From positions 1 through 64,000 of the forward strand of contig NZ_JABWGX010000009.1 in the NCBI RefSeq assembly GCF_021730435.1: DNA of 64,000 bases, written 5' to 3'. A model generated the notes under the pieces. It did no database searches. It was not told where the DNA came from and saw only the letters and a program-made list of their open reading frames with translations. The position numbers were made by a program, and so were the translations under genes. The stretch comes from Xanthobacter agilis (lineage in GTDB: Bacteria > Pseudomonadota > Alphaproteobacteria > Rhizobiales > Xanthobacteraceae). Below are positions 1 to 64,000 of the stretch, piece after piece; positions within the stretch are counted from its first letter, which is position 1; each line of letters opens with the position of its first letter.

Positions 1-99
1 ATAATCTGTTCTTCCGTGAACCTTGATCGTTTCATTCGTCCGTCCCTTTCATCGGGCGGACTCTAGCTATTTCTGGAGGAGTTTCAGGGGGTCACGTCA
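1..99 (-). mobile_element. IS3-family element, terminal part with orfA start
   Basis: A minus-strand ATG at 35-33 opens MKRSRFTEEQII and runs off the window. This is the usual first stretch of OrfA, the helix-turn-helix subunit of IS3-family transposases. Upstream of it (positions 99 to 81 on the minus strand) is TGACGTGACCCCCTGAAAC, which looks like a TG-starting terminal inverted repeat, so the element boundary is probably near 99. Whether the element is intact outside the window cannot be judged. Confidence 0.7.
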
Positions 100-513
100 A
101 AAGGCTTAGTTTACCACAGCGACCGAGGCGTCCAATAGGTCTCGATCCGCTACACCGAACGCCTCGCCGAGGCCGGCGTGCTTCCCTCGATCGGCGGTGT
201 CGGAGATTCCTACGACACCGCACTCGCGGAGACGATCAACGGCCTCTACAAAGCCGGCGCGGTTCAGTTCCGGCGGCTGCGCCAGGCTGGCGTGTTCGAG
301 CTGTTCTTCGAAACCCTGGCATCCCTGAGCCGAACGGCATATCTGGCCCAGATGTTCGATTCCACCGTGGTGCGCGCCTATGTCTCCGCCGCCGGGGCAA
401 AAGGGGGGCAGCAGGGCCAGGTCCGCAGAGCCGTCATCAGGACACTCTCCTCGGCATCACCTGCACGAACATGCCCCCACTATCGAACGACAATCTGGAG
501 ACCGCCAATCTGA
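100..513 (+). pseudogene. Chimeric transposase remnant: IS3 OrfB fragment fused to IS5-family fragment
   Basis: The open frame reads GLVYHSDRGVQ, then an in-frame TAG at 136-138 where the IS3 family normally has Tyr, then VSIRYTERLAEAG and VGDSYDTALAETINGLYK. These are the catalytic-core signatures of an IS3 OrfB integrase. At about position 268 it passes in frame into RQAGVFELFFETLASLSRTA and MFDSTVVRAYVSAAGAKGG, the N-terminal region of IS5-family (IS427-like) transposases. The IS5 part loses similarity after about 420. It starts next to the IS3 terminus at 99, so at least three mobile fragments are stacked here. It is not functional. Confidence 0.8.
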
Positions 514-697
514 TCCTGCCAAAGTAGTGCTAGGGTCGGTTGGACCGATGTGCGGCGGTCACGGCACTATGGTTCGCTGGGGCATTCCGTTATATGAAGA
601 GATTCTATAGTGATTTTAGAAATCTCCGGACGAGCAGGTCCGCCTCTCGCGGGGAGGCGGAGGCCGGCACGGTGACAAACGGTGAAAAATCCCCCCA

Positions 698-2473
698 ATG
701 ACGCGAGAGAACCGCTCCCAGGCCACGATCCGCATCAGTCGCACCACATTCGACTGGGGCGAGCGGCGTCTTGTGGTCGAAGGTATTGCCGTTGCGCCGG
801 TGGCGATCTGCGAGGTGATCGTGAGCGTGCCCCAGCCCGAGCTGGACGTCGCCTATGTGGCACAGCGCAACGAGGAAAGCGTGGTCGATCTCGGCGACGG
901 ACGAAATTCTTGGGCGTGGCGCATCGAGGCGATTCTTGCGGGGCAGGCATTACCGCAGAGCGTCCGGGTCAGTTTTCAAGGGGAAAGCGGCCAAGGTGAG
1001 CACCTAGAAAGGGTGTCGACCGCTGCCGACGTGGTGGAGGTGACGTCGCCACGTGTTTTCCTGAGTTCGGCGGTGTTCGACCGCGAGACGCGCAATGTTC
1101 GCGTTCTCGGCTGGGCGGTGGGCGTCTCAGGCAATGATAAATTGTCGCTATTCCTCAACGGGCAGCCCTTCGGACAACCGAGATGGCGCGAGCGGCGGGA
1201 CGTAGAGCAACGTTTCCCTTGGCTCGCGGGTACCCGCCCGGGCTTCGAGGCGCAGGAGATGGTTTCTGGTAGCGCCGACGCCGATGGGGTGGTCGAAGCG
1301 CTCCTGGTGCGCAACAACAAATGGATCGGTTCCGCACGCTTGCCACTGAAGGCCGTTGGAGCCACGGTCGCCAACGCGGCGAAGCTCCCGCGCCACCCGT
1401 GGCTTGGTGCCGTTTTGAGCCGAGATGCGTCCGGAGCGGATATCAAAGGCCTCGCCAAGCGCATGACCCCAAGAGGCCGCCGTCGCCTGCTGGCCAGCCG
1501 GGCCTTTCAGGCACTCTGGTGCGCACCGTCCAATCCGGCGGCCATCATGAGACGGGCCATTGTGGAAACGATGATCGACAATGACGAAATCGGCGGCCTC
1601 CTTGATATCCGCTTGTCCACCGGCCACATTGTAGCTGCCAATCCGAACGAAGATCAGGTGATCGCCCGGCGCTTCCTGCTTGATGGAGGCTATGAGAATG
1701 GGGTGATCGACATTTTGCGCCGGCTGCTGCCCCGAGGCGGCACGGCCCTGGACGTCGGGTCGTGTTATGGCCACATCGCCATGGCCATGGCGCAGGCGGT
1801 CGGGCGCGATGGCCAGGTGGTGGCGGTAGAGGGCAATCCGGCGATGTCGGCACGCCTAGCGGGAACCTTTGGTCGCAACTGCATCGATAACATTGAAATC
1901 ATCCCGGCGGCGGTCGGTGCGCAATCGGGTGAAGGCTTCTTTTACCCGTTAACGCAAAACAATGTCGGCGGAAGTCGCGTGATTTCAGCGGAAGGGGCTG
2001 CTAACACCGATATCATTGATGAACAATTAAAAAAGATCACTGTGGTGTCTCTGGATCACGCCGAACGTGGATCTTCGGTGCCGTTCGTGAGCGACTGCGG
2101 ACATCTGTCGACACCCATCCGTGTTCCGATGACCACCCTAGACGAGATCATCGGGCGCACAGAAAAGGTGCCAGATGTTATGAAGATGGACATCGAGGGG
2201 TCGGAGCTTCTCGCGCTCCGTGGAGCAAAGAAGCTCATTTCCGGAGCCTTTGGAAAGCAGCCGGCCATCATCGTCGAGTATTCGCTGCTGCTTCCCATGC
2301 TGGGAGGAACGCGAGAAGACCTTTACATCATGCTTGAAGGCAACGGCTATCGGGCTCATCGGATGAGTCTGGGCAAGGGTCGCGGCGGCGAACTGACTGA
2401 ATTGAAATCGATGGATGAGGCCCCCGAACACGACGACCTGGTTTTCCTGCCGCTGTCGCTGCGGACGGAGTGA
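698..2473 (+). CDS. FkbM-family methyltransferase with N-terminal accessory beta domains
   Basis: 591 residues. The C-terminal third is an FkbM-type SAM-dependent methyltransferase: the SAM motif TALDVGSCYGHIAMAMAQA lies near residue 346 and MKMDIEGSELLALRGAKKLI near 494, which is the family signature. FkbM enzymes commonly O-methylate sugars or other small molecules. The N-terminal ~200 residues are not methyltransferase; they form one or two beta-sandwich-like units. The second (about 118-190, FLSSAVFDRETRNVRVLGWA then RRDVEQRFPW) resembles a segment of the giant glycosyltransferase at 4825-10002, suggesting a common glycan pathway. The ribosome site before ATG 698 is weak and a GC hairpin (640-660) precedes it. 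IS remnants lie on both sides and the codon usage is less GC-rich than the surroundings, consistent with acquired DNA. Confidence 0.85.
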   Translation: MTRENRSQATIRISRTTFDWGERRLVVEGIAVAPVAICEVIVSVPQPELDVAYVAQRNEESVVDLGDGRNSWAWRIEAILAGQALPQSVRVSFQGESGQGEHLERVSTAADVVEVTSPRVFLSSAVFDRETRNVRVLGWAVGVSGNDKLSLFLNGQPFGQPRWRERRDVEQRFPWLAGTRPGFEAQEMVSGSADADGVVEALLVRNNKWIGSARLPLKAVGATVANAAKLPRHPWLGAVLSRDASGADIKGLAKRMTPRGRRRLLASRAFQALWCAPSNPAAIMRRAIVETMIDNDEIGGLLDIRLSTGHIVAANPNEDQVIARRFLLDGGYENGVIDILRRLLPRGGTALDVGSCYGHIAMAMAQAVGRDGQVVAVEGNPAMSARLAGTFGRNCIDNIEIIPAAVGAQSGEGFFYPLTQNNVGGSRVISAEGAANTDIIDEQLKKITVVSLDHAERGSSVPFVSDCGHLSTPIRVPMTTLDEIIGRTEKVPDVMKMDIEGSELLALRGAKKLISGAFGKQPAIIVEYSLLLPMLGGTREDLYIMLEGNGYRAHRMSLGKGRGGELTELKSMDEAPEHDDLVFLPLSLRTE

Positions 2474-2624
2474 GCAAGCCCAGAGGGAATAGCGCTTGCT
2501 CGTGGCCATATGGTCTTCATGCATCGCCGCCAATGTTTCGCGCACTCCTGCAGGAAAGTGGCACCGGTGCGCGGTGAGCTTGGAGCGGGATGACGTATTC
2601 CCGTTCACAGCACTGTGCCACTGC

Positions 2625-2830
2625 TCAGGCGAGGATGGCGTTGGAGGTGAACGCGCTGCCGTTGTCGCTGACGATCATCTTTGGCCAGTTGCGCTCGACC
2701 ATCAGCAGATCCAACTCGCGTGCGACACGCGCGCGGGACAGCGATGTGTCCGCAGCCAGGGTGAGGCAATCCCGAGTGCGGTCATCCACCACTGTGGCTG
2801 TCAATGGGTACGGAAACCTGACCTCATATC
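2625..2830 (-). pseudogene. IS3-family transposase (OrfB) fragment
   Basis: The minus strand encodes VVDDRTRDCLTLAADTSLSR, ARVARELDLLMVERNWPKMI and VSDNGSAFTSNAILA, part of the DDE integrase core of IS3-family OrfB (the second catalytic Asp lies in VSDNG). Both ends of the gene are missing. The frame closes at 2625, and upstream residues (before about 2830) do not resemble the family. It is a dead remnant in the IS cluster between the FkbM gene and the glycosyltransferase operon. Confidence 0.75.
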
Positions 2831-2858
2831 GGCGCCGAATATTGAGCCCGGTCCGGAG

Positions 2859-2913
2859 CATTGACCCCACTGCCGCGGAGCGTTGGTGTGGCGCAGCGGC
2901 AGTGGGGTCAATG
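2859..2913. repeat. Perfect 18-bp inverted repeat
   Basis: CATTGACCCCACTGCCGC at 2859-2876 is repeated exactly in inverted orientation at 2896-2913, with a 19-nt spacer. It lies between the IS3 fragment and the IstB remnant, so the arms may be terminal repeats of an IS21-type element or its excision scar. As RNA it would fold into a strong hairpin. Confidence 0.7.
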
Positions 2914-2923
2914 GTGGCGGCGG

Positions 2924-3291
2924 TCAGGCCCGGTTCTTGAAACGCGCGCTCTCGTTTCCGGTCTCGACGACGTCGCAGTGGTGGGTGAGGCGATCGAGGA
3001 GCGCCGTGGTCATCTTGGTGGCACTGAAGACGCTCCGCCACTCGCCGAAGGCAAGGTTGGTGGTGACGATGACCGAGGTCTGTTCGGAGAGCCGGCTGAT
3101 GAGGTGGAACAGAAGCTGGCCGCCGGACGGGGCGAAGGGCAGGTAGCCGAGCTCGTCGAGGACGATGAAGCCCTTGCGGGAGAGATAATCGGCCAATTAT
3201 TGCGTTCCTTGCGGGCCCTGGCGGCCGGAACGGGCCTCGGCCTCCAGCTTGTTGACGAGGTCGACCAGGTTGAAGAAGCGCCCCCCGACGG
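2924..3291 (-). pseudogene. IS21-family IstB helper ATPase remnant
   Basis: The frame reads [18 protein letters not shown], a TAA stop at 3199-3197, then [40 protein letters not shown] and [20 protein letters not shown]. This is the Walker B/sensor half of IstB, the ATP-binding transposition helper of IS21. The N-terminal half with the Walker A motif is absent. The 5' edge abuts a G-run (around 3285-3300) directly joined to an IS5 fragment on the other strand. The truncation and nonsense codon make it a pseudogene. Confidence 0.85.
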
Positions 3292-3297
3292 GGGGGG

Positions 3298-3558
3298 GGC
3301 TACAATGCCCATCAGGTGAAGGACGCGGTCGCTGCCGTGTCGGCCCTGCGCATGGGAATCGTGAAGCGGACCGACCACGTGTCCGGCTTTGTCGTTCTGT
3401 CGCGCCGCTGGGTGGTCGAGCGTACCTTCTCGTGGTTTGGCCGCAACCGCCGGCTCGCCAAGGACTGGGAGAACCTCGCCGAGACGCTGCACGCTTTCGT
3501 CGCCCTCGCCCGCGATCCAGCTCAGCATCAGGCGCCCCGCCTGAAGGCCGGCCTTTGA
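3298..3558 (+). pseudogene. IS5-family transposase C-terminal remnant
   Basis: Encodes [14 protein letters not shown], then [20 protein letters not shown] and [20 protein letters not shown] to a stop at 3556-3558. This is the C-terminal DDE region (with the WVVERTF signature) of IS5/IS427-type transposases. The N-terminal half is missing here; an N-terminal half of the same general type lies at about 268-420, so the two fragments bracket the FkbM gene in the same orientation. The 3' end lies one nucleotide from the stop codon of the glycosyltransferase gene on the other strand. Confidence 0.85.
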
Positions 3559-3559
3559 G

Positions 3560-4828
3560 TCAGGCTCTCACAGTGCAAGCAGGCGAAGGCATTTCGGTGA
3601 GCAGTGACCGGGCGAAGTCCGATAGACTATATTTGAAGAGGCCGGGGTCACTGAATTCAGGCGAGATCACATAAAATTTCAGCAAGCGGGCAATATGCTC
3701 TAGAAGGCGGCGCTGATTGGGCTTGCGGCTGCCGTCGGCGATCGATTTCTTGACCGCGGATTCCAGCTGCGCGTTGAACAGGGCTTCTCGAACAAGTCCT
3801 GATCCGCTCAATTGCATCTTGCCCATGATGACCGTGGGGCGCTCATGCATCACGGACATATAAGCGCTTTGCGACACAATGGTTGTTAAGACGTTAATCA
3901 GGGGTAGAAGGTCAAGGAGGTCAATCCTCTTGTCGATGAGCGTCAAATACTCCTCATGTTCGGCGACCGCGGTGATTGCGTGCGTTGTGGAGGGGTGGGG
4001 CTTGTAAAGGATATACCAATTGTTTCGCCGTGCCACCCGCAGGAGCGCCTGAAGGCCTTGTTCGGTGCTGATGAAGTCGGCGGCATGAAGGGGAGTGCGC
4101 GTGGTGGTGTAGGGTTGCAGGCCGGTCTTGTAATCATTGATTCCGGCATAGAGGATCTTGGGTCGTGGATCGGCGGCCAGTATTTGGCTCAAATCCGATT
4201 CGGAGACGGCGGTCATGTCGGTCTTGCGGCTCAGGCGATTGCGACGCGCGTGCTCCAGATAGGCTTGGGCATGGGCGATGTCGGTGCCGTCGATGGGAAG
4301 GGCCGCGAACCTGCTCGGCTCGCGTGCGATCCAGCTTTCGGCCATCTGGCCACCGAACTCGAAACACCATGAGCCGGGGAGAACTCCATTTTCTCCGTAG
4401 ATCACGGGTACATTGTTTCGGCGGCACCAAGCCGCGATGATGTAGTGGTATGCATTAAACTGATGCCACAGGATCACGAGATCCGGCTCAAAACGACTGA
4501 GCTCCTCCTCAATGTAGCATTTGTAAAGATAGGCGGAGGCGTAGCAATCGGCCGCCCCCCGTTTGGGGACATCGTAGTTCAGCGTCTGGCCCGCGATCCG
4601 AAGAAGCTGATTCTTTGGATCGGCATTCTGTCCGAGCGTAAGGCCTTGTTTTGACGTCGATTGCCGCAGAAAATTTGGAAGTGGCAAAGTGAGTGCGACG
4701 CTCTCTATGGGGTGGCGGCTCGTGCGACACACGGCGGCGCCGTTGTCCTTGAGGTGCCTCAGAAGCGCTTCGATGCGTTGGAGCCGAGAGGGCTCCGCGC
4801 CGTAATCACTGTAGAAGATGCGTTTCAT
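3560..4828 (-). CDS. Capsule-type polysaccharide biosynthesis protein (putative GT-B glycosyltransferase)
   Basis: 422 residues. An N-terminal half with DLVILWHQFNAYHYIIAAWC and VPVIYGENGVLPGSWCFEFG is followed by a C-terminal Rossmann-like half with ILYKPHPS and TTIVSQSAYMSVMHERPTVI. This layout resembles KpsS/KpsC-type capsule proteins and other GT-B enzymes that act on surface polysaccharides. It is the second gene of a minus-strand operon, its ATG overlapping the end of the giant glycosyltransferase gene by four bases (4825-4828). The last few codons lie at the end of an IS5 fragment, so the native C-terminus was probably cut off and replaced by a few IS-derived residues. The donor and acceptor are unknown. 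Confidence 0.65.
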   Translation of the reverse strand: MKRIFYSDYGAEPSRLQRIEALLRHLKDNGAAVCRTSRHPIESVALTLPLPNFLRQSTSKQGLTLGQNADPKNQLLRIAGQTLNYDVPKRGAADCYASAYLYKCYIEEELSRFEPDLVILWHQFNAYHYIIAAWCRRNNVPVIYGENGVLPGSWCFEFGGQMAESWIAREPSRFAALPIDGTDIAHAQAYLEHARRNRLSRKTDMTAVSESDLSQILAADPRPKILYAGINDYKTGLQPYTTTRTPLHAADFISTEQGLQALLRVARRNNWYILYKPHPSTTHAITAVAEHEEYLTLIDKRIDLLDLLPLINVLTTIVSQSAYMSVMHERPTVIMGKMQLSGSGLVREALFNAQLESAVKKSIADGSRKPNQRRLLEHIARLLKFYVISPEFSDPGLFKYSLSDFARSLLTEMPSPACTVRA

Positions 4829-7800
4829 CGGGCAGCCTCCGGACGCGCGCGCATCGCCGAAAGGGCATCGTCGACCACTTGGACATAGGTTTGATAGCGC
4901 TCGGAAATATTCTTGAGCTCGGTTCCGCTCAAGGCGCTGTAGGAGAGATGTGGCTCATGGCAGCCATCCAGATAAACCTGTCGCGCGAGTTCGAATTTTT
5001 TAGCCGAAAAGCCCTTGACCGCCCGCGTTCCGGGATCGTCCTTGAAGATCTCCTCCAGCCGCTGGGCGAAGGCGTCGAGGGTGACGGTCTCGCGCACTTT
5101 CGGGTGGTCGGTGCGGACGCGGGATTCCACTGGCGTCTGCAAGACCTTTGCGATCAGAGCCCGCATGGCGTCAACGTCGCCCCAGGGTGCGAAATACGCG
5201 TGGTCGAGGTTGAACTCCTGCAACACCGGGAGGTCATAGGCAATGCAGGGCGTTCCCATGTAGCCGGCTTCGACGGGTGGATAGCCGAAGCCCTCGAACA
5301 ACGACGGAAAGATCATCAGTTCGGAGCGTGCAATTTCCTCGAACTTGCGCCGATCTGAGATCATGTACAGGAGCTTAAGGCTGAGCCCCATGTCGTCGAG
5401 GCGCGCGCGGAATCTGGCCAGAGTATCCATATCCGGCAAGTCGGCCGTTCCGGCGATCAGGGCGAGGGTATATCCCGCCATCTGCGGTGTCACGAGGTCG
5501 AAGATGGCGTCGATGTTTTTGTGTGCGCTCGCGTTGCCAAAGCGGCTGATGAGGATGATCTGCTTTTCACGCGGGTGGTGCTGTTGCCGCACGAGGTCGG
5601 CAATGGGACTATTGATGGAGGGTGGCGCGGCGGCAAAGACCGGCTCGTGGAATAAGGTCTTGTAGAAGCTCCGCGCGAACGGGATCGCGGTCTCGGCGGA
5701 AGACAGGATGACATCGGAGAAGCAGGCGGAGGCGAACCAATGATCGGCGTCCGCGAGCTTTTTCGGGTCCGGGGAGAGGCCATTGAACCAGTTCGGGCTT
5801 TCGAAATTCACGAAGGCGGTTCGCGCACCGCACCGCTGGGCGATCTCGTAGGTCTGTATGTTAAGGCGAGTCAGCCGCGCGCCGTCTGGCACCACCACGA
5901 CGTAATCGAAATGACCTTCGGGAGCATCGATCCAATCGTTGATGCAATAGCGGACCTTGCCGTGGTAGGGGCTGTACCCGAGATCTCCCGACCAAGGAGG
6001 CATGTTGTTGGTCCAGACCACAACGTCGTCGCAGAAGCGGGCGAGCGCTTCCGCCAACATGGTGACGTGATAGCGTCCGCCGGAGAAATGCCGGCGCGTG
6101 GTCTGGCTGACCACCAGGGCGCGGCGGCCGGTGCGCGCGGGGGACGTCGCTGCGGGCGTCTTGGCCGCCTGGAGCTTGCGGGGGGAGCCATTGCCGCCCG
6201 GTGCGAAGCAATGGGCGGGCGCCGGGCGAGCATGGACCGCCGGTGTATAGGAATCCGCGAGGGCGTAGAAGGACTTGCCCACGACCTCTCCAGCCAGGAA
6301 GGCGTCCTCGACGGAGGCGATGAAGCGATCCTCGGTGGACTGTGCGCGATTGACTACGAAGGTTGGATGGGCGAGGTGCCCGGAATCGACAAGGTCGTGG
6401 TATTGCGCGTCCTTGGAATGGCCCCAGAAGTCCTCGTTGGCGTCAGGGTCCGGCGCCCGGCCGTCGAGGCCGAGCATGTAGACCGTGTCGCTGAAGGTCG
6501 CCGCGATCGGAAGCATGTGGATGTTCAGCGTGCTGTCGAAGCGGGGCAGCGCCCAGATGTTTTCGAGGTTTGTGTTGAGCCCCGTGAGGCGCTGTTCGCA
6601 CATGATGACCCGGTCGCGGATTTCCGGGTGCTTTTGGATGAGGAAAAAGCCGACCTTGGCCGATGTGAAAAAATGAATGTCACGCGTCGTAATGGCGCGA
6701 ATAAGATCAGCACGGAAGGTTTCGGCATAGGTGGAAACGCCGAAGTGACTGACTGCATCGCCGGCGCAGATGATGGCGGGTTGGATGTGATCCAGCAACG
6801 CATCGTTGGCGACAATGGAGTTGCAGGCTACGGCCAGGCAGTCACTAAAATCGAAGGCGAAGGCATCGTCGATTGAAGGACCTGTTCCAAAAACGGCGCT
6901 GCAGGTCTTTCCGGCGGCCCTGTTCCGTTGCAGAAGGCGACGGAAACGTTCCTGGCTTTCGTTCAGGATTTCGGTCCGTTGTTGTTCCGGAGCCAGCAGC
7001 CAGGGGATGTTGCAGTAATGACCATATTCAACCGCGCTTGGATCATCCGTGGCGACGGGGACAATATGGGCGCGGGGAAGGATGCGCCTGATGTAATTCA
7101 GTAGTCCATGTGGAAGGGGGCGCCAAACCAGAATGACTTCGGCGCGCACCAGCGCGCCGAAGTAAGACGCTCCAGACGACATGAGCTCTAGTGTTGTATC
7201 ATTGGTGCTTTTGCGCCCGAAATACTCAGGCGGGGGAGGGATGGTGAGGTCCCGTGAATTGATCTCGTCGCCGAGGGCAAATGTGACGCAGGTGATCGGA
7301 GAGCCGGTGCCAGTAAGATACCAGCTCGCACGGTGATAGTGGTTCGAAAGGGCTTCCAGTGTGTCGAACGCGGGAAAATAGCAGACTTCCCCCTCCGTCG
7401 CCGCGGCCCCAGACGAGGCGTCCACATGCTGTTTCAGGGCGACGATGTCGGCGAGTTGCAGGCTGCCGGGTAGCGGCGCCTCGTTGCGCTGCACCGACTG
7501 GCGCATCGCGGCGAGCCGGCGCGGCGAATCCTGGCCGGGTGTGACGTCTTTGGAGGCTTGAAGGCGGCCGAAATGGACGGTGAGGATTTCCCTGTCGTGC
7601 AGGCCCGCGAGCGGAATGTTGATTGACCATTGGCGCTTGCCGTCGGTGTCGGTGTCTTCGAGTAAGCTGTAGACGGGTTTGATTTCCGCGCCGGAAGAGG
7701 TTGTGACGCGAAATTCGGGTGCCTCCGGCTCTTCACTGCTGATCGTGCCCTCGATCGAGCAGAGGTTGCGCAGCATGCTGTAGGTGCATTTCGCAATTTT

Positions 7801-10002
7801 GAGTCTGTCGCTTGACATCGGGACGTCAGCGGCCTCGGCGATTGTGATCGGCCAGTCGTGAATGCGGAGCTGCCGGCCCGAGACATAGGTCACGCGGGCG
7901 CTGGCGCGCTCGGGCAATTGGTCGAGCTTGAATTGAACCCGCCAGCCGGACTTGACCTGATTGTATTGCGGGTATTTGTCGAAGATGTCGCGGCGGTCTT
8001 CGGTCCGAGGGTCGATGGGGGCAACGATGGTGGTGCCCTCGACTTCCAGGAACAAATCGTGGGAGGGCTCGGAGGTCAGGCACCAGCCGTTGACCTCGAG
8101 AATGCCCTTGGCGGGGCTGTAGGCGGCGCGGGAAATGCGCAGCTCGGTGTTCAGTTGCGGACGATAGCTCTGAGGCGCATTGGCGGCGGCTTCGGCGCCC
8201 AGGGCCAACACGAGACCGAAGCCTGCGCCACCGCCCGGCCCCTCTTGTTCCTGGGCTACGGGCAGGGGCAGCAGCCCGCCCAGGGCGGCAACGGGCGCGC
8301 CGGCTCGAAATAGGTAGGCGGTGATGCCGTTGGCCTGCGCTTTTGCCGCGTCGATCTCGACGATGGCACATCCCCGTTTGTCCGGCGTCGCCTCGATCCA
8401 GGTCGAACCGTCGGCGCTCACCGCGATCTGATCCGCCGCTTTCGTCGGGTCCAACTCCAGCTCAATGGAAGCGTGGTTCTGCTTTGTACCCAATAGTTTG
8501 GCGGTGACCCAGGCGGGCATTGCCGTGTCGGCACCGGTGATCCGCAGGCGGAGCGTGTCGATCGGCGCGCTACTGGAGTCCGCCAGGGTGAGAGACACAT
8601 TCCCTTCGCTCGTGTCCGGCAGCAGCACCGTCACCCGGGACACGATCCAAGGGCCGAGGGCGTCCAGCGTCCGAACGTGCGGCGCAAGGAGGGGAGCGTC
8701 GGCGCCCTCCAGGGCGATGGCCTTGATTGGCCGTGGCGTGGAGCAGATGAAGGAGACGAGGAGGTCGCCACCTGCTGTTTTCGCCACCGAGCGGAGCAGG
8801 GCGGGGATGGGCGCCCCTTGGAGCACGCGGCCGTCCGGGATTTCGCCCTCGAACGGGCCCCATTGGGTCTGGGGGAAGGCGCGTGGGAACGTCGCCAGCC
8901 CGTCGGAGGCCTGGCGCAGGAGGTCGATCAGACGCGCGCCGACTGTGTCCACCTGAACCAGCGCACGCGCTACCTCGTGCAGCTCCTGACTGCGGGCCGG
9001 CTGAGCAAGAGCAGAGGCTAGGGCGGTATTTAAGTCCGTGACATTGCCGCGCTTGGCGAAATGTGCGATGCCGCCCACGGTCTCCTTCAGGACCGGAAGA
9101 TCATAGCAGGCGCATTCCGTGCCCACATAAGCGGCTTCCGCCGGGAGGTCGCCAAAGCCTTGGAAATAGCTCGGGAACAGCAGTGCCTGGGCCGCCGACA
9201 GCAGGGACAGCCGCTCGGCGTCGGTGAGTGCGGTGTGCAGCGTCACGGTGGCACCGAAGCGCAGCCGGAGCAGGGCCGCGAAGGTTTCGTCTGCCGGTTC
9301 TGCCGAGACCACGTGGAGGGCGCGCCCTGCGAACAGATGCGGATCCATGTGCAAGAGATCCTGCCCGTCCTGTCCGGTGCCGGAGCCGTTGCAGAACGCG
9401 ATGACAGATCCATCCTTGGCGACTTCGCGCGCCGCGTCGGCCGCGAGTGAATTGATGGCAGGCGGGCACACTGCAAAGCGCGGCTCGGCGCCCCCCACAC
9501 CGTGATAGAAGGTTTTGGCATAGCGGTTGGATTCGTCCGTGCTCGACAGAACGAGCCCGCCCGTGGCCACCGCGCGCCGCCAATAGTCCCATACGCGCAG
9601 GTCCAGGGGCTCCGGCGAGAATACGTTGAACCAGTTGCCGGAGGCGAAGTTGATGAGCACCATCCGCGCGTTCGCCCTGGCTGCGAATTCGAACGCGGCT
9701 TCGTAAAAATCGGGCAGGAAGATGCGGACCGGCGCCAGCACGACGAAGTCAAAGGAGGTCGACGGCACGCCGCTGCGGAAATCAGCGGACACAAGGTAGT
9801 CCACCCGTCCCGGAGCAAGGGGATCTAGCCCTCGGCTGAACAGCGGCCGTTCATCGGTGATGACGGTCACATCCGCACCGGCGCGGGCGAGCGCATAGGC
9901 CATTATCAGACCATGATACCTGCTTCCGGCGTAAAACTCATGATCCTTGGCTGCAAAGATTGCAACGCGCAGACGCGACGTTTGGGAGTTCATGGCATCC
10001 AC
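4825..10002 (-). CDS. Giant multidomain glycosyltransferase: GT-B module, beta domains, DUF115, second GT-B module
   Basis: 1725 residues. Residues about 1-365 form a GT4-like module (YAGSRYHGLIMAYALARAG, then LLFPSYFQGFGDLPAEAAYV). About 370-830 is a non-catalytic stretch with beta-sandwich-like repeats (one near 620, LRISRAAYSPAKGILEVNGW). About 1015-1260 is a DUF115/MAF-type domain with AVFGTGPSIDD and IICAGDAVSHFG. About 1288-1650 is a second GT4 module (SGGRYHVTMLAEALARF, LLYMISDRRKFEEIARSELM, MIFPSLFEGFGYPPVEAGYM). The two GT modules are clearly related; the first has Q where the second has the first Glu of the GT4 E-x7-E motif and may be impaired. DUF115 proteins are known from flagellin glycosylation, while GT4 enzymes transfer sugars from nucleotide donors. 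No signal peptide or membrane segment is visible, so it is probably cytoplasmic. It overlaps the next gene by four bases. Confidence 0.85.
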   Translation of the reverse strand: MDAMNSQTSRLRVAIFAAKDHEFYAGSRYHGLIMAYALARAGADVTVITDERPLFSRGLDPLAPGRVDYLVSADFRSGVPSTSFDFVVLAPVRIFLPDFYEAAFEFAARANARMVLINFASGNWFNVFSPEPLDLRVWDYWRRAVATGGLVLSSTDESNRYAKTFYHGVGGAEPRFAVCPPAINSLAADAAREVAKDGSVIAFCNGSGTGQDGQDLLHMDPHLFAGRALHVVSAEPADETFAALLRLRFGATVTLHTALTDAERLSLLSAAQALLFPSYFQGFGDLPAEAAYVGTECACYDLPVLKETVGGIAHFAKRGNVTDLNTALASALAQPARSQELHEVARALVQVDTVGARLIDLLRQASDGLATFPRAFPQTQWGPFEGEIPDGRVLQGAPIPALLRSVAKTAGGDLLVSFICSTPRPIKAIALEGADAPLLAPHVRTLDALGPWIVSRVTVLLPDTSEGNVSLTLADSSSAPIDTLRLRITGADTAMPAWVTAKLLGTKQNHASIELELDPTKAADQIAVSADGSTWIEATPDKRGCAIVEIDAAKAQANGITAYLFRAGAPVAALGGLLPLPVAQEQEGPGGGAGFGLVLALGAEAAANAPQSYRPQLNTELRISRAAYSPAKGILEVNGWCLTSEPSHDLFLEVEGTTIVAPIDPRTEDRRDIFDKYPQYNQVKSGWRVQFKLDQLPERASARVTYVSGRQLRIHDWPITIAEAADVPMSSDRLKIAKCTYSMLRNLCSIEGTISSEEPEAPEFRVTTSSGAEIKPVYSLLEDTDTDGKRQWSINIPLAGLHDREILTVHFGRLQASKDVTPGQDSPRRLAAMRQSVQRNEAPLPGSLQLADIVALKQHVDASSGAAATEGEVCYFPAFDTLEALSNHYHRASWYLTGTGSPITCVTFALGDEINSRDLTIPPPPEYFGRKSTNDTTLELMSSGASYFGALVRAEVILVWRPLPHGLLNYIRRILPRAHIVPVATDDPSAVEYGHYCNIPWLLAPEQQRTEILNESQERFRRLLQRNRAAGKTCSAVFGTGPSIDDAFAFDFSDCLAVACNSIVANDALLDHIQPAIICAGDAVSHFGVSTYAETFRADLIRAITTRDIHFFTSAKVGFFLIQKHPEIRDRVIMCEQRLTGLNTNLENIWALPRFDSTLNIHMLPIAATFSDTVYMLGLDGRAPDPDANEDFWGHSKDAQYHDLVDSGHLAHPTFVVNRAQSTEDRFIASVEDAFLAGEVVGKSFYALADSYTPAVHARPAPAHCFAPGGNGSPRKLQAAKTPAATSPARTGRRALVVSQTTRRHFSGGRYHVTMLAEALARFCDDVVVWTNNMPPWSGDLGYSPYHGKVRYCINDWIDAPEGHFDYVVVVPDGARLTRLNIQTYEIAQRCGARTAFVNFESPNWFNGLSPDPKKLADADHWFASACFSDVILSSAETAIPFARSFYKTLFHEPVFAAAPPSINSPIADLVRQQHHPREKQIILISRFGNASAHKNIDAIFDLVTPQMAGYTLALIAGTADLPDMDTLARFRARLDDMGLSLKLLYMISDRRKFEEIARSELMIFPSLFEGFGYPPVEAGYMGTPCIAYDLPVLQEFNLDHAYFAPWGDVDAMRALIAKVLQTPVESRVRTDHPKVRETVTLDAFAQRLEEIFKDDPGTRAVKGFSAKKFELARQVYLDGCHEPHLSYSALSGTELKNISERYQTYVQVVDDALSAMRARPEAAR

Positions 10003-10625
10003 TTATCTAATTCTGCAAAGAGCTTGCGGGGCGGAGCGTCTTTGGGTGTTGCGGCCTAAGGATGGGGTGAGCCGAATGGCTTCGTGTGATCGCTGCTGGA
10101 CGGCGTTTTGCGCCAAGTTGACCTGAGGCTAAGAATCAACGAGGAGCGTCGGCTGGCTGGCTCTATCGCCGGCCGTTCTCTGGCTAGGCGCAGGGCGACC
10201 AGGACGCGGCTCCCTCGGGGCGCATATTTAAGGACCACGGCGGCCCTCCAGGCAGGACATCAAAAGCCATCCCCTCCATGGAGGCGTCAGCGCCGGATGG
10301 CGGAAACTAGCCGACCTGCAGGGCGCTAGACAAGAACCCGCTGGCCGGAGTTCCCGGCATTTGTGGGTGTGTTTGTCGTTTGGGATGTCGGGAAGGGCAC
10401 CGGTGGGTGCGCGCTACCGCACCGGTGGCGCGGGGGATTTGGAAAACCTAGCCCGGGACGCAACGAAAAGGGGCGCGATCGGGCCCCTTTCGCTGGGGCA
10501 GGAGGGGCGGGCGCGGTTGCGCGCGCATCCGCGGTGCTCCGATGTATCCGCATGGCGGCCGGCCGTGGCATATGGGGACTGGGGCAGGTGTTGCCCAATT
10601 GTTCCAGTCGGAGGGGACCAAGAAA
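10003..10625. other. Intergenic region, no supported gene
   Basis: About 620 nt between the divergent glycosyltransferase operon and the deformylase-like gene. No frame shows a recognisable protein. A hairpin with arms CGAAAAGGGGC (10464-10474) and GCCCCTTTCG (10483-10492) could end a transcript or sit in the 5' leader of the downstream gene. Promoters of both divergent genes should lie here but no clear consensus was identified. Confidence 0.5.
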
Positions 10626-11135
10626 ATGACGGTGCGTCCCATCGTGCAATTTCCCGATCCGCGCCTGCGGGCCGTGGCCGAGCCTGTCATCCGGTTCGAT
10701 GACAACCTCCGGCTCCTCGCCGCTGACCTGCTCGAGACCTTGCGGGCGGCGCCCGGCATCGGCATCACCGCCCCGCACATTGGTGTCGCAAAGCGGCTGG
10801 TGGTGCTGGAGCTGTCCGCGGATGACGGGGTGCGGACCTACGTCAATCCTCGGGTCATCTGGGTTTCCCCTGAGGTTTTAAAATACCGCGAAGGCAGTGT
10901 CTCCATGCCCGGCGTGGCGGAGGAGGTCGAGCGCGCGGCGCGGGTTCGCGTCTCGTTCCAGGATCTGGACGGAGCCGAGCGGGCCGAGGAGGCCGATGGG
11001 TTGCTCGCCATTTGCCTCCAACATGAGATCGATCAGCTTGATGGGATCTTCTGGCTTCAGCGCTTGTCGCGCTTGAAGCGGGAGCGGGCGATTCGCAGAA
11101 GCGCGAAGCAGCGGTCGGTCGTGTCGGGCACCTGA
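10626..11135 (+). CDS. Peptide deformylase-like protein lacking canonical metal ligands
   Basis: 169 residues from ATG 10626, chosen because CGGAGGGG lies just upstream and because MTVRPIVQFPDPRLRAVAEP is the normal deformylase N-terminus; an earlier in-frame ATG at 10542 has no such support. The fold markers are present: motif 1 GIGITAPHIG (usually GxGxAAxQ), motif 2 EGSVSMPG (usually EGCLS) and motif 3 HEIDQLDG (usually HEFDHLxG). The metal-binding Cys of motif 2 and the second His of motif 3 are replaced, and the Gln of motif 1 is His. True deformylases remove N-formyl groups from nascent proteins using these ligands, so this paralogue is probably not a normal deformylase. Confidence 0.8.
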   Translation: MTVRPIVQFPDPRLRAVAEPVIRFDDNLRLLAADLLETLRAAPGIGITAPHIGVAKRLVVLELSADDGVRTYVNPRVIWVSPEVLKYREGSVSMPGVAEEVERAARVRVSFQDLDGAERAEEADGLLAICLQHEIDQLDGIFWLQRLSRLKRERAIRRSAKQRSVVSGT

Positions 11136-11749
11136 CCGGGTTGTCATCGCGGCCGAGCCGGATCAGCGCGCGGGGCCTTGCTCCGGGCTTGTCGGAGGGC
11201 CGCGGGCCGGACCGGCGCGATCGCGGCCCGCGACGGCGCCCGGCGGACGTGTGCGGTGTGGCGCAAATGCACGACGTGAGTTTATTTCCTCCCGTTGCGC
11301 AATCTCGATGGGCCTCTGCGCAATCCTGGTAGCGGCCCACCCACGTCCTCAGCGAAACCCGAAGCCAGAACGCGAACTCCGCAGGCGATTCCGCGGGGTG
11401 ATGGCGCGTCGGGCGGCATTCGGGGGGCGGCACCGGAACATGGACCGCCGGACTGCAGACCAATTGGATCAACGCCTCGGGAACCATCTCCAAGGCTTGG
11501 AACAGCGGGTTCGCGGTGTTCCAGGGCACGGCCGGCACGGTCACGGTGGACAACAGCGCGGGGCAGGTCTCCACCATCGGCATGCAGTTCGTCGACAGCG
11601 GCTATGTGGTGACGGGCGGCGACATTCTGCTGAGCGGCCTGTCGCCGGCTCCCATCCGGGTGGGCGACGGCACAGTCGCCGGCGCGGCGACGGTCGCCAC
11701 CATCGCCAGTGCCTTCACGGGGACCACCGGTATCGAGAAGAGCGACTAC

Positions 11750-11866
11750 GGCACGCTGATCCTGACGGGTACGAACACCTACACCGGGGACACCACCATT
11801 TCCGGCGGCACGTTGCAGCTCGGCAATGGCACCACCACGGGTTCGATCGTGGGCGACGTGGTGGAC
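11750..11866 (+). repeat. Autotransporter direct repeat, copy 1
   Basis: This ~115-bp segment, beginning GGCACGCTGATCCTGACGGG, recurs at 12233-12349 with only about 8-10 differences. The offset is 483 bp, exactly 161 codons, so recombination between copies would keep the frame. Confidence 0.75.
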
Positions 11867-12232
11867 AACGGCACCCTCTCGTTCAACCGGGCGAACAGCT
11901 ACACCTTCTCCGGCGACATCTCGGGCAGCGGGGCGCTGGTCCAGGCGGGCAGCGGCACGCTGACCTTGACCGGGGCGAATACCTTCTCCGGCGGGCTGAG
12001 CGTCACCTCGGGCACGGTGCGGGTGACGTCGGCCGGGGCACTCGGCACCGGGGGCCTGTCGCTGCGCGGGCCGAGCGCCTTGCAGGCGAGCGGCACCTTC
12101 AGCTACGGCGGCGCGGTGGCGCTGGCGCAGGTGAACGGGGCCGGCGGGGGCACCTTCACGGTGGATTCCGGGGCGGCGCTGAGCCTGTCGGGCGTGGTGT
12201 AGGGCAACGGCACCCTGACTAAGTCCGGCACC

Positions 12233-12349
12233 GGCACGCTGATCCTGACGGGTACGAACACCTACACCGGGGGCACCACCATTTCCTCCGGCACGTTGCA
12301 GCTCGGCAATGGCGGCACCACGGGCTCGATCGTGGGCGACGTGGTGAAC
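12233..12349 (+). repeat. Autotransporter direct repeat, copy 2
   Basis: Second copy of the repeat at 11750-11866, in the same frame. The premature TAG at 12200 lies between the two copies, so an exchange between them would delete the stop codon. Confidence 0.75.
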
Positions 12350-14127
12350 AATGCGACGTTGGTGTTCAACCGGTCGGACACCTACGACTTCACCGGTTCC
12401 ATCAGCGGCACCGGTCTCGTGACCTTCACCGGTGACGGCAAGGTCAACTTCTCGTCGCCCTATGAAGGGCCGGTGGCGGTCGATCAGGCTCAGGTCGCCT
12501 TGGAGAAGGGCACGGTGTCGTCATCACCATTCACCGTCAATGACGGGGGGCGCCTCGGCGGCACCGCCACCATCGGCGGGCTGACGGTGAATGAGGGCGG
12601 CATCGCCGCGCCTGGGTATTCTCCGGGAACCTTCACGGTGAAGGGCGCCGTCGCCTTCAATGCCGGGGCGGTCTATCAGGTGGACGTGACGCCGGAGGGT
12701 GCTCACGATCTCATCACCGCCACCGGCCCCGTCACCATCTCCAGGACGGCGACGGTCGAGGTGCAGGCGCAGCCGGGGCGCTATCCCGGATCGAGCGCGA
12801 TGACCATCCTCTCGACGACGGGGACCTTGACCGGCGCCTTCGGGGGCGTGACCTCCGACTATGCCTTCCTTGACCCGACGCTCACCTATGACGCGCAGAA
12901 TGTTTATCTGTCGCTTCTCTACAGTGGCGTGGACTTCGTGACCTATGCCCGGACCTCGAACGAGGCCGGCGTCGCCGTGGCGGCGCAGGCCCTGGGCGCG
13001 GGGAGCTCGATCTACGACACCATTCTCGGCTTGCCGGAAGGAGCGGTGGCCTCGGCGTTCAACGCCCTTTCGGGCGAGGTCTACGCCTCCGTGGACACGG
13101 TGCTCCAGCAGGAGTCCATTTATGTCCGCGAGGCGGTCGGGGCGCGCTTGCGGCAGGCCGCTGCGGGGCCCGACGCCCTGGCGCGGGCGGCGCAGGGGAG
13201 CGGCCCCGCCACCGCCCGCCTGAGCCAGGACCTCGACGTGACGTTGTGGGCCCATGGCTACGGCGGCTGGGGCAAGAGCTTCGGCGACGGGAACGCGGCG
13301 AGCATTGCCAACAGCCTCGGCGGTTTCCTCATCGGCGCGGATGCGGCGATCGGGGCCAATGCGTGGGCCGGCGTGTTCGGCGGGTTCAGTCAGTCCAGCA
13401 TCGATGTCAACGCGCGGTCGTCGAGTGCCACCAGCGACAATTACGACGTGGGCTTCTATGTCGGCGGGCAGTTCGACGCTGTGGCGCTGCGGGGCGGCTT
13501 CGCCTACGGCTGGCATGATGTGTCGGTCAGCCGTTCCGTCGCCTTCTCCGGCTTCAACGAGACGGCGAATGGTGGCTACACCCTGGGCACTACGCAGCTG
13601 TTCGGCGAGGTGGGCTACGACCTGTCGCTGGGCGGCTACGCCTTCGAGCCGTTCGCGGGCCTGGCTTATGTGAATGTTGGCGGAGCGTCCTTCTCCGAAG
13701 GGTTCAAGGCCGCGGCGCTGTCGGTGGACATGGCGTCCATGGACACGCTCTACAGCACGCTGGGTGTCCGCGCCGCCGCCGCGGTCGAGCTGTTCGGACG
13801 CACGCTGACGCCGCGCATGACGCTGGGTTGGCAGCATGCCTTCGGGGACATCACGTCTTCAGCGGCCATGCGCTTCCTGGGGGGCGACACGCCGTTCCAG
13901 GTGACGGGCGCGCCGGTCGCGGTCGATGCGCTGCTTCTTGATGCCGGCGTCAGCTACGGCTTGTCCGATACCGCGACGCTGGGGGTGGTCTACACCGGCC
14001 AGTTCGCGCCCTCGGCCTCGCAGAACGCCTTCACCGCCCAGTTCTCGCTGAGGTTCTGATTTGCTGAAGGCTCGGTCGGGTGTGATCGAGCCTTCCGGAC
14101 GCCCTCTGACAAGGACCATGTGAAAAG

Positions 14128-14685
14128 ATGAAACACTTTGTTTGGGTTCTGGCTGGTGCGGTCGGCCTCCTATCCATCGCCGCGGTGCCGACGTCGGCGC
14201 AGCAGAAGCCTGCGGCGCCGCCCGCCGCCGGCGCCGCGGCGGTGGGCGCCCAGCCGGGGGCCACCACGGCCACCTACCAGGATTGGATTTTGCGCTGCGT
14301 GGTTCAGGAGGAGGCCGGCCGGGTCTGCGAGATCGCGCAGAACCTTCAGGTGTAAGGGCAGGGCATGGTGGCCAGCATCGCCGTGGGTCGCGCCGATGCC
14401 AAGGGGCCGGTCAGCCTCGTCGTTCAGCTCCCGCCGGGGGTCTGGCTTCCGGCCGGGGTGAAGGTTCATGTCGATGACAAGGCCAAGCCGCTCCAGCTCG
14501 AATTCAAGACGTGTCTTCAGAGCTGCTTCGCCGAAGTGACCTTGGATCAGGCGGCGCTCCAGCAAATGCGCTCGGCCGGCGAGGCGGGAAGCTTTACGTT
14601 CGAGAACGGTGCGCGGCGCACCGTGACGCTGCCGATTTCGTTCAAGGGGTTCGCGCCGGCGCTTGACGCCAGCCTGAAGTCCTGA
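14128..14685 (+). pseudogene. Invasion-associated locus B (IalB)-like protein with premature stop
   Basis: Begins with a signal peptide (MKHFVWVLAGAVGLLSIAAV, cleaved near TSAQQ), followed by an Ala/Pro linker and the IalB core: DWILRCVVQEEAGRVCEIAQ before the stop, and VQLPPGVWLPAGVKVHVDD, CLQSCFAEVTLDQAALQQM and a C-terminal FKGF after it. A TAA at 14353-14355 interrupts the same frame exactly where family members continue (NLQV then GQGMVASIAVG); CAA to TAA (Gln) is the simplest origin. IalB proteins are periplasmic or surface proteins of poorly defined role. It lies 68 nt after the autotransporter and just before sapC. Confidence 0.8.
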
Positions 14686-14730
14686 GATCCCAACCGCCAC
14701 CATTTCGCGTTCAAGCAAAAGGCATCTCCG

Positions 14731-15510
14731 ATGGCCGACACCTCTTCCAGCGTCGCCGCTCCCCATCCCTTGTTCTATCGCGCGCCCACGCTGCTGCGTT
14801 TCAATGAGCACAAGCAGTTCGGCTTGCGCCCGCAGGTCAGCTACCGGTTTGCGGCCGAGGCTGCGGCGATCCCGCTGGTGGGGGCCGAGTTCGCGCAGGC
14901 CCAGCGCCACTATCCCATCGTCTTCGCAAGCAATGACGAGGCGATGCCGCTTGCCGTGACGGGCTTGACCACCGGTCGCAACCTGTTCGTGGATGCGGAT
15001 GGCGCCTGGGCGAGCGGCAGCTATGTGCCGGGCTATGTGCGTCGCTATCCCTTCATCAGCATCGCGCCCGAAGCCGGCGGCACCACCATGCTGGGCCTCG
15101 ACACCACAAGCGCGCGGGTGAGCCCCGATGCCGCGCGCGACGGCGCCGACCCGTTGTTTACCTCGGACGGCAAGCCGACCCAGGTGGGCAGCACCGCCAT
15201 GGCCTTCTGCGATGCCTATGCCCTGGAATATGAGCGCACCCGCGCCTTCACCGCCGCCCTGAGGGCGCAGGATCTGCTGGTGGAGCGCGCCGCGCGGATC
15301 AATCGACCCGATGGCGGGGAACAGGTGGTCCAGGGCTTCCGTCTCATCGACGAGGCGGTGTTCCGTGCTCTGCCGAAAGACGTGGTGGCCGACTTCCATG
15401 CCAAGGGCTGGCTGGATCTGATCGTGCTCCACCTCGCGTCGCAGACGAGCTGGCTGGCGCTCCTGGAGCGGGCGGAAGCGCAGGCCAAGACGGCATCGGC
15501 CTTGAACTGA
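14731..15510 (+). CDS. SapC family protein
   Basis: 259 residues matching the SapC family in length and pattern: HPLFYRAPTLLRFNEHKQFG, the central VPGYVRRYPFISI and the C-terminal LPKDVVADFHAKGWLDLIVL. SapC was named from the Campylobacter S-layer region, but its biochemical role is unknown. No signal peptide is visible. It is separated by 45 nt from the IalB-like gene and followed by a hairpin at 15520-15580, so the two may share a transcript. Confidence 0.8.
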   Translation: MADTSSSVAAPHPLFYRAPTLLRFNEHKQFGLRPQVSYRFAAEAAAIPLVGAEFAQAQRHYPIVFASNDEAMPLAVTGLTTGRNLFVDADGAWASGSYVPGYVRRYPFISIAPEAGGTTMLGLDTTSARVSPDAARDGADPLFTSDGKPTQVGSTAMAFCDAYALEYERTRAFTAALRAQDLLVERAARINRPDGGEQVVQGFRLIDEAVFRALPKDVVADFHAKGWLDLIVLHLASQTSWLALLERAEAQAKTASALN

Positions 15511-15519
15511 GCAGAGAGC

Positions 15520-15580
15520 GGAGCGCCCTCGCATGATGCACATCTGCGAGACGCACATCAGCGATGTGTGAGGGCGCTCC
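15520..15580 (+). terminator. Hairpin downstream of sapC
   Basis: Arms GGAGCGCCCTC (15520-15530) and GAGGGCGCTCC (15570-15580) pair perfectly over 11 bp around a 39-nt loop that itself contains complementary GATGCACATC/GATGTGT segments. There is no U-run, so it is either a weak terminator or an mRNA 3'-end structure between the convergent sapC and AraC genes. Confidence 0.5.
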
Positions 15581-15657
15581 GGCTCACGGCCTCATCCGGA
15601 GCATGTGCGCCATCCGCTTTTGTCGCGGGCGTGCGCTCGGTTTGGATTGAAAACACT

Positions 15658-16659
15658 CTAGTTTTTCATTCTCGCCGTGCTCAGCGTCTGCGACGGGTAT
15701 TCGCCAAACTTGTCCAGATAGTATTTTGAGAAATTACCCAGGTTGGTGAAGCTGAAGGCCAGCGCGACATTGGTGACGGTCGTGTCTTCGTTGGCGGCCA
15801 TCAGCCGATCGCGGGCGGCATTCAGCCTCTCATTCCGGATCCAGGTGATGGGCGTGCAGCCGAAGCGTTTTTGAAAGGCATATTGCAGCGATCGTGTCGA
15901 CAAGCCGCTGATCTGCTCCAACTCTGTCATGCTGATGCGGTTGTCGAGGTGGGCGGCGATGTATTGGCAGGTCTGTTCCAGGCTCCCCATGATGCCGCTT
16001 GTCGCCGGCGTCTTCGCGGTCTCGGGAAAGAGACGCCCGCGGAGCATCATGGCGCAGATGGTGCGGTAGAAGAGGTCGTCGAGGCCCACGGCCGCCGCAG
16101 CCTGGCCATTCATCTGGCATGCATCCAAGGCCTTGCAGGCGCTGCGCAGCAGGAGGTCGAAATTCATCTCTCCCATGTCGAGGGACAGCACCGTCGGTCG
16201 CTCGAGATCCAGGCGCGCGTCGTCGGAGAGCATGGCGCGCGCGGTCTCCAGCACGCGCGCCTTGCCCCGCTTGGCGACGACGAGGGACCGGGATGAGCCG
16301 GTGCCAATCCGCTCTCCTTCCGGCGCCAGAAGCGCGTCGCGGGTGGGGTCGCGGCGGACATGCTCGCCATTCACGCGCGATTGGATGGCGCCACCGTCCA
16401 CCGGCATGAAAAAGGTGAGCTCGTTCGCATCCACGCGGGTTCGGATCGGCGTGTGTGTCAGGGCCGTGATTTTGAGACCGTTGACCACCACCGAGGATTG
16501 CTGGGTCGTGAAAGCCGCACTGTCACCAATGGCGTTGTATTCGGCGTGCCACCCTAACGCGCGCTGCATCTGCTCCTGCATCTGGAGAACGGACCAGACT
16601 TGAACCTTGGTCCGGTTTCCGAAGAGCAGAGGATAAAGGGTGGTCTTGGCTTCAGACAC
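15658..16659 (-). CDS. AraC-family transcriptional regulator
   Basis: 333 residues from GTG 16659, chosen because GGAGA lies nine bases upstream and because residues before it are not family-like. The C-terminal ~100 residues form the double helix-turn-helix: MTELEQISGLSTRSLQYAFQ, then FGCTPITWIRNERLNAARD, then VTNVALAFSFTNLGNFSKYY. The N-terminal ~220 residues are a probable effector or dimerisation domain with no recognised ligand pocket. The gene follows the zinc alcohol dehydrogenase on the same strand after 275 nt without a gene and may regulate it. Confidence 0.85.
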   Translation of the reverse strand: MSEAKTTLYPLLFGNRTKVQVWSVLQMQEQMQRALGWHAEYNAIGDSAAFTTQQSSVVVNGLKITALTHTPIRTRVDANELTFFMPVDGGAIQSRVNGEHVRRDPTRDALLAPEGERIGTGSSRSLVVAKRGKARVLETARAMLSDDARLDLERPTVLSLDMGEMNFDLLLRSACKALDACQMNGQAAAAVGLDDLFYRTICAMMLRGRLFPETAKTPATSGIMGSLEQTCQYIAAHLDNRISMTELEQISGLSTRSLQYAFQKRFGCTPITWIRNERLNAARDRLMAANEDTTVTNVALAFSFTNLGNFSKYYLDKFGEYPSQTLSTARMKN

Positions 16660-16934
16660 CGCGTATCTCCGCCCGCTGGCACGGGTGTTCGGTTCACCTT
16701 TGCGGCCGGTGAACATCGGCTTCGCTGCGCGGCGGAGGTGTTGGCGGAATATCTCTTTTCGGCATCCCAAGCCTCGTCTTTGCCTTGATCGCCAGCCGTA
16801 CTTGCGAGCCTGCCGCAGCTTCGAGAACGGTACCCCATGAAGGGATCTGCAAACAAGGGGTGCGTCGGTCCCTGGAACGCGACCCGCGACAGGCGGCGCG
16901 GGGAAAGGTCGCCTGTCGCGGGAGGAGGCCGGGG

Positions 16935-17987
16935 CTACAGGGTCGCCATGTCGATGACGAAGCGATACTTCACGTCGCTCTTCAGCATGCGCGCGAAGGC
17001 GGTCTCGATATCGCCCATGGCGATCATCTCGACATCGGCGGTGATGCCGCGGGCGGCGCAGAAGTCCAGCATCTCCTGGGTCTCGGCGATGCCGCCGATG
17101 AGCGAACCGCCGATGGAGCGGCGGCCGAAGATGAGGTTCGCGACCGCGGGCGAGGGGTGGGGCGAGGAGGGCACGCCCACCAGCGTCATGGCTCCGTCGC
17201 GCTTCAGCAGCGCCGTGAAGGCGTCCAGGTCGTGCGGCGCCGCCACCGTGTTCAGGATGAAGTCGAAGCTGCGGGCATGGGCCTTCATGTCTTCGGGATT
17301 GCGGGAGACCACCACCTCGTCGGCTCCCAGGTCGTGCGCGGCCTGGATTTTCGAGGCCGAGGTGGTGAATGCCACCACATGTGCGCCGAGCGCATGGGCG
17401 AGCTTCACGCCCATGTGGCCGAGACCGCCGATGCCGACGATGCCCACCTTCTTGCCGGGCCCGGCCTGCCAGTGGCGCAGCGGCGACCAGGTGGTGATGC
17501 CGGCGCACAGCAGGGGGGCGGTGGCGGCGAGGTCGGCCGCGTCATGGCTGATCTTGAGCGCGAAATGCTCGTCCACCGTCACGGCGCCGGAATAGCCGCC
17601 ATAGGTGGTCTCTCCCGAACCGTCCAGCCAGCCGTTGTAGGTCTGGAGGAAGCCATGGGGTCCCTCGCAATATTGCTCGAGACCGTCATCGCAGGAGAAG
17701 CAGTGGCGGCAACTGCCCACCATGCAGCCGACCCCCACCGTGTCCCCCACCTTGAACTTGCTCACGGCGTCGCCGATAGCCGTGACCCGGCCGACGATCT
17801 CGTGGCCGGGCACCATCGGATAACGCATGCCAGGCCATTCCCCCCGGGCCGCGTGAAGGTCGGAGTGGCACACCCCGCAATAGAGGATCTCGATGGCGAC
17901 ATCCTTGGCGCCGGGCTGGGCACGCTCGATCATGATCGGCGCCAGGGGAGAGGTGGCCGACTGCGCGGCGAAAGCTTTCGTTTTCAC
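16935..17987 (-). CDS. Zinc-dependent alcohol dehydrogenase (YahK/cinnamyl-alcohol dehydrogenase type)
   Basis: 350 residues from GTG 17987; AAAGGA sits eight bases upstream and the family N-terminus (VKTKAFAAQSATSPLAP) starts here, although ATG 18008 is in frame. The catalytic zinc site is seen in CGVCHSDLHAARGEWP and GHEIVGRV, the structural zinc lobe in CRHCFSCDDGLEQYCEG (four Cys), and the NADP-type dinucleotide fold in VGIVGIGGLGHMGVKLAHAL. Members are mostly NADPH-dependent aldehyde reductases of broad specificity. It is divergent from the AraC gene at 18323 with a direct-repeat site between them. Confidence 0.88.
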   Translation of the reverse strand: MKTKAFAAQSATSPLAPIMIERAQPGAKDVAIEILYCGVCHSDLHAARGEWPGMRYPMVPGHEIVGRVTAIGDAVSKFKVGDTVGVGCMVGSCRHCFSCDDGLEQYCEGPHGFLQTYNGWLDGSGETTYGGYSGAVTVDEHFALKISHDAADLAATAPLLCAGITTWSPLRHWQAGPGKKVGIVGIGGLGHMGVKLAHALGAHVVAFTTSASKIQAAHDLGADEVVVSRNPEDMKAHARSFDFILNTVAAPHDLDAFTALLKRDGAMTLVGVPSSPHPSPAVANLIFGRRSIGGSLIGGIAETQEMLDFCAARGITADVEMIAMGDIETAFARMLKSDVKYRFVIDMATL

Positions 17988-18231
17988 GATTTTGGTCCTT
18001 TGCTGCATGTGTAACCCGTCGTGCCGGCTGGCGCATTGGGCCCGCGGCGAGACGCGGATCGGGTGAGGGCGTGGCTCCTGAAGCCTCAATATGACGTGGC
18101 GTCGAAGGGGTCCACGGTGTTCGTACCGTTCGCCTGCGGTGTTGCTGGAGACAGGGGAATGGGGGCCGTGTGAGCCGAATGGGAATGGCCCTCAATCTGG
18201 CGCGGCGCGCGCCGCCGCACTATCGCGATGG

Positions 18232-18259
18232 TGCCAATCTTTTGTACGATCCTGCCAAT
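18232..18259. promoter_or_regulatory. Candidate AraC-type operator (direct repeat)
   Basis: TGCCAAT occurs at 18232-18238 and again at 18253-18259, exactly 21 bp apart. Same-face repeats two helical turns apart are the usual binding layout for AraC/XylS regulators, each half contacted by one monomer's two helix-turn-helices. They lie in the divergent region, 64-91 bp before the AraC start codon at 18323. Function is inferred. Confidence 0.4.
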
Positions 18260-18322
18260 GTGCAGTGCACCGGCTGTTGCAGCGGGAGGCATCGTGCGAT
18301 CACGGCGCAACGGAGGGCTGCG

Positions 18323-19207
18323 ATGCGCGAGCGTCTTGCAACCATGTGCGACATTGTGGAACGGCACGCCGTTGAGGAGCGGCAGCCGACGCCTGTGGAG
18401 GGCCTGACGCTGTTCCGGATGCGGACCAGCCTCCACCCGCTGCATGTTCTCTATTATCCGCGCCTTTGCATCATTCTGCACGGCAGCAAGAGCGTGAGCC
18501 TCGGTGACGCGGCGTTCGACATCGATCCGCGCACCTTCTTCCTGGTCGCGGCCGATCTTCCCGTTGCCTCGCGGGTGTTCGTCGCGTCGGATGGGCGGCC
18601 ACACCTGGCGCTGACCCTTGATCTCGACCGGGTCGTGTTGGCGCAGGTGCTCAGACATCTGCCGGCGCGGGCAGTGCCGGGCCTGCCGCCCGCCGGGCTC
18701 GTCACCGCGCCCATGCGGCTTGAGCTGCTGGAGCCGCTCGGCCGCCTGCTGGCGCTGCTCGATCGCCCGGACGCGTTGGATTTCCTGCGCCCTTTGATCC
18801 TGCAGGAGCTTTACTTCCACCTGCTGCGCAGCCCGCTGGGCGATACCCTCGTGCAGTTCGCCATGGGCGGCTCGCGCCTGTCTCAGATCGGCCGGGCGAC
18901 GGATTGGATCAAAGCCCGCTATGCCGAGCCCGTGAGCATCGAGGCGCTGGCGGAGCTGGCGGGAATGAGCGTGACCTCGTTCCACCGCCACTTCAAGGCT
19001 GTCACGCTGATGACGCCGCTTCAATACCGCACGCAGATCCGCCTGCAGGAGGCCCGGCGGCTGCTGCTCGCCGAGCGCCTGAGCGCGGGCGCGGCGGGAC
19101 TGGCCGTCGGCTATGACAGCCAGTCCCAGTTCAGCCGCGACTACAAGCGCATGTTCGGCACCCCGCCCGCCAGCGACACGGCGCGCCTCGTCGCCGCACA
19201 GGCTTGA
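18323..19207 (+). CDS. AraC-family transcriptional regulator (cupin-type N-terminal domain)
   Basis: 294 residues from ATG 18323, picked over an upstream in-frame start because CGGAGGG precedes it at good spacing. The N-terminal part fits the AraC_N domain (VLYYPRLCIILHGSKSVSLG, FFLVAADLPVASRV). The C-terminal DNA-binding region has SIEALAELAGMSVTSFHRHF and AAGLAVGYDSQSQFSRDYKR. Such regulators often lie divergent from an oxidoreductase they activate; here the partner is the zinc alcohol dehydrogenase. A terminator-like hairpin follows the stop codon. Confidence 0.88.
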   Translation: MRERLATMCDIVERHAVEERQPTPVEGLTLFRMRTSLHPLHVLYYPRLCIILHGSKSVSLGDAAFDIDPRTFFLVAADLPVASRVFVASDGRPHLALTLDLDRVVLAQVLRHLPARAVPGLPPAGLVTAPMRLELLEPLGRLLALLDRPDALDFLRPLILQELYFHLLRSPLGDTLVQFAMGGSRLSQIGRATDWIKARYAEPVSIEALAELAGMSVTSFHRHFKAVTLMTPLQYRTQIRLQEARRLLLAERLSAGAAGLAVGYDSQSQFSRDYKRMFGTPPASDTARLVAAQA

Positions 19208-19210
19208 GCA

Positions 19211-19240
19211 AAGACCCGTGAGTCAAGTTCACGGGCCTTT
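19211..19240 (+). terminator. Terminator-like hairpin between convergent genes
   Basis: CCCGTGA (19215-19221) pairs with TCACGGG (19229-19235), extended by AAAG/CTTT with one mismatch. It begins three bases after the AraC stop and lies before the end of the iron alcohol dehydrogenase gene, so it could serve both transcripts. Confidence 0.55.
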
Positions 19241-19268
19241 GGTATGAGGCGAAGGGGCGCCTGCGGCG

Positions 19269-20423
19269 TCAGTAGACGCTGTCGTAGATGCGTTCGATGT
19301 CGGCGCGGGTCATGTCGCGTGGATTGCAGGCGATCAGCCGGCGGATGCCGGTGTCCACCTCCTCCGCCATGGAGGGGATGGCATCGCGCGGGACGCCGAG
19401 GTCGCGCATGCGGATCTCGAGCCCCATGGCCGGAACCAGGGCTTCGACATTCGCCACCAGGGCTTCCGCCGCCTCGGCGTCGGAGGCGAAGCTGCGCCCC
19501 GGCAGGGTCTGGCGGGCGAGTTCCGCATAGAGCGGACCAGCCTCGGCCAAGTTGAAGCGCATGATGGGCGCCATGACGATGGCGTTGGAGTGGCCGTGCG
19601 GAACGTGATAGCGCGCGCCGAGCGGATAGGCGAGGGCGTGGATGGCGGCCACCGAGGCATTCACGAACGCCATGCCCGCCAGCAAAGAGCCCTGGAGCAT
19701 GGCGGCGCGGGCCTCCACGTTCCGGCCGTCCGCCACCACCGTGCGGATGTTGGCGGAGAGGAGTTGCAGCGCCTTCACAGCCAGCGCGTCCGCCAGCAGG
19801 TTCTTGGCGGTGCGGCTGGTATAGGCCTCAATGGCGTGCACCATGGCATCAAGGCCGGTGGCGGCGGTGATGCGCGGGGGCAGGCCGAGGGTCAGCTCGG
19901 GGTCGAGCAGCGCGACGTCGGGCAGGAGCTGCGGGGCATAGATGGCCTTCTTGCGGCCCTCGGCGTCGGTCACCACCGACACCCAGGTGACCTCGGAGCC
20001 GGTGCCGGCCGTGGTGGGCACCTGGATCAGGGGCGCGCGGGTGCCCGTGGCGAGGTTGGTGCCGTACATCTCGGCGATGGGCTGCTCGCTCTTGATCATC
20101 AGCGCCACCAGCTTCGCCGTGTCCAGCGAGGAGCCGCCGCCAATGCCGATGATGCCATCGGCCGCGAACGCCCGCGCGCGCGCCACGGCGGCCAGCACCA
20201 CCGCGACCGGCGGATCGGCTGCTACGTCCGAGAACACGTCGACGGCGATGCCGGCTTCGGCCAGGGACGCCTTGGCGGTGTCGGAAAAGCCCAGGGTGAC
20301 GATGCCGGGATCGCAGACGATGAGCACCCGCGTGGTGCCCAGCTCCTTCATCAGGCCGCCGAGGCGCTTCAGGCCACCGGCCTCGCTGACGATGCGGCGC
20401 ACGCTTCTGAACGTATAGTTCAT
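19269..20423 (-). CDS. Iron-containing alcohol dehydrogenase (first-listed paralogue, operon end)
   Basis: 384 residues, the usual length of group III (Fe-ADH) enzymes. The NAD-binding motif GIGGGSSLDTAKLVALM is followed by metal-ligand regions GLDAMVHAIEAYTS, AIHALAYPLGARYHVPHGHS and the fourth His in the last of these. These enzymes oxidise primary alcohols or reduce aldehydes with NAD(H) in the cytoplasm. It is the last gene of the long minus-strand operon, 51 nt after the aldehyde dehydrogenase, and is similar throughout to the second Fe-ADH at 22062-23231. The specific substrate is unknown. Confidence 0.9.
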   Translation of the reverse strand: MNYTFRSVRRIVSEAGGLKRLGGLMKELGTTRVLIVCDPGIVTLGFSDTAKASLAEAGIAVDVFSDVAADPPVAVVLAAVARARAFAADGIIGIGGGSSLDTAKLVALMIKSEQPIAEMYGTNLATGTRAPLIQVPTTAGTGSEVTWVSVVTDAEGRKKAIYAPQLLPDVALLDPELTLGLPPRITAATGLDAMVHAIEAYTSRTAKNLLADALAVKALQLLSANIRTVVADGRNVEARAAMLQGSLLAGMAFVNASVAAIHALAYPLGARYHVPHGHSNAIVMAPIMRFNLAEAGPLYAELARQTLPGRSFASDAEAAEALVANVEALVPAMGLEIRMRDLGVPRDAIPSMAEEVDTGIRRLIACNPRDMTRADIERIYDSVY

Positions 20424-20474
20424 GACACTATCCAGAGTTTTGAATGTTGTCGGGCCATCGAAAACAACCGTGCG

Positions 20475-21941
20475 TCAGTGGATGCCGCCAAGGCACATGT
20501 ATTTGATCTCCACGAAATCATCGACGCCGTACTTGGAGCCTTCACGTCCGATGCCGGATTCCTTGACGCCGCCGAAGGGCGCCACCTCGGTGGAAATGAT
20601 GCCTTCGTTGATGCCGAGGATGCCGTATTCCAGCGCTTCCGCCACGCGCCAGATGCGGCCGATGTCGCGGGCATAGAAATAGGCGGCGAGGCCGTATTGG
20701 GTATCATTGGCCATGCGGATGGCCTCGTCTTCGGTCTCGAACTTGAAGAGCGGTGCCACGGGGCCGAAGATCTCCTCGGAGAACAGTTCCATGTCCCGCG
20801 AGACCTCGGTGAGGATGGTGGGCGCGTAGAAATTGCCGCCGAGGGCGTGGGGCTTGCCGCCCACCAGAACCTTGGCGCCCTTCTCCACGGCGTCCTTCAC
20901 CAGCCGGTCCACCTTGGCGAAGCCCTTGGCGTTGATGAGCGGGCCGGTGGTGACGCCGGCCTCGACGCCCGGGCCGACCTTCATGGCGGAGACCGCCGCG
21001 GCGAGCTTCTCGGCAAAGGCGTCGTAAACGCCCGCCTGCACCACGATGCGGTTGGCGCACACGCAGGTTTGCCCGGCGTTGCGATACTTGGACATCATGG
21101 CCCCGGCCACCGCCGCGTCGAGGTCGGCGTCGTCGAACACGATGAAGGGCGCGTTGCCGCCCAGCTCCAGGCTCACCTTCTTCACGGTGCCGGCGCACTG
21201 GGACATGAGCAGCTTGCCGACCGGCGTGGAGCCGGTGAAGGAAAGTTTGCGCACGATGGGGTTGGCGGTCATCTCCCCGCCCACTGCGGCGCCCTGCTGG
21301 GCCGTCACCACATTGAAGACGCCGGCCGGCATGCCGGCCCGCTCGGCCAGCTCAGCCAGGGCGAGGGCGGACAAGGGGGTGTCCTCGCCGGGCTTCACCA
21401 CCGTGGTGCAGCCGGCGGCGAGCGCGGGCGCCACCTTGCGGGTGATCATGGCATTGGGGAAGTTCCAAGGGGTGATGGCCGCGACCACGCCGATGGGCTG
21501 CTTGATGACGATGATGCGCTTGTCGGCGCCGTGGCTCGGGATCACGTCGCCATAGATGCGCTTTCCCTCTTCCGCGAACCATTCGATGAACGAGGCGCCA
21601 TAGGCCACCTCGCCCCGCGCCTCGGTGAGCGGCTTGCCCTGCTCGGCGGTCATGATCTGCGCCAGGTCGTCCTGGGCGGCCATGATGAGCTCGAACCACC
21701 GGCGCAGGATGGCGGCGCGCTCCTTGGCGGTCTTGGCGCGCCAGGCGGGAAGCGCCTTGTCGGCGGCGGCGATGGCGCGGCGGGTTTCAGCAGCCCCCAT
21801 GTCCGGCACCTGGGCGAGCTCCGATCCGTCGGCCGGGTTGGTCACGGCGAAGGTCTTGGCCGTGTCGGCTGCGGTCCAGGCGCCGTCGATATAGGCTTTG
21901 TCGCGCAGCAGGGCGGCGTCGGCGAGGGTGGGAAGGGACAT
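20475..21941 (-). CDS. NAD(P)-dependent aldehyde dehydrogenase, succinate-semialdehyde dehydrogenase-like
   Basis: 488 residues from ATG 21941 (GAGGAGGC upstream; an ATG nine codons earlier lacks support). Signatures: AAITPWNFPNAMITRK for cofactor, FTGSTPVGKLL, the general-base Glu in LELGGNAPFIVFDDAD and the nucleophilic Cys in NAGQTCVCANRI. The CVCANR context is typical of the GabD/SSADH branch. It lies between two iron alcohol dehydrogenases, so it probably oxidises the aldehyde they make, e.g. a semialdehyde from a diol or hydroxy acid. That link is inference. Confidence 0.9.
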   Translation of the reverse strand: MSLPTLADAALLRDKAYIDGAWTAADTAKTFAVTNPADGSELAQVPDMGAAETRRAIAAADKALPAWRAKTAKERAAILRRWFELIMAAQDDLAQIMTAEQGKPLTEARGEVAYGASFIEWFAEEGKRIYGDVIPSHGADKRIIVIKQPIGVVAAITPWNFPNAMITRKVAPALAAGCTTVVKPGEDTPLSALALAELAERAGMPAGVFNVVTAQQGAAVGGEMTANPIVRKLSFTGSTPVGKLLMSQCAGTVKKVSLELGGNAPFIVFDDADLDAAVAGAMMSKYRNAGQTCVCANRIVVQAGVYDAFAEKLAAAVSAMKVGPGVEAGVTTGPLINAKGFAKVDRLVKDAVEKGAKVLVGGKPHALGGNFYAPTILTEVSRDMELFSEEIFGPVAPLFKFETEDEAIRMANDTQYGLAAYFYARDIGRIWRVAEALEYGILGINEGIISTEVAPFGGVKESGIGREGSKYGVDDFVEIKYMCLGGIH

Positions 21942-22018
21942 GGCGTTCAAGCCTCCTCGGCGGATCAAAGGGAAATCGCGGCGACGGCGGAATGCTCTGT
22001 CGCGGCGTGTGTCTTCAC

Positions 22019-22048
22019 CATGGCCCGGCGGCGTGCCGCCGGGCCATG
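22019..22048. terminator. Intra-operon 14-bp perfect hairpin
   Basis: CATGGCCCGGCGGC (22019-22032) and its exact complement at 22035-22048 are separated by only two bases. It lies in the 120-nt gap between the second iron alcohol dehydrogenase (stop at 22062) and the aldehyde dehydrogenase (start 21941). With no U-run it may be a partial terminator or a 3'-end stabiliser that changes gene dosage within the operon. Confidence 0.55.
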
Positions 22049-22061
22049 TGTCGCGCGGCGC

Positions 22062-23231
22062 TCAGAGCACCGATTGGTAGATGGCGAAGGCGTCGGCCTG
22101 GGTGACGGGGCGCGGGTTGTTCATCAAGAGCCGCTCCACCTTCATGGCGTCCACGGCGAGGCGCTCCAGGTCGGCTTCCGTCACGCCCACCTCGGCGAGG
22201 CGCTGGGCGAACGGCATGCGCGCCACCATCTCCTGCATGAAAGCGATGAAGGCATCGGCTGCGGCATATGCGCTGGCGAAGCGCTGGCCCGGCAGCACCA
22301 CGCCCGCCAGTTCCGCATAGAGCGTGGTCGCCGCTGGCTTGTTGAAGTGCAGCACGGGGGTCAGCACCAGCGCGTTGCTGAGGCCGTGGGGCACATGAAA
22401 ATGCCCGCCCAGCGGATAGGCCAGCGCGTGCACCGCCGCCACCGGCGCGTTGGCGAAGGCCATGCCCGCCAGCATGGACCCCTGGAGCATGGCGGATCGG
22501 GCGTCCACATCGGTTCCGTCGGCGATCACGCGGTCCATGTTGCCGGCAAGCAGGCGCAGCGCCTGGAGCGCGAGCGCGTCGGAGACGGCGTTCTTCTTAT
22601 GCTTGCTGGTGTAGGCCTCGATGGCGTGCACCATGGCGTCGATGCCGGTGGCCGCCGTCACCGGCGCGGGGAGGCCGAGGGTGAGGCTCGCATCCAGCAG
22701 CGCGATGTCCGGATAGAGCAGGGGGCTCACCACGCCCTTCTTCTCATGGGTTGGCGTGGTGACGATGGAAATGGGTGTGACTTCCGATCCGGTGCCGGCG
22801 GTGGTGGGCACCTGGATCAGGGGCAGGCGCGGCCCATGGGCGAGACCGATGCCGTAGATGTCCGGCAGGGCCTGGGGCGCGCCGACCAGCAGCGCCACCA
22901 GCTTGGCCGTATCCATGGAGCTGCCGCCGCCGATGCCGATGATGACGTCGGCGCCTGCCGCGCGCGCCGCGTCCACGGTGGCGAGCACCACCGCTTCCGG
23001 CGGGTCTGCCTGAACGTCGGTGAAGACCTCGACCGGCTGGCCGGCGGCGGCGAAGGCCGCCAGCACCGGCGCCAGCACACCGGACTTCACGAGGCCCGCA
23101 TCGGTGACGATCATGGGCGCCTTGGCGCCGAGCCCGGCGGCCAGCGCCGGCAGGCGGCTGGCGCCACCGGTTTCTTGGATCACATGGGGCGTGGTTTCAA
23201 AGGAGAAGTTCAGGGTCATTTCGGATGCCAT
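22062..23231 (-). CDS. Iron-containing alcohol dehydrogenase (second paralogue)
   Basis: 389 residues. GIGGGSSMDTAKLVALL is the NAD site; GIDAMVHAIEAYTSKHKKNA and AVHALAYPLGGHFHVPHGLS hold the iron-ligand Asp/His set. It aligns end to end with the Fe-ADH at 19269-20423, with the same spacing of motifs, so the pair arose by duplication, though not recently. It starts 21 nt after livF. ATG 23231 is used; a second ATG five codons later is equally possible. Confidence 0.9.
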   Translation of the reverse strand: MASEMTLNFSFETTPHVIQETGGASRLPALAAGLGAKAPMIVTDAGLVKSGVLAPVLAAFAAAGQPVEVFTDVQADPPEAVVLATVDAARAAGADVIIGIGGGSSMDTAKLVALLVGAPQALPDIYGIGLAHGPRLPLIQVPTTAGTGSEVTPISIVTTPTHEKKGVVSPLLYPDIALLDASLTLGLPAPVTAATGIDAMVHAIEAYTSKHKKNAVSDALALQALRLLAGNMDRVIADGTDVDARSAMLQGSMLAGMAFANAPVAAVHALAYPLGGHFHVPHGLSNALVLTPVLHFNKPAATTLYAELAGVVLPGQRFASAYAAADAFIAFMQEMVARMPFAQRLAEVGVTEADLERLAVDAMKVERLLMNNPRPVTQADAFAIYQSVL

Positions 23232-23252
23232 GGATGCAGGGGCGGGAACCGG

Positions 23253-23897
23253 TCAGTGGGCAGTGACCACGCCGCGCTCGATGTGGAATACCTGATCGAC
23301 GAGATCGGACGAATGGGTCGCGTCGGATTCCGAGAGAAGCACGCACAGGCCCTCGTTGCGCAACGTGCCGATCACCTCGGTGAGGCGGCGCGAGAGCACC
23401 GGCGCCACGCCCTCGAACGGCTCATCGAGCAGCAGCAGGCGCCGGCCCGGCATCAGCGCGCGGCCGAGCGCCACCAGCTTCTGCTGGCCGCCGGACAGTT
23501 GGAGCGCCTTGCGGTCGCGATACTGGGCGATTTCCGGCATCAGCGAATAGATCCAGTCGAGCCGCGCCGGCGCGTCCTTCAGCTTGTTGGCCCAGGCCGG
23601 CATCAGAATGTTCTCTTCCACCGTGAGGGTGGGGATCAGGCGCCGGTCTTCCGGCAGGTAGCTGATGCCCATGCGGGCCCGGTGATGGGCCTCCTTGTCG
23701 CCGATGGAGGCGCCGTCGAACACGATCTTTCCGGAAAGGGAGGTGAGCCCCATGATGGAGCGGATCAAGGTGGTCTTGCCGGCGCCGTTGCGGCCGATGA
23801 GGCCCACCATCCGGCCCGAGGGAACCTCCATGGAGACATCCCGCAAGATCGGGATGCCGGCGATGGATACGTCGAGATTGGAGATGGCGAGGGTCAT
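23253..23897 (-). CDS. livF: Branched-chain-type ABC transporter ATP-binding protein LivF
   Basis: 214 residues from ATG 23897, which overlaps the livG stop by four bases. Walker A GRNGAGKTTL, signature LSGGQQKLVALGRAL and Walker B LLLLDEPFEG are present, in the compact LivF layout. It is shorter than typical LivF (about 230-240) but nothing essential is missing. It powers uptake with LivG through LivH/LivM. The operon context (dehydrogenases, not amino-acid enzymes) makes the substrate uncertain, so the symbol denotes family rather than specificity. Confidence 0.88.
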   Translation of the reverse strand: MTLAISNLDVSIAGIPILRDVSMEVPSGRMVGLIGRNGAGKTTLIRSIMGLTSLSGKIVFDGASIGDKEAHHRARMGISYLPEDRRLIPTLTVEENILMPAWANKLKDAPARLDWIYSLMPEIAQYRDRKALQLSGGQQKLVALGRALMPGRRLLLLDEPFEGVAPVLSRRLTEVIGTLRNEGLCVLLSESDATHSSDLVDQVFHIERGVVTAH

Positions 23898-24721
23898 GCC
23901 ACGGAACTCCCCTGCTGGGCGGCCGCGTGTTCGGCACTCTTGTGGTCGGCGCCCTTCTGTTCGGCGCCTTTGTGATCGGAATGCCCGGTGACGAGTTCGC
24001 GCACGCGGGCATCCGCGAGCACCGCGTCGGGCGGGCCGTCGGCGATGATCTCGCCGCTGTAGAAAGCAAGGATGCGCGAGACATAGCGGCGCACCACGTC
24101 CATGTCGTGCTCCACGAACAGCACGGTCAGGCCATGGTGGTGCACCGCGGCCATCACGGTGTCCATCAGGTCGCCCTTCTCGTCGACGCTGACGCCCGAC
24201 GTGGGCTCGTCCAGCAGCAGCATCTTGGGGTTGCCGATCATCGCCATGGCGATGTCGATCAGCTTGCGCGAGCCCTGGGGCACGGCGGTGACACGGGCAT
24301 CGCGATAGGCGCCGACCTTGAACTCGCCGAGGATCTCCTCCGCCTTGGCCACCCGCGCCTTGGTGTGCAGCGGCTTCAGGAAGGAGGGGTGCGGGCTCTC
24401 GGCGGCGGCGAGCGCGATGACGAGGTTGTCCAGCACCGTCAACTCGGGAAAGAGCTGGGCCACCTGGAACGAGCGGGCGAGCCCCGAGCGGGTGATGGCG
24501 CGCGGGGCGAGGCCCAGGATGGGGCGCCCATCCATCAGGATCTCGCCGGAGGTGGGGGGCAGATAGCCGGTCACCATGTTGATGAAGGTGGTCTTGCCGG
24601 CGCCGTTGGCGCCGATGACCCCGACGATCTCGCCCTTCCCGATCTTGACGTTGAGATCCTTGGCGGCGGTGACGGCGCCAAACGATTTGTTCAGCTTGCG
24701 GGTTTCGAGAATGGGGGTCAT
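23894..24721 (-). CDS. livG: Branched-chain-type ABC transporter ATP-binding protein LivG
   Basis: 275 residues from ATG 24721, overlapping the livM stop. Walker A GANGAGKTTF and Walker B MLLLDEPTSGV are clear; the signature loop is VPQGSRKLIDIAMAM, deviating from LSGGQ, a variation seen in some LivG relatives. Residues about 247-275 form a short Lys/His/Glu-rich repeat tail (SDHKGAEQKGADHKSAEHAA) not normal for the family. It forms the ATPase heterodimer with LivF. Confidence 0.88.
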   Translation of the reverse strand: MTPILETRKLNKSFGAVTAAKDLNVKIGKGEIVGVIGANGAGKTTFINMVTGYLPPTSGEILMDGRPILGLAPRAITRSGLARSFQVAQLFPELTVLDNLVIALAAAESPHPSFLKPLHTKARVAKAEEILGEFKVGAYRDARVTAVPQGSRKLIDIAMAMIGNPKMLLLDEPTSGVSVDEKGDLMDTVMAAVHHHGLTVLFVEHDMDVVRRYVSRILAFYSGEIIADGPPDAVLADARVRELVTGHSDHKGAEQKGADHKSAEHAAAQQGSSVA

Positions 24722-25710
24722 GCGCGGACGCCTCCGGTGCGGGCGTTCGTGGGGGAGGACGAGGGCACGGGCGCAACCGCTCGGCGGGTGAACAGGCTCC
24801 ACAGGCCCTTGGGCAGGAACACGACGATGCCGAGCAGGGTGAAGCCCAGGATCATCTGCCAGGCGTTGGGCAGGAACTCGATGGCATAGGTGCGCACCAG
24901 CGCGAACACGATGGCTGCCAGGAATGGCGCGAACACGCTGCCCGTGCCGCCCAGCAGGGCGATGAACACGAACTCGCCGGAGGTGGTCCAATAGGCCATG
25001 TCCGGGTCCACATGGCCGGTGGCGAGCGCCGTCAGCCCGCCGCCCAGGGCCGACACCGCCGCCGCCGCCACATAGTTGGCATAGTTGATCCAGCGCGGGG
25101 AGAGGCCGAGGAACTCCACCCGCACCTCATTCTCGCGGATGGCCTCACAGGTCATGCCCATGGCCGAGCGATAGAAGCGATGGAGAATGAAGGCCACCGT
25201 CGCCGCCGTGAGCACGGTGAGGATGAACACGGTATGCGTCGCCTGCTCGCCGCCCTCGATGGTGCGGCCCAGCAGGGTCCAGGCCTTGACGTTGAAGCCG
25301 TCCGTGGAACCGAGCTCCTGGCTTTTCACCAGCACGCCGTAGAGGATCATGGAGAAGGCCAGCGACAGCATCGCGAAGAAGATCTCGCGATAGCGCGTCA
25401 GCAGCAGGCCGAGCACCATGGCGAGCACGACGGCGGCGATGACACCGAGCGCCAGCAGCACGAGGCCGGCATTGAGCCCCAGGAACTGGCCGCCCATGCC
25501 CACCGCATAGCCGCCCACGCAATAGAAGAGGCCTTGGCCGAAGGAGACGAGGCCGGCCTTCATCTGCATCACCACGCCCTGCACCACGAGCGCCTTGGCG
25601 AGGGCGACGGTGATGAGGAAGATCAGCCAGCCGGGCGCCGCCAGCGTGCCGGCGAGCATCAGAACGACCGCAAGGCCGACCAATGCGAGTTCAGTCTTGT
25701 CGAGGCGCAT
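24718..25710 (-). CDS. livM: Branched-chain-type ABC transporter permease LivM
   Basis: 330 residues, multi-spanning, with hydrophobic segments throughout and the LivM pattern GQGLFYCVGGYAVGMGGQFL and FIALLGGTGSVFAPFLAAIV near the C-terminus. It pairs with LivH to form the channel. Its ATG at 25710 follows the livH stop at 25712 directly and its stop overlaps the livG start. Confidence 0.88.
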   Translation of the reverse strand: MRLDKTELALVGLAVVLMLAGTLAAPGWLIFLITVALAKALVVQGVVMQMKAGLVSFGQGLFYCVGGYAVGMGGQFLGLNAGLVLLALGVIAAVVLAMVLGLLLTRYREIFFAMLSLAFSMILYGVLVKSQELGSTDGFNVKAWTLLGRTIEGGEQATHTVFILTVLTAATVAFILHRFYRSAMGMTCEAIRENEVRVEFLGLSPRWINYANYVAAAAVSALGGGLTALATGHVDPDMAYWTTSGEFVFIALLGGTGSVFAPFLAAIVFALVRTYAIEFLPNAWQMILGFTLLGIVVFLPKGLWSLFTRRAVAPVPSSSPTNARTGGVRA

Positions 25711-25711
25711 G

Positions 25712-26611
25712 TCAGATCTTCCTTACGAGCGTGCGGCCGAACAGGCCCTGCGGCCGGATGGCCAGCACCAGGGACATGACGCCGTAGATCACGAACAGCT
25801 CGAATTGCGGGGCGAAGTGCACCGCGGCGGCGCGGGAGAGGCCCAGCAGCAGGGCGCCCACGGCGGCGCCCTCGATGGAGCCCATGCCGCCCACCACCAC
25901 CACGGCGAAGGCGAGCACGATCACTTCCACGCCGATGCCCGGCACGACGGAGATGGAGGGCGCCGTCAGCGCGCCGGCCAGCGCTCCAAGGGTGGTGCCG
26001 ATCAGGAAGGTCAGCGTGAACATGCGGCGCACGTTCACGCCCATGGCGCGGGCCACCTCCCGGTCATGGATGACGGCGCGCAGGATCTTGCCGAGGTTGG
26101 TGCGCTCCAGCCAGCCCCACAGGGCGAGCCCCACCGCCACCGCGATGCCGATCAGCACCAGATCGTAGTTCGAGACCTTGAGGCCGGCGATGGTGGAGCG
26201 GCCGAGCGCGGTATAGGGCTGGTAGGCGAAATAGGGATTGACGCCGAAGACGATCTTCATGGCGTCCTCGAGGATCAGCAGCAACGCGTAGGTGATGATG
26301 ACCATCAAGGTCTCATCGCGCCCGTACATGAACCGCAGCAGGCCGCGCTCCACCAGCGTGCCCACCACCAGGCCGGCGACCAAGGCGGCTCCGATGAGGA
26401 TCAGGAAGCTCACGCCCGCCGATCCGGTGCCGTCGGCGAAATACCAGCCGATGGCGGAGGCGGCCGCATAGGCACCGATGGCGTAGAAGGAGCCATGGGC
26501 CATGTTGAGGATGCGCATGACGCCATAGATCACCGTCAGGCCGGCGGCGACCAGAAACAGCCAGGACGCATAGATGGTGCCGTCGATCAATACGGCGAGG
26601 AAGCTCAGCAT
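25712..26611 (-). CDS. livH: Branched-chain-type ABC transporter permease LivH
   Basis: 299 residues with about eight membrane segments and LivH signatures: GLTVIYGVMRILNMAHGSFY near the N-terminus, EGAAVGALLLGLSRA and VVVGGMGSIEGAAVG near the C-terminus. It follows the second binding-protein gene across a 147-nt gap holding two strong hairpins, a common arrangement when the binding protein is needed in excess over the membrane complex. Confidence 0.88.
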   Translation of the reverse strand: MLSFLAVLIDGTIYASWLFLVAAGLTVIYGVMRILNMAHGSFYAIGAYAAASAIGWYFADGTGSAGVSFLILIGAALVAGLVVGTLVERGLLRFMYGRDETLMVIITYALLLILEDAMKIVFGVNPYFAYQPYTALGRSTIAGLKVSNYDLVLIGIAVAVGLALWGWLERTNLGKILRAVIHDREVARAMGVNVRRMFTLTFLIGTTLGALAGALTAPSISVVPGIGVEVIVLAFAVVVVGGMGSIEGAAVGALLLGLSRAAAVHFAPQFELFVIYGVMSLVLAIRPQGLFGRTLVRKI

Positions 26612-26638
26612 AGGACCGCATCCGTCAGTGGGGCGAAC

Positions 26639-26749
26639 GGGCCGGCGGCGGGGCGGCCGCCGGCCCTAGGGTCTCGGGGTCAATGCCGGTCAGGCGACCC
26701 CGAGAAGCTGCGCGGGATCGCGCCCCCGCTCGGTTGCGGGCGCGCGATC
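26639..26749 (-). terminator. Two tandem hairpins after the binding-protein gene
   Basis: On the coding strand the first hairpin met after the stop at 26758 pairs 26736-26749 with 26716-26729 (14 bp, one mismatch). The second pairs GCCGCCGGCCC/GGGCCGGCGGC type arms at 26656-26666 and 26639-26649 (11 bp, perfect). Neither has a U-run. They probably protect or attenuate the mRNA so that the binding protein is expressed more than livHMGF. Confidence 0.6.
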
Positions 26750-26757
26750 GCCGGCGT

Positions 26758-28089
26758 TCAGTTGCACTTGGCGCCGGGGAAGCCGGCCTTGATCCAGGCG
26801 TCGGAGGCGGTGCCGTCCGGCGGGGTCACGCACTCGCCCGAGAAGGTGATGACATTCTCGATGGTGGCTTTGCCGGTCTTCGGATCGTATTTGTAGGTGC
26901 CGTAGGAAATGGGCTGCAGCGCCTGGTGGCCATCGGCGCGGTCCATCTTCACGGTGCCGCTGACGGATTCGAAGGTGGAGCCCTTGAAGGCGTCGGCGAT
27001 GGCGTCCATGACCGGCACGGTGCCGGCACTGGCGCCGGCCTTCTCCGCGGCGGCCTTCAGACCGAGGATGGCCTGCGCCATCTTGGTGGCCGGATAGGTG
27101 GGCGCCATGGAATAGGTGTCGGTATAGGCCTTGACGAACCAGGTGTTCAGGGCGTTCTGCGGCGCGAATGCGCCGAACGGGCCACGGCCGCCGATGATGG
27201 TGCCGTTGGGGGCCTGGTCCTTGAAGCGGTCGAGGGCGGATTCACCGCAGGTGAGCACCACGGTGGCGTCGTCCAGCAGGCCGCGGGCATTGGCCTGGAG
27301 CACGAAGGCTTCCATGTCGCCACCCCAGAAGCTGGAATGCACCACTTCCGGCTTCTTCACCGACAGCGCCGAGATTTCCGCGCCGTATTGGCCCTGGAAC
27401 ACCTTCGGCATCTGGTTCTCGACCACCTTCACCTTGGGCATGGTCTGGGCCAGGGCGAGGGTGAAATCGCTCCAGGAATCCTGACCCCAGGCATAGTTCT
27501 GCTGGATGCCGGCGATCTTGGTGATGTTGGGCTTGGTGGCCGCGAGGTAGCGGGCCGCGCCGATGTTGTCCACCGCGGCGTCGAGGCCGGTGCGGAAGGC
27601 GTACTTCGGCTTGCTGTCATCGTTGAACAGGCGCGAGGTGCCGCAATCGTAGAACACCGTGAGAGCCTTCAGCTCCTCGGCGACGGGCGCGATGGCGAGG
27701 CAGTCGCCGGAGGAGATGTAGCCGACCACGGCGTCCACCTTCTGGCGCTGCACCAGGTTGCGGAACTCTTCCACCTGCTTGGTGGCGCCGCCAGCCTCGT
27801 CGATGATGACGGCCTCGATCTCGGCGCCGTTGATGCCCTTGGTGTTGTAGGGGGCGGGCAGGGCGCCCTTGTTGAGGCCTTCCACGATCGCCTTCGCCGC
27901 ATTGGCGGAGGGAATGCCGAAGGGACCGGCGGCCGGGCCGGACAGGAAGGTCACGATGCCAATGCGGAACTTGCCGTTCTCGGCGGCCCCGGCGGCACCC
28001 GTCAGCATGGTGGAGGCGAGGGCGACGGCGGCGACGCCCGCCGCAAGGCGACCGGGCCGGGGCGTGGTCATGGAGCGCACTGTCTTCAC
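26758..28089 (-). CDS. ABC transporter periplasmic substrate-binding protein (Peripla_BP_6 type)
   Basis: 443 residues from GTG 28089 (GGGAGA seven to eight bases upstream; ATG 28071 is an alternative). A signal peptide follows, with cleavage near LTGAAGAAENG. The mature part FRIGIVTFLSGPAAGPFG and DVVVGYISSGD-like lobe pattern (VDAVVGYISSGDCLAIAPVA) belong to the LivJ/LivK-like amide/amino-acid binding family, but it is longer than LivK. It is the second of two adjacent binding proteins in the operon; the substrate is not recognisable from sequence. Confidence 0.87.
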   Translation of the reverse strand: MKTVRSMTTPRPGRLAAGVAAVALASTMLTGAAGAAENGKFRIGIVTFLSGPAAGPFGIPSANAAKAIVEGLNKGALPAPYNTKGINGAEIEAVIIDEAGGATKQVEEFRNLVQRQKVDAVVGYISSGDCLAIAPVAEELKALTVFYDCGTSRLFNDDSKPKYAFRTGLDAAVDNIGAARYLAATKPNITKIAGIQQNYAWGQDSWSDFTLALAQTMPKVKVVENQMPKVFQGQYGAEISALSVKKPEVVHSSFWGGDMEAFVLQANARGLLDDATVVLTCGESALDRFKDQAPNGTIIGGRGPFGAFAPQNALNTWFVKAYTDTYSMAPTYPATKMAQAILGLKAAAEKAGASAGTVPVMDAIADAFKGSTFESVSGTVKMDRADGHQALQPISYGTYKYDPKTGKATIENVITFSGECVTPPDGTASDAWIKAGFPGAKCN

Positions 28090-28118
28090 TTGAGGTTCTC
28101 CCTTCGTGGACCTGTTTG

Positions 28119-29432
28119 TCATTGGGTGGGTTGGGCGGCGGCGCGCCGGGCCCGCACGAGGTCCGGCGGCGGACGCAGATCTTCCGCGTCGTAGGCGCGG
28201 ATGTTGCCGAGCATGGCCTTGGCCGGCGGAAAGCGATCGTTGGCGACCGGTGTCCCCACCGCCTGGGCCTGCATGATCTGGTGGGTGACCGGATCGATGA
28301 TGGAGGCGAAGCCCTGCGGATCCTCCGGCAGCGACAGGCGCATCCCTTCCAGGACCGCGATCAGGGCCTTGTCGTCGGTGGCGTTGCCCACCTCGGCCAC
28401 CGCTTTGGCTATGGCGACAATGCCGCTGTATGCTCCTTCCGCCGCATAGGTCGGGTAGCGCCCGGTCATGGCGTGGAAGTCGTCGACGAAGCGGCGGTTT
28501 CCGGGGGTGTCGGGCCAGTTGTTGTGATGGCGGGCGGAGAGAATGAGGCCGGGCGGTGGCGATGCGCCAAGCTGCACCAGCACGTCATAATTGGCGCCGG
28601 TATCGAAATTGGCCACCCGCATCTGCGAGAACAGGTCTACCGCCGCGGCCTGCTTCAGGAACGCGAGGAAATCCCCGCCCCACAGCGCCGTGACCACGAT
28701 GTCCGGCTTCAGCTCCTTCAGGGCCTGGATGTAGGTCGAGTAATCGGGCTCGTAGAGCTTGGGCCAGAGCTCCGCCACCACCTCGTATTTCATGCCGAGG
28801 CCGTCCATCGCCGTGAGCAGGTCGTCGCGCGAGACGTGGCCGTATTCGTAGTCGGGATTGAGGATGGCGATGCGCTGCCACGGCTGGCTCGCCCGGATGT
28901 CGCGCAGGTAGCGCGCTCCGGCGGCGTTGGAGGTCCAGCTGTCGTTCGAAAGGCGGAAGTAGTGGGGGTGCCCGGCCTCGATGGTCAGTCGCGAGGACGC
29001 ATGGTCCGTGCCGATCAGGATGATGGAGCGGCGGCGGGCGAGGTCGCTCACCGCCTGGGCGACGCCGGAGGAGACCATGCCGCACAGGACGCGCGCATGG
29101 TCCTTATCGATGAAGTCCTCCGCGAGCCGCAGGCCGTAGGAGGCCTTGGAGAGGTCGTCATCCACCACCACCCGCAGCCGTGGGCCGGGCGTCCCGGTCA
29201 CCTTGCCGGAAGCGATGTCGCGCAGGGCAAGGCGGATGCCCTCGACGCTGTCCTCGCCATAAATGGCGGCGCGTCCGGTCATGGGATAGATGCAGCCGAC
29301 CACCACCTCGGCCGCCTCGGGCGCGGCGCCGAGCACGATGCGTTCGGCGCGGGCCGCAAGGCTGGTGCTCGCCAGTATACCGGCGGCGACCGCGATGCCC
29401 CTCAGCGCAGGGCGCAACCCTGGTGTCCTCAT
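28119..29432 (-). CDS. ABC transporter periplasmic substrate-binding protein, first gene of sigma-54 operon
   Basis: 437 residues. The signal peptide (MRTPGLRPALRGIAVAAGIL, cleaved near AARAE) is followed by VGCIYPMTGRAAIYGEDSVE and VLCGMVSSGVAQAVSDLARR, a layout close to UrtA/FmdD/LivK-type proteins. It is the promoter-proximal gene: GGGAGG precedes ATG 29432 and a sigma-54 promoter lies about 45-70 bases further upstream. Only 29 nt separate it from the second binding protein, to which it is only distantly similar, suggesting two ligands feeding one permease. Confidence 0.87.
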   Translation of the reverse strand: MRTPGLRPALRGIAVAAGILASTSLAARAERIVLGAAPEAAEVVVGCIYPMTGRAAIYGEDSVEGIRLALRDIASGKVTGTPGPRLRVVVDDDLSKASYGLRLAEDFIDKDHARVLCGMVSSGVAQAVSDLARRRSIILIGTDHASSRLTIEAGHPHYFRLSNDSWTSNAAGARYLRDIRASQPWQRIAILNPDYEYGHVSRDDLLTAMDGLGMKYEVVAELWPKLYEPDYSTYIQALKELKPDIVVTALWGGDFLAFLKQAAAVDLFSQMRVANFDTGANYDVLVQLGASPPPGLILSARHHNNWPDTPGNRRFVDDFHAMTGRYPTYAAEGAYSGIVAIAKAVAEVGNATDDKALIAVLEGMRLSLPEDPQGFASIIDPVTHQIMQAQAVGTPVANDRFPPAKAMLGNIRAYDAEDLRPPPDLVRARRAAAQPTQ

Positions 29433-29487
29433 GGCGTCTGCCTCCCAGGCGAGCGTTCGCTCGCTTCATTCTTGTTGTCACCCTTTG

Positions 29488-29503
29488 AGCAAGGGGCGTG
29501 CCA
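29488..29503 (-). promoter_or_regulatory. Sigma-54 (RpoN) promoter
   Basis: Read on the minus strand, 29503 to 29488 is TGGCACGCCCCTTGCT, essentially the RpoN consensus TGGCAC-N5-TTGC. The invariant GG (29502-29501) and GC (29490-29489) are ten bases apart as required. Transcription would start near 29477, giving a leader of about 45 nt before the first binding-protein gene. Confidence 0.85.
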
Positions 29504-29577
29504 GGAGCGCGGGCGGACGTGGAGCCTTGAGGAGTCGGCCGTTTTTTGCAGGGGTGATGAGCGATCAGCGCGGGGCT

Positions 29578-29624
29578 GAGCGGAAAGCGCTCCTTTGAGC
29601 GGCGCGCATGAGCGCTTTCCGCTC
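29578..29624. promoter_or_regulatory. Paired upstream activator sites for the sigma-54 regulator
   Basis: GAGCGGAAAGCGCTC at 29578-29592 and GAGCGCTTTCCGCTC at 29610-29624 are exact reverse complements of each other and each has GAGCG-N5-CGCTC symmetry. Their centres are 32 bp apart (three helical turns) and 82-130 bp from the sigma-54 promoter, the normal enhancer distance for NtrC-type activators. They lie just downstream of the regulator gene (29640-31016), the likely binder. Confidence 0.7.
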
Positions 29625-29639
29625 AATGGCGCGCGTGTC

Positions 29640-31016
29640 TCAGAGGCCGAGGCGCTGGAGCCGGCGCTTGAGGGCGTGGCGGGAGATGCCAAGGGTCTCG
29701 GCCGCCCGCCCCTTGTGGCCGCTGGAGCGGCTGAGCGCGGCGAGCAGCATCTGCCGCTCGGCCTGGTCCATGTGGTGGTCGATGGTGGCGGGCATGACGG
29801 GCGCTGCGCCCGCGCCCGTCGCCGTGCCGGGCTGCGGCGGCACGGCGGCCCCGCGCAATTCCTGGGGCAGGACCGCGGGAGAAATGACCTCTCCCGGATA
29901 GAGGATGGTCAGGCGCTCGATCAGGTTCTTCAGCTCGCGCACGTTGCCCGGCCAAAGATGGGCCTGGAGCAGCGCCACGGTTTCCGGCGTGAGCGTGATG
30001 GGCGCGCAGGCTTCCTGATGGGCGTAGCGGGCGGCGAAGTGTTCGGCCAGCACCAGCGCATCCCCCGCGCGTTCACGCAACGCGGGCACGGCGACGCTGA
30101 TGACGTTGAGACGGTAATACAGATCCTCGCGGAATTGTCCCTCGCGCACCAGAGCCGCCAGATCCCGGTTGGTGGCCGCCACCACCCGCACGTTGCCGGC
30201 GTGGACGGTTGCCGCGCCCACCGGCCGATAGGTTCCATCCTCCAGGAAATGCAGCAGCTTGGCTTGCAGCGCCAACGGCACCTCGCCGATCTCATCGAGG
30301 AACAACGTGCCCCCCTCGGCCACCGCCACGAGGCCGGTGCGTTTCTGGTGGGCGCCGGTGTAGGCGCCTTTTTCGGCGCCGAACAGCTCGGCCTCGATGA
30401 GCTGTTCCGGCAGGGCCGCGCAGTTCACTTCCACGAACGGCTGGTCGGCCCGGCGGCTGCCGGCATGGATGGCGCGGGCGACCAGCGCCTTGCCGGTTCC
30501 CGATTCTCCATGGATGAGGATGCGCGAGGTGCCGCTGCCCGCCACCCGCTCCACCGCCTCGCGCAATGCGGCCATGGCCGGGCTCGCGCCGATGAGGCTC
30601 GCGGTCGAGAGCTGGCGGCTGCGGTGGTATTCGATCTCCTTGTGCATCCGACGCCGGTCGAGGGCCTGGTGAATGCAGTGGATGAGATCGTCAAGCTCGA
30701 ACGGCTTGGTCAGGTAGTCCACCGCTCCGGCCTTCACCGCCTGCACCGCCGCGCGGGTGTCCCCATGGGCCGAGATCATGATGACCGGAAGATCCGGGGC
30801 GAGGGCCTTCAGCCGCGCCAAGGTCTCCATGCCATCCACTTCGGGCATGCGCAGATCCACGAGAGCAAGGTCGATCTCGGTGCCGCGCAGCACCTCCAAG
30901 GCGGCGGCGCAGGAGTTGACGCCGGTGGGCTTCAGGCCCTCCTTCTTCAGGGCGTAGACGAGGGACCGCACGAAGGGGGCTTCGTCGTCCACCACCAGGA
31001 TGGATGCCGGATTCAT
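29640..31016 (-). CDS. Sigma-54-dependent response regulator (NtrC family)
   Basis: 458 residues. Receiver domain 1-120 with the acidic pocket ILVVDDE and phospho-acceptor Asp54 in [12 protein letters not shown]+ domain about 140-370 with Walker [11 protein letters not shown] (Ala where Glu is usual), the sigma-54 contact loop GAYTGA (Tyr instead of Phe) and [17 protein letters not shown]. Fis-type HTH at the end ([19 protein letters not shown]). Its ATG overlaps the kinase stop by four bases. It presumably binds the palindromes just downstream and activates the transporter-dehydrogenase operon. Confidence 0.92.
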
Positions 31017-32800
31017 GACGTGGCCGTGCCTCCTCTGGTTCCGTCCAAGGTCGGATCCGATGCCGGAAAGCTCGATGCCGGAAAGCTCACGGCGATGAGG
31101 GTTCCGACGCCGCGGGCGCTCTCTATTCGCATGGTGCCCTCGTTGGCCTCGACCATCTGCTGGCTGATGGTGAGGCCGAGTCCGGATCCGGCGGGCTTGG
31201 TGGTGAAGAACGGGTCGGTCACGCGCTGCAGATCCTCTTTCGCAATGCCGTGTCCGTCGTCGGCGATCTCGATCACGGTGCGCTCCCCCTCGCGGCGCGA
31301 CCGGAACGTGACTGTTCCACCCCGGCCGCAGGCCTGCAACGCGTTGAGCCCCAGGTTGACGAGGATCTGCTGCATGTGATCCGCGTCGCCCAGCAGGCCG
31401 ACGCTGGAATCGCCGGTGGAGGCAAGGTGCACGCCGCGTTCCGCGGCCACCGGCTTCAGCAGCGTGGCGGTGCGGCGCAACAGCTCGCGCACGGCCAGGG
31501 GGCCGCGCGCGGCCGGGTGCGGGCGGCCATAGGTGAGCAGATCGTTGACCACCCGGTTCAGGCGATCCACTTCCGCCTCCAGGTCGATCAGGAGCTCCCG
31601 GCGGTCCTGGTCCGGCTCGTCGCGACTGAGGCTCTGCACCGTGGTCTTCATGGTGGCCAGCGGGTTGCGCACCTCATGGGCGACGCCGGTGGCGAACTGG
31701 CCGAGCACCGCCATCTTCTCGGTGCGCACCGTGCGGTCGATCATGTCCTTCACCCGCTCGGCCATGGTGTTGAAGGCGGCGGACAGGGCATTGATCTCGT
31801 CCGCCTTGCGCGTGAGGGGGAGGCGATAGGTGAGGTTGCCGCTCGCCACCGCGTTCGCGCCCTCCACCAGCAGGTCCACCCGCCGCCGCATGCGCAGGCC
31901 GAGATGGACGAACAGCGCGACCACCACCAGCATGATGAGCGCGCCGCCGCTGTAGAGCCAGCCGCGCGCCGACCTCAAGGACGACAGGACATCGGGCGAG
32001 CGGCGATCGCGCATCAGCCGCCAGCCGGGCAGAACCTCCGGCCCCGGCGCCAGCTCGCGCGCGCCCTCGATTGGGCGGCCGGTGGCGTCGAGGATGGCGC
32101 CGGAAGGAGTGGCGAGCAACATGCGTATGATGCCGCTGGTGTTGGACTTGTCGAGCTGCTCGGTCATCGAGGCAAGGCGGATATGGAGGGCGACGGTGCC
32201 GCCGGTGCCGCTGCCGCTCTCGCGCATGGGGCGGCGCAGCAGGATCCAGCCGGCCCGTCCCGGCTGCGGCAGGGCCGGGCCGATGATCTCGACCCCGTCC
32301 TTCACCACCACCGGCATGCCGGCGATGGACCAGCCCTTGGCGGTCCAGTAGGGCGGCCCGGAGGCGGCCTGCCCGGCGACCGCATATCTGAGCTTGTCGT
32401 CCCCATCGAAGAACAGGATGCCGTAAAGGTCCGGCACGTCCGCTTCGAGCCGCAGCAGGGCGCCGATGTCCGCCGTGGCCGGCGCACCGGGGTCCGAGAG
32501 GAAGGCGTTGAGGCCCGGATAGTTGGAGATCTTCGCGAGCTGATACTGCATGGTTTCCAGAAACGCAGCCATGCGATTGGCGGTCGCCGCCTCCTGCGCC
32601 GACTGGCGCTCGCCCACGAGGGTGGTTTCCAGTTCCTTGGTGAAGCGGTCGTAGAGCGCGCCCACGCTCACCAGCGCGACCGCGAAGATGGTCACCGTCA
32701 CCACCACATAGCGGCCGACGACGCTGGACAGGCGCAGGTTCCGGCCGCGCAGCAGACGGATCAGGCGTCGATGGCCGCCGGGGGTGGGATCGGCTGGCAT
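31013..32800 (-). CDS. Membrane sensor histidine kinase
   Basis: 595 residues from ATG 32800 (GTG 32836 is possible; neither has a strong ribosome site). One membrane segment near residue 20-45 (YVVVTVTIFAVALVSVGALY) and one near 280-305 (LYSGGALIMLVVVALFVHLG) enclose a ~230-residue periplasmic sensor region. HAMP follows, then the H box TGVAHEVRNPLATMKTT (His near 376), N box NLGLNALQACG and G boxes DDGHGIAKED and GSGLGLTISQQM. The cognate regulator overlaps downstream. The stimulus is likely the extracellular substrate of the operon, as inferred from linkage. Confidence 0.9.
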   Translation of the reverse strand: MPADPTPGGHRRLIRLLRGRNLRLSSVVGRYVVVTVTIFAVALVSVGALYDRFTKELETTLVGERQSAQEAATANRMAAFLETMQYQLAKISNYPGLNAFLSDPGAPATADIGALLRLEADVPDLYGILFFDGDDKLRYAVAGQAASGPPYWTAKGWSIAGMPVVVKDGVEIIGPALPQPGRAGWILLRRPMRESGSGTGGTVALHIRLASMTEQLDKSNTSGIIRMLLATPSGAILDATGRPIEGARELAPGPEVLPGWRLMRDRRSPDVLSSLRSARGWLYSGGALIMLVVVALFVHLGLRMRRRVDLLVEGANAVASGNLTYRLPLTRKADEINALSAAFNTMAERVKDMIDRTVRTEKMAVLGQFATGVAHEVRNPLATMKTTVQSLSRDEPDQDRRELLIDLEAEVDRLNRVVNDLLTYGRPHPAARGPLAVRELLRRTATLLKPVAAERGVHLASTGDSSVGLLGDADHMQQILVNLGLNALQACGRGGTVTFRSRREGERTVIEIADDGHGIAKEDLQRVTDPFFTTKPAGSGLGLTISQQMVEANEGTMRIESARGVGTLIAVSFPASSFPASDPTLDGTRGGTATS

Positions 32801-33014
32801 GCGGATCGGATCTTCTTGTCTCAAGATGGCGTGCACCTAACCACAGGTGCGGGGCGGACCGGAAGCGCCGAAATGCGCCGGCGTCCGTCCCCGCCGTGGT
32901 GACCTTGCGTCGCGTTCGGTGGGCAATGTCGTCGGCTGCCCCATTGGCGCCGTGTTCGCGCGGTGGTGTCGGCCCGTCCGCGGACGGCGCGGACGGCTCG
33001 GTTCGAGGTTCACG

Positions 33015-33719
33015 ATGCGCTTGCCCCTTCCTGTCGCCGCCGCCTTCGCTTTCGTCTGCCTTGCCGCGCCGGCGGCGCTTGGCGCCACCATCACGGTGGC
33101 GGGTGAGGCGCGGGTCACCGCCGCTCCCGATTCGGCGCTTGTGTCCACCGGCGTGGTCACCTCGGCCAAGACCGCCGACGAGGCGCTGGGGGCCAATTCC
33201 AAGGCGGTGGCGGCCTTGATCGAGAGCATCAAGGCCGCGGGGGTGGCGCAGACAGACATCGCCACCGCCAATTTCTTCCTGCAACCGCAATATGCGGCGA
33301 CGCAAGGGTCGCAGAAGGAGGCGCCGCGGGTGGTGGGGTTCGAGGTGCGCAACACCGTGCGCATCACCGTGCGTGATCTCGCAGCTCTCGGGCCGTTGCT
33401 CGACAAGATGGTGCAGGCCGGCGCCAATCAGGCGTCGGGTCTCGCGTTCACCCTCTCCAATCGGGCGAAGCTGGAGCAGGAAGCGCGCGTGGCCGCCGTG
33501 AATGATGCCATGGAGCAGGCCAAGGTGGTGGCGGGCGCCGCCGGGCTGCGGCTGGTGCGCATCGTCTCCATCACGCCGGACGTGGATGGTAGTGGTCCGA
33601 TCATGCCGACGCCCATGCTGATGAAGGCCGATGCGGCGCGCATGGCGGTTCCGATCGAGGCGGGAGAGGTGGAGGTGCGCGGCCGCGCCACCATCGTTTA
33701 TGACGCCGAGGCGCAATGA
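33015..33719 (+). CDS. SIMPL domain (DUF541) periplasmic protein
   Basis: 234 residues from ATG 33015, chosen because a clear signal peptide (MRLPLPVAAAFAFVCLAAPA, cleaved near ALGAT) begins there. ITVAGEARVTAAPDSALVST is the SIMPL family opening and the C-terminal EVEVRGRATIVYDAEAQ its close. SIMPL proteins are periplasmic or outer-membrane-linked oligomers of uncertain role, related to E. coli YggE. It stands alone, divergent from the kinase. Confidence 0.85.
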   Translation: MRLPLPVAAAFAFVCLAAPAALGATITVAGEARVTAAPDSALVSTGVVTSAKTADEALGANSKAVAALIESIKAAGVAQTDIATANFFLQPQYAATQGSQKEAPRVVGFEVRNTVRITVRDLAALGPLLDKMVQAGANQASGLAFTLSNRAKLEQEARVAAVNDAMEQAKVVAGAAGLRLVRIVSITPDVDGSGPIMPTPMLMKADAARMAVPIEAGEVEVRGRATIVYDAEAQ

Positions 33720-33839
33720 GTGGCGGCGACGGCTTTTCCTCGGGCGTGGCTGTGATAGATCAGCATCATTGACTCGTCGTTGCTCCCAAGCGGGATGTTC
33801 GCCCGCAGGGACCGGCGCGAGGCTTGAGGCGGATCGCTC

Positions 33840-35201
33840 ATGCCTGTGACTGGCAACGGACACCCGGGGCGGCGGGTGCAATATGCGGCATTGCCCTATC
33901 GCGTGCGCAGCGACGGGGAGGTGCAGGTGCGCCTCATCACGTCGCGGGAAACGCGCCGTTGGGTGATCCCCAAGGGTTGGCCCATCAAGGGGTTGTCACC
34001 CGCCAAGACCGCTGCCCGCGAAGCCTATGAGGAAGCCGGCCTTATGGGTGCCATCGCCCGCGATGCGGTCGGCATCTACACCTACGAGAAGAACCTCGGC
34101 ATCCGCTCGGTACTGTGCGATGTCATGGTGTTTCCGCTGAAGGTGAAGCGGCACCTGCAAAAATGGCCCGAGCGCTCGCAGCGCTATGGCTTCTGGTTCT
34201 CCATCGACACGGCCGCCGCGGCTGTGCAGGAGGAGGATCTGAAGGGGCTCATCCTCTCGTTTGGAGAATTCATGGCCGTGCGCCTCGCGGCCAAGCGCGA
34301 GGCCGAGGCCGCTGCGGCGGCCAAGAAGAAGGACGTGAAGCCGGCGTCCAAATCCGCCGACAAGTCCGCGGCGAAACGGGCCCCCGCCACCGCTCTCCCC
34401 ACCGAGACGGGGACGGACCACGCCGCGCCTCCGGCCGAAGGTGGCAGCAACCGCGCCGCCACGTTGTCGCGCAAGGGGGCGCAGCGGCACAGCGCCCGCC
34501 AACAGCCGGGCGTCTCAGGGGAACCCGCGGCGGTGTCTTCCATGGCGGGTGCGTCCAAGGCAGCGGGCGGGACGGCGGGCAAGGCGGAACCACGGGGCAT
34601 GCACCCGGCAACGCCAGAGGAGGTCGGTCCGGACCTGTCGAAGCCGGGCACCAAGTCGAAGAAGGCGCAGGCCAAGGCCAAGAAGGCTCCGAGCAAGGCT
34701 AAGAAGGGTCCGCCGGTGGAGGCGGAACCGCCCGTCGCCGCGCGGGACGCCTCCGGCGTGGAACCTCCGGACCCCGTCGCCAGCACCTCCAGCACCGCGA
34801 GATCCGGCACAACGGCGCGGGCGGCCGACCCCGCGCGCAAGCGCCCCGTCACGAAGCCGGTGCCGGCGGCCAAGGCTGGAGCGGCTCCGGTTGCGAAAGC
34901 CGCCGTTTCGCGCGCGGTCAAATCATCACCAAAGCCGGCGTCGCGCGCGGCGGCGCAGCTTGCCGCAGGGCCCGCCAAGACGGCGGTGCGGGCCGACAAG
35001 GGCGTGAAGGCCACCCTGCCCCTCGCCGGGCTCCGGGCCGAGCAGGAGAGTGCTCCCGTCCCCGAGGGGGGCTTGCCCGTCGCCAAGAAGCTGCCGAAAA
35101 AAGTGATCGCGAAAGGCAAGCGAACGTCTGCCCTTGCCAAGGCCCCTCGTGCCGAGGGGCCGAGCCAGCCATCGGGGAGAGGCAGGGGCGGCAAGCGTTA
35201 G
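33840..35201 (+). CDS. Nudix hydrolase with long Lys/Ala/Pro-rich C-terminal tail
   Basis: 453 residues. The first ~145 form a Nudix domain: WVIPKGWPIKG followed by KTAAREAYEEAGL, matching the REUxEExGU half of the Nudix box; the upstream Glu of Gx5E is Leu, as in several alphaproteobacterial relatives of the DIPP type, which cleave diphosphoinositol or similar substrates. The remaining ~300 residues are low-complexity, very rich in Lys, Ala, Pro and Ser (KSKKAQAKAKKAPSKAKKGP), resembling histone H1-like tails, and would be disordered and basic. Typical family members end near residue 150, so the tail is an addition. It could bind nucleic acid or polyphosphate, but that is conjecture. Confidence 0.8.
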   Translation: MPVTGNGHPGRRVQYAALPYRVRSDGEVQVRLITSRETRRWVIPKGWPIKGLSPAKTAAREAYEEAGLMGAIARDAVGIYTYEKNLGIRSVLCDVMVFPLKVKRHLQKWPERSQRYGFWFSIDTAAAAVQEEDLKGLILSFGEFMAVRLAAKREAEAAAAAKKKDVKPASKSADKSAAKRAPATALPTETGTDHAAPPAEGGSNRAATLSRKGAQRHSARQQPGVSGEPAAVSSMAGASKAAGGTAGKAEPRGMHPATPEEVGPDLSKPGTKSKKAQAKAKKAPSKAKKGPPVEAEPPVAARDASGVEPPDPVASTSSTARSGTTARAADPARKRPVTKPVPAAKAGAAPVAKAAVSRAVKSSPKPASRAAAQLAAGPAKTAVRADKGVKATLPLAGLRAEQESAPVPEGGLPVAKKLPKKVIAKGKRTSALAKAPRAEGPSQPSGRGRGGKR

Positions 35202-35249
35202 AGCATGTTCGGACGCAAAGCCGCTTCACGCTTGTGCTGAAACTGCTCT
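35199..35249. repeat. TAGAGC intergenic dyad element 1
   Basis: Starts with the Nudix stop codon (TAGAGCATG) and closes with TGCTCT at 35244-35249, an imperfect dyad of about 50 nt. Similar TAGAGC-led intergenic elements lie at 42150 and 49846. Confidence 0.4.
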
Positions 35250-35796
35250 GGATTTTCGTCCGCATCGGCGCGCGCCGGGGCACTGCATCAACGCGTGCCT
35301 TTCACGAGAGCCGTCCGCAACTCCGCTCGCGCTGCGGGAGGGGCGCGGCCTGTCGATGTTGGGTGAGAGGGCGGGATCGTGGGGTGCTGATCTTTGCGTT
35401 CTTCTTGTCTTGTCAAAGCGCCGTAGAAATATGCTGTAATTCCAGCTGCTCAATTTGATCTAAGCAAAGGCAAATGGTAAATCCAGGTTCAGCGCGGGCG
35501 CGGCATTGCCGGACTCGGCATGTTGTTGCAATCCTCATCTCGCGTCCGAAGCTTTCGGGACGGTCCGCGACGACCAGGGCCACCAGGGTGAAACTCTCCG
35601 TCCACCGATGGTGATGAACCGCTTTGTCATTCGCGCGGCAGCATGATAAGGCTTCGAAAGCATGCGCGGCGCTTCCTGAATCACGGTCGGAGGCGTCCGG
35701 TTTCGATGGCCCCGAACCGGTCTTGCCGGGGAGGCGCGCGGGCGGAAGCCATGAGCCGGGGCCGTGATCGTCGGCGCAAGGGACGATGGGGCAACC
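35250..35796. other. Intergenic region, no supported gene
   Basis: About 550 nt between the Nudix and GSCFA genes. No protein-like frame stands out. Base composition is less GC-rich around 35400-35480. The upstream region of the GSCFA gene should hold its promoter but no convincing boxes were found. Confidence 0.4.
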
Positions 35797-36759
35797 ATGC
35801 GGAAGTTCAACACTTGGGCCCGTGGTCTGGATGCGAAATATCAGGTCCAGGGCCATGCGCCGCATGACGCCGTCACGCGTCTGACGACCAATGAGTTCTT
35901 GAAACTGGAGCAAGCGCCGAAGTTCAAATTGTCCGGCGACATGGGCTTTTACATGATTGGCTCCTGCTTCGCGCGGGAGATCGAGAAAGCCTTCATGAAG
36001 GTGAACCGCTCGGTTTTGTCGCGGATCGTCTCCCTGCCTGCGGTCTGCGCGGAGCAGTTGAACGGCGATAATTCCGCGATCATGACGAAGTTCACGACGC
36101 ATTCGATGCTGACGGAGTTGGAGCAGTGTCTGAACGATGTCGAGCTGCCTGGTAAGGGGCTGATTGAAACCGCGCCCGGACAATTCTTCAATCCGCAGCT
36201 GCACCGCTTGAAAACGCTGAGCTATGACGACGCTGTCGCGGTCCAGGGGACTGTGCGCAAGACCGTGAAGCTCATTCAGGACGCGGACGTGGTCTTCATC
36301 ACCCTGGGCTTGACTGAGGTGTGGTGGGACGACGAACTGGATGTTCCCATGAACGTCCCCCCGATCCATTGGAAGTTCGCGCGGGAGACCAAGCGATTCC
36401 GTTTCATCAATACGGATTTTGCCGAAAACCTCTCCTCCGTCCGTAAAATGGTGGAGCTTATTCGCGCCAAGAGCCGGAAGGACGTGAAGATCATTTTGAC
36501 GGTCTCTCCGGTTCCGCTCAATCATACATTTACGGACCAGGATATCATCGTCGCCAATACCTATTCAAAGGCGGTGCTGCGTGCGGTCGCGCAGGAAGTT
36601 TATGTGAATTACGATTTCGTCGATTACTATCCAAGCTATGAGCTTGTGGTCAACAGCCCGCGGGATCTGGCCTGGCGCCATGATCGCCGGCATGTGACGA
36701 ATGCCATGGTGGATCACGTCATCTCCACCTTCCTGCAGAGCTATCTTCCCGCGGAGTGA
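35797..36759 (+). CDS. GSCFA domain-containing protein
   Basis: 320 residues from ATG 35797 (an in-frame start 11 codons earlier has no better support). The diagnostic motif MIGSCFAREIEKAF lies near residue 50, followed by DVVFITLGLTEVWWDDELD, VKIILTVSPVPLNHTF and YYPSYELV, the usual order of GSCFA family members. These are SGNH-hydrolase-like, so an esterase or acyl-transferase role on surface glycans is possible, but no function is established. It is a single gene with no operon partner. Confidence 0.85.
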   Translation: MRKFNTWARGLDAKYQVQGHAPHDAVTRLTTNEFLKLEQAPKFKLSGDMGFYMIGSCFAREIEKAFMKVNRSVLSRIVSLPAVCAEQLNGDNSAIMTKFTTHSMLTELEQCLNDVELPGKGLIETAPGQFFNPQLHRLKTLSYDDAVAVQGTVRKTVKLIQDADVVFITLGLTEVWWDDELDVPMNVPPIHWKFARETKRFRFINTDFAENLSSVRKMVELIRAKSRKDVKIILTVSPVPLNHTFTDQDIIVANTYSKAVLRAVAQEVYVNYDFVDYYPSYELVVNSPRDLAWRHDRRHVTNAMVDHVISTFLQSYLPAE

Positions 36760-37209
36760 CCGGATTGACGAGGCGCGGCAAACGCGTCTCGTCCGCTTCG
36801 GTGGCGTGTGTTCGATCCGCGACGCCACCGGTTCCGCCCCGCGCGGGCTTTGACGGGGCGCGGGCTGCCCGGCATCATGTTTTTCTGGTCGCCGCGCCAC
36901 GCTCCTCCGCGTTGGGCGATGAGTGCCGCTCCGTCTTGACGTCGCGACGAGTCGAGACCTTTAAAAATTCGGTTGTTGATTTCGCGCTGTGCAGTCCCTG
37001 AATTGCATTCAGCGACCCACCATCCCACGACATTTCAACGACTTCCCGTGGCTCACATCCGAGACGATGCCCCATTGCGCGTCTTGTGTCGTTTTTTCCC
37101 GGCAAAGAAAAACGCGCGCAGTTTTCGCATATTGCGGGGGTAACTCCATCCGCTGTATTCACCGTCTCAACAAAACAACAAGACGCGGAAATCAGGAAAG
37201 GAACTCCTC
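36760..37209. other. Leader region of the molybdenum storage operon
   Basis: 450 nt without a gene. Contains a perfect short palindrome CTGAAT-TGC-ATTCAG at 36998-37012, about 200 bp before mosB, and an AT-richer stretch around 36958-36985 that could hold a promoter. AAAGGA lies just before the mosB ATG at 37210. No ModE-type box was recognised. Confidence 0.45.
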
Positions 37210-38022
37210 ATGGCCAACACGACGGCGGAGCTCGAAATGCTCCTTACTCAACGATCGCTGACCGACCCGGAATTGCTGTCGGCTGCGGAGGCCGCTGCGG
37301 ATGTCCGCATTCTGCCTGACGCGACCGTCATCAAGGTCGGTGGGCAGAGCATCATGGATCGCGGCCGCGCAGCGGTCTATCCCCTCGTGGATGAGATCGT
37401 GGCCGCCCGCAAGGCGCACAAGCTGCTGATCGGTACCGGTGCCGGAACCCGGGCGCGGCATCTTTACTCCATCGCCGCCGAGCTGAACCTGCCGGCGGGC
37501 GTGCTGGCCCAGCTCGGTGCCTCTGTCGCCAACCAGAATGCCGAGATGCTCGGCCAGCTTCTGGCCAAGTACGGCATCTGCTCGGTGAGCGGCGCGGGCA
37601 TGTCCACGGTCCCGCTGACCCTTGCCGAGGTGCATGCGGTCGTCTTCAGCGGCATGCCGCCTTACTCCTTGTGGACGCGTCCCGCTGCGGAAGGCGTCAT
37701 CCCGCCCTATCGCACCGATGCCGGCTGTTTCCTGCTCGCGGAGCAGTTCGGCTGCAAGGCGATGATTTTCGTGAAGGACGAGAACGGTCTTTATACCGCC
37801 AATCCGAAGACCTCGAAGGATGCCACGTTCATCCCGAAGATCTCGGTGGACGAGATGAAGGCCCGTGGCCTGCACGATTCGATCCTGGAGTTCCCGATGC
37901 TCGACCTGCTCAAGTCGGCGCGTCACGTCCGTGAGGTTCAGGTGGTGAACGGCCTCATTCCCGGCAATCTGACCCGCGCGCTCAATGGCGAGCACGTCGG
38001 CACCATCATCACCGCGAGCTGA
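37210..38022 (+). CDS. mosB: Molybdenum storage protein subunit beta
   Basis: 270 residues, amino-acid-kinase (UMP kinase-like) fold: VIKVGGQSIMDRGRAAVYPL at the nucleotide site and FVKDENGLYTANPKTSKDA near the C-terminal half. Sequence and length correspond to MosB of Azotobacter vinelandii. MosA and MosB form a hetero-hexamer that uses ATP to pack about a hundred Mo atoms as polyoxomolybdate clusters, supplying nitrogenase and other Mo enzymes. It starts after AAAGGA and is followed by mosA after 12 nt. Confidence 0.92.
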   Translation: MANTTAELEMLLTQRSLTDPELLSAAEAAADVRILPDATVIKVGGQSIMDRGRAAVYPLVDEIVAARKAHKLLIGTGAGTRARHLYSIAAELNLPAGVLAQLGASVANQNAEMLGQLLAKYGICSVSGAGMSTVPLTLAEVHAVVFSGMPPYSLWTRPAAEGVIPPYRTDAGCFLLAEQFGCKAMIFVKDENGLYTANPKTSKDATFIPKISVDEMKARGLHDSILEFPMLDLLKSARHVREVQVVNGLIPGNLTRALNGEHVGTIITAS

Positions 38023-38034
38023 AGGGACATCGCC

Positions 38035-38868
38035 ATGACTGAAACGACCAACGGCATCAAGCACGTTGCCTCGCCGCTCGCGCACCAGACCCTGCTCGAC
38101 GGCCAGCTCACCAAGCCGGTCGCCGGTGTGCGCCCCATCCGCCTTCTGCCCTGGCTGCAGGTGGTGAAGATCGGCGGCCGCTCCATCATGGATCGCGGCC
38201 CGGAAGCGATCCTTCCGATCGTGGACGAGATCCGCAAGCTGCTGCCCGAGCATCGGCTGCTGATCCTGACCGGCGCCGGCATCCGTGCCCGCCATCTCTA
38301 TGGGGTCGGTCTCGATCTCGGCCTGCCGGTGGGTTCGCTCGCGCCGCTCGCCGCCAGCGAGGCGGGCCAGAATGGACACATTCTCGCGTCGCTCCTGGCA
38401 CCGGAAGGGGTCTCCTATGTGGAGCACGCGACCATCGCCAGTCAGCTGGCGATCCACCTCTCGGCGGCGCGTGCGGTCGTGGGTAGCGCGTTCCCGCCCT
38501 ACCACCACCATGAGTTCCCTGGTGCGCGCATCCCCGCCCATCGGGCCGACGCCGGTGCCTTCCTGCTGGCCGATGCGCTCGGTGCAGCCGGCCTCACCAT
38601 CGTGGAGGATGTGGACGGGGTGTACACGGCCGATCCCAAGGGCCCCGAGGGTGACAAGGCGCAGCTGATGTCGGAGACGAGCTATGCGGACCTCGCGAAG
38701 GTCACGGGTCCGCTGCCGTTCGACCGCGTGCTCGTGGAAATCATGGGCACCGCGCGGCAGATCGATCGGGTGCAGGTGGTGAATGGCCTCGTGCCCGGTC
38801 GCCTGACCGCCGCCCTGCGCGGCGAGCATGTGGGCACGATCATCCACACGGCCGCTCGCCAGGCCTGA
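38035..38868 (+). CDS. mosA: Molybdenum storage protein subunit alpha
   Basis: 277 residues with the same fold as Mos[41 protein letters not shown] and [14 protein letters not shown]. The triple His in [11 protein letters not shown] (near residue 155) matches the residues that contact molybdate clusters in the Azotobacter protein. GAAGGGAC precedes its ATG. It ends 27 nt before a strong terminator. No nif, mod or moe gene is in the window, so this is a stand-alone storage operon. Confidence 0.92.
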
Positions 38869-38895
38869 TCAGCCGCCTCTTGCCTGAGGTAATGA

Positions 38896-38931
38896 AAAGC
38901 CCTCTCCCGGATCCGGGAGAGGGCTTTTTTG
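38896..38931 (+). terminator. Rho-independent terminator of mosBA
   Basis: AAAAGCCCTCTCCCG (from 38896) pairs with CGGGAGAGGGCTTTTTT (ending 38931), around a GGATCC-containing apex. The stem is about 14-15 bp and ends in six U, a textbook intrinsic terminator; the flanking A-run makes it potentially bidirectional. Confidence 0.93.
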
Positions 38932-39531
38932 ATCCCAGGGGCCGCCCCACCATGCGTCACAGGCCACACCGCCACACCGCCACACGGCCGGCGCGTCTGG
39001 ACATGACCAGCTTCTCTGGCCCGCGCTCCAAAAGCGGTCAATCGGTCCTCGGCCGAGCGGAACCGCTTGAAAGGCGGCGAACATGGCCATCGTCAGGCCC
39101 AGATCGCGGTCCATCAGCAGCCCGAGACAGATGGCGGACAGCGGGAGCATCGCCAGCGCAACCCTATTGGTCTGTGGCGAAAGAGTCCGGGCCGTCCGTG
39201 ACCAGCGCCTCGGGCCGCTCCGCGGCGGAGGGAGGGAGGGCGTCGAACACGAGACCGCAGGCGGGAGTTCGGCGAACCTCGGCGTGGCCCGCATCGCGCC
39301 GCAACGACATCCGAAAACGCGATCCGACAAACGTGCGGAGCGCGCGTCACGGCCGCCGGGTGGCAGACGTCCGGCGTTCTTGCCTCCCTGGAGACACTTC
39401 CTATTTTCTGCGAGGTGTGGGATCGAGCAGTCCCCTTGCGAAGGGCCTGCCGTGCGGGGGGTGTTCGTGTCCTGGGTGTCGCGGTGGCGGCGCCCGATGA
39501 TGTGTCGCAACGGGGGACGGGATCATTGACC
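38932..39531. other. Intergenic region, no supported gene
   Basis: 600 nt between the mosA terminator and the FecR-domain gene. Frames are open on both strands because of high GC, but none resembles a known protein or has a convincing start. One minus-strand frame has a hydrophobic run (MLPLSAICLGLLMD), which alone is not enough to call a gene. Confidence 0.4.
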
Positions 39532-40200
39532 GTGAAGGCTGATGTCAAATACCGCGACAGGTTGAAGGGCGTCTCGCGACGGGTTGCCCTGCTGGCGGTC
39601 ATGGTTGTCGCTCTTGCCATGCCGCAGGAGCTCTATGCTCAGGACCCCATCGCCACCTTGGCCGCCACCGGGCGGCCGGGCATTGGCACTCTGGAGGTGG
39701 TCAGCGGAACGGTGACCCTCGAGCGGGACGGAAAGGCCGGGCCCGCGACAACGGGGGACGCCGTGACCGTCGGGGATACCATACTGACCGACGACAAAGG
39801 GCGGGCCGTATTGAGCCTCGGTGCGTCCACGCAGGTGAGCATCGGATCCGACACCCGCTTCCGGGTGGACCATTTCGCGCCGGGCGAGGACGGCGCGTTC
39901 ACCTTGGGCGAGGGGGCCATGCTCTACACGCGCTCGGCGCGCGGTCAGCAGCCGCCGGTGAGCTTCGCCGCGCCGTTCGGCGCGGTGGAGGGCCGGGCCG
40001 GACGCTTCTTCATCGGTCGGGTCGAGGGACAATATGGTGTCGCGGTCATGCGCGGCCGGGTGAAGGTGGTGGTCGGCGGCGGAGCGGTCAATCTCGAGCC
40101 GGGCGATGCCGCGGACATTCCGCGCAATGGCTCGGCGCCCACCGCCGCGCAGCCCTGGAGCGAGGCGCGTCTGCGTTTGGCACTGTCGCTGGTGGAATAG
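39532..40200 (+). CDS. FecR-domain exported protein
   Basis: 222 residues from GTG 39532, chosen because a signal peptide begins there (RRVALLAVMVVALAMPQELY, cleaved near YAQDP); the frame extends upstream but without protein-like features. The FecR domain follows: GTLEVVSGTVTLERDGK, VGDTILTDDKGRAVLSLG and a C-terminal NLEPGDAADI. Lone exported FecR domains, as opposed to sigma-factor regulators with an inner-membrane segment, occur in large extracellular proteins and small periplasmic ones; the function here is unknown. Confidence 0.8.
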   Translation: MKADVKYRDRLKGVSRRVALLAVMVVALAMPQELYAQDPIATLAATGRPGIGTLEVVSGTVTLERDGKAGPATTGDAVTVGDTILTDDKGRAVLSLGASTQVSIGSDTRFRVDHFAPGEDGAFTLGEGAMLYTRSARGQQPPVSFAAPFGAVEGRAGRFFIGRVEGQYGVAVMRGRVKVVVGGGAVNLEPGDAADIPRNGSAPTAAQPWSEARLRLALSLVE

Positions 40201-40240
40201 GTCCCCTGCCCCCGGCGGGCACCCATCGGGGCCGGGCTTC

Positions 40241-42139
40241 TCAGCCGGTGAGCATCTCGATGCGTGCGGTGGCGCGGCGGATGCGACCGGAGAGCAGCAC
40301 GGCGAGGTTGCGAATGATGCGCTCCGCCGCTCGGGGATGGGTCTCCTGGAAGCGGCGGAACTGGTCCATCGGCAGTTCCATGCAGACCGCGGCGCCGTCG
40401 CCGTCGCTGCGCACGCGCGCGGTGCGGGGCTGGTCGATGAGGGCCAGCTCACCGAAGGACATGCCCGGAATGAGCGTGTCGATGCGGATGTCGCGGGAAT
40501 CGCAGGCGCTCACCACGCCGCGAAGCAGGAAATAGACCTTCGTCGGCGGCTCATCCAGGGCCATGATCTCGGTGCCGGCAGGATAGGTCGCGCGGCTGCA
40601 CAGCCGCGCCAGCTCCGCCAGCTCCTGCGGCGACAGCCCCATGAGAAGCGCCTGCCGGCCGAGGTCGGATTCGGCGCTGCGCGCGGGAAAGCCGCCGTGG
40701 CGGTAGATGATCTGGTCCTCCGCCCATTCCACCGCCGCCTCATAGGTGGGGAAGATGCGCACCCGGGCACCTTCGCCTTTGAGTGCCCAGACCCTGGGTT
40801 CCACCGGTGCGCGGGCGTCAACGCCCGCCATCACGGTGGTGGTGGTCGCGGGAAGCTGGCTCCGCAGCATGTCGAGCAGGAGCGCCATGCCGGCATCGGT
40901 GATGGTGGTGACCCGATGCAGGTTGAGGATGAGAAACTCCGGAACCGCCGCCGGATCAGCAAGCTTGCGGCTGACATAATCCATGCTGGCGAAGGAGAGG
41001 CGGCCCGCCAGTTCCAGCACGCGAATGGCGCCGGGGCGCGCGTGCAGGATCTCCTCTTCCAGGATCTGGCGACCGGGCTTGGCGGGCACGGACCGGAAGT
41101 CGTAGTCGGCGAGCACGCAGGCGTGCACGTCGTCGCGGCGTGAGAGCATATGCAGGTCGAAGGCTTCCGACATCAGCTCGCAGGTGCGGATGCCGCGCAC
41201 GCTGTTGCCGTGGGCGTCGAGGCGCGGGGAGAAGGTGCCGAGCCCGAGCTGCGCCGGCAGGGCGGCGAGGATGCCGCCGCCGACCCCGCTCTTCGCCGGC
41301 ACGCCCACCCGGTAGATCCATTCGCCGGCGAAGTCGTACATGCCGGAGGAACTCATCACCGCCAGGGTGCGGGCGATGGCGTAGGGCGAGGCCACCACCT
41401 CGCCCGTTACCGGATTGACCCCGTGGTTGGCGAAGGTGGCGCCCATGACGGCGAGGTCGCGGGCAGTGACAAGCAGCGAGCACTGGCGGAAGTAGATGTC
41501 CAGCACCTCATCGACGGTGCCGCGGATGCCGCCATAGTTGCGCAGGAGATAGGCGATGGCGCGATTGCGGTCGCCGGTGCTGCGCTCGGAGACGAAGACC
41601 GCCTCATCCGCATCGAGGGTGCGTCCGGCGAAACGCCCGAGGGTCGCCGCGATCAAGGGGAAGGCCTCCGCGCCCAACGCGTCGGCAATGAGACCGCAGC
41701 AGGCGATGGCACCCGAGTTCACCATCGCGTTGAAGGGCCGATTGTCGGGGGTGAGGCGGATGGAATTGAAGGCGTCGCCGGAGGGCTCCACGCCGATGGC
41801 CGTCTCCACCCGCTCGGCCCCGATGGTGTCGAGCGCCAAAGCGAATACTACCGCCTTCGAAATGGATTGAATGGTGAAGGGCACCTGTGTGTCGCCGACC
41901 TCGTAGACATGGCCGTCGATGGTGGCGAGGGCGATGCCGAACTGGTCGGGGTCCGCTTTGGCCAGCTCGGGGATGTAGCTGGGGACCTCGCCATCGCGGA
42001 GCGCGATGAGGGCATCGTGTGTCTGGCTCAGGAATCGGAGGAGGGGCGTTTCGAGCACGGCGATCCGGGCATGGTGAGGCGGCGGTGGACAGGCCGTGGA
42101 TGATCCGGCCTTATGCGCGCGGTCCGCAACCGGTAGCAT
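40241..42139 (-). CDS. glsA: Glutaminase fused to STAS and cyclic-nucleotide-binding domains
   Basis: 632 residues. About 30-335 is a serine-dependent glutaminase (beta-lactamase fold) with the catalytic S-x-x-K in FTIQSISKAVV (Ser92/Lys95), NRPFNAMVNSGAIA and the closing GVPAKSGVGGGILAALP. It hydrolyses glutamine to glutamate and ammonia. About 355-465 is a STAS domain (VPEFLILNLHRVTTITDAGM), and about 495-620 a cNMP-binding fold with MSFGELALIDQPRTARVRSD. Simple glutaminases stop near 310 residues; the added domains suggest allosteric control by a nucleotide and a partner protein. ATG 42139 is used, though GTG 42058 also precedes the catalytic domain. Divergent from the ManC gene. Confidence 0.87.
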   Translation of the reverse strand: MLPVADRAHKAGSSTACPPPPHHARIAVLETPLLRFLSQTHDALIALRDGEVPSYIPELAKADPDQFGIALATIDGHVYEVGDTQVPFTIQSISKAVVFALALDTIGAERVETAIGVEPSGDAFNSIRLTPDNRPFNAMVNSGAIACCGLIADALGAEAFPLIAATLGRFAGRTLDADEAVFVSERSTGDRNRAIAYLLRNYGGIRGTVDEVLDIYFRQCSLLVTARDLAVMGATFANHGVNPVTGEVVASPYAIARTLAVMSSSGMYDFAGEWIYRVGVPAKSGVGGGILAALPAQLGLGTFSPRLDAHGNSVRGIRTCELMSEAFDLHMLSRRDDVHACVLADYDFRSVPAKPGRQILEEEILHARPGAIRVLELAGRLSFASMDYVSRKLADPAAVPEFLILNLHRVTTITDAGMALLLDMLRSQLPATTTTVMAGVDARAPVEPRVWALKGEGARVRIFPTYEAAVEWAEDQIIYRHGGFPARSAESDLGRQALLMGLSPQELAELARLCSRATYPAGTEIMALDEPPTKVYFLLRGVVSACDSRDIRIDTLIPGMSFGELALIDQPRTARVRSDGDGAAVCMELPMDQFRRFQETHPRAAERIIRNLAVLLSGRIRRATARIEMLTG

Positions 42140-42149
42140 GACGAAAGAC

Positions 42150-42195
42150 TAGAGCATTTCGCGAGCGGGTTGAAACCGGAAAATGTTTCGCGGCC
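42150..42195. repeat. TAGAGC intergenic element 2
   Basis: TAGAGCATTTCGCGAGCGGG lies in the divergent spacer between the glutaminase and ManC genes. It shares the TAGAGC core with elements at 35199 and 49846 but has no matching distal arm. Confidence 0.3.
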
Positions 42196-42375
42196 CAGCG
42201 CTTGCGGCATGCGGGGCGGGGTGACGGGGCCTCCGGCGCGCCTTCCGCGGCGCGAACGTGGGTTGACCTTAAACTGCGAAAGCGGTGAAACACCCGGAGG
42301 CAGACGGCGCGGAAGCTGCGCAGGCCGCCTGCGGGTCCAGGGTGCCAGGCCCGGCGTTCTTCGGTGAGAGGCTCG

Positions 42376-43794
42376 ATGACGGACACTCCGATCGTACCGA
42401 TTGTCATGGCGGGTGGGGCGGGGACGCGGCTGTGGCCGCTGTCGCGCGAGACAATGCCGAAGCAGTTCATTCCCCTGCTGGACGAGGGGCTTTCCACCTT
42501 CCAGGCCACGCTCCTGCGGATCCGCGACGCACGCTTCGCGCGGCCCGTGATCATCACCAACCACGGGTTTCGGTTCGTGGTGGCGGAACAGATGCAGATG
42601 GTGGGGGTCGAAGGCGACATCATCTTGGAGCCGGAGCGTCGCGACAGCGCGGCGGCGGTGGCGGTGGGCGCGCTGCTGGCCAAGGCGCGCGGTCCCCAGG
42701 CGGTGGGCATCGCTTTGGCGGCCGACCATGTGGTGGGCGACGTGGCGCGCTTCCGCGAAGATTGCATGATCGCGGCGCAGATGGCGGCCGAGGGGCGCAT
42801 CATGACCCTTGGCATCGTGCCGACCGGCCCCTCCACCGCTTATGGATACATCGAGGCCGGCGCGCCGCTGGGGGCGCCGGGCGCCCATCGGCTCGAGCGC
42901 TTCGTGGAGAAGCCGGACCGTGCGACGGCGGAGCGCTATTGCGCCCAGGGCTTCCTGTGGAACAGCGGAAACTTCGTGTTCTGCGTCGAAACCATGTTGG
43001 GCGAGCTCGCGGCCTTCGCGCCGGAGGTGCTGGCCGGGGCCGAGGCCGCGCAGCAGGAGGCGCAGACCGATCTCGACTTTCTGCGCCTGGACGCCACCGC
43101 CTTTGGGCGGATCCCGCGCATTTCCATCGACTATGCGGTGATGGAGAAGACCCGGCACGCGGGTGTGCTGGCGGCGCGGTTCGACTGGTCGGATGTCGGG
43201 GCGTGGGATGCCATCTACGACATGAAGCCGAAGGACGAGAACGACAATGTGCTCGAAGGCAACGTGCTGGCGTTGGACAGCCGTGGCTCCCTGGTGCGCA
43301 GCGAGGAGATCCTGACCACCGTCATTGGCCTCGACGAGGTGGTGGTGGTGTCCACCCGCGATGCGGTCCTGGTGGCAAGCAAGGCCGCGGCGGGCAAGGT
43401 CAAGGGGCTCGTGGAGGCGCTGAAGCGCGGCCACCATCGGGAGGCGGAGGAGCATCTGCGGATCTATCGGCCCTGGGGCTGGTACCAGCGGATCGATATC
43501 GGCACCCGGTTCCAGGTGAAGCGCATCAATGTGAAGCCGGGTCGCAAGCTGAGCCTGCAGAAGCACTTCCACCGGGCGGAGCACTGGGTCGTGGTCTCCG
43601 GGACGGCCGAGGTGACTTTAGACGGCACCGTGTCCCACATTCACGAGAACGAATCCATCTATCTGCCCATCGGCTGCGTTCACCGTCTGCACAATCCTGG
43701 ACGGATCGATCTGGAACTGATCGAGGTGCAGGTGGGCAGCTACACCGGCGAGGACGACATCGTCCGCATCGAAGACATCTACGCCCGCACCTGA
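42376..43794 (+). CDS. manC: Mannose-1-phosphate guanylyltransferase / mannose-6-phosphate isomerase
   Basis: 472 residues from ATG 42376 (GAGAGG upstream). The nucleotidyltransferase signature VMAGGAGTRLWPLSRETMPK is at the N-terminus and EKPDRATAERY in the middle. The C-terminal cupin, GRKLSLQKHFHRAEHWVVVS, is the isomerase active-site region. The bifunctional ManC/AlgA/CpsB type makes GDP-mannose from mannose-6-phosphate, the precursor of GDP-fucose and GDP-rhamnose sugars for surface polysaccharides. Several glycosyltransferases in the window could use it, although it is 32 kb from them. A triple palindrome lies between it and regA. Confidence 0.92.
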   Translation: MTDTPIVPIVMAGGAGTRLWPLSRETMPKQFIPLLDEGLSTFQATLLRIRDARFARPVIITNHGFRFVVAEQMQMVGVEGDIILEPERRDSAAAVAVGALLAKARGPQAVGIALAADHVVGDVARFREDCMIAAQMAAEGRIMTLGIVPTGPSTAYGYIEAGAPLGAPGAHRLERFVEKPDRATAERYCAQGFLWNSGNFVFCVETMLGELAAFAPEVLAGAEAAQQEAQTDLDFLRLDATAFGRIPRISIDYAVMEKTRHAGVLAARFDWSDVGAWDAIYDMKPKDENDNVLEGNVLALDSRGSLVRSEEILTTVIGLDEVVVVSTRDAVLVASKAAAGKVKGLVEALKRGHHREAEEHLRIYRPWGWYQRIDIGTRFQVKRINVKPGRKLSLQKHFHRAEHWVVVSGTAEVTLDGTVSHIHENESIYLPIGCVHRLHNPGRIDLELIEVQVGSYTGEDDIVRIEDIYART

Positions 43795-43832
43795 CCAAAC
43801 CGGAGGCGCGGGCGTTCCGGCGCGCGCCTCTC

Positions 43833-43898
43833 ACGGCACCTGCCGTCTGCTCCCTTTTGCGGCACCTGCCGCTTGCCCCCTCTCACGGCACCTGCCGT
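43833..43898. repeat. Three palindromes at 26-bp period
   Basis: ACGGCACCTGCCGT at 43833-43846, GCGGCACCTGCCGC at 43859-43872 and ACGGCACCTGCCGT at 43885-43898 start exactly 26 bp apart. The third lies in the last codons of regA, so a regA 3'-end segment appears to have been tandemly multiplied. Each can form a six-base-pair hairpin; together they may end the convergent manC and regA transcripts. Confidence 0.8.
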
Positions 43899-44455
43899 TT
43901 GGCGAGTTTGCGGGCCAGCGTGCGGCGGTGCATGCCGAGGCGCCGGGCCGTTTCCGAAACATTGAAGCCGGTTTCCGCCAAGGTTTCGTGGATGCGCTCC
44001 CATTCCAGCGTCTTCAGGGAGCTTTGGCGGACACTGAGGGCGACGGCGGGATCCCCCTCCACCCGTCCGAAGGCGGCCTCGATATCGTCGGCGTTGGAGG
44101 GTTTCGCGAGATAGTGGCAGGCGCCGAGCTTGATCGCCTCGACCGCGGTGGCGATGCTCGCGAAACCGGTGAGCACCACGATCCGCATGCTCGCGTCGTA
44201 GTCATGCAGGCGCCGCACGCAATCGAGCCCGGATGCTCCCGAAGCGCCGGTGAGCTTCAGGTCCACCACGGCAAAGCCCGGATGGAAGCTGGCCAAGAGC
44301 GGCTCGAGGTCTTCGGCGCGCAGGCAGACACGCACCTTGTAGCCGCGCCGCTCCAGCGAGCGCTGCAGGGCGCGGGCGAAGGCGCCGTCGTCCTCCACGA
44401 TCAGCAGGTTCTTGGCGCAATCCGCACTGCCCTTGCCATCGGTCTCAGGCGACAT
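43883..44455 (-). CDS. regA: Redox response regulator RegA/ActR (PrrA)
   Basis: 190 residues. Receiver with LLIVEDDGAF and phospho-acceptor Asp near 65 (FAVVDLKLTG), then GACHYLAKPSNADD, a sequence almost diagnostic of RegA/PrrA/ActR. The Fis-type HTH (FNVSETARRLGMHRRTLARK) is the most conserved part of the family. RegA controls genes for respiration, CO2 and nitrogen fixation according to redox state. It overlaps regB by 11 nt. A triple palindrome repeat starts within its last codons. Confidence 0.93.
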   Translation of the reverse strand: MSPETDGKGSADCAKNLLIVEDDGAFARALQRSLERRGYKVRVCLRAEDLEPLLASFHPGFAVVDLKLTGASGASGLDCVRRLHDYDASMRIVVLTGFASIATAVEAIKLGACHYLAKPSNADDIEAAFGRVEGDPAVALSVRQSSLKTLEWERIHETLAETGFNVSETARRLGMHRRTLARKLAKRQVP

Positions 44456-45785
44456 GGCTGGCCTCGTCGCTGGTTCCGGCCGGGTGCGGATGATGCGTCC
44501 CAGGGGCGGCGTCCACCGCCAGGGCGCGAATCGGCAGTCTCAGCTCCACTCGGGCCCCGCCCTCGGCGCGGTTGCCCGCGGCGATGGCGCCACCGAGCTT
44601 GCGCAGCACGTTGACGGCGAGGAACAGGCCGAGCCCCCGGCCGGCGCCCGCCTTGCTCGATTGGTAGGGGGTACCGAAGTGGAGAAGGGCCTCTGGGGAG
44701 AAGCCAGGTCCATCGTCGGTGACGCGCACCAGGAGGTCATCCCCCAGCACCTCGGCCGCGATGCTCACCTGCGTCCGGGAGGCCTCCAGCGCATTGTCGA
44801 ACACGTTGAACAGGGCCTGTTCGATGACGCTGTCGCTGGCAATCTCCACCCGCGTGTCAATGCCGTTGCGGTAGTCGAGGGCTGTCGGGCGGCGGCTGTC
44901 GGTCCAGCGGCCGACCATGTCATTCAGGAACGTGGAAAGAGTGGTCCGCCGCGCCCGCTCGCCGCGGGTCTCTCCGGCGGCGATGAGGATGTGGGACACG
45001 ATGGCCTTGCAGCGTGCCAGCGCCGCTTGCATTTCGTCCAGCTCCTCGACCAGCTCCGCGTCGTCGTGGAACTTAGGCATGTGCCGCCAGTCGTTGAGGA
45101 TGACCGCCAGGGTGGACAGCGGCGTGCCCAGCTCATGCGCCGCGCCGGAGGCGAGCAGGCCCATGCGGACCACATGCTCCTCCTCGACCGCGCGCTGGCG
45201 CAGCTCGGCGAGGCGCGCATCGCGGCGGCGCAGGTTCTCATTGATGCGGGTGACGAACAGCACCACCAGGGCCGAGGCCAGCAGAAAGCACAGGAACATG
45301 CCCTGGGTGTGGAGGTCCATCGCCGGCAGGTGATGGCTGAAGCCCGCCATATCCAGGGGGCGATACACCCGCATCAGGACGATGAAGCACGCGCTCGACA
45401 CCCCCACGATGACCCAGGTGGCGCCCGGCGAGAGCAGCACCGCGCCCAGGATGACCTGAAGCAAATAGAGCGAAATGAAGGGGTTGGTGGCGCCGCCGCT
45501 GAGGTAAAGCTGGATGGTGAGAGCGGCGACATCCGCCAGTAGCTCCGCGCAAAGCTCGACGTCGCTGACCGTCCGCGGGCGGGTACAGCGGCGGATGCTG
45601 AGCAGGTTGAGGCCCATGAGCAACAAGATCACCAGCCCCATTTCGGTGATGGGCAGCGGGATCTTCAGCCAGAGTTGCACGATGGCGATGGCGAACACCT
45701 GCCCCGCCACCGCCACCCAGCGCAGGGCGATCAGCAGCCGGAGATTGCGGCAGCTGGCATCGGCATCGGTCGACAGGTCGGTCAT
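44445..45785 (-). CDS. regB: Redox sensor kinase RegB/ActS (PrrB)
   Basis: 446 residues. Six predicted membrane segments in the first ~190 residues include the quinone-binding motif SGGATNPF. The H box GAAHELGTPLSTLAVILNDW (His near 216) is followed about 40 residues on by ALARCKAIVSHIL, which contains the Cys corresponding to the redox-active Cys of RegB. GTPYQSSKAGAGRGLGLFLA is the G box. This is a complete RegB. It is transcribed with regA, downstream of and in line with cydABX after 470 nt. Confidence 0.92.
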   Translation of the reverse strand: MTDLSTDADASCRNLRLLIALRWVAVAGQVFAIAIVQLWLKIPLPITEMGLVILLLMGLNLLSIRRCTRPRTVSDVELCAELLADVAALTIQLYLSGGATNPFISLYLLQVILGAVLLSPGATWVIVGVSSACFIVLMRVYRPLDMAGFSHHLPAMDLHTQGMFLCFLLASALVVLFVTRINENLRRRDARLAELRQRAVEEEHVVRMGLLASGAAHELGTPLSTLAVILNDWRHMPKFHDDAELVEELDEMQAALARCKAIVSHILIAAGETRGERARRTTLSTFLNDMVGRWTDSRRPTALDYRNGIDTRVEIASDSVIEQALFNVFDNALEASRTQVSIAAEVLGDDLLVRVTDDGPGFSPEALLHFGTPYQSSKAGAGRGLGLFLAVNVLRKLGGAIAAGNRAEGGARVELRLPIRALAVDAAPGTHHPHPAGTSDEASHVA

Positions 45786-46221
45786 CGGCAGGCCCCTGTT
45801 GCTCCGCCCCTGACGCGGACGGGTGACGCGGTCCCGGCGGGGGCTCGTGTCCTCCCGCTGCGCGCCGGGCCACCGGGTGAGGGTTGCACCTGCGTTGCCA
45901 TGGGGCGGGGATGGTGGCGGAAAATGGTATCAAGGGTCAAGATCGCATGACCTGATTGGCGACCTGTCTGCGCGGGCGCGGCGTCGCGGCCTGCCGGGCG
46001 GCACGGGACATCCGGGGGGGCGCCGTCCGGCCGCGGGCGGGTGGGTCTCACAGCGCTCGGCTGCGCTTCCCGACCCGCGCCATGCCGCCGTCATGCCGCT
46101 GCGCGCGCAAGACGTTCGCACGATGTGACGCGTGGCGGCCGGCGCGGCGGTCCGGATTTTCAGGGGGAGGGATCAGGCCTTCGTCCGCATCCACAAGGAC
46201 TGGTGCAGCGACAGCATGGGG
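45786..46221. other. Leader region of regBA
   Basis: 436 nt between the cydX terminator and regB, with no protein-like frame. It should carry the regB promoter. A short AT-richer segment lies at 45918-45960 but no recognisable FNR, RegA or sigma-54 box was found. Confidence 0.4.
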
Positions 46222-46252
46222 AACGGCCCATGAGGCATCCTCATGGGCCGTT
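46222..46252 (-). terminator. Terminator hairpin after cydABX
   Basis: AACGGCCCATGAGG (46222-46235) pairs perfectly with CCTCATGGGCCGTT (46239-46252) over 14 bp with a three-base loop, starting five bases after the cydX stop. There is no U-run on the cyd strand, so termination may be partial. Confidence 0.7.
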
Positions 46253-46256
46253 GGTC

Positions 46257-46376
46257 CTATTTTTGTTGGTCGGCCTCGGCACGGGCGCGATCGTCCATCA
46301 ATTCGTACCACATGGCGTTGAGTACGGCGAAGGCAGCGGCGAGAGGCAGGCCGAGCAGCCAGGCGAAATACCACAT
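46257..46376 (-). CDS. cydX: Cytochrome bd oxidase small subunit CydX (YbgT family)
   Basis: 39 residues: MWYFAWLLGLPLAAAFAVLN then AMWYELMDDRARAEA. One membrane segment preceded by the family's conserved MWYFAW start and followed by a charged tail. GAGGAAAA lies just upstream of its ATG at 46376 and it starts 14 nt after cydB. CydX stabilises the CydAB complex and its hemes. Confidence 0.88.
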   Translation of the reverse strand: MWYFAWLLGLPLAAAFAVLNAMWYELMDDRARAEADQQK

Positions 46377-46390
46377 CGGATTTTTCCTCC

Positions 46391-47548
46391 TCAGTAGGCG
46401 TGGCCGGAGCCGTCGGAGATGGAGCGTTCGTCCACCTTCCCCCACAGCACCTTGTAGACGAAGCTCGTGTAGGCCACGACGATGGGCACGAACACCAGGG
46501 CGACGATCAGCATGATGAACAGCGTCATGTGGCTGGAGGACGAGTCCCAAACCGTCAGGCTGGAGCGCGGATCGACCGTCGAGGGCAGGATGATGGGGAA
46601 CATGGACAACCCCACCGTCGAGATGATGCCGAAGATGGACAGCGAGCTCATGAGCAGCGCGCCGACCTCGGAGCGGACCCGGAACAGCAGGGAAGCCAGG
46701 GCCGCGCCGATGAGGCCCAGCGCCGGGCCGGCCAGCATCCAGGGGTGCGCCGCATAGTTGGCGAACCAGATGCGCGGCGCCACTTCCACCGTCTTCGCGA
46801 GCGGGTTGGACGGGCCGTCCACCACGAACGCGCTGGTGATGCGGTAGCCGTCGACGCCGTAATAGAGCCAAAGGCCGCCGAGCACGAACAGCACGATGGT
46901 GACAAGCGCCGCCACCGAGCCTACAGCGCGCGAGCGCTCGGCCACCGGCCCTTCGGTCTTCAGCACCAGCCATGCGGCGCCATGCATGACCAGCATGGCC
47001 ACCGACACGAGCCCGGCCAGGATGCCATAGGGGTTCAGAAGCTCGAACAGCGTGGTGCCGTCATAGAAGATGCGCAGTTCGCCGTTGAAGTGGAAGGGCA
47101 CGCCCTGGAGCACATTGCCCACGGCGACGCCCATCACCAGCGCCGGCACGAAGCCGCCGATGAACAGCGCCCAGTCCCAGGCCGAGCGCCACGCCGCGTT
47201 CTCCCGCTTCGAGCGATACTTGAAGCCCACGGGCCGCAGGATCAGCGCGAACAGGATGGCGAACATGGCAAGGTAGAAGCCGGAGAAGGAGACGGAGTAA
47301 AGCGCTGGCCAGGCGGCGAAGATGGCGCCGCCGCCGGTGACCAGCCACACCTGATTGCCTTCCCAGACCGGGCCGACGGCGTTGATGACCACTCTCCGCT
47401 CGATGTCGGTCCTGGCCACGAAGGGCAGGAGCATGCCGGTGCCGAGATCGAACCCGTCCATCACCGCGAAGCCGATGAGCAGGACGCCAAGCAGCAGCCA
47501 CCAGATGACGCGGAGCGTGTCGTAATCGATGAGTGTGTGAAGGATCAT
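46391..47548 (-). CDS. cydB: Cytochrome bd ubiquinol oxidase subunit II
   Basis: 385 residues from ATG 47548; MILHTLIDYDTLRVIWWLLL is the standard CydB start, whereas an upstream start would add 18 residues overlapping cydA. GFAVMDGFDLGTGMLLPFVA and GPVWEGNQVWLVTGGGAIFA are conserved CydB features. About eight membrane segments. It forms the heterodimer with CydA in the inner membrane. Only four bases separate it from cydA, whose GGAG near the stop serves as ribosome site. Confidence 0.93.
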   Translation of the reverse strand: MILHTLIDYDTLRVIWWLLLGVLLIGFAVMDGFDLGTGMLLPFVARTDIERRVVINAVGPVWEGNQVWLVTGGGAIFAAWPALYSVSFSGFYLAMFAILFALILRPVGFKYRSKRENAAWRSAWDWALFIGGFVPALVMGVAVGNVLQGVPFHFNGELRIFYDGTTLFELLNPYGILAGLVSVAMLVMHGAAWLVLKTEGPVAERSRAVGSVAALVTIVLFVLGGLWLYYGVDGYRITSAFVVDGPSNPLAKTVEVAPRIWFANYAAHPWMLAGPALGLIGAALASLLFRVRSEVGALLMSSLSIFGIISTVGLSMFPIILPSTVDPRSSLTVWDSSSSHMTLFIMLIVALVFVPIVVAYTSFVYKVLWGKVDERSISDGSGHAY

Positions 47549-47552
47549 GAGA

Positions 47553-49130
47553 CTACTCCGCACCAGCGAAAGCGTGGGGGATGAGCACCGCTTCCGGCGC
47601 ATCGTCCGGTTCCGGGCCCTTGCGGATGGCGCGGACCATCAGCGTCATCTCGATGACGAACAGCACCGAGTAGATGGTCACGAAGCCGATGAGGGTCGCC
47701 AGCACCGTGGTGGCCCCAAGGCTGGAGACGCCGGCCACGGTGGGCAGTACGCCTTCGATGTTCCAGGGCTGGCGCCCCACCTCGGCCACCACCCAGCCGA
47801 GCTCGGCCGCAAGCCACGGCAGCGGGATCGCCAGCACCGCCAGCTTCAGCAGCAGCGGGTAGTGGTCGAGCTTCCGGCGGGCGGAGAGAACGAAGAAGGT
47901 GGCGAGGAACAGGATAAAGAAGAAGCCCAGCCCCACCATGATGCGGAACGACCAGAACAGGGTCGGCACGCTTGGAACCGTGTCCCAGGCCGCTTGGCTG
48001 ATCTGTGCCGCGGTCGCCTGCCGCGGATCATCCACATAGCGCTTCAGCAGCAGCGCGTAGCCGAGGTCGTGGCCGTTGGCTTCGAACACCTGCTTGGCGG
48101 CCGGCGGGATGGCGGCGGTGCTGCCGGCGGCGCGGATCGCCTGCAACGCATCGAATGCCTTGATGCCGCTCTGGATGCGGCGCTCGGCCTGCGCCACCAG
48201 CTCCTCGATGCCGGGGATCTGCGTGTCGAGGGAGCGGGTGGCGATGAGCCCCATCACCCACGGGATGCGCACGGCGAACTGGGTCTCGCGCGCGCTTTGG
48301 CTGGGGAAGCCGATGAGGGTGAACGCCGCCGGCGCCGGCTCGGTCTCCCACATGGCCTCGATGGCGGCGAGCTTCATCTTCTGGTGTTCGGTGGCCAGAT
48401 ATCCGCTCTCGTCGCCCAGAACCACCACCGAGAGGGAGGCGGCAAGGCCGAACGAGGCCGCAACCGTCATGGAGCGCCGGGCAAGATCCGTGTGCCGGCC
48501 CTTCAGCAGGTACCACGCGGAGACACCGAGCACGAAGATGGAGGCGGTGACATAGCCCGCCGACACGGTGTGCACGAACTTGGCCTGCGCCACCGGGTTC
48601 ATCACCACGTCGAAGAAGTTCGCCACTTCCATGCGCATGGTCTGCGGATTGAAGACGGCGCCCACCGGGTTCTGCATCCAGCCGTTGGCGACCAGGATCC
48701 ACAGCGCCGACAGGTTGGAGCCGATGGCGACGCACCAGGTGGCGATGAGATGGCCCACCTTGGAGAGCTTGTCCCAGCCAAAGAAGAACAGGCCGACGAA
48801 GGTCGCCTCCAGGAAGAAGGCCATCAGGCCTTCAATGGCAAGCGGAGCGCCAAAGATATCACCCACATAAAGGCTATAATAGCTCCAGTTCATGCCGAAC
48901 TGAAACTCCATGACCAAGCCGGTGGCGACACCGACGACGAAATTGATGCCGAACAGGGCGCCCCAGAACTTGGTCATCTGCCGCCATATGGTGCGGCCGG
49001 TCATCACATAGACCGTCTCCATGATGGCGAGCAGCACGGAGAGGCCGAGCGTCAAGGGGACGAACAGGAAGTGGTAGAGGGCGGTCATCGCGAACTGGAG
49101 TCGCGAGAGATCAAGAACATCAAGTGACAT
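47553..49130 (-). CDS. cydA: Cytochrome bd ubiquinol oxidase subunit I
   Basis: 525 residues. LSRLQFAMTALYHFLFVPLT begins the protein (heme b595 ligand His in this segment), then the quinol region, and LAAELGWVVAEVGRQPWNIE, the GRQPW motif of all CydA proteins. It oxidises ubiquinol and reduces O2 with high affinity, without pumping protons, for growth at low oxygen. It is the first gene of cydABX; about 800 nt upstream are without genes. The stretch between the quinol-binding parts is short, which fits the CIO-like branch, but the exact type needs alignment. Confidence 0.93.
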   Translation of the reverse strand: MSLDVLDLSRLQFAMTALYHFLFVPLTLGLSVLLAIMETVYVMTGRTIWRQMTKFWGALFGINFVVGVATGLVMEFQFGMNWSYYSLYVGDIFGAPLAIEGLMAFFLEATFVGLFFFGWDKLSKVGHLIATWCVAIGSNLSALWILVANGWMQNPVGAVFNPQTMRMEVANFFDVVMNPVAQAKFVHTVSAGYVTASIFVLGVSAWYLLKGRHTDLARRSMTVAASFGLAASLSVVVLGDESGYLATEHQKMKLAAIEAMWETEPAPAAFTLIGFPSQSARETQFAVRIPWVMGLIATRSLDTQIPGIEELVAQAERRIQSGIKAFDALQAIRAAGSTAAIPPAAKQVFEANGHDLGYALLLKRYVDDPRQATAAQISQAAWDTVPSVPTLFWSFRIMVGLGFFFILFLATFFVLSARRKLDHYPLLLKLAVLAIPLPWLAAELGWVVAEVGRQPWNIEGVLPTVAGVSSLGATTVLATLIGFVTIYSVLFVIEMTLMVRAIRKGPEPDDAPEAVLIPHAFAGAE

Positions 49131-49932
49131 GAGCTCTATCGGGCGGATCCCGCCTCCTTGCGGTGCGTGGCGCGCCGGGAGACGACGCGGGAGAAGGCGA
49201 CGTGGTGCCGTTCAGGGCGCCCCATCGCGATGAGGTTGGAGGCCGGCCTTCGGTGCGCATGGGGACGGCTGGGGTCCGGCGCGTGAGGGCGCGGCGTGGT
49301 CAAGGCGTGGTGTTGTCCTGGCAAAGGGACGAACGCGGTGTGTGGTGAACCGGTTCGTGTCATGGAATGGTCCCTTGGGCTGTCCTTAAAGGGTGCTGAA
49401 CGCAGGCGATGAGGCGTTGTCGCGCCGGCCCCCGGCGGGACGCGAGTGGACAAACTGTCCAAGCCGGTCCTGCGCGTCCGGTCCCGGCGCCGGTCGCAGC
49501 GGACGCAATGCGCTGCGTTGCAACGATTCCAACTCCAAGGTTCGGCGCGGCCGGGTCCCGGTTTGGACGAAACGCCGCGCATCGCGCCGCGCAGGTGGTG
49601 CGCCGCGCGGACGGGCATCTGTCGTCGGGTGTGGGGCTAGTCAGGGGCCCGGAAACGGGACCGGCGCTCTCGCGCTTCGGCCACGGGGCGAATCGCAGCG
49701 CACGTGCGTGGGAAAGGGGCGGTCATCGGGGCCGCCCAGCGTGGGGGGAGAGCGCCTTCCCTTCGGCTGACCTGTTTTTTGTCGCGCAAGAGGCCCGGCG
49801 CGCCCCGCTTGATCACGGTCTCAGCGCGAACGGGAGCCGCTCGGCTAGAGCGCTGTCCGTTCGCCCTGGCTCAGGTCATCCGCTCTAAAGGATTGAATTT
49901 ACGCATTTTTACGCGAACCGGAGACCCTTTCA
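49131..49932. other. Long intergenic region upstream of cydA
   Basis: About 800 nt without a supported gene, between the cydA start and the end of the lytic transglycosylase gene. Contains a perfect palindrome GAACCGGTTC (49346-49355) about 220 bp before cydA, and a TAGAGCG/CGCTCTA dyad (49846-49887). No FNR-type TTGAT-N4-ATCAA box was seen. Confidence 0.45.
49846..49887. repeat. TAGAGC intergenic dyad element 3
   Basis: TAGAGCG (49846-49852) is complementary to CGCTCTA (49881-49887), forming a 42-nt dyad. It shares its core with elements at 35199 and 42150. Confidence 0.4.
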
Positions 49933-50784
49933 CTAAAAAATGCCCTCATGCGAGGACGTGGGGCTAACCGGCGCTGGGGCGGCAGGCGAGGGGGGAGCCG
50001 GGGCGGCGACCGCTTCTGTGGGCGCGCCGGCCGCGGGAGCCACCTCATCGGGCTTCGGCGGAGGATTGTCGCAGAACGACTTTGCGCTCGGCGTCCACTC
50101 GCCGACCCCGGCTTCGATGAGATTCTTCATCACCCGGCAGACATAGCGATGCTGGCCCACCGTGTTCTTTGGCCCCGCATTGTAGCGGGCAAGAGCCATG
50201 GTCCAACTGCCGTGGCGCTGGCGCAATTCCTGGAGGAAGCGCGCCGCCTGCTCCACATTGAGCCTCGGATTGAACATCTCCTCCAGAGACCTGAACTCTT
50301 CCTTATGCCAATAATAGTTCACTTGCATGCAGCCGATGTCGATAAGCTGCACGCCGCGGGCATTCGCCTCGCGGAATAGCTTCAACGCATCCTGGAGATT
50401 GTTGGAGATGTAGTCCTTGCCTTCGATGTAGAGCGTATAAGGCTGAAGGAAGCCGTCGTATCCGCTCTCGGTGAGGCCCACGGCATACAGAATTTCCAGC
50501 GGTACATTGTATTTTTTCGACGCGCGGGCCAGCTCGCGCTCGCAGATATTCGGCGGGCCGCCCTTCCGCACCGGCTTTGCGGCCCTGGGAGCGGAGGGCC
50601 GCGCACCCGCGCCCTTGCCTGCGTCGCTGCCCGGTTGGGGCGCGCCCCTGGTGGCGTCCTTCGGAGCCTCCTTCGGCGCCAGCGGGGTCTCCCGCATGGG
50701 GATGGTGCCGAAGGAGGTGGCGCCGGCGGCGTTAGCTGTCAGAAGCGTCAGAAGAACGCTGAGAGCGAGATTGCGCGTCGTCAT
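49933..50784 (-). CDS. Lytic transglycosylase (SLT domain), flagellar cluster
   Basis: 283 residues with a signal peptide (MTTRNLALSVLLTLLTANAA, cleaved near AGATS). After an Ala/Pro-rich linker an SLT goose-lysozyme-type domain spans about 80-225: catalytic Glu in ILYAVGLTESGYDG, then IDIGCMQVNYYWH, and MALARYNAGPKNT. It cleaves peptidoglycan, likely opening the wall for the flagellar rod. The C-terminal ~45 residues are Pro/Ala-rich. It overlaps the end of fliK by 53 nt, so it belongs to the flagellar operon. Confidence 0.87.
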   Translation of the reverse strand: MTTRNLALSVLLTLLTANAAGATSFGTIPMRETPLAPKEAPKDATRGAPQPGSDAGKGAGARPSAPRAAKPVRKGGPPNICERELARASKKYNVPLEILYAVGLTESGYDGFLQPYTLYIEGKDYISNNLQDALKLFREANARGVQLIDIGCMQVNYYWHKEEFRSLEEMFNPRLNVEQAARFLQELRQRHGSWTMALARYNAGPKNTVGQHRYVCRVMKNLIEAGVGEWTPSAKSFCDNPPPKPDEVAPAAGAPTEAVAAPAPPSPAAPAPVSPTSSHEGIF

Positions 50785-52960
50785 CCGCGTTGTTCCTACC
50801 GGATTGATCGCCGTTTCTCCCCTGTTCGCGACGCTGCGGGCTGTCCTGATCGGCGCTCGACGACGAGGATTGGGAGGGCGACCATGATGCCGTCCGTACC
50901 GAGGCTTCCACCGGACTCGAAATGCTCTTTACGATGTCGAGGCTGTCCACCTTGGTGCCGTTGCTCTCGATGATCCGCACCAGGGTGTCGTGATCCTGGG
51001 TGAGCATCTGGGCGGTGGCGGCCTCGGTGGCCCGCACCCGGACCTCTAGGCCATTGGAGGTCAGGCGCATGTGGATCACCACGCGTCCGAGGCTTTCGGG
51101 GGTCACCGTCATTTCCAGAATGCGCACGGGACCCTGGGTGGTCGTGTTCTCTCCGGCCGGTAGGCCACGCTGCATGCGCGCTGCCTCTTCGGTGATGGCG
51201 CGGCTCACCTGCGCGGCTGTGGCGAAGGGCAGGCTGCTGATCGCGCTGAAGCTGCCGGTGGGCGTGGTCAGGGTCGTGCTCGCGCTCGCGCTCGTCGAAC
51301 CGCCGACGGACACCGAGGAGCCCTGTTCGCCGGCCGCGGCCCGCCGTGTCGTGGTGGTCTCGACCTCGGGAGAGTCCTCCCCATCGGTCCGCGCCTTGGC
51401 CGTGTCGTTCTGAGCGTCGGTCTCCGGCGCAACGGCGCTTTGATCGGCGCTCGCCCGATCGATGGTCGCCTGGAGTGGGCTTGCCGCGCGGGTGCCCGTC
51501 TCCTGGGCCGCTGCGGTCGGGTTCGCTTCGGCCTTTGTCGCTGTGCCCGCGCCCGTGTCCGATGCGACCTGGGCGGCGGACCGCTGCGCGGTGCCGGCCG
51601 CGCGGGTGCCGGTTGCAAGGGTTGGGATCGCCCGCGCGGCCATTTCTTGCGTGACAGATGTCTGTGCCGTGGCAGGTGCTGAGGCAGGTTCCGTGCTGTC
51701 GCCGTCCTGGGTTGCCGTGGTCGGCAACGCTTCGGTCTGGACCGAGGCCGCTTGTGATGCGGCTACCGGCGCCGTGGTCGCGTGCGCCGCGGCCCCTCGG
51801 CTCGTGAACGTCCGTGTCGATGCCTCTTGCGCTGGCTTCGTCTGCGCCGAAGCCTCCTGCGCCGGGGCGTCTTGCGCCGACGCGGTGCCACCGGCCGCTG
51901 CTGCCGCCTGTCGCTCGGTGAGACCAAGCACCGGCGCGAAGTGGGTTTCGCGCCGCGTGACATTCACCTGGATGCGGGTGACCTGATCGCTGCCGGAGGA
52001 AGCGGTCTGCCGCGATCCGGTAGTCGCCTCCGCGCCATCGCCGTTTCCGGCCGTCGTCTGCTCCTTGTCGCCGTCAGCCGTGGCCGCCTGGGGGGTCGCC
52101 TGCGGCTGGAGTGTGGCGAGCGTCGCGCTGGTCAAGCCGGCGGGCGTGGTGGTGGGCACCGCGGTGGCATCGGACGATGCGGAGCTCGGGAGATCGTCCG
52201 CCGCCTTCGGTTTGGCGGCGTCCGTCTTGTCGGAGCCATTGGTCGTGTGCTGGTCGGTACCGGTTGAGACGCCGCTGTCGGTCTTGGTCGGCTCCGGCGC
52301 CGTGTCGTCCTGTGCCGTTACGGTCTGGGGGGAGAGTTCTTGCTTCCGTGCCTCCACCGCCCGCGAGGCCGTGGTCGTGCTGGTTCGAGCCGTCTTCGGC
52401 GGGGCGGATGACGGGTCAGCCTCGGCCTGGTCTGCGTCGTCGCCGATTTCGGCGGCGTTCGGCTCCCGTCCGACGCTTGCGGCATCTTGCGTTTCGCGGG
52501 CCAGGCGCGCAAGGCGGCGTTCGGTCGTCGCGGCGTGCCGGTCGGTGCCAACGTTGGCCGCGGCATCGCCGTCCGGCGCGGCCAGTTCAGCGCTGGCCTT
52601 GGCATCCTCGGCGCCCGTGTCACCGTCGGTCGCAGCACTTTCGCCGTCGGCCTCCGCGTTGCCCAAAGTCGCGGCGGATGTCGCCTCTTCTCCGCTGGCC
52701 CACCGCTGCAGCAGGCGACCGAACGCCGCCGCGTCGCGCGCGGGTGTGCGCTTGTCCTCGACCTTCGTGTCCGCCGTCTCACCCTTGGCCTTCTCGGCCT
52801 TCTCAGATGACGCGGCGCCATCGGCAGACGTCTCGGCCAAGTTGGAGAAAATCTCCGCAAATGGGTCGCCGCCGGCCGAGGTCTTCGCGGCATCGGCGTG
52901 GCTGGTGCTGGTGGCCGTGGTTGCGGCAGTGGTGAAAGAGAAGTCGATGGGAGCGGTCAT
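50732..52960 (-). CDS. fliK: Flagellar hook-length control protein FliK
   Basis: 742 residues. Most is low-complexity (Ala, Thr, Ser, Gln, Asp), as in long FliK ruler regions. The conserved C-terminal domain occurs at about 605-690: RILEMTVTPESLGRVVIHMR and VRVRATEAATAQMLTQDHDT, where other FliK proteins contact FlhB. It measures the hook and switches secretion to filament proteins. Start overlaps the motC end by four bases. The length is on the long side for the family. Confidence 0.85.
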   Translation of the reverse strand: MTAPIDFSFTTAATTATSTSHADAAKTSAGGDPFAEIFSNLAETSADGAASSEKAEKAKGETADTKVEDKRTPARDAAAFGRLLQRWASGEEATSAATLGNAEADGESAATDGDTGAEDAKASAELAAPDGDAAANVGTDRHAATTERRLARLARETQDAASVGREPNAAEIGDDADQAEADPSSAPPKTARTSTTTASRAVEARKQELSPQTVTAQDDTAPEPTKTDSGVSTGTDQHTTNGSDKTDAAKPKAADDLPSSASSDATAVPTTTPAGLTSATLATLQPQATPQAATADGDKEQTTAGNGDGAEATTGSRQTASSGSDQVTRIQVNVTRRETHFAPVLGLTERQAAAAAGGTASAQDAPAQEASAQTKPAQEASTRTFTSRGAAAHATTAPVAASQAASVQTEALPTTATQDGDSTEPASAPATAQTSVTQEMAARAIPTLATGTRAAGTAQRSAAQVASDTGAGTATKAEANPTAAAQETGTRAASPLQATIDRASADQSAVAPETDAQNDTAKARTDGEDSPEVETTTTRRAAAGEQGSSVSVGGSTSASASTTLTTPTGSFSAISSLPFATAAQVSRAITEEAARMQRGLPAGENTTTQGPVRILEMTVTPESLGRVVIHMRLTSNGLEVRVRATEAATAQMLTQDHDTLVRIIESNGTKVDSLDIVKSISSPVEASVRTASWSPSQSSSSSADQDSPQRREQGRNGDQSGRNNADDDAQSRSQRSSDASDS

Positions 52961-54849
52961 CGGGGCGCAGCCTTCAATAGCGCGTCGATCTTAGTCAGTG
53001 CATCGCGGGCCCGCGACATGGCGGGCGAGGGTTTTATGTCGTCGGCGGTGCTCGGAGGGGACGGGGCACGTTTGTCCGGCAGCGGAAGCTGATCGGCCTG
53101 ACGCACGCTGTTCGCGGTTGACAGCGCCGCATCGACGAGCGCCGAGTCGGCCGGTTCCAGCCGGCTGCGGTCTACCCGCTTCAAGGCTTCGGCCGCGGCC
53201 TGAAAGCGATTGGGCATGACCGCCTCGGCGGCGCCCAGATAGACTTGCGCGCGCTCAGCGTCCCGGCTCGCGGTGGCGGCCAGTTCGCGGGCACGCAGGG
53301 CGGCTCCGGCGGCAAGCGTCGTCTTGCCCTCCATCAGTGCGGCGCGGGCGACGAGAAGGTACATTTCGCGGCGTCCCTCGTCATCCAGCACGGTCAGCAG
53401 ATCCTTCAGGCGTGCGAGCCCGTCCGGGGAATCGGCCACCTGCATCCGCACCATGGCGCTGGCGAAGCGCTGGCGGAAGTTGTCCGCATAGGCGGAACGG
53501 TTGAAGCGGTACAGATAATGCCGCGATAAACGCTCGAACGCGGCCACGTCGCCGCGCTGCGCGGCGACCAGGATCTCGCGGCGCAGGGCTGCTTCCTCGA
53601 CCAGGGTGCCGGGCGCGAGCAGGCGCGCCAGATCGAGCAATTCCGACGCCTTCTGTGGATCCTGGCGCACCGTCAGCGTCGCCTGGGCGAGTGCAATCTG
53701 CGCGCCGAGCAGGTTGGGGAGCTTGCGCGCGTCCACTTCGCCGAGCTCACGCAGGGCGGCGTCCTCGCGCCCTTCCGTGTAGAGCAGGGTGCCGAGCAAG
53801 AGCTTCTCGTCAATGGCCGGGCGGGGGTCGCGGGTGATGATGGCGCGCAGCACTGGCGGCGACCCGCCCGAGAGGAAATAGCTGATGAGCGCCCGCGCAT
53901 TGGCCGGATCCTGCCACACCGAAGGATCGGCCGAGGCGAATGCCTGGTCCATGTTGGCAATGACGGCGCGCTGGGTGGCGACGCCTTCCACCGATCCGGC
54001 CGCGATCCGGTCTTGCAGGTGCTGGAGGCGCCGCACCATCTCCACCGGCTTCAAGGTGTCGCCGGCGGTGGTGGTGGCGGCGGGAGCGGGCCGCGGCGCA
54101 ACCGGTGCGCTGGGCACCTCGGGTGCGACCGTCGCTTGGGCATTCCGCGGCTCCACCGCCGGCGCGGCGATGGTGGGCGGCGCGGGCACCGCCTTCCCGC
54201 TCGCGTCGTCAGGCGGTCCGCCGTCCGCACGCAGCGGCGTCGCCGTGGCCGGAGTCTGGGCATTGGGCGGCGCTGGGGCGGGAGTGTCCGTCGGCGCGGC
54301 ATCGGGCGCCGGGGCGGGTGGCGCGCCCTCAGGGCTCAATGGGCCGCGTGTTGGGGCGAATGCCGCGAGCGGGGCATCCGAGACCGGCGCTGCGGGAGGT
54401 GCGGCGGCCGCGACGGGCGGCGCGGGCGGGCCTCCCGCCAGAGGAATATCCGCGGGTGCGGGCGCCGGATCCACCACCGGAGCCGGAGCTGGAGCCGCGA
54501 TCGCGACAGGGGCGTCCATGGCCGGGCGGCGCGGCGGCAGAGGCACCGACGCCAAGGGCCTTTCCGGCTGCGGGGCGGCCGCGTTCCTTGGGCTTGGCGC
54601 GAGCGCCCCCGCTACCGGCGCGCTCGCTGCCGGCGCTGGGCGTGGCGCCGCCGCCGCAGGCCGGGGCGGCCGCGTCGCTGGTGCCGGGCGGGAGGGTGCG
54701 GGCACCGCCGCTGGCGCGTCCTGCGGGACATCTCCGCGCGCGCGCATACCGCCCCAAGGGTCGCCGGATTGCGCCTGGGCAAGGGAGACCGTCGCAAGGC
54801 CCAAGGCGACGGCCGGCAACACGCGGAGGAAGGACCGGCGTTGCCTCAT
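52957..54849 (-). CDS. motC: Chemotaxis/motility protein MotC
   Basis: 630 residues with a signal peptide (FLRVLPAVALGLATVSLAQA). Residues ~30-270 are Pro/Ala-rich; the conserved MotC part follows (MVRRLQHLQDRIAAGSVEGV, FLSGGSPPVLRAIITRDPRP, ALRARELAATASRDAERAQV). MotC is a periplasmic protein known from Rhizobiales, needed for motor rotation and interacting with MotB. The Pro-rich stretch is longer than usual. Overlaps motB (54846-54849) and fliK by four bases each. Confidence 0.85.
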   Translation of the reverse strand: MRQRRSFLRVLPAVALGLATVSLAQAQSGDPWGGMRARGDVPQDAPAAVPAPSRPAPATRPPRPAAAAPRPAPAASAPVAGALAPSPRNAAAPQPERPLASVPLPPRRPAMDAPVAIAAPAPAPVVDPAPAPADIPLAGGPPAPPVAAAAPPAAPVSDAPLAAFAPTRGPLSPEGAPPAPAPDAAPTDTPAPAPPNAQTPATATPLRADGGPPDDASGKAVPAPPTIAAPAVEPRNAQATVAPEVPSAPVAPRPAPAATTTAGDTLKPVEMVRRLQHLQDRIAAGSVEGVATQRAVIANMDQAFASADPSVWQDPANARALISYFLSGGSPPVLRAIITRDPRPAIDEKLLLGTLLYTEGREDAALRELGEVDARKLPNLLGAQIALAQATLTVRQDPQKASELLDLARLLAPGTLVEEAALRREILVAAQRGDVAAFERLSRHYLYRFNRSAYADNFRQRFASAMVRMQVADSPDGLARLKDLLTVLDDEGRREMYLLVARAALMEGKTTLAAGAALRARELAATASRDAERAQVYLGAAEAVMPNRFQAAAEALKRVDRSRLEPADSALVDAALSTANSVRQADQLPLPDKRAPSPPSTADDIKPSPAMSRARDALTKIDALLKAAPR

Positions 54850-55994
54850 GGGGTCGGCGTCCGCAGCAGGATTTCAATGCGCCTGTTCTGCGGCGCATTG
54901 GCATCACCCGTATTCTTCAGGTCGCGGTCGGCGACGCCTTCGATCTTCACGACACGCTTTTCGTCGAGCCCACCCCGCACCAGCATGTAAAGCGCCATAT
55001 GGGCGCGGGCCGAGGACAGGCGCCAGTTATCATAGGTTTCCGAACGGAAGGGACGGCCATCGGTGTGGCCGCGAATGGTGACGTTGCCGGGCCGCTTCTG
55101 AAGGGCGCGGGCGATCTGCTCCATGGCGCGCACGAGACGCCCGTCGGGAATGGCGGAGCCCACCGGGAACATCGAATAATCGATGTCGTCGGTGAGATCG
55201 ATCACGAGGCCCTCGGACGTCGCCTTCACGCTGAGGTTCGGCGCATGTGGACCGTTGACAGAGCCCGCGAGGGCGCTCTTGAGCTCGCCCTCCAGCGCAT
55301 TGGCGGCTTTATCCTGTGCCGGGGAGGGGGCCTTGTCGCCGGTGCGGGCGGCGGCGTCATGCGCCGGCTTGGCAGGTGCGCTGTCGCGCGCTGCCGTGCC
55401 CGCGGCTGCGGGCGCCGAGGCATCCGACGCGGCGGCATCACGATCCGCCCGCGCTTTTTGCCCCGCAGCCGCCTTCCAATAGCTGGGATCGAACGGATCC
55501 CGGCTCACGTCGCCGGCGCCGGTTCCCGGTGAGCCCGAGGTGCCGGCCGCGGGGGGAGGCGGGCCGCCGGGGCTCGGATCCGAATCATGGGCGAGCTGCT
55601 TGAGGACCGCATAGGGGTCCTGGAACGCCGCCCGTTCTTTGTCGCCTTGCTGGCGATCATCCCCGGCGCCGGTGTCGTGCCCGACGCTGTTCTTCAAGGC
55701 CGAAGGCTCCTTGCCCTCGGCGGAAGTGCCCTTCGGCGACGCATCTTGCGGGTCGTTGAGACCCTTCACGTCGCTCACGCTTGCGGCGAGGTCCACCGGA
55801 TTGAAGTAGTTGGCGATGGCCTTGCGGGTTTCGCTGTCGGTGACATTGATGAGCCACATGATGAGGAAGAACGCCATCATCGCCGTCATGAAATCGGCGT
55901 GCGCCACCTTCCACGCGCTTGAATGATGCTCGTGTTCTTCTTCTTCGTGGCGTTTGATGATGATGAGGTCGCCGTGATCCTTACTCTCCGCCAC
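54846..55994 (-). CDS. motB: Flagellar motor stator protein MotB
   Basis: 382 residues from GTG 55994, preceded by AAGGAGGGG (a start 24 bases earlier lacks this). The proton-channel Asp is in WKVAHADFMTAMMAFFLIMW (Asp34), in the single membrane segment. The OmpA-type peptidoglycan-binding domain lies at the C-terminus (VTIRGHTDGRPFRSETYDNW). A ~120-residue linker is Ala/Asp-rich. It anchors the stator; motA is not in the window. Overlaps fliH and motC. Confidence 0.9.
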   Translation of the reverse strand: MAESKDHGDLIIIKRHEEEEHEHHSSAWKVAHADFMTAMMAFFLIMWLINVTDSETRKAIANYFNPVDLAASVSDVKGLNDPQDASPKGTSAEGKEPSALKNSVGHDTGAGDDRQQGDKERAAFQDPYAVLKQLAHDSDPSPGGPPPPAAGTSGSPGTGAGDVSRDPFDPSYWKAAAGQKARADRDAAASDASAPAAAGTAARDSAPAKPAHDAAARTGDKAPSPAQDKAANALEGELKSALAGSVNGPHAPNLSVKATSEGLVIDLTDDIDYSMFPVGSAIPDGRLVRAMEQIARALQKRPGNVTIRGHTDGRPFRSETYDNWRLSSARAHMALYMLVRGGLDEKRVVKIEGVADRDLKNTGDANAPQNRRIEILLRTPTP

Positions 55995-56694
55995 GGTCCC
56001 CTCCTTCGTCCGCGCCATCTTCCACCGCGGCGCTGAGGAGGCGCGACCAAGGGGCGAGACGACTCTCGATCAGCGTATCGCCACAGGTGGCTTCAATCTC
56101 GGCCCCTGGCGCGCTCACGAAGACGATGCCTTCCGGCTCTCCCAGCCGCTCTTTCAGCACATCGAGCAGGTCTTCACTGCCGCGTATGGTGATGACGGGC
56201 TGGGGTGCATCTCCAGGAAAGGGCTGGCTCAGAAGCGCGGCGATGGCTTGGCGCACCTCGTCGATCGCCCGCGCGCGCATGGCGTCGTTGACGAAGGGAC
56301 CGAGGATCCGCGCCAGCGCGCCGCTGATGCGCGATTCCAGCGCGCCATAGGCCTCGCCCATGGCCGCCGCCAGGCGGTCGCCTTCGGCCTCGCACCATTC
56401 GGCGCGTGCGGTCGCAATGCGCTCGCGCAAGGTGACCTCGAACCGCTCCGCATCCTCACGCCGCGCGGCTTCACTCGCGGCGAGCTCGGCCCGCGCCTTG
56501 GTCACCGCATCTCGCACCGCCTGGGAGACCGCGAGACCGACCTCCTCCTGGCTGTAAGTGGGGGCCGGCGGCGCGGAATGTGGTGGACCCCCAAGGCTGT
56601 CCGCCCCCGAGCGCGAGCCCTGGCCATCGCGACCCGAGGGGCGCAGCGAGCCGTCAGGGCTGAAATGCGGAAGGTAGCGCAACAGCGTCTGCAT
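55981..56694 (-). CDS. fliH: FliH-like flagellar export ATPase regulator
   Basis: 237 residues from ATG 56694, three bases after the fliF stop. The central part is helical and Glu/Arg/Ala-rich (VRDAVTKARAELAASEAARR), with a C-terminal globular part (LLDVLKERLGEPEGIVFVSA), as in FliH/HrpE proteins that bind FliI. Sequence is divergent; the call leans on position between fliF and motB and on secondary structure. Confidence 0.65.
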   Translation of the reverse strand: MQTLLRYLPHFSPDGSLRPSGRDGQGSRSGADSLGGPPHSAPPAPTYSQEEVGLAVSQAVRDAVTKARAELAASEAARREDAERFEVTLRERIATARAEWCEAEGDRLAAAMGEAYGALESRISGALARILGPFVNDAMRARAIDEVRQAIAALLSQPFPGDAPQPVITIRGSEDLLDVLKERLGEPEGIVFVSAPGAEIEATCGDTLIESRLAPWSRLLSAAVEDGADEGGDRGGE

Positions 56695-56696
56695 GG

Positions 56697-58394
56697 TCAG
56701 GTCCGGGCCTCCTGATGCAGCCACTGCCGCAGGATCGCGACGGCCTGATCCTCGTCATATTCGACGATCTGCTCGAGCCGCCTCTGCGGCGAGCGATTCT
56801 TGCGGTTGGTGAGGTCGCCGATCAGATTGACCGCCTCTTCGCCGCCGCCGCCCTCGAGGGCGGGCGCCATGGGCGGTCCGGCGATCGCGGGCGTGCCGGC
56901 GGGACCCTCGACGCCGGGGATCGGCGGCGCCGTGAGCATGGCGGTCTCGATATCCGCCACTTCGGACTCGATGGCGTCCTGGGGGCGCGACAGCACGGCC
57001 CGCACCGCCGGCCGCAGGCCGAACCAGATGAGGAGGGCGGCCACCGCGAGGAAGGTCAGGGCATTGATCATCGTTCCCGCCTGGCGCAGCAGAAGCTCGG
57101 TCCACGGCAGCGGCGGCACCGGGTCCATGGCATGGCCGCCGTCCGCGAAGGACACCGCGGCCACCTTCAGCTTGTCGCCGCGATCCTTGTCATAGCCGGC
57201 CGCGGAAGCCACGAGCTGTTCGACCTCGTAGATCTGCTGCTCGACGGGGATCACCTCCGAGCCGGAGCTCGTGGTTCCCGCGGGGGCCGCGAGCCGGTCG
57301 CGATTCACCAGAACGGCGATCGACAGGCCCTTCACCACATAAGCGTCACGCACGGTCTGCACCGTGCGGCTGGAGACCTCGAAATTGGTCAATTCCTCAC
57401 GGCGCGAGGAACTCTCATTCGCGTCGGTGGTGGGCTGGCTGGTGGTCTGGTTATTGGGAATGTTCTGCTGAACGGTGGTGGTGGGCTGCTTCGTGCGATT
57501 CTGGCTCTCGCCGAGCTCCTTCACCACTCGAACGGAGCGCTCGACCCGCGACTGGGGATCGAAGGTGGTCTCCTGGGTGGTCACGCGATCGGTGTCGAGG
57601 CGCGAGGACACGCTGACCTCGAAATTGCCGAGACCCAGATAGGGCGTGAGCGTGCGCCGGATCTTTTCCTCGGTCTCGCGGTTCACCTGCTGTTGCAGGG
57701 CGGCCTTGCGGCCGGTCGCGGCGTTGGCGCCGTCGTCGGATGCCGACAGCACCGCGCCTTCGGTGTTGAGGACGGTCACTTCCTCAAGCTTGAGGCCGGG
57801 GACGGCGGAGGCCACAAGGCGCCGGATGGCCTGGGCGGTGGAGGCATCCTCGGCGTTTTCGGTGCGGATCACCACCGACGCCGAGGCCTGCTGCTGGTCG
57901 CGGCGGAAGGCGGCCCGATCGGGCAGCACAATGTGAACCCGCGCCGCCTTGATGCCCTTCATGGTCTGAATGGTGCGGGCCAGCTCCCCCTCCAAAGCAC
58001 GCACGCGCGTGACTTCCTGCATGAAGGAGGTGAGCCCGAAGGAGCGGACATCGTTGAAGAGTTCGTAGCCGGTGTTGGCGCTCTGGGGCAGGCCCTTCAC
58101 GGCCAGCAGCATGCGGGCCTTGGCGGTGTCGGCATGACCGACCATCACCGTCGTGCCATCGGCATTCACGTCGAAGGGGATGCCGGCATCCTTCAGCGCG
58201 CCGCCGATGCGATTGACGTCTTCGCGCGTCAGGTTGGAATAAAGCGGCTCTCGCTCGGGCTGGCCGAGGTAATACACGCCTGCCGCGATGGTGCCGACCA
58301 CCGTCAGGCCGATGAGTCCAAGGGCGACCAGCCGGCGCATGCCGAGGTCACGCAGATTTTGCCACAGGAGTTCAAGCTGCTTCTGGCCAATCAT
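56697..58394 (-). CDS. fliF: Flagellar MS-ring protein FliF
   Basis: 565 residues from ATG 58394; the frame is open further upstream but MIGQKQLELLWQNL is the expected start. Membrane segment near 20-40 (VALGLIGLTVVGTIAAGVYY), then ring-building motifs (NRIGGALKDAGIPFDVN, ARTIQTMKGIKAARVHIVLP), a second segment near 425-450 and the C-terminal FliG-binding tail (RSPQRRLEQIVEYDEDQAVA). It forms the inner-membrane base of the flagellum. First gene of a minus-strand operon continuing to the transglycosylase. Confidence 0.93.
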   Translation of the reverse strand: MIGQKQLELLWQNLRDLGMRRLVALGLIGLTVVGTIAAGVYYLGQPEREPLYSNLTREDVNRIGGALKDAGIPFDVNADGTTVMVGHADTAKARMLLAVKGLPQSANTGYELFNDVRSFGLTSFMQEVTRVRALEGELARTIQTMKGIKAARVHIVLPDRAAFRRDQQQASASVVIRTENAEDASTAQAIRRLVASAVPGLKLEEVTVLNTEGAVLSASDDGANAATGRKAALQQQVNRETEEKIRRTLTPYLGLGNFEVSVSSRLDTDRVTTQETTFDPQSRVERSVRVVKELGESQNRTKQPTTTVQQNIPNNQTTSQPTTDANESSSRREELTNFEVSSRTVQTVRDAYVVKGLSIAVLVNRDRLAAPAGTTSSGSEVIPVEQQIYEVEQLVASAAGYDKDRGDKLKVAAVSFADGGHAMDPVPPLPWTELLLRQAGTMINALTFLAVAALLIWFGLRPAVRAVLSRPQDAIESEVADIETAMLTAPPIPGVEGPAGTPAIAGPPMAPALEGGGGEEAVNLIGDLTNRKNRSPQRRLEQIVEYDEDQAVAILRQWLHQEART

Positions 58395-58552
58395 CCGCCG
58401 ATCTCGTCCGCTAACGCTCCCACCCCGCAATTTAACTTTCGCGGTGAGGGTGAAACTGAAGGCCAAGCGGCCGGAACGCGAACGCCCGGACCTCGCGCCA
58501 AGCCTGAGTGTCGGCGGTCAAACTTGCCTGGGCATTGCAGGCGGGAAGAGAC

Positions 58553-58583
58553 AAAAAAGGCCGCCCTCCAAGGAGGCGCGGCC
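58553..58583 (-). terminator. Second terminator downstream of flagellin
   Basis: On the minus strand, GGCCGCGCCTCC (58583-58572) pairs with GGAGGGCGGCC (58569-58559) with one bulge and a two-base loop, followed by six U (58558-58553). It is a good intrinsic terminator between flagellin and fliF, backing up the one at 58653-58685. Confidence 0.8.
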
Positions 58584-58652
58584 AAATAAATCCACTCTGG
58601 GGAAGAATGGCGAATATCCAGATTGCCCGGAACGGACTCCGGAATTTATAAA

Positions 58653-58685
58653 ACCGCCGCGCCCAGGAGGGTTGGGCGCGGCGGT
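58653..58685 (-). terminator. First terminator downstream of flagellin
   Basis: ACCGCCGCGCCCA (58653-58665) pairs perfectly over 13 bp with TGGGCGCGGCGGT (58673-58685), loop of seven bases, followed on the minus strand by TTTTATAAATT. It begins eight bases after the flagellin stop. Confidence 0.85.
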
Positions 58686-58692
58686 CTTTACC

Positions 58693-59775
58693 TCACTGGA
58701 AGAGCTGCAGCACGTTCTGCGACGAGCTGTTGGCGATCGAGAGCGACTGGATGGCCAGAGACTGCTGGGTCTGCAGGGCCTTCAGGCGGGTCGACTCTTC
58801 TTCCATGTCCGCGTCCACGAGGGTGCCGATCGAAGACTTGTTGAGGTCGATCAGGCTGCTCGCGAAGGTCTGCTGGGACTCCAGGCGGCTCGAGGTGGAG
58901 CCGAGCTTGCTGCCACCGCTGGTCACCTGCGAGATGGTCGCGTCGACCAGCTTGGTGAAGGCCTGGATCAGGTCCACGTCGCTGTCGGTCGCGGCAGTGC
59001 CGGAACCGTCGATATCGGTCAGGTCGATTTCGGCGACCGAGCCGGTCCACGTGCCCGTCGAGCCATCGGCCTTCGAGTACGAGATCGTGAACTGGCTGTC
59101 CATGAAGCCCTTGACGTCCGTCGCGGTGGTGCTCAGCGTCACCGTCACGGCGCCATTGGTGCCGCTGGTGAAGCTGGCGTTGGTGGCCACCGTGGCCAGC
59201 GACGCCGCGGTCGTGGACGCGGTGTTGCCAGCCGTGTTGGAATCGTACAGGCGGAAGGAGCCGGTATCGAGGCTGGTCGTGCCCACACTCACGGTCTCGC
59301 CGCTGCGCGAGAAGGACGACAGCAGGTTCCGCTCTTCGGTGAAGGTCGTGCTGCTGGAGTCGACGGAGAGCCAGTTGTCACCGGCGCTGCCCGACACGCT
59401 GTTGGTCGCAGCGGTCTTGATGTTGGTGAGGGCGGCGTCGATGTCGTCCTGGTTCGCGCCGCGGTCGGCGGTCGAAGACACCGAGGCGGCCAGCGAGCTC
59501 TTGATGGTGTCGAGATAGGTGAGGACCTGCTCGACGCCCGAGGAGGCGGTGGTCACCGCGTTCTGGTCCAGCGCCATCGCGTCCGACACCGCGCTCAGGG
59601 CGCTGTTGTCGGAGGTGAGGGTGGTGGAGATGGTCCAGTAGCCGGCGCCGTCCGAAGCGCCGTTAATCTTCTTGCCGGTCGAGACGCGGTTGTTGGTGGT
59701 CTCGAGCTGGTCATTGATCGACCGCAGGGTCTGGAGGGCGACCGTTGCGGAGTTGTTGGTGATCATGCTGGTCAT
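58693..59775 (-). CDS. fliC: Flagellin
   Basis: 360 residues. Conserved D0/D1 regions at both ends: TNNSATVALQTLRSINDQLE and STGKKINGASDGAGYWTIST at the N-terminus, and QQSLAIQSLSIANSSSQNVL at the C-terminus with terminal Phe-Gln. The middle (about 150-270) is Ser/Thr-rich, offering many potential O-glycosylation sites, and has no Cys. Single-copy in this window, between fliP and fliF. Followed by two terminators, as expected for a highly expressed gene. Confidence 0.93.
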   Translation of the reverse strand: MTSMITNNSATVALQTLRSINDQLETTNNRVSTGKKINGASDGAGYWTISTTLTSDNSALSAVSDAMALDQNAVTTASSGVEQVLTYLDTIKSSLAASVSSTADRGANQDDIDAALTNIKTAATNSVSGSAGDNWLSVDSSSTTFTEERNLLSSFSRSGETVSVGTTSLDTGSFRLYDSNTAGNTASTTAASLATVATNASFTSGTNGAVTVTLSTTATDVKGFMDSQFTISYSKADGSTGTWTGSVAEIDLTDIDGSGTAATDSDVDLIQAFTKLVDATISQVTSGGSKLGSTSSRLESQQTFASSLIDLNKSSIGTLVDADMEEESTRLKALQTQQSLAIQSLSIANSSSQNVLQLFQ

Positions 59776-59936
59776 GATGAAATGTCCCTCTTCAGGTACA
59801 AGTGAAGAATTTCAGGGGGACATGCCGGACTTTCACCGGAATGACAGGGCGGCATCATGCCTTTGAATTTGGATCTAAAACGATCCAAAGGACCACCGAA
59901 GCGCGTCCCTCAACCTGTCATGGTCAAAAGCTAGCA

Positions 59937-59965
59937 CGGGAAGCTTGCGCGAGGCAAGCTTCCCG
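59937..59965 (-). terminator. Hairpin after fliP
   Basis: CGGGAAGCTTGC (59937-59948) pairs perfectly with GCAAGCTTCCCG (59954-59965). It lies 45 nt after the fliP stop and about 160 nt before the flagellin ATG, so it probably separates the fliP transcript from the flagellin promoter. No long U-run. Confidence 0.65.
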
Positions 59966-60009
59966 GATGGGGCTGGCCGAAAATGTCGCGGCTGTAGGGA
60001 ACGGCCGGA

Positions 60010-60855
60010 TCAGAAGAAGGAGCGCACAAGGCCGCTCACCAGGAGGTTCCAGCCATCGATGAGGATGAAGAACAAGATCTTGAACGGCAATGAGATGACC
60101 GAAGGCGGCATCATCATCATGCCCATGGACATCACCAGCGTGGCCACGATCAGGTCGATCACCAGGAACGGCAGAACGATCAGGAAGCCGATCTCGAAGC
60201 CGCGCCGTAGCTCGGAGATCATGAACGCGGGAATGAGCACCCGCATGGAGATCTTCTGCGGCTCGGCGCCAGCGCCTGGCGTCGCACCACCCGGGGATGG
60301 GGCGGGCGTCGCGGGCAGGATGTTCTGACGCACGGCGATGTCGGCGAACAGTTGAAGATCCTTGCCGCGGACATGATCGAGCATGAAATCGCGGAACGGA
60401 TCCGAAATCTTCTCCAGCGCTTCCTGCTCGGTGATGCGATTCTCTGTGAGTGGGACGACGCCGTCCTGCCATGCCCGGTCGAAGGTGGGCGCCATGACAT
60501 AGAACGTCATGAACAGCGCGAGCGAGACCAGCACCAGATTCGCCGGCGTCGACGGCAACCCGAGGCCGGAGCGCAGAAAGGAAAAGGCGATGATGAAACG
60601 GGTGAAGCTCGTCAGCATGATGAGCAGCCCCGGCGCCACTGAAAGGACGGTGAGCAGCGCCACCATCTGGATGATGCGGGCCGCCGTGCCGCCGCTGAAG
60701 TCGGGCAGGATCTGGTCGAGGCTCGGCAGGTTTCCGGCCGACGACTGGGCGAAGGCCGGGTCAGCTCCGAGAACGATCGCAAGGCTCACGAGGGGAAGAG
60801 CCAGAGCCGCCGACGGCCGTCGCCGTCGCGCGCCCGCCGGGGAGCACACGATCAC
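60010..60855 (-). CDS. fliP: Flagellar export-gate protein FliP
   Basis: 281 residues from GTG 60855, overlapping fliL by four bases. A cleavable signal (cleaved near PAFAQSS) is followed by MVALLTVLSVAPGLLIMLTS, FLRSGLGLPSTPANLVLVSL, SELRRGFEIGFLIVLPFLVI and MMMPPSVISLPFKILFFILI, the classic FliP segments. It forms the export gate core with FliQ/FliR. A Pro-rich insert at about 185-205 is slightly longer than usual. Confidence 0.94.
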   Translation of the reverse strand: MIVCSPAGARRRRPSAALALPLVSLAIVLGADPAFAQSSAGNLPSLDQILPDFSGGTAARIIQMVALLTVLSVAPGLLIMLTSFTRFIIAFSFLRSGLGLPSTPANLVLVSLALFMTFYVMAPTFDRAWQDGVVPLTENRITEQEALEKISDPFRDFMLDHVRGKDLQLFADIAVRQNILPATPAPSPGGATPGAGAEPQKISMRVLIPAFMISELRRGFEIGFLIVLPFLVIDLIVATLVMSMGMMMMPPSVISLPFKILFFILIDGWNLLVSGLVRSFF

Positions 60856-61346
60856 TGCACCACCATCGTTCCGAGCACCAGCTCGGTGACCTTGCCCTGA
60901 GACCGTGTGGTCGCGCGATCATTGAGGTCCTCGCGCAGGTGCTGAAGGCCGCTCGGCCCTTCAAGCTGGCTCAGGGAGAGGGACCGCATGTAGGCGATGA
61001 TGTCTTCGCGCACTTCCGCCGCGGTGACATCCGGATTGGCGAGCGCACCGTTCTTGAACACCAGCGCGACTTCCAGGCGCACGAAGGTGGAGGAGGGCGC
61101 TGCGAGATTCACCACGATAGGCTTCAGGTCCTTGATCGCGAGATCCCCAGTGTAACGCAGCTGGGGCGCGTCCTTGTCTCCGGGGGCGGAGGCCAAGCGC
61201 GCGCTCACCGAGGCCTCCACGGTGTTTCCGAGCAGGTAGCCAATGCCCGCGCCCGTGACCAGCGCGATGAGGGTGAGAACGGCAAGCGCGATCAACAGGC
61301 CGCGTTTGCCGTTCGCCGGGGTCTCGTCGGAAGAGGGGCTGGCCAC
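60852..61346 (-). CDS. fliL: Flagellar basal body-associated protein FliL
   Basis: 164 residues: a short cytoplasmic N-terminus, one membrane segment (GLLIALAVLTLIALVTGAGI) and a periplasmic domain with the FliL pattern (IVNLAAPSSTFVRLEVALVF, LREDLNDRATTRSQGKVTEL). It supports stator function. Twelve bases separate it from the upstream flgH gene. Confidence 0.9.
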   Translation of the reverse strand: MASPSSDETPANGKRGLLIALAVLTLIALVTGAGIGYLLGNTVEASVSARLASAPGDKDAPQLRYTGDLAIKDLKPIVVNLAAPSSTFVRLEVALVFKNGALANPDVTAAEVREDIIAYMRSLSLSQLEGPSGLQHLREDLNDRATTRSQGKVTELVLGTMVVQ

Positions 61347-61358
61347 AGGATCTAATCC

Positions 61359-62078
61359 TCACCAGGGCGCGACGACATCGTAGATGCGCTGGCCCCACGC
61401 GGGCTGCTGCACGTCCATCTGGCGGCCCCGGCCACCGTAGGAAATGCGGGCTTCGGCGATCTTGTCATATGGAATGATATTGCCCGACGACACATCGAGC
61501 GGATTGACGATGCCCGCGATGTTCAGCACGCGGACTTCGTAATTCACCTTGATCTCTTGTGAGCCGCTGATGATGAGGTTGCCATCCGGCAGCACTTCGG
61601 TCACCACGGCGGCGATGCTCAGGCGCAACTTCTCCGATCGGTCGATCGTGCCCTTGCCGTTGGTCTCGGTGTCCGAATTGACGGTGAAATTGCCCGCCGC
61701 ATTGCCCGCATTGGCGCCGCGGCCGAAGCCCGAGAGGCTGAGGCCGGTGTCGAAGTCCAGATCGCTCTTGGACTTGCGCGAGCGGTCGGTGGCGTTGTCG
61801 AACTGGGCCTTGTCGTCGAGGGCGATGGATACGCGGATCACGTCTCCCACCTTCGAGGCGCGCAAGTCCCGATAAAGGCTGCCCGAGCGGTTCTGGTCCC
61901 AGGTGGAACGGAAGCTGCGCACCGGCGGTTGCTGGAACGTCACCGGCACCGGCTCACGGGTGGTTTCAAGCCCGGAGCCAAGCGGGCTCAAGGTGGGGCC
62001 GGTCAGCAGGTTGTCGTTGTTTGTCTGGCAGCCGGCGACAAGAAGCGCGGCGCCGACGGTCATGGCGAAACGTTTCAT
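61359..62078 (-). CDS. flgH: Flagellar L-ring protein FlgH
   Basis: 239 residues. Lipoprotein signal with lipobox VAGC (Cys17). SLYRDLRASKVGDVIRVSIA and GNLIISGSQEIKVNYEVRVL are family signatures. GIVNPLDVSSGNIIPYDKIA and ISYGGRGRQMDVQQPAWGQR close the protein. It builds the outer-membrane ring. Overlaps motE by four bases (62075-62078). Confidence 0.93.
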   Translation of the reverse strand: MKRFAMTVGAALLVAGCQTNNDNLLTGPTLSPLGSGLETTREPVPVTFQQPPVRSFRSTWDQNRSGSLYRDLRASKVGDVIRVSIALDDKAQFDNATDRSRKSKSDLDFDTGLSLSGFGRGANAGNAAGNFTVNSDTETNGKGTIDRSEKLRLSIAAVVTEVLPDGNLIISGSQEIKVNYEVRVLNIAGIVNPLDVSSGNIIPYDKIAEARISYGGRGRQMDVQQPAWGQRIYDVVAPW

Positions 62079-62680
62079 CCGGGACGCCCCTCCTGCGCCC
62101 GGCGCGAGAGGCCGACCAGCGTGGAGGTCAGCCGTGCCGCGCGGGCAGGGTCGAACTCGTTCAGGATGGAGCTGGCCACCCGAGGGTTCAGCTTGGAGAG
62201 CAGGGCCGCCGCCATGTCCTCGTTCATGGCGGCCATCTGCGCCGCGGCCGCATCCGGCCGCATCTGGGAGATCACCGCGACCAGGGATTCGTCGGCCTTC
62301 TTGAGGAAGGCTTCGCGACGTTGCAGCCAGTCCTGGTATTCCGCCCGCTTCGCCTCAAGTTGAGCGATGCGCGCCTCGATTTCCTTCTCCATGGCCGCAA
62401 GCGCCTCCTTCTGCCGCGCGAAACGCGCGTCGGCGGCGGCATCGGCGATATTGCGGCAGTATTGCGCGGCCTGCTCATCCCGCGCGGCGGCGGCGGGCGC
62501 CGGCTGCGCGGCACCGGGTGCGCTCTGCGCTTGAGCCGGACTCGCGGCGCCGAGGACGGCAGCCAAGGCGAGAAGCGGCATGCCCCCAGCTGCGACCCGC
62601 GCCGGGCGCCGGTCCGCGGCGCCGCCCGAACGGCGGGCCAATGCCGCCGTGACAAGTGTGGGCAGCGTGAGGTTCATCAT
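62075..62680 (-). CDS. motE: MotE family periplasmic motility protein
   Basis: 201 residues from ATG 62680 after GGAGGGG. N-terminal signal-type segment, Ala-rich linker, then a predicted coiled coil (about 85-130: ALAAMEKEIEARIAQLEAKR) and an MgtE-N-like end (AAQMAAMNEDMAAALLSKLN, RVASSILNEFDPARAARLTS). MotE is a Rhizobiales chaperone for MotC, and the position between flgI and flgH is the known one. Several ATGs are close, so the start is approximate. Confidence 0.85.
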   Translation of the reverse strand: MMNLTLPTLVTAALARRSGGAADRRPARVAAGGMPLLALAAVLGAASPAQAQSAPGAAQPAPAAAARDEQAAQYCRNIADAAADARFARQKEALAAMEKEIEARIAQLEAKRAEYQDWLQRREAFLKKADESLVAVISQMRPDAAAAQMAAMNEDMAAALLSKLNPRVASSILNEFDPARAARLTSTLVGLSRRAQEGRPG

Positions 62681-62818
62681 ACACCCCTCCATGCTGAGGA
62701 CGCTGTTCCGCCCGAAGGCGAAAGCAGAGGATGAATCGTTCTAGGCGGACTGTCTTGCGCGACGCTGACCTTGATGCGGCGCGTCATGCCGCGGCGGGCT
62801 CCACCGGAGTGCGGCGCA

Positions 62819-63931
62819 TTACTGGAACACAAGCTCGGCCTGAAGGGCCCCAGAGGTCTTCACCGCCTGGAGAATGGAGATGATGTCCGTGGGCTTGAGG
62901 CCAAAACGATTGAGCCCGTTGACCAGGGACTGGAGGCTCGTTCCGCGCACGATGCCGATGGGCCCGCCACTCTCCTCCGCCGCGATGTCGGTGCGTGGCA
63001 CCACCACCGTCTCACCGAAGCTGTAGGGCATGGGCTGGGAGACCTCGGGGGTCTCGGTCACCTGAACGGTCAGGTTGCCCTGGGTGACGGCGAAGGTGGA
63101 AACCTGCACATTGCGGCCGATGACCACCGTTCCCGTGCGCTGGTCCACCACCACCCGCGCCGGCGTGTCGGGCTCGACCTGGAGGTCGCCGATCTCGGCG
63201 AGGAAACGCGCCGGATTCACGCGCTCGGGTCGCTGCACCACCACGGTGCGCAGGTCGATCTCGCGCGCGAGACGCTTGCCGTAGCGGGCCTGGGTATAGG
63301 CGTTGACCACGTCGGCAATGGCGGCGGCGGTGCGGAAATCCGGGTTGGTGAGGTCGAGGTAGAACTCCGGAAGCTCGCTGAGGCGACCGGGAACCTGCTT
63401 TTCCACCAAAGCGCCGTTGGCGATCCGGCCGGCGGTGGGCACGCCCTGGCTCAAGGTCTCCGCCTGTCCCGTGATCTGGATGCCCGAAACGAGCTGGCCC
63501 TGCGCGACCGCATAGACGATGCCGTCGGCGCCGTTGAGGGGGGTGACGAGCAGGGTGCCGCCGCGCAGCGAGGTGGCGTCGCCGAGGGAGGCGATGGTGA
63601 CGTCGATGCGTGTGCCGATGGCCGCGAAGGCGGGCAGGTTTGCGGTGACGGCCACAGCCGCCACGTTCTTCGCGCGGAGCGCGATGCCCTGCACGTTGAT
63701 GCCCATGCGATCGAGCATGGACTGCATCGCCTGCTCGGTAAACGGCGAATTGCGCAACGTGTCGCCGGTGCCTTGCAGGCCGATCACCAGCCCGTAGCCC
63801 ACCAGCAGGTTGTCGCGCACGCCCTGAATCGAGGAGATATCCTTGATGCGCGTCATGGCATGTGCAGGCTGCGCTGCGAAGCCGCACAGGCCGGCGAGAA
63901 TGACAATGGCGAGACGCAGCAAGACAGTCAT
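62819..63931 (-). CDS. flgI: Flagellar P-ring protein FlgI
   Basis: 370 residues with a signal peptide (IVILAGLCGFAAQPAHA). MTRIKDISSIQGVRDNLLVG and YGLVIGLQGTGDTLRNSPFT form the standard start of mature FlgI, and the C-terminus LKPTDIISILQAVKTSGALQ ends with the family's ALQAELVFQ. It forms the periplasmic P ring. The ATG overlaps the flgA stop by two bases. Confidence 0.95.
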   Translation of the reverse strand: MTVLLRLAIVILAGLCGFAAQPAHAMTRIKDISSIQGVRDNLLVGYGLVIGLQGTGDTLRNSPFTEQAMQSMLDRMGINVQGIALRAKNVAAVAVTANLPAFAAIGTRIDVTIASLGDATSLRGGTLLVTPLNGADGIVYAVAQGQLVSGIQITGQAETLSQGVPTAGRIANGALVEKQVPGRLSELPEFYLDLTNPDFRTAAAIADVVNAYTQARYGKRLAREIDLRTVVVQRPERVNPARFLAEIGDLQVEPDTPARVVVDQRTGTVVIGRNVQVSTFAVTQGNLTVQVTETPEVSQPMPYSFGETVVVPRTDIAAEESGGPIGIVRGTSLQSLVNGLNRFGLKPTDIISILQAVKTSGALQAELVFQ

Positions 63932-64000
63932 CTCATCTTGATCCTGACGGAACCATCGGCCTGGACCTCGCCGATGATGATCTGGCCACTGTCGATGTTC
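63928..64000 (-). CDS. flgA: Flagella basal-body P-ring formation protein FlgA, C-terminal end
   Basis: The last 24 codons enter from the right edge, reading NIDSGQIIIGEVQADGSVRI then KMR and stop TGA (63930-63928). The V-Q-A-D-G-S-V-R ending and position directly before flgI fit FlgA, the chaperone for P-ring assembly. Most of the gene is outside the window. Confidence 0.75.
   Translation of the reverse strand, partial: NIDSGQIIIGEVQADGSVRIKMR

Follow-up and report, generated by a model that had tools for sequence, protein, structure and literature searches.

The window, a 64,000-nucleotide stretch of Xanthobacter agilis DNA (NZ_JABWGX010000009.1) whose position 1 is the contig end, contains at 4825-10002 an open reading frame for a protein of 1725 amino acids. 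According to the ORF list and its translation, this frame lies on the minus strand and begins with GTG, and the plus-strand reading of the same interval is interrupted by stops; the ORF described in an earlier sequence-only reading does exist, on the minus strand. Along nine consecutive blocks, none longer than 200 codons, the order of GC by codon position never changed, with GC3 at 70-80%. Given this constancy, no frame break is visible, and the interval reads as a single coding sequence. The end of the gene overlaps the start of a second one in the sequence ATGA. The features are the following:

8863..10002, minus strand: N-terminal GT4-like module, residues 1-380 (Pfam match below the cut-off, seven-module alignment, low-confidence AF2 model matching GT-B folds)
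8176..8862, minus strand: linker and beta region, residues 381-609 (BLAST limits)
7513..8175, minus strand: beta-sandwich region, perhaps two Ig-like sandwiches, residues 610-830 (AF2 and Foldseek, fold class only)
6208..7410, minus strand: DUF115-like domain, residues 865-1265 (alignments A1 and A2, invariant residues, hhalign to the DUF115 profile)
5023..6150, minus strand: C-terminal GT4 module, residues 1285-1660 (PF00534, PDB match)
3560..4828, minus strand: partner gene, 422 amino acids, Capsule_synth-like (PF05159, borderline at 20.1 bits for a cut-off of 20; ortholog in Tritonibacter)
698..2473, plus strand: neighboring FkbM methyltransferase, 591 amino acids (PF05050, 54.3 bits; membership in the locus uncertain)

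The two GT4 modules share the aligned blocks GSRYH/GGRYH (at 26/1308), NWFN (123/1404), PP-x-INS, FPS-x-F-x-GFG (276/1565) and YDLPVL, which the sequence-only reading had pointed out and which stand at matching positions in both; their identity is 31.1% over 360 aligned positions. In the Pfam search suggested at that time, the C-terminal module exceeded the cut-off for Glycos_transf_1 (49.2 bits, cut-off 26.4) and the N-terminal one stayed under it (22.9 bits). The C-terminal module also matched a glycosyltransferase in the PDB (7qsg, E 3.8e-5), retains R1487, K1495 and both glutamates of the E-x7-E motif (E1570 and E1578), and is predicted to be an active retaining GT-B transferase. Despite its low Pfam score, the homology of the N-terminal module to GT4 is clear from its 44.8% identity to the N-terminal module of a 1601-amino acid protein of genome G692 (L059_N), which scores 49.2 bits against its 22.9.

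When the N-terminal module was compared with the six others of a seven-module alignment, Q211 was found where all six have K, Q281 where all have E, G210 where all have H, and A120, at the position of the NFES glutamate, where all have E. N205 replaces an R that is in register in five of the six, the remaining one (L047 of G692) having A. Gln281 is the substitution of the first Glu of E-x7-E that had been recognized from the sequence, together with the retention of both glutamates in the C-terminal copy; the impairment proved to be wider, extending to the R, the K, the H and another Glu. E289, R28 and H30 are retained. The changed positions are, we assume, those of donor-phosphate binding and catalysis, as in PimA and WaaG. 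Because N205, Q211, Q281 and A120 replace R, K, E and E, the N-terminal module is probably a pseudo-glycosyltransferase, and the proposal that a DUF115-type domain is tied to an intact GT4 and an impaired one holds.

Two AF2 models were obtained, one of residues 1-620 from three rows and another of residues 600-1290 from two, with low pLDDT values (42.8 and 41.8, respectively), so that their fold matches indicate the fold class at most. The structure prediction suggested earlier was therefore poor for both parts, although the model of residues 1-620 still matched WaaG, PimA and other GT-B enzymes, at TM-scores of 0.4 or less. The proposed beta-sandwich repeats are weakly suggested by predicted strands (pLDDT ~60) and by Foldseek matches of this region to Ig-like sandwiches. 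With NCBIfam, the 1725-amino acid protein gave matches below the cut-off only (for example, MSMEG_0565, 57.8 of 259.85 bits), and so did the Tritonibacter GT2-DUF115 protein (WaaZ, 15.7 of 200 bits).

The resemblance between the two GT4 modules had been attributed to an internal duplication, which was not borne out. By BLAST, residues 11-488 match the N-terminus of the G692 protein (L059_1601) at 41%, the latter having the R, H and K as well as the two E. Residues 594-1718 correspond, at 59%, to a 1156-amino acid protein of Tritonibacter horizontis, the GT4 modules of this pair being 71.1% identical. Residues up to 488 are common to the G692 protein, and the fusion junction lies within 489-593. 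We built a first tree from seven subfamily modules and five outgroup GT4s out of 10 loci tried, and a second one, with an AU test, from eight modules and two of these outgroups. The N-terminal module was the sister of the G692 N-terminus (support 98/98) and the C-terminal module that of the Tritonibacter module (100/99). The AU test rejected a clade of the two window modules (p-AU 1e-43) and also a clade of these with the Tritonibacter module (p-AU 0.011), the grouping expected if an older duplication had preceded the split from Tritonibacter. On these groupings and p-AU values the internal duplication was rejected. Since the two modules pair with different foreign proteins, two old paralog lineages contributed to the protein; as judged from these comparisons it is a fusion of old GT4 paralogs, the N-terminal module being the part that was added. 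This GT4 subfamily was detected in 3 of 327 genomes of the order (E ≤ 1e-20), and since all the genome searches sampled species and scored a restricted set of candidates in each genome, rarity here and below is a lower-bound statement.

The GC content is 61.5% at 3560-10002, 61.6% at 1-3500 and 67.1% at 10300-64000. Thirteen genomes of the same genus, with three candidates at most scored in each, gave only partial GT4 matches (E 1.8e-8 or weaker). The low GC of 3560-10002 and these partial matches make it likely that the region of the 1725-amino acid gene was acquired horizontally. A tblastn search of 72,556 plasmid records with residues 865-1265 gave no match at E ≤ 1e-5; however, a conjugative S. 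fredii megaplasmid carries genes related to the GT4 and to the 422-amino acid partner, which counts against a simple reading that the genes are not on plasmids. A phage home for the DUF115-like domain was also considered and rejected, as none of the 32 stretches in a viral-contig pattern scan was confirmed.

The DUF115-like domain carries the motifs GTGPS (1039-1043), N1061, D1082, GLDG (1178-1181), H1195 and H1212-P1213. Across six strong rows, two of which are 86% alike, 43 residues are invariant, including the GTG of GTGPS, N1061, D1082, G1178, D1180, H1195 and H1212-P1213. Pfam did not detect PF01973 (DUF115/MptE-like) in the 1725-amino acid protein, and a HMMER search of 11 aligned relatives at E ≤ 10 likewise gave none, although its filters drop most matches above ~0.1. 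In contrast, when the core of the domain (six rows, five kept) was aligned by hhalign with an 11-row DUF115 profile, the two were linked with a probability of 94.2% and an E of 1.2e-7; seven other profiles from the same loci gave E values of 0.089-0.77. The DUF115 profile consisted of the three rows of alignment A3 and of 8 of 12 other loci; L065, L067 and L070 were dropped because they did not match the A3 model, L073 because its match was weak, and the degenerate N-termini of G534, G568, G625, G672 and G710 were left out. Reducing the core to its three closest rows weakened the link to E 0.0097 and a probability of 4.3, and the first comparison, of four against three rows, gave E 0.014 and 3.2. 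The DUF115/MAF-type assignment made from the sequence thus stands at the level of profiles, which support a relationship of the domain to DUF115, and is not reproduced by Pfam.

Against the PDB, the A3 profile gave 11 rows, nine of which were sialyltransferases (E 0.0012 at best), most of them presumably the GT42 enzymes Cst-I and Cst-II, and alignment A1 of the DUF115-like domain gave a single chance row (E 1.8). A mixed profile, A8, reached E 0.0028 with GT42, mainly through one short stretch (domain i-E 0.35). The A3 matches weakly link DUF115 to sialyltransferases. The DUF115-like domain itself may have a GT42/Maf-like fold; the AF2 model of this part has a pLDDT of 41.8.

Relatives of the DUF115-like domain were found in 10 of 397 sampled genomes of the order, the window's own included (five strong, five weak or degenerate), in 1 of 385 sampled genomes of the class (again its own; this sample partly overlaps the former), and in 1 of 321 sampled genomes of Tritonibacter's order, Tritonibacter itself. 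The domain recurs in the order; the full five-part arrangement, whose recurrence the sequence-only reading had suggested checking, was present in one genome only among those searched. Beyond the window's own genome, five loci carry the strong domain, in Tritonibacter, G104, G129, G683 and G692. It is fused to a GT4 in Tritonibacter and to a GT2 in G129 and G683, which belong to one genus (the GT2 of G129 was assigned through its 86% identity to that of G683); in G692 it stands alone, with a protein that contains a related GT4 under 20 bp away. In G104, a single protein (L034:9458-13852) joins it with a GT2, an FkbM methyltransferase and a sulfotransferase. The degenerate domains, which lack FWxHSK, form the N-termini of 1355-1506-amino acid proteins in five genomes of one genus (G625, G534, G710, G672 and G568; L048-L052). 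Elsewhere in the window's own genome, contig C45 encodes a 1609-amino acid protein (L033:8006-12832) with the order GT4, beta-like regions, GT4 and DUF115, the latter at 25.2 bits, below the Pfam cut-off of 34.6.

The 1156-amino acid Tritonibacter protein (L032:7929-11399) resembles residues 594-1718, with a beta region, the DUF115-like domain and the GT4; it differs in that the N-terminal pseudo-GT4 and its beta region are absent. It is followed by a Capsule_synth-like gene whose product (T420) is the ortholog of the 422-amino acid partner, 55% identical and in the same position, the overlap of both genes being TGATG. A Capsule_synth-like relative of the partner is fused to a related GT4 in G641 and S. 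fredii: the 1361-amino acid protein of S. fredii SMH12 (L063) and the 1422-amino acid protein of G641 (L060) belong to the same rare GT4 subfamily and carry this module at their C-terminus, and BLAST detected no DUF115-like domain in either. A more distant relative of the partner, 30% identical, forms the C-terminal part of a 1083-amino acid protein on a plasmid of the Gram-positive Paenibacillus cellulosilyticus (L064:6805-10053).

A cytidylyltransferase and a 2-hydroxyacid dehydrogenase are present in the fetched locus at three of the five outside loci (Tritonibacter, G129 and G683); the Tritonibacter dehydrogenase was identified through its BLAST similarity to an S. fredii gene that Pfam assigns. 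The contig with the DUF115-like gene is, in G104 and in G692, not the one with the best cytidylyltransferase match. A cassette of this kind also exists in the window's genome, away from the 1725-amino acid gene, on contig C21 (L083, C21:24500-44000). Its ORFs at 7457-13796, two assigned by Pfam and the rest by BLAST, correspond to Glucosamine_iso, 2-hydroxyacid dehydrogenase, cytidylyltransferase, inositol-phosphatase-like, FAA_hydrolase, Gfo/Idh-like and SIS-like proteins. The cytidylyltransferase shares 62-66% identity with its counterparts in Tritonibacter, G641, S. fredii and G692, and the cassette, which is partly common to S. fredii SMH12, G641, G692 and Tritonibacter, looks like one for the synthesis of a CMP-activated acid sugar. 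Relatives of the cassette accompany the giant GT4 proteins of S. fredii SMH12, G641 and G692 (C32), and C21 also encodes a 920-amino acid protein related by BLAST to the 422-amino acid partner, without a Pfam match. The Paenibacillus gene mentioned above likewise lies near relatives of the Gfo/Idh, cytidylyltransferase and SIS genes.

KpsC is one multi-module polysaccharide transferase, and here too at least two GT modules are present, namely the two GT4-type modules, with the DUF115-like domain counted by profile only. Polypeptides with two or three GT modules are established in O-antigen assembly (PMC11231755); WbbB and WbdA, like KpsC, are similar to our protein in having several GT modules per polypeptide for surface glycan assembly, and these transferases differ in belonging to other GT families, those of WbbB being GT99, GT102 and GT103. 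No module is termed "inactive" or "degenerate" there. The impression that the layout was unrecognized is fair for its exact order but not for multi-module transferases as such (PMC11231755, in part). The combination of a pseudo-GT4, a live GT4 and a DUF115-like domain is rare, and the literature searched yielded no description of it; one study on DUF115 and a glycosyltransferase (PMC4000134) reportedly concerns a polysaccharide-related protein. In titles and abstract openings on pseudo-glycosyltransferases, no dead GT4 in polysaccharide assembly appeared, the enzymes being chiefly of the validamycin, acarbose and trehalose type. The nearest published parallel for the mechanism proposed below is the E. 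coli K15 capsule cluster, where a GT4 gene is found together with a Kdo transferase predicted to be Maf/CstII-like (ORF4; PMC7387560); there the two are separate genes, their functions are predictions, and the likeness is one of description.

We propose, with about even confidence, that the protein is a cytoplasmic bifunctional glycosyltransferase of the capsule/EPS type that uses CMP-acid-sugar and NDP-sugar donors and carries a fused non-catalytic GT4. The DUF115-like domain, if built like Maf/Cst-II, would transfer an acidic sugar from a CMP donor, and the C-terminal GT4, a retaining enzyme, would add the following residue with an NDP-sugar as donor; by alternating on one chain end, both modules would produce a two-sugar repeat, and the Capsule_synth-like partner may act on the same chain. 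The N-terminal GT4 would be a non-catalytic part, and our guess is that it holds the chain or serves in complex assembly. The ORF, the order of its modules, the homologies, the lost residues, the tree and the pairing of the genes are observed; the location, the fold of the DUF115-like domain, the donors, the alternation and the role of the pseudo-module are all matters that we infer, the use of a CMP donor from genomic context. This explanation is preferred because the C-terminal GT4 is intact, the domain is linked to DUF115 by profile and is fused or adjacent to a second transferase, the A3 profile of DUF115 matches sialyltransferases, a cytidylyltransferase accompanies it at three of five loci, the C21 cassette exists, the Capsule_synth-like partner is conserved and the K15 cluster offers a parallel. 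Counting against it are the lack of a meaningful PDB match and of a Pfam PF01973 match for the DUF115-like domain, the loss of the link with three rows, the poor AF2 models, the location on another contig of the cassette and, in G104 and G692, of the best cytidylyltransferase match, and the borderline Capsule_synth call. If it is correct, the protein, in which a dead GT4 is joined to a live one and to a domain related to Maf, would offer a tractable model of chain holding by a polymerase. The DUF115-like branch, unseen by Pfam, may extend the Maf/GT42 group to capsule enzymes, and its domain is a testable candidate for acid-sugar transfer.

A less likely alternative is that the protein, rather than being a polymerase, attaches an acidic and a neutral sugar to a glycan already in place (LPS core, side chain or chain end). 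The presence of two transferase modules is no proof of processivity, and the chain terminator of Klebsiella O4 is a CMP-Kdo-dependent transferase (PMC11231755, in part); nevertheless, the conserved pairing or fusion with Capsule_synth-like proteins argues against this. We regard as unlikely a stronger version of the preferred reading, in which the protein would be a self-contained two-donor capsule polymerase fed by the cassette, perhaps with an unusual acid sugar, the dead GT4 being a chain clamp or ruler and the DUF115-like domain a new family of CMP-acid-sugar transferases. That the N-terminal GT4 is still active, and that a three-sugar unit is made, is improbable: E289, R28 and H30 are retained and there is neither a stop nor a frame break, but the K, the H, the first E-x7-E Glu and the NFES Glu that are constant in the other modules, as well as the R found in five of six, have all changed, and its Pfam score is less than half that of its sister.

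Still less probable is a Maf-like protein glycosyltransferase acting on flagellin or on a nearby autotransporter. An autotransporter beta-domain protein (210.6 bits) is in fact encoded at 12296-14059, with a peptide deformylase gene upstream of it (10542-11135), and Maf proteins have PF01973 as their central domain, one Maf enzyme using CMP-Neu5Ac and CMP-Kdo (PMC11339370, in part). The central domain of the Maf flagellin glycosyltransferases is distantly related to the DUF115-like domain, with other flanking domains and another context, and PF01973 does not detect the window's domain; moreover, the Capsule_synth-like partner and the GT4 and GT2 fusions point to glycan assembly. That two genes were joined artificially, in assembly or sequencing, is very improbable: the five-part order was found in one genome only among those searched and the window starts at a contig end, but the frame is open throughout with even codon-position GC over the junction, in answer to this doubt of the sequence-only reading, and residues 594-1718 are one protein in Tritonibacter as well. 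A role in conflict or phage defence can practically be dismissed, since the 27.6 bits of PF20706 (GT4-conflict, cut-off 26) on the whole protein are weaker than those of general GT4 models and drop to 11.3 and 21.6, below the cut-off, for the modules alone, and PADLOC gave no match at E ≤ 0.1 for the protein or its 422-amino acid partner.

On the other side of the gene pair, the beta-like N-terminus of the FkbM protein weakly resembles residues 610-735 (hhalign E 0.0042, probability 8.1; BLAST E 0.15). Around the FkbM gene, within 1-3500, fragments resembling insertion-sequence transposases were recognized by eye in the translations.
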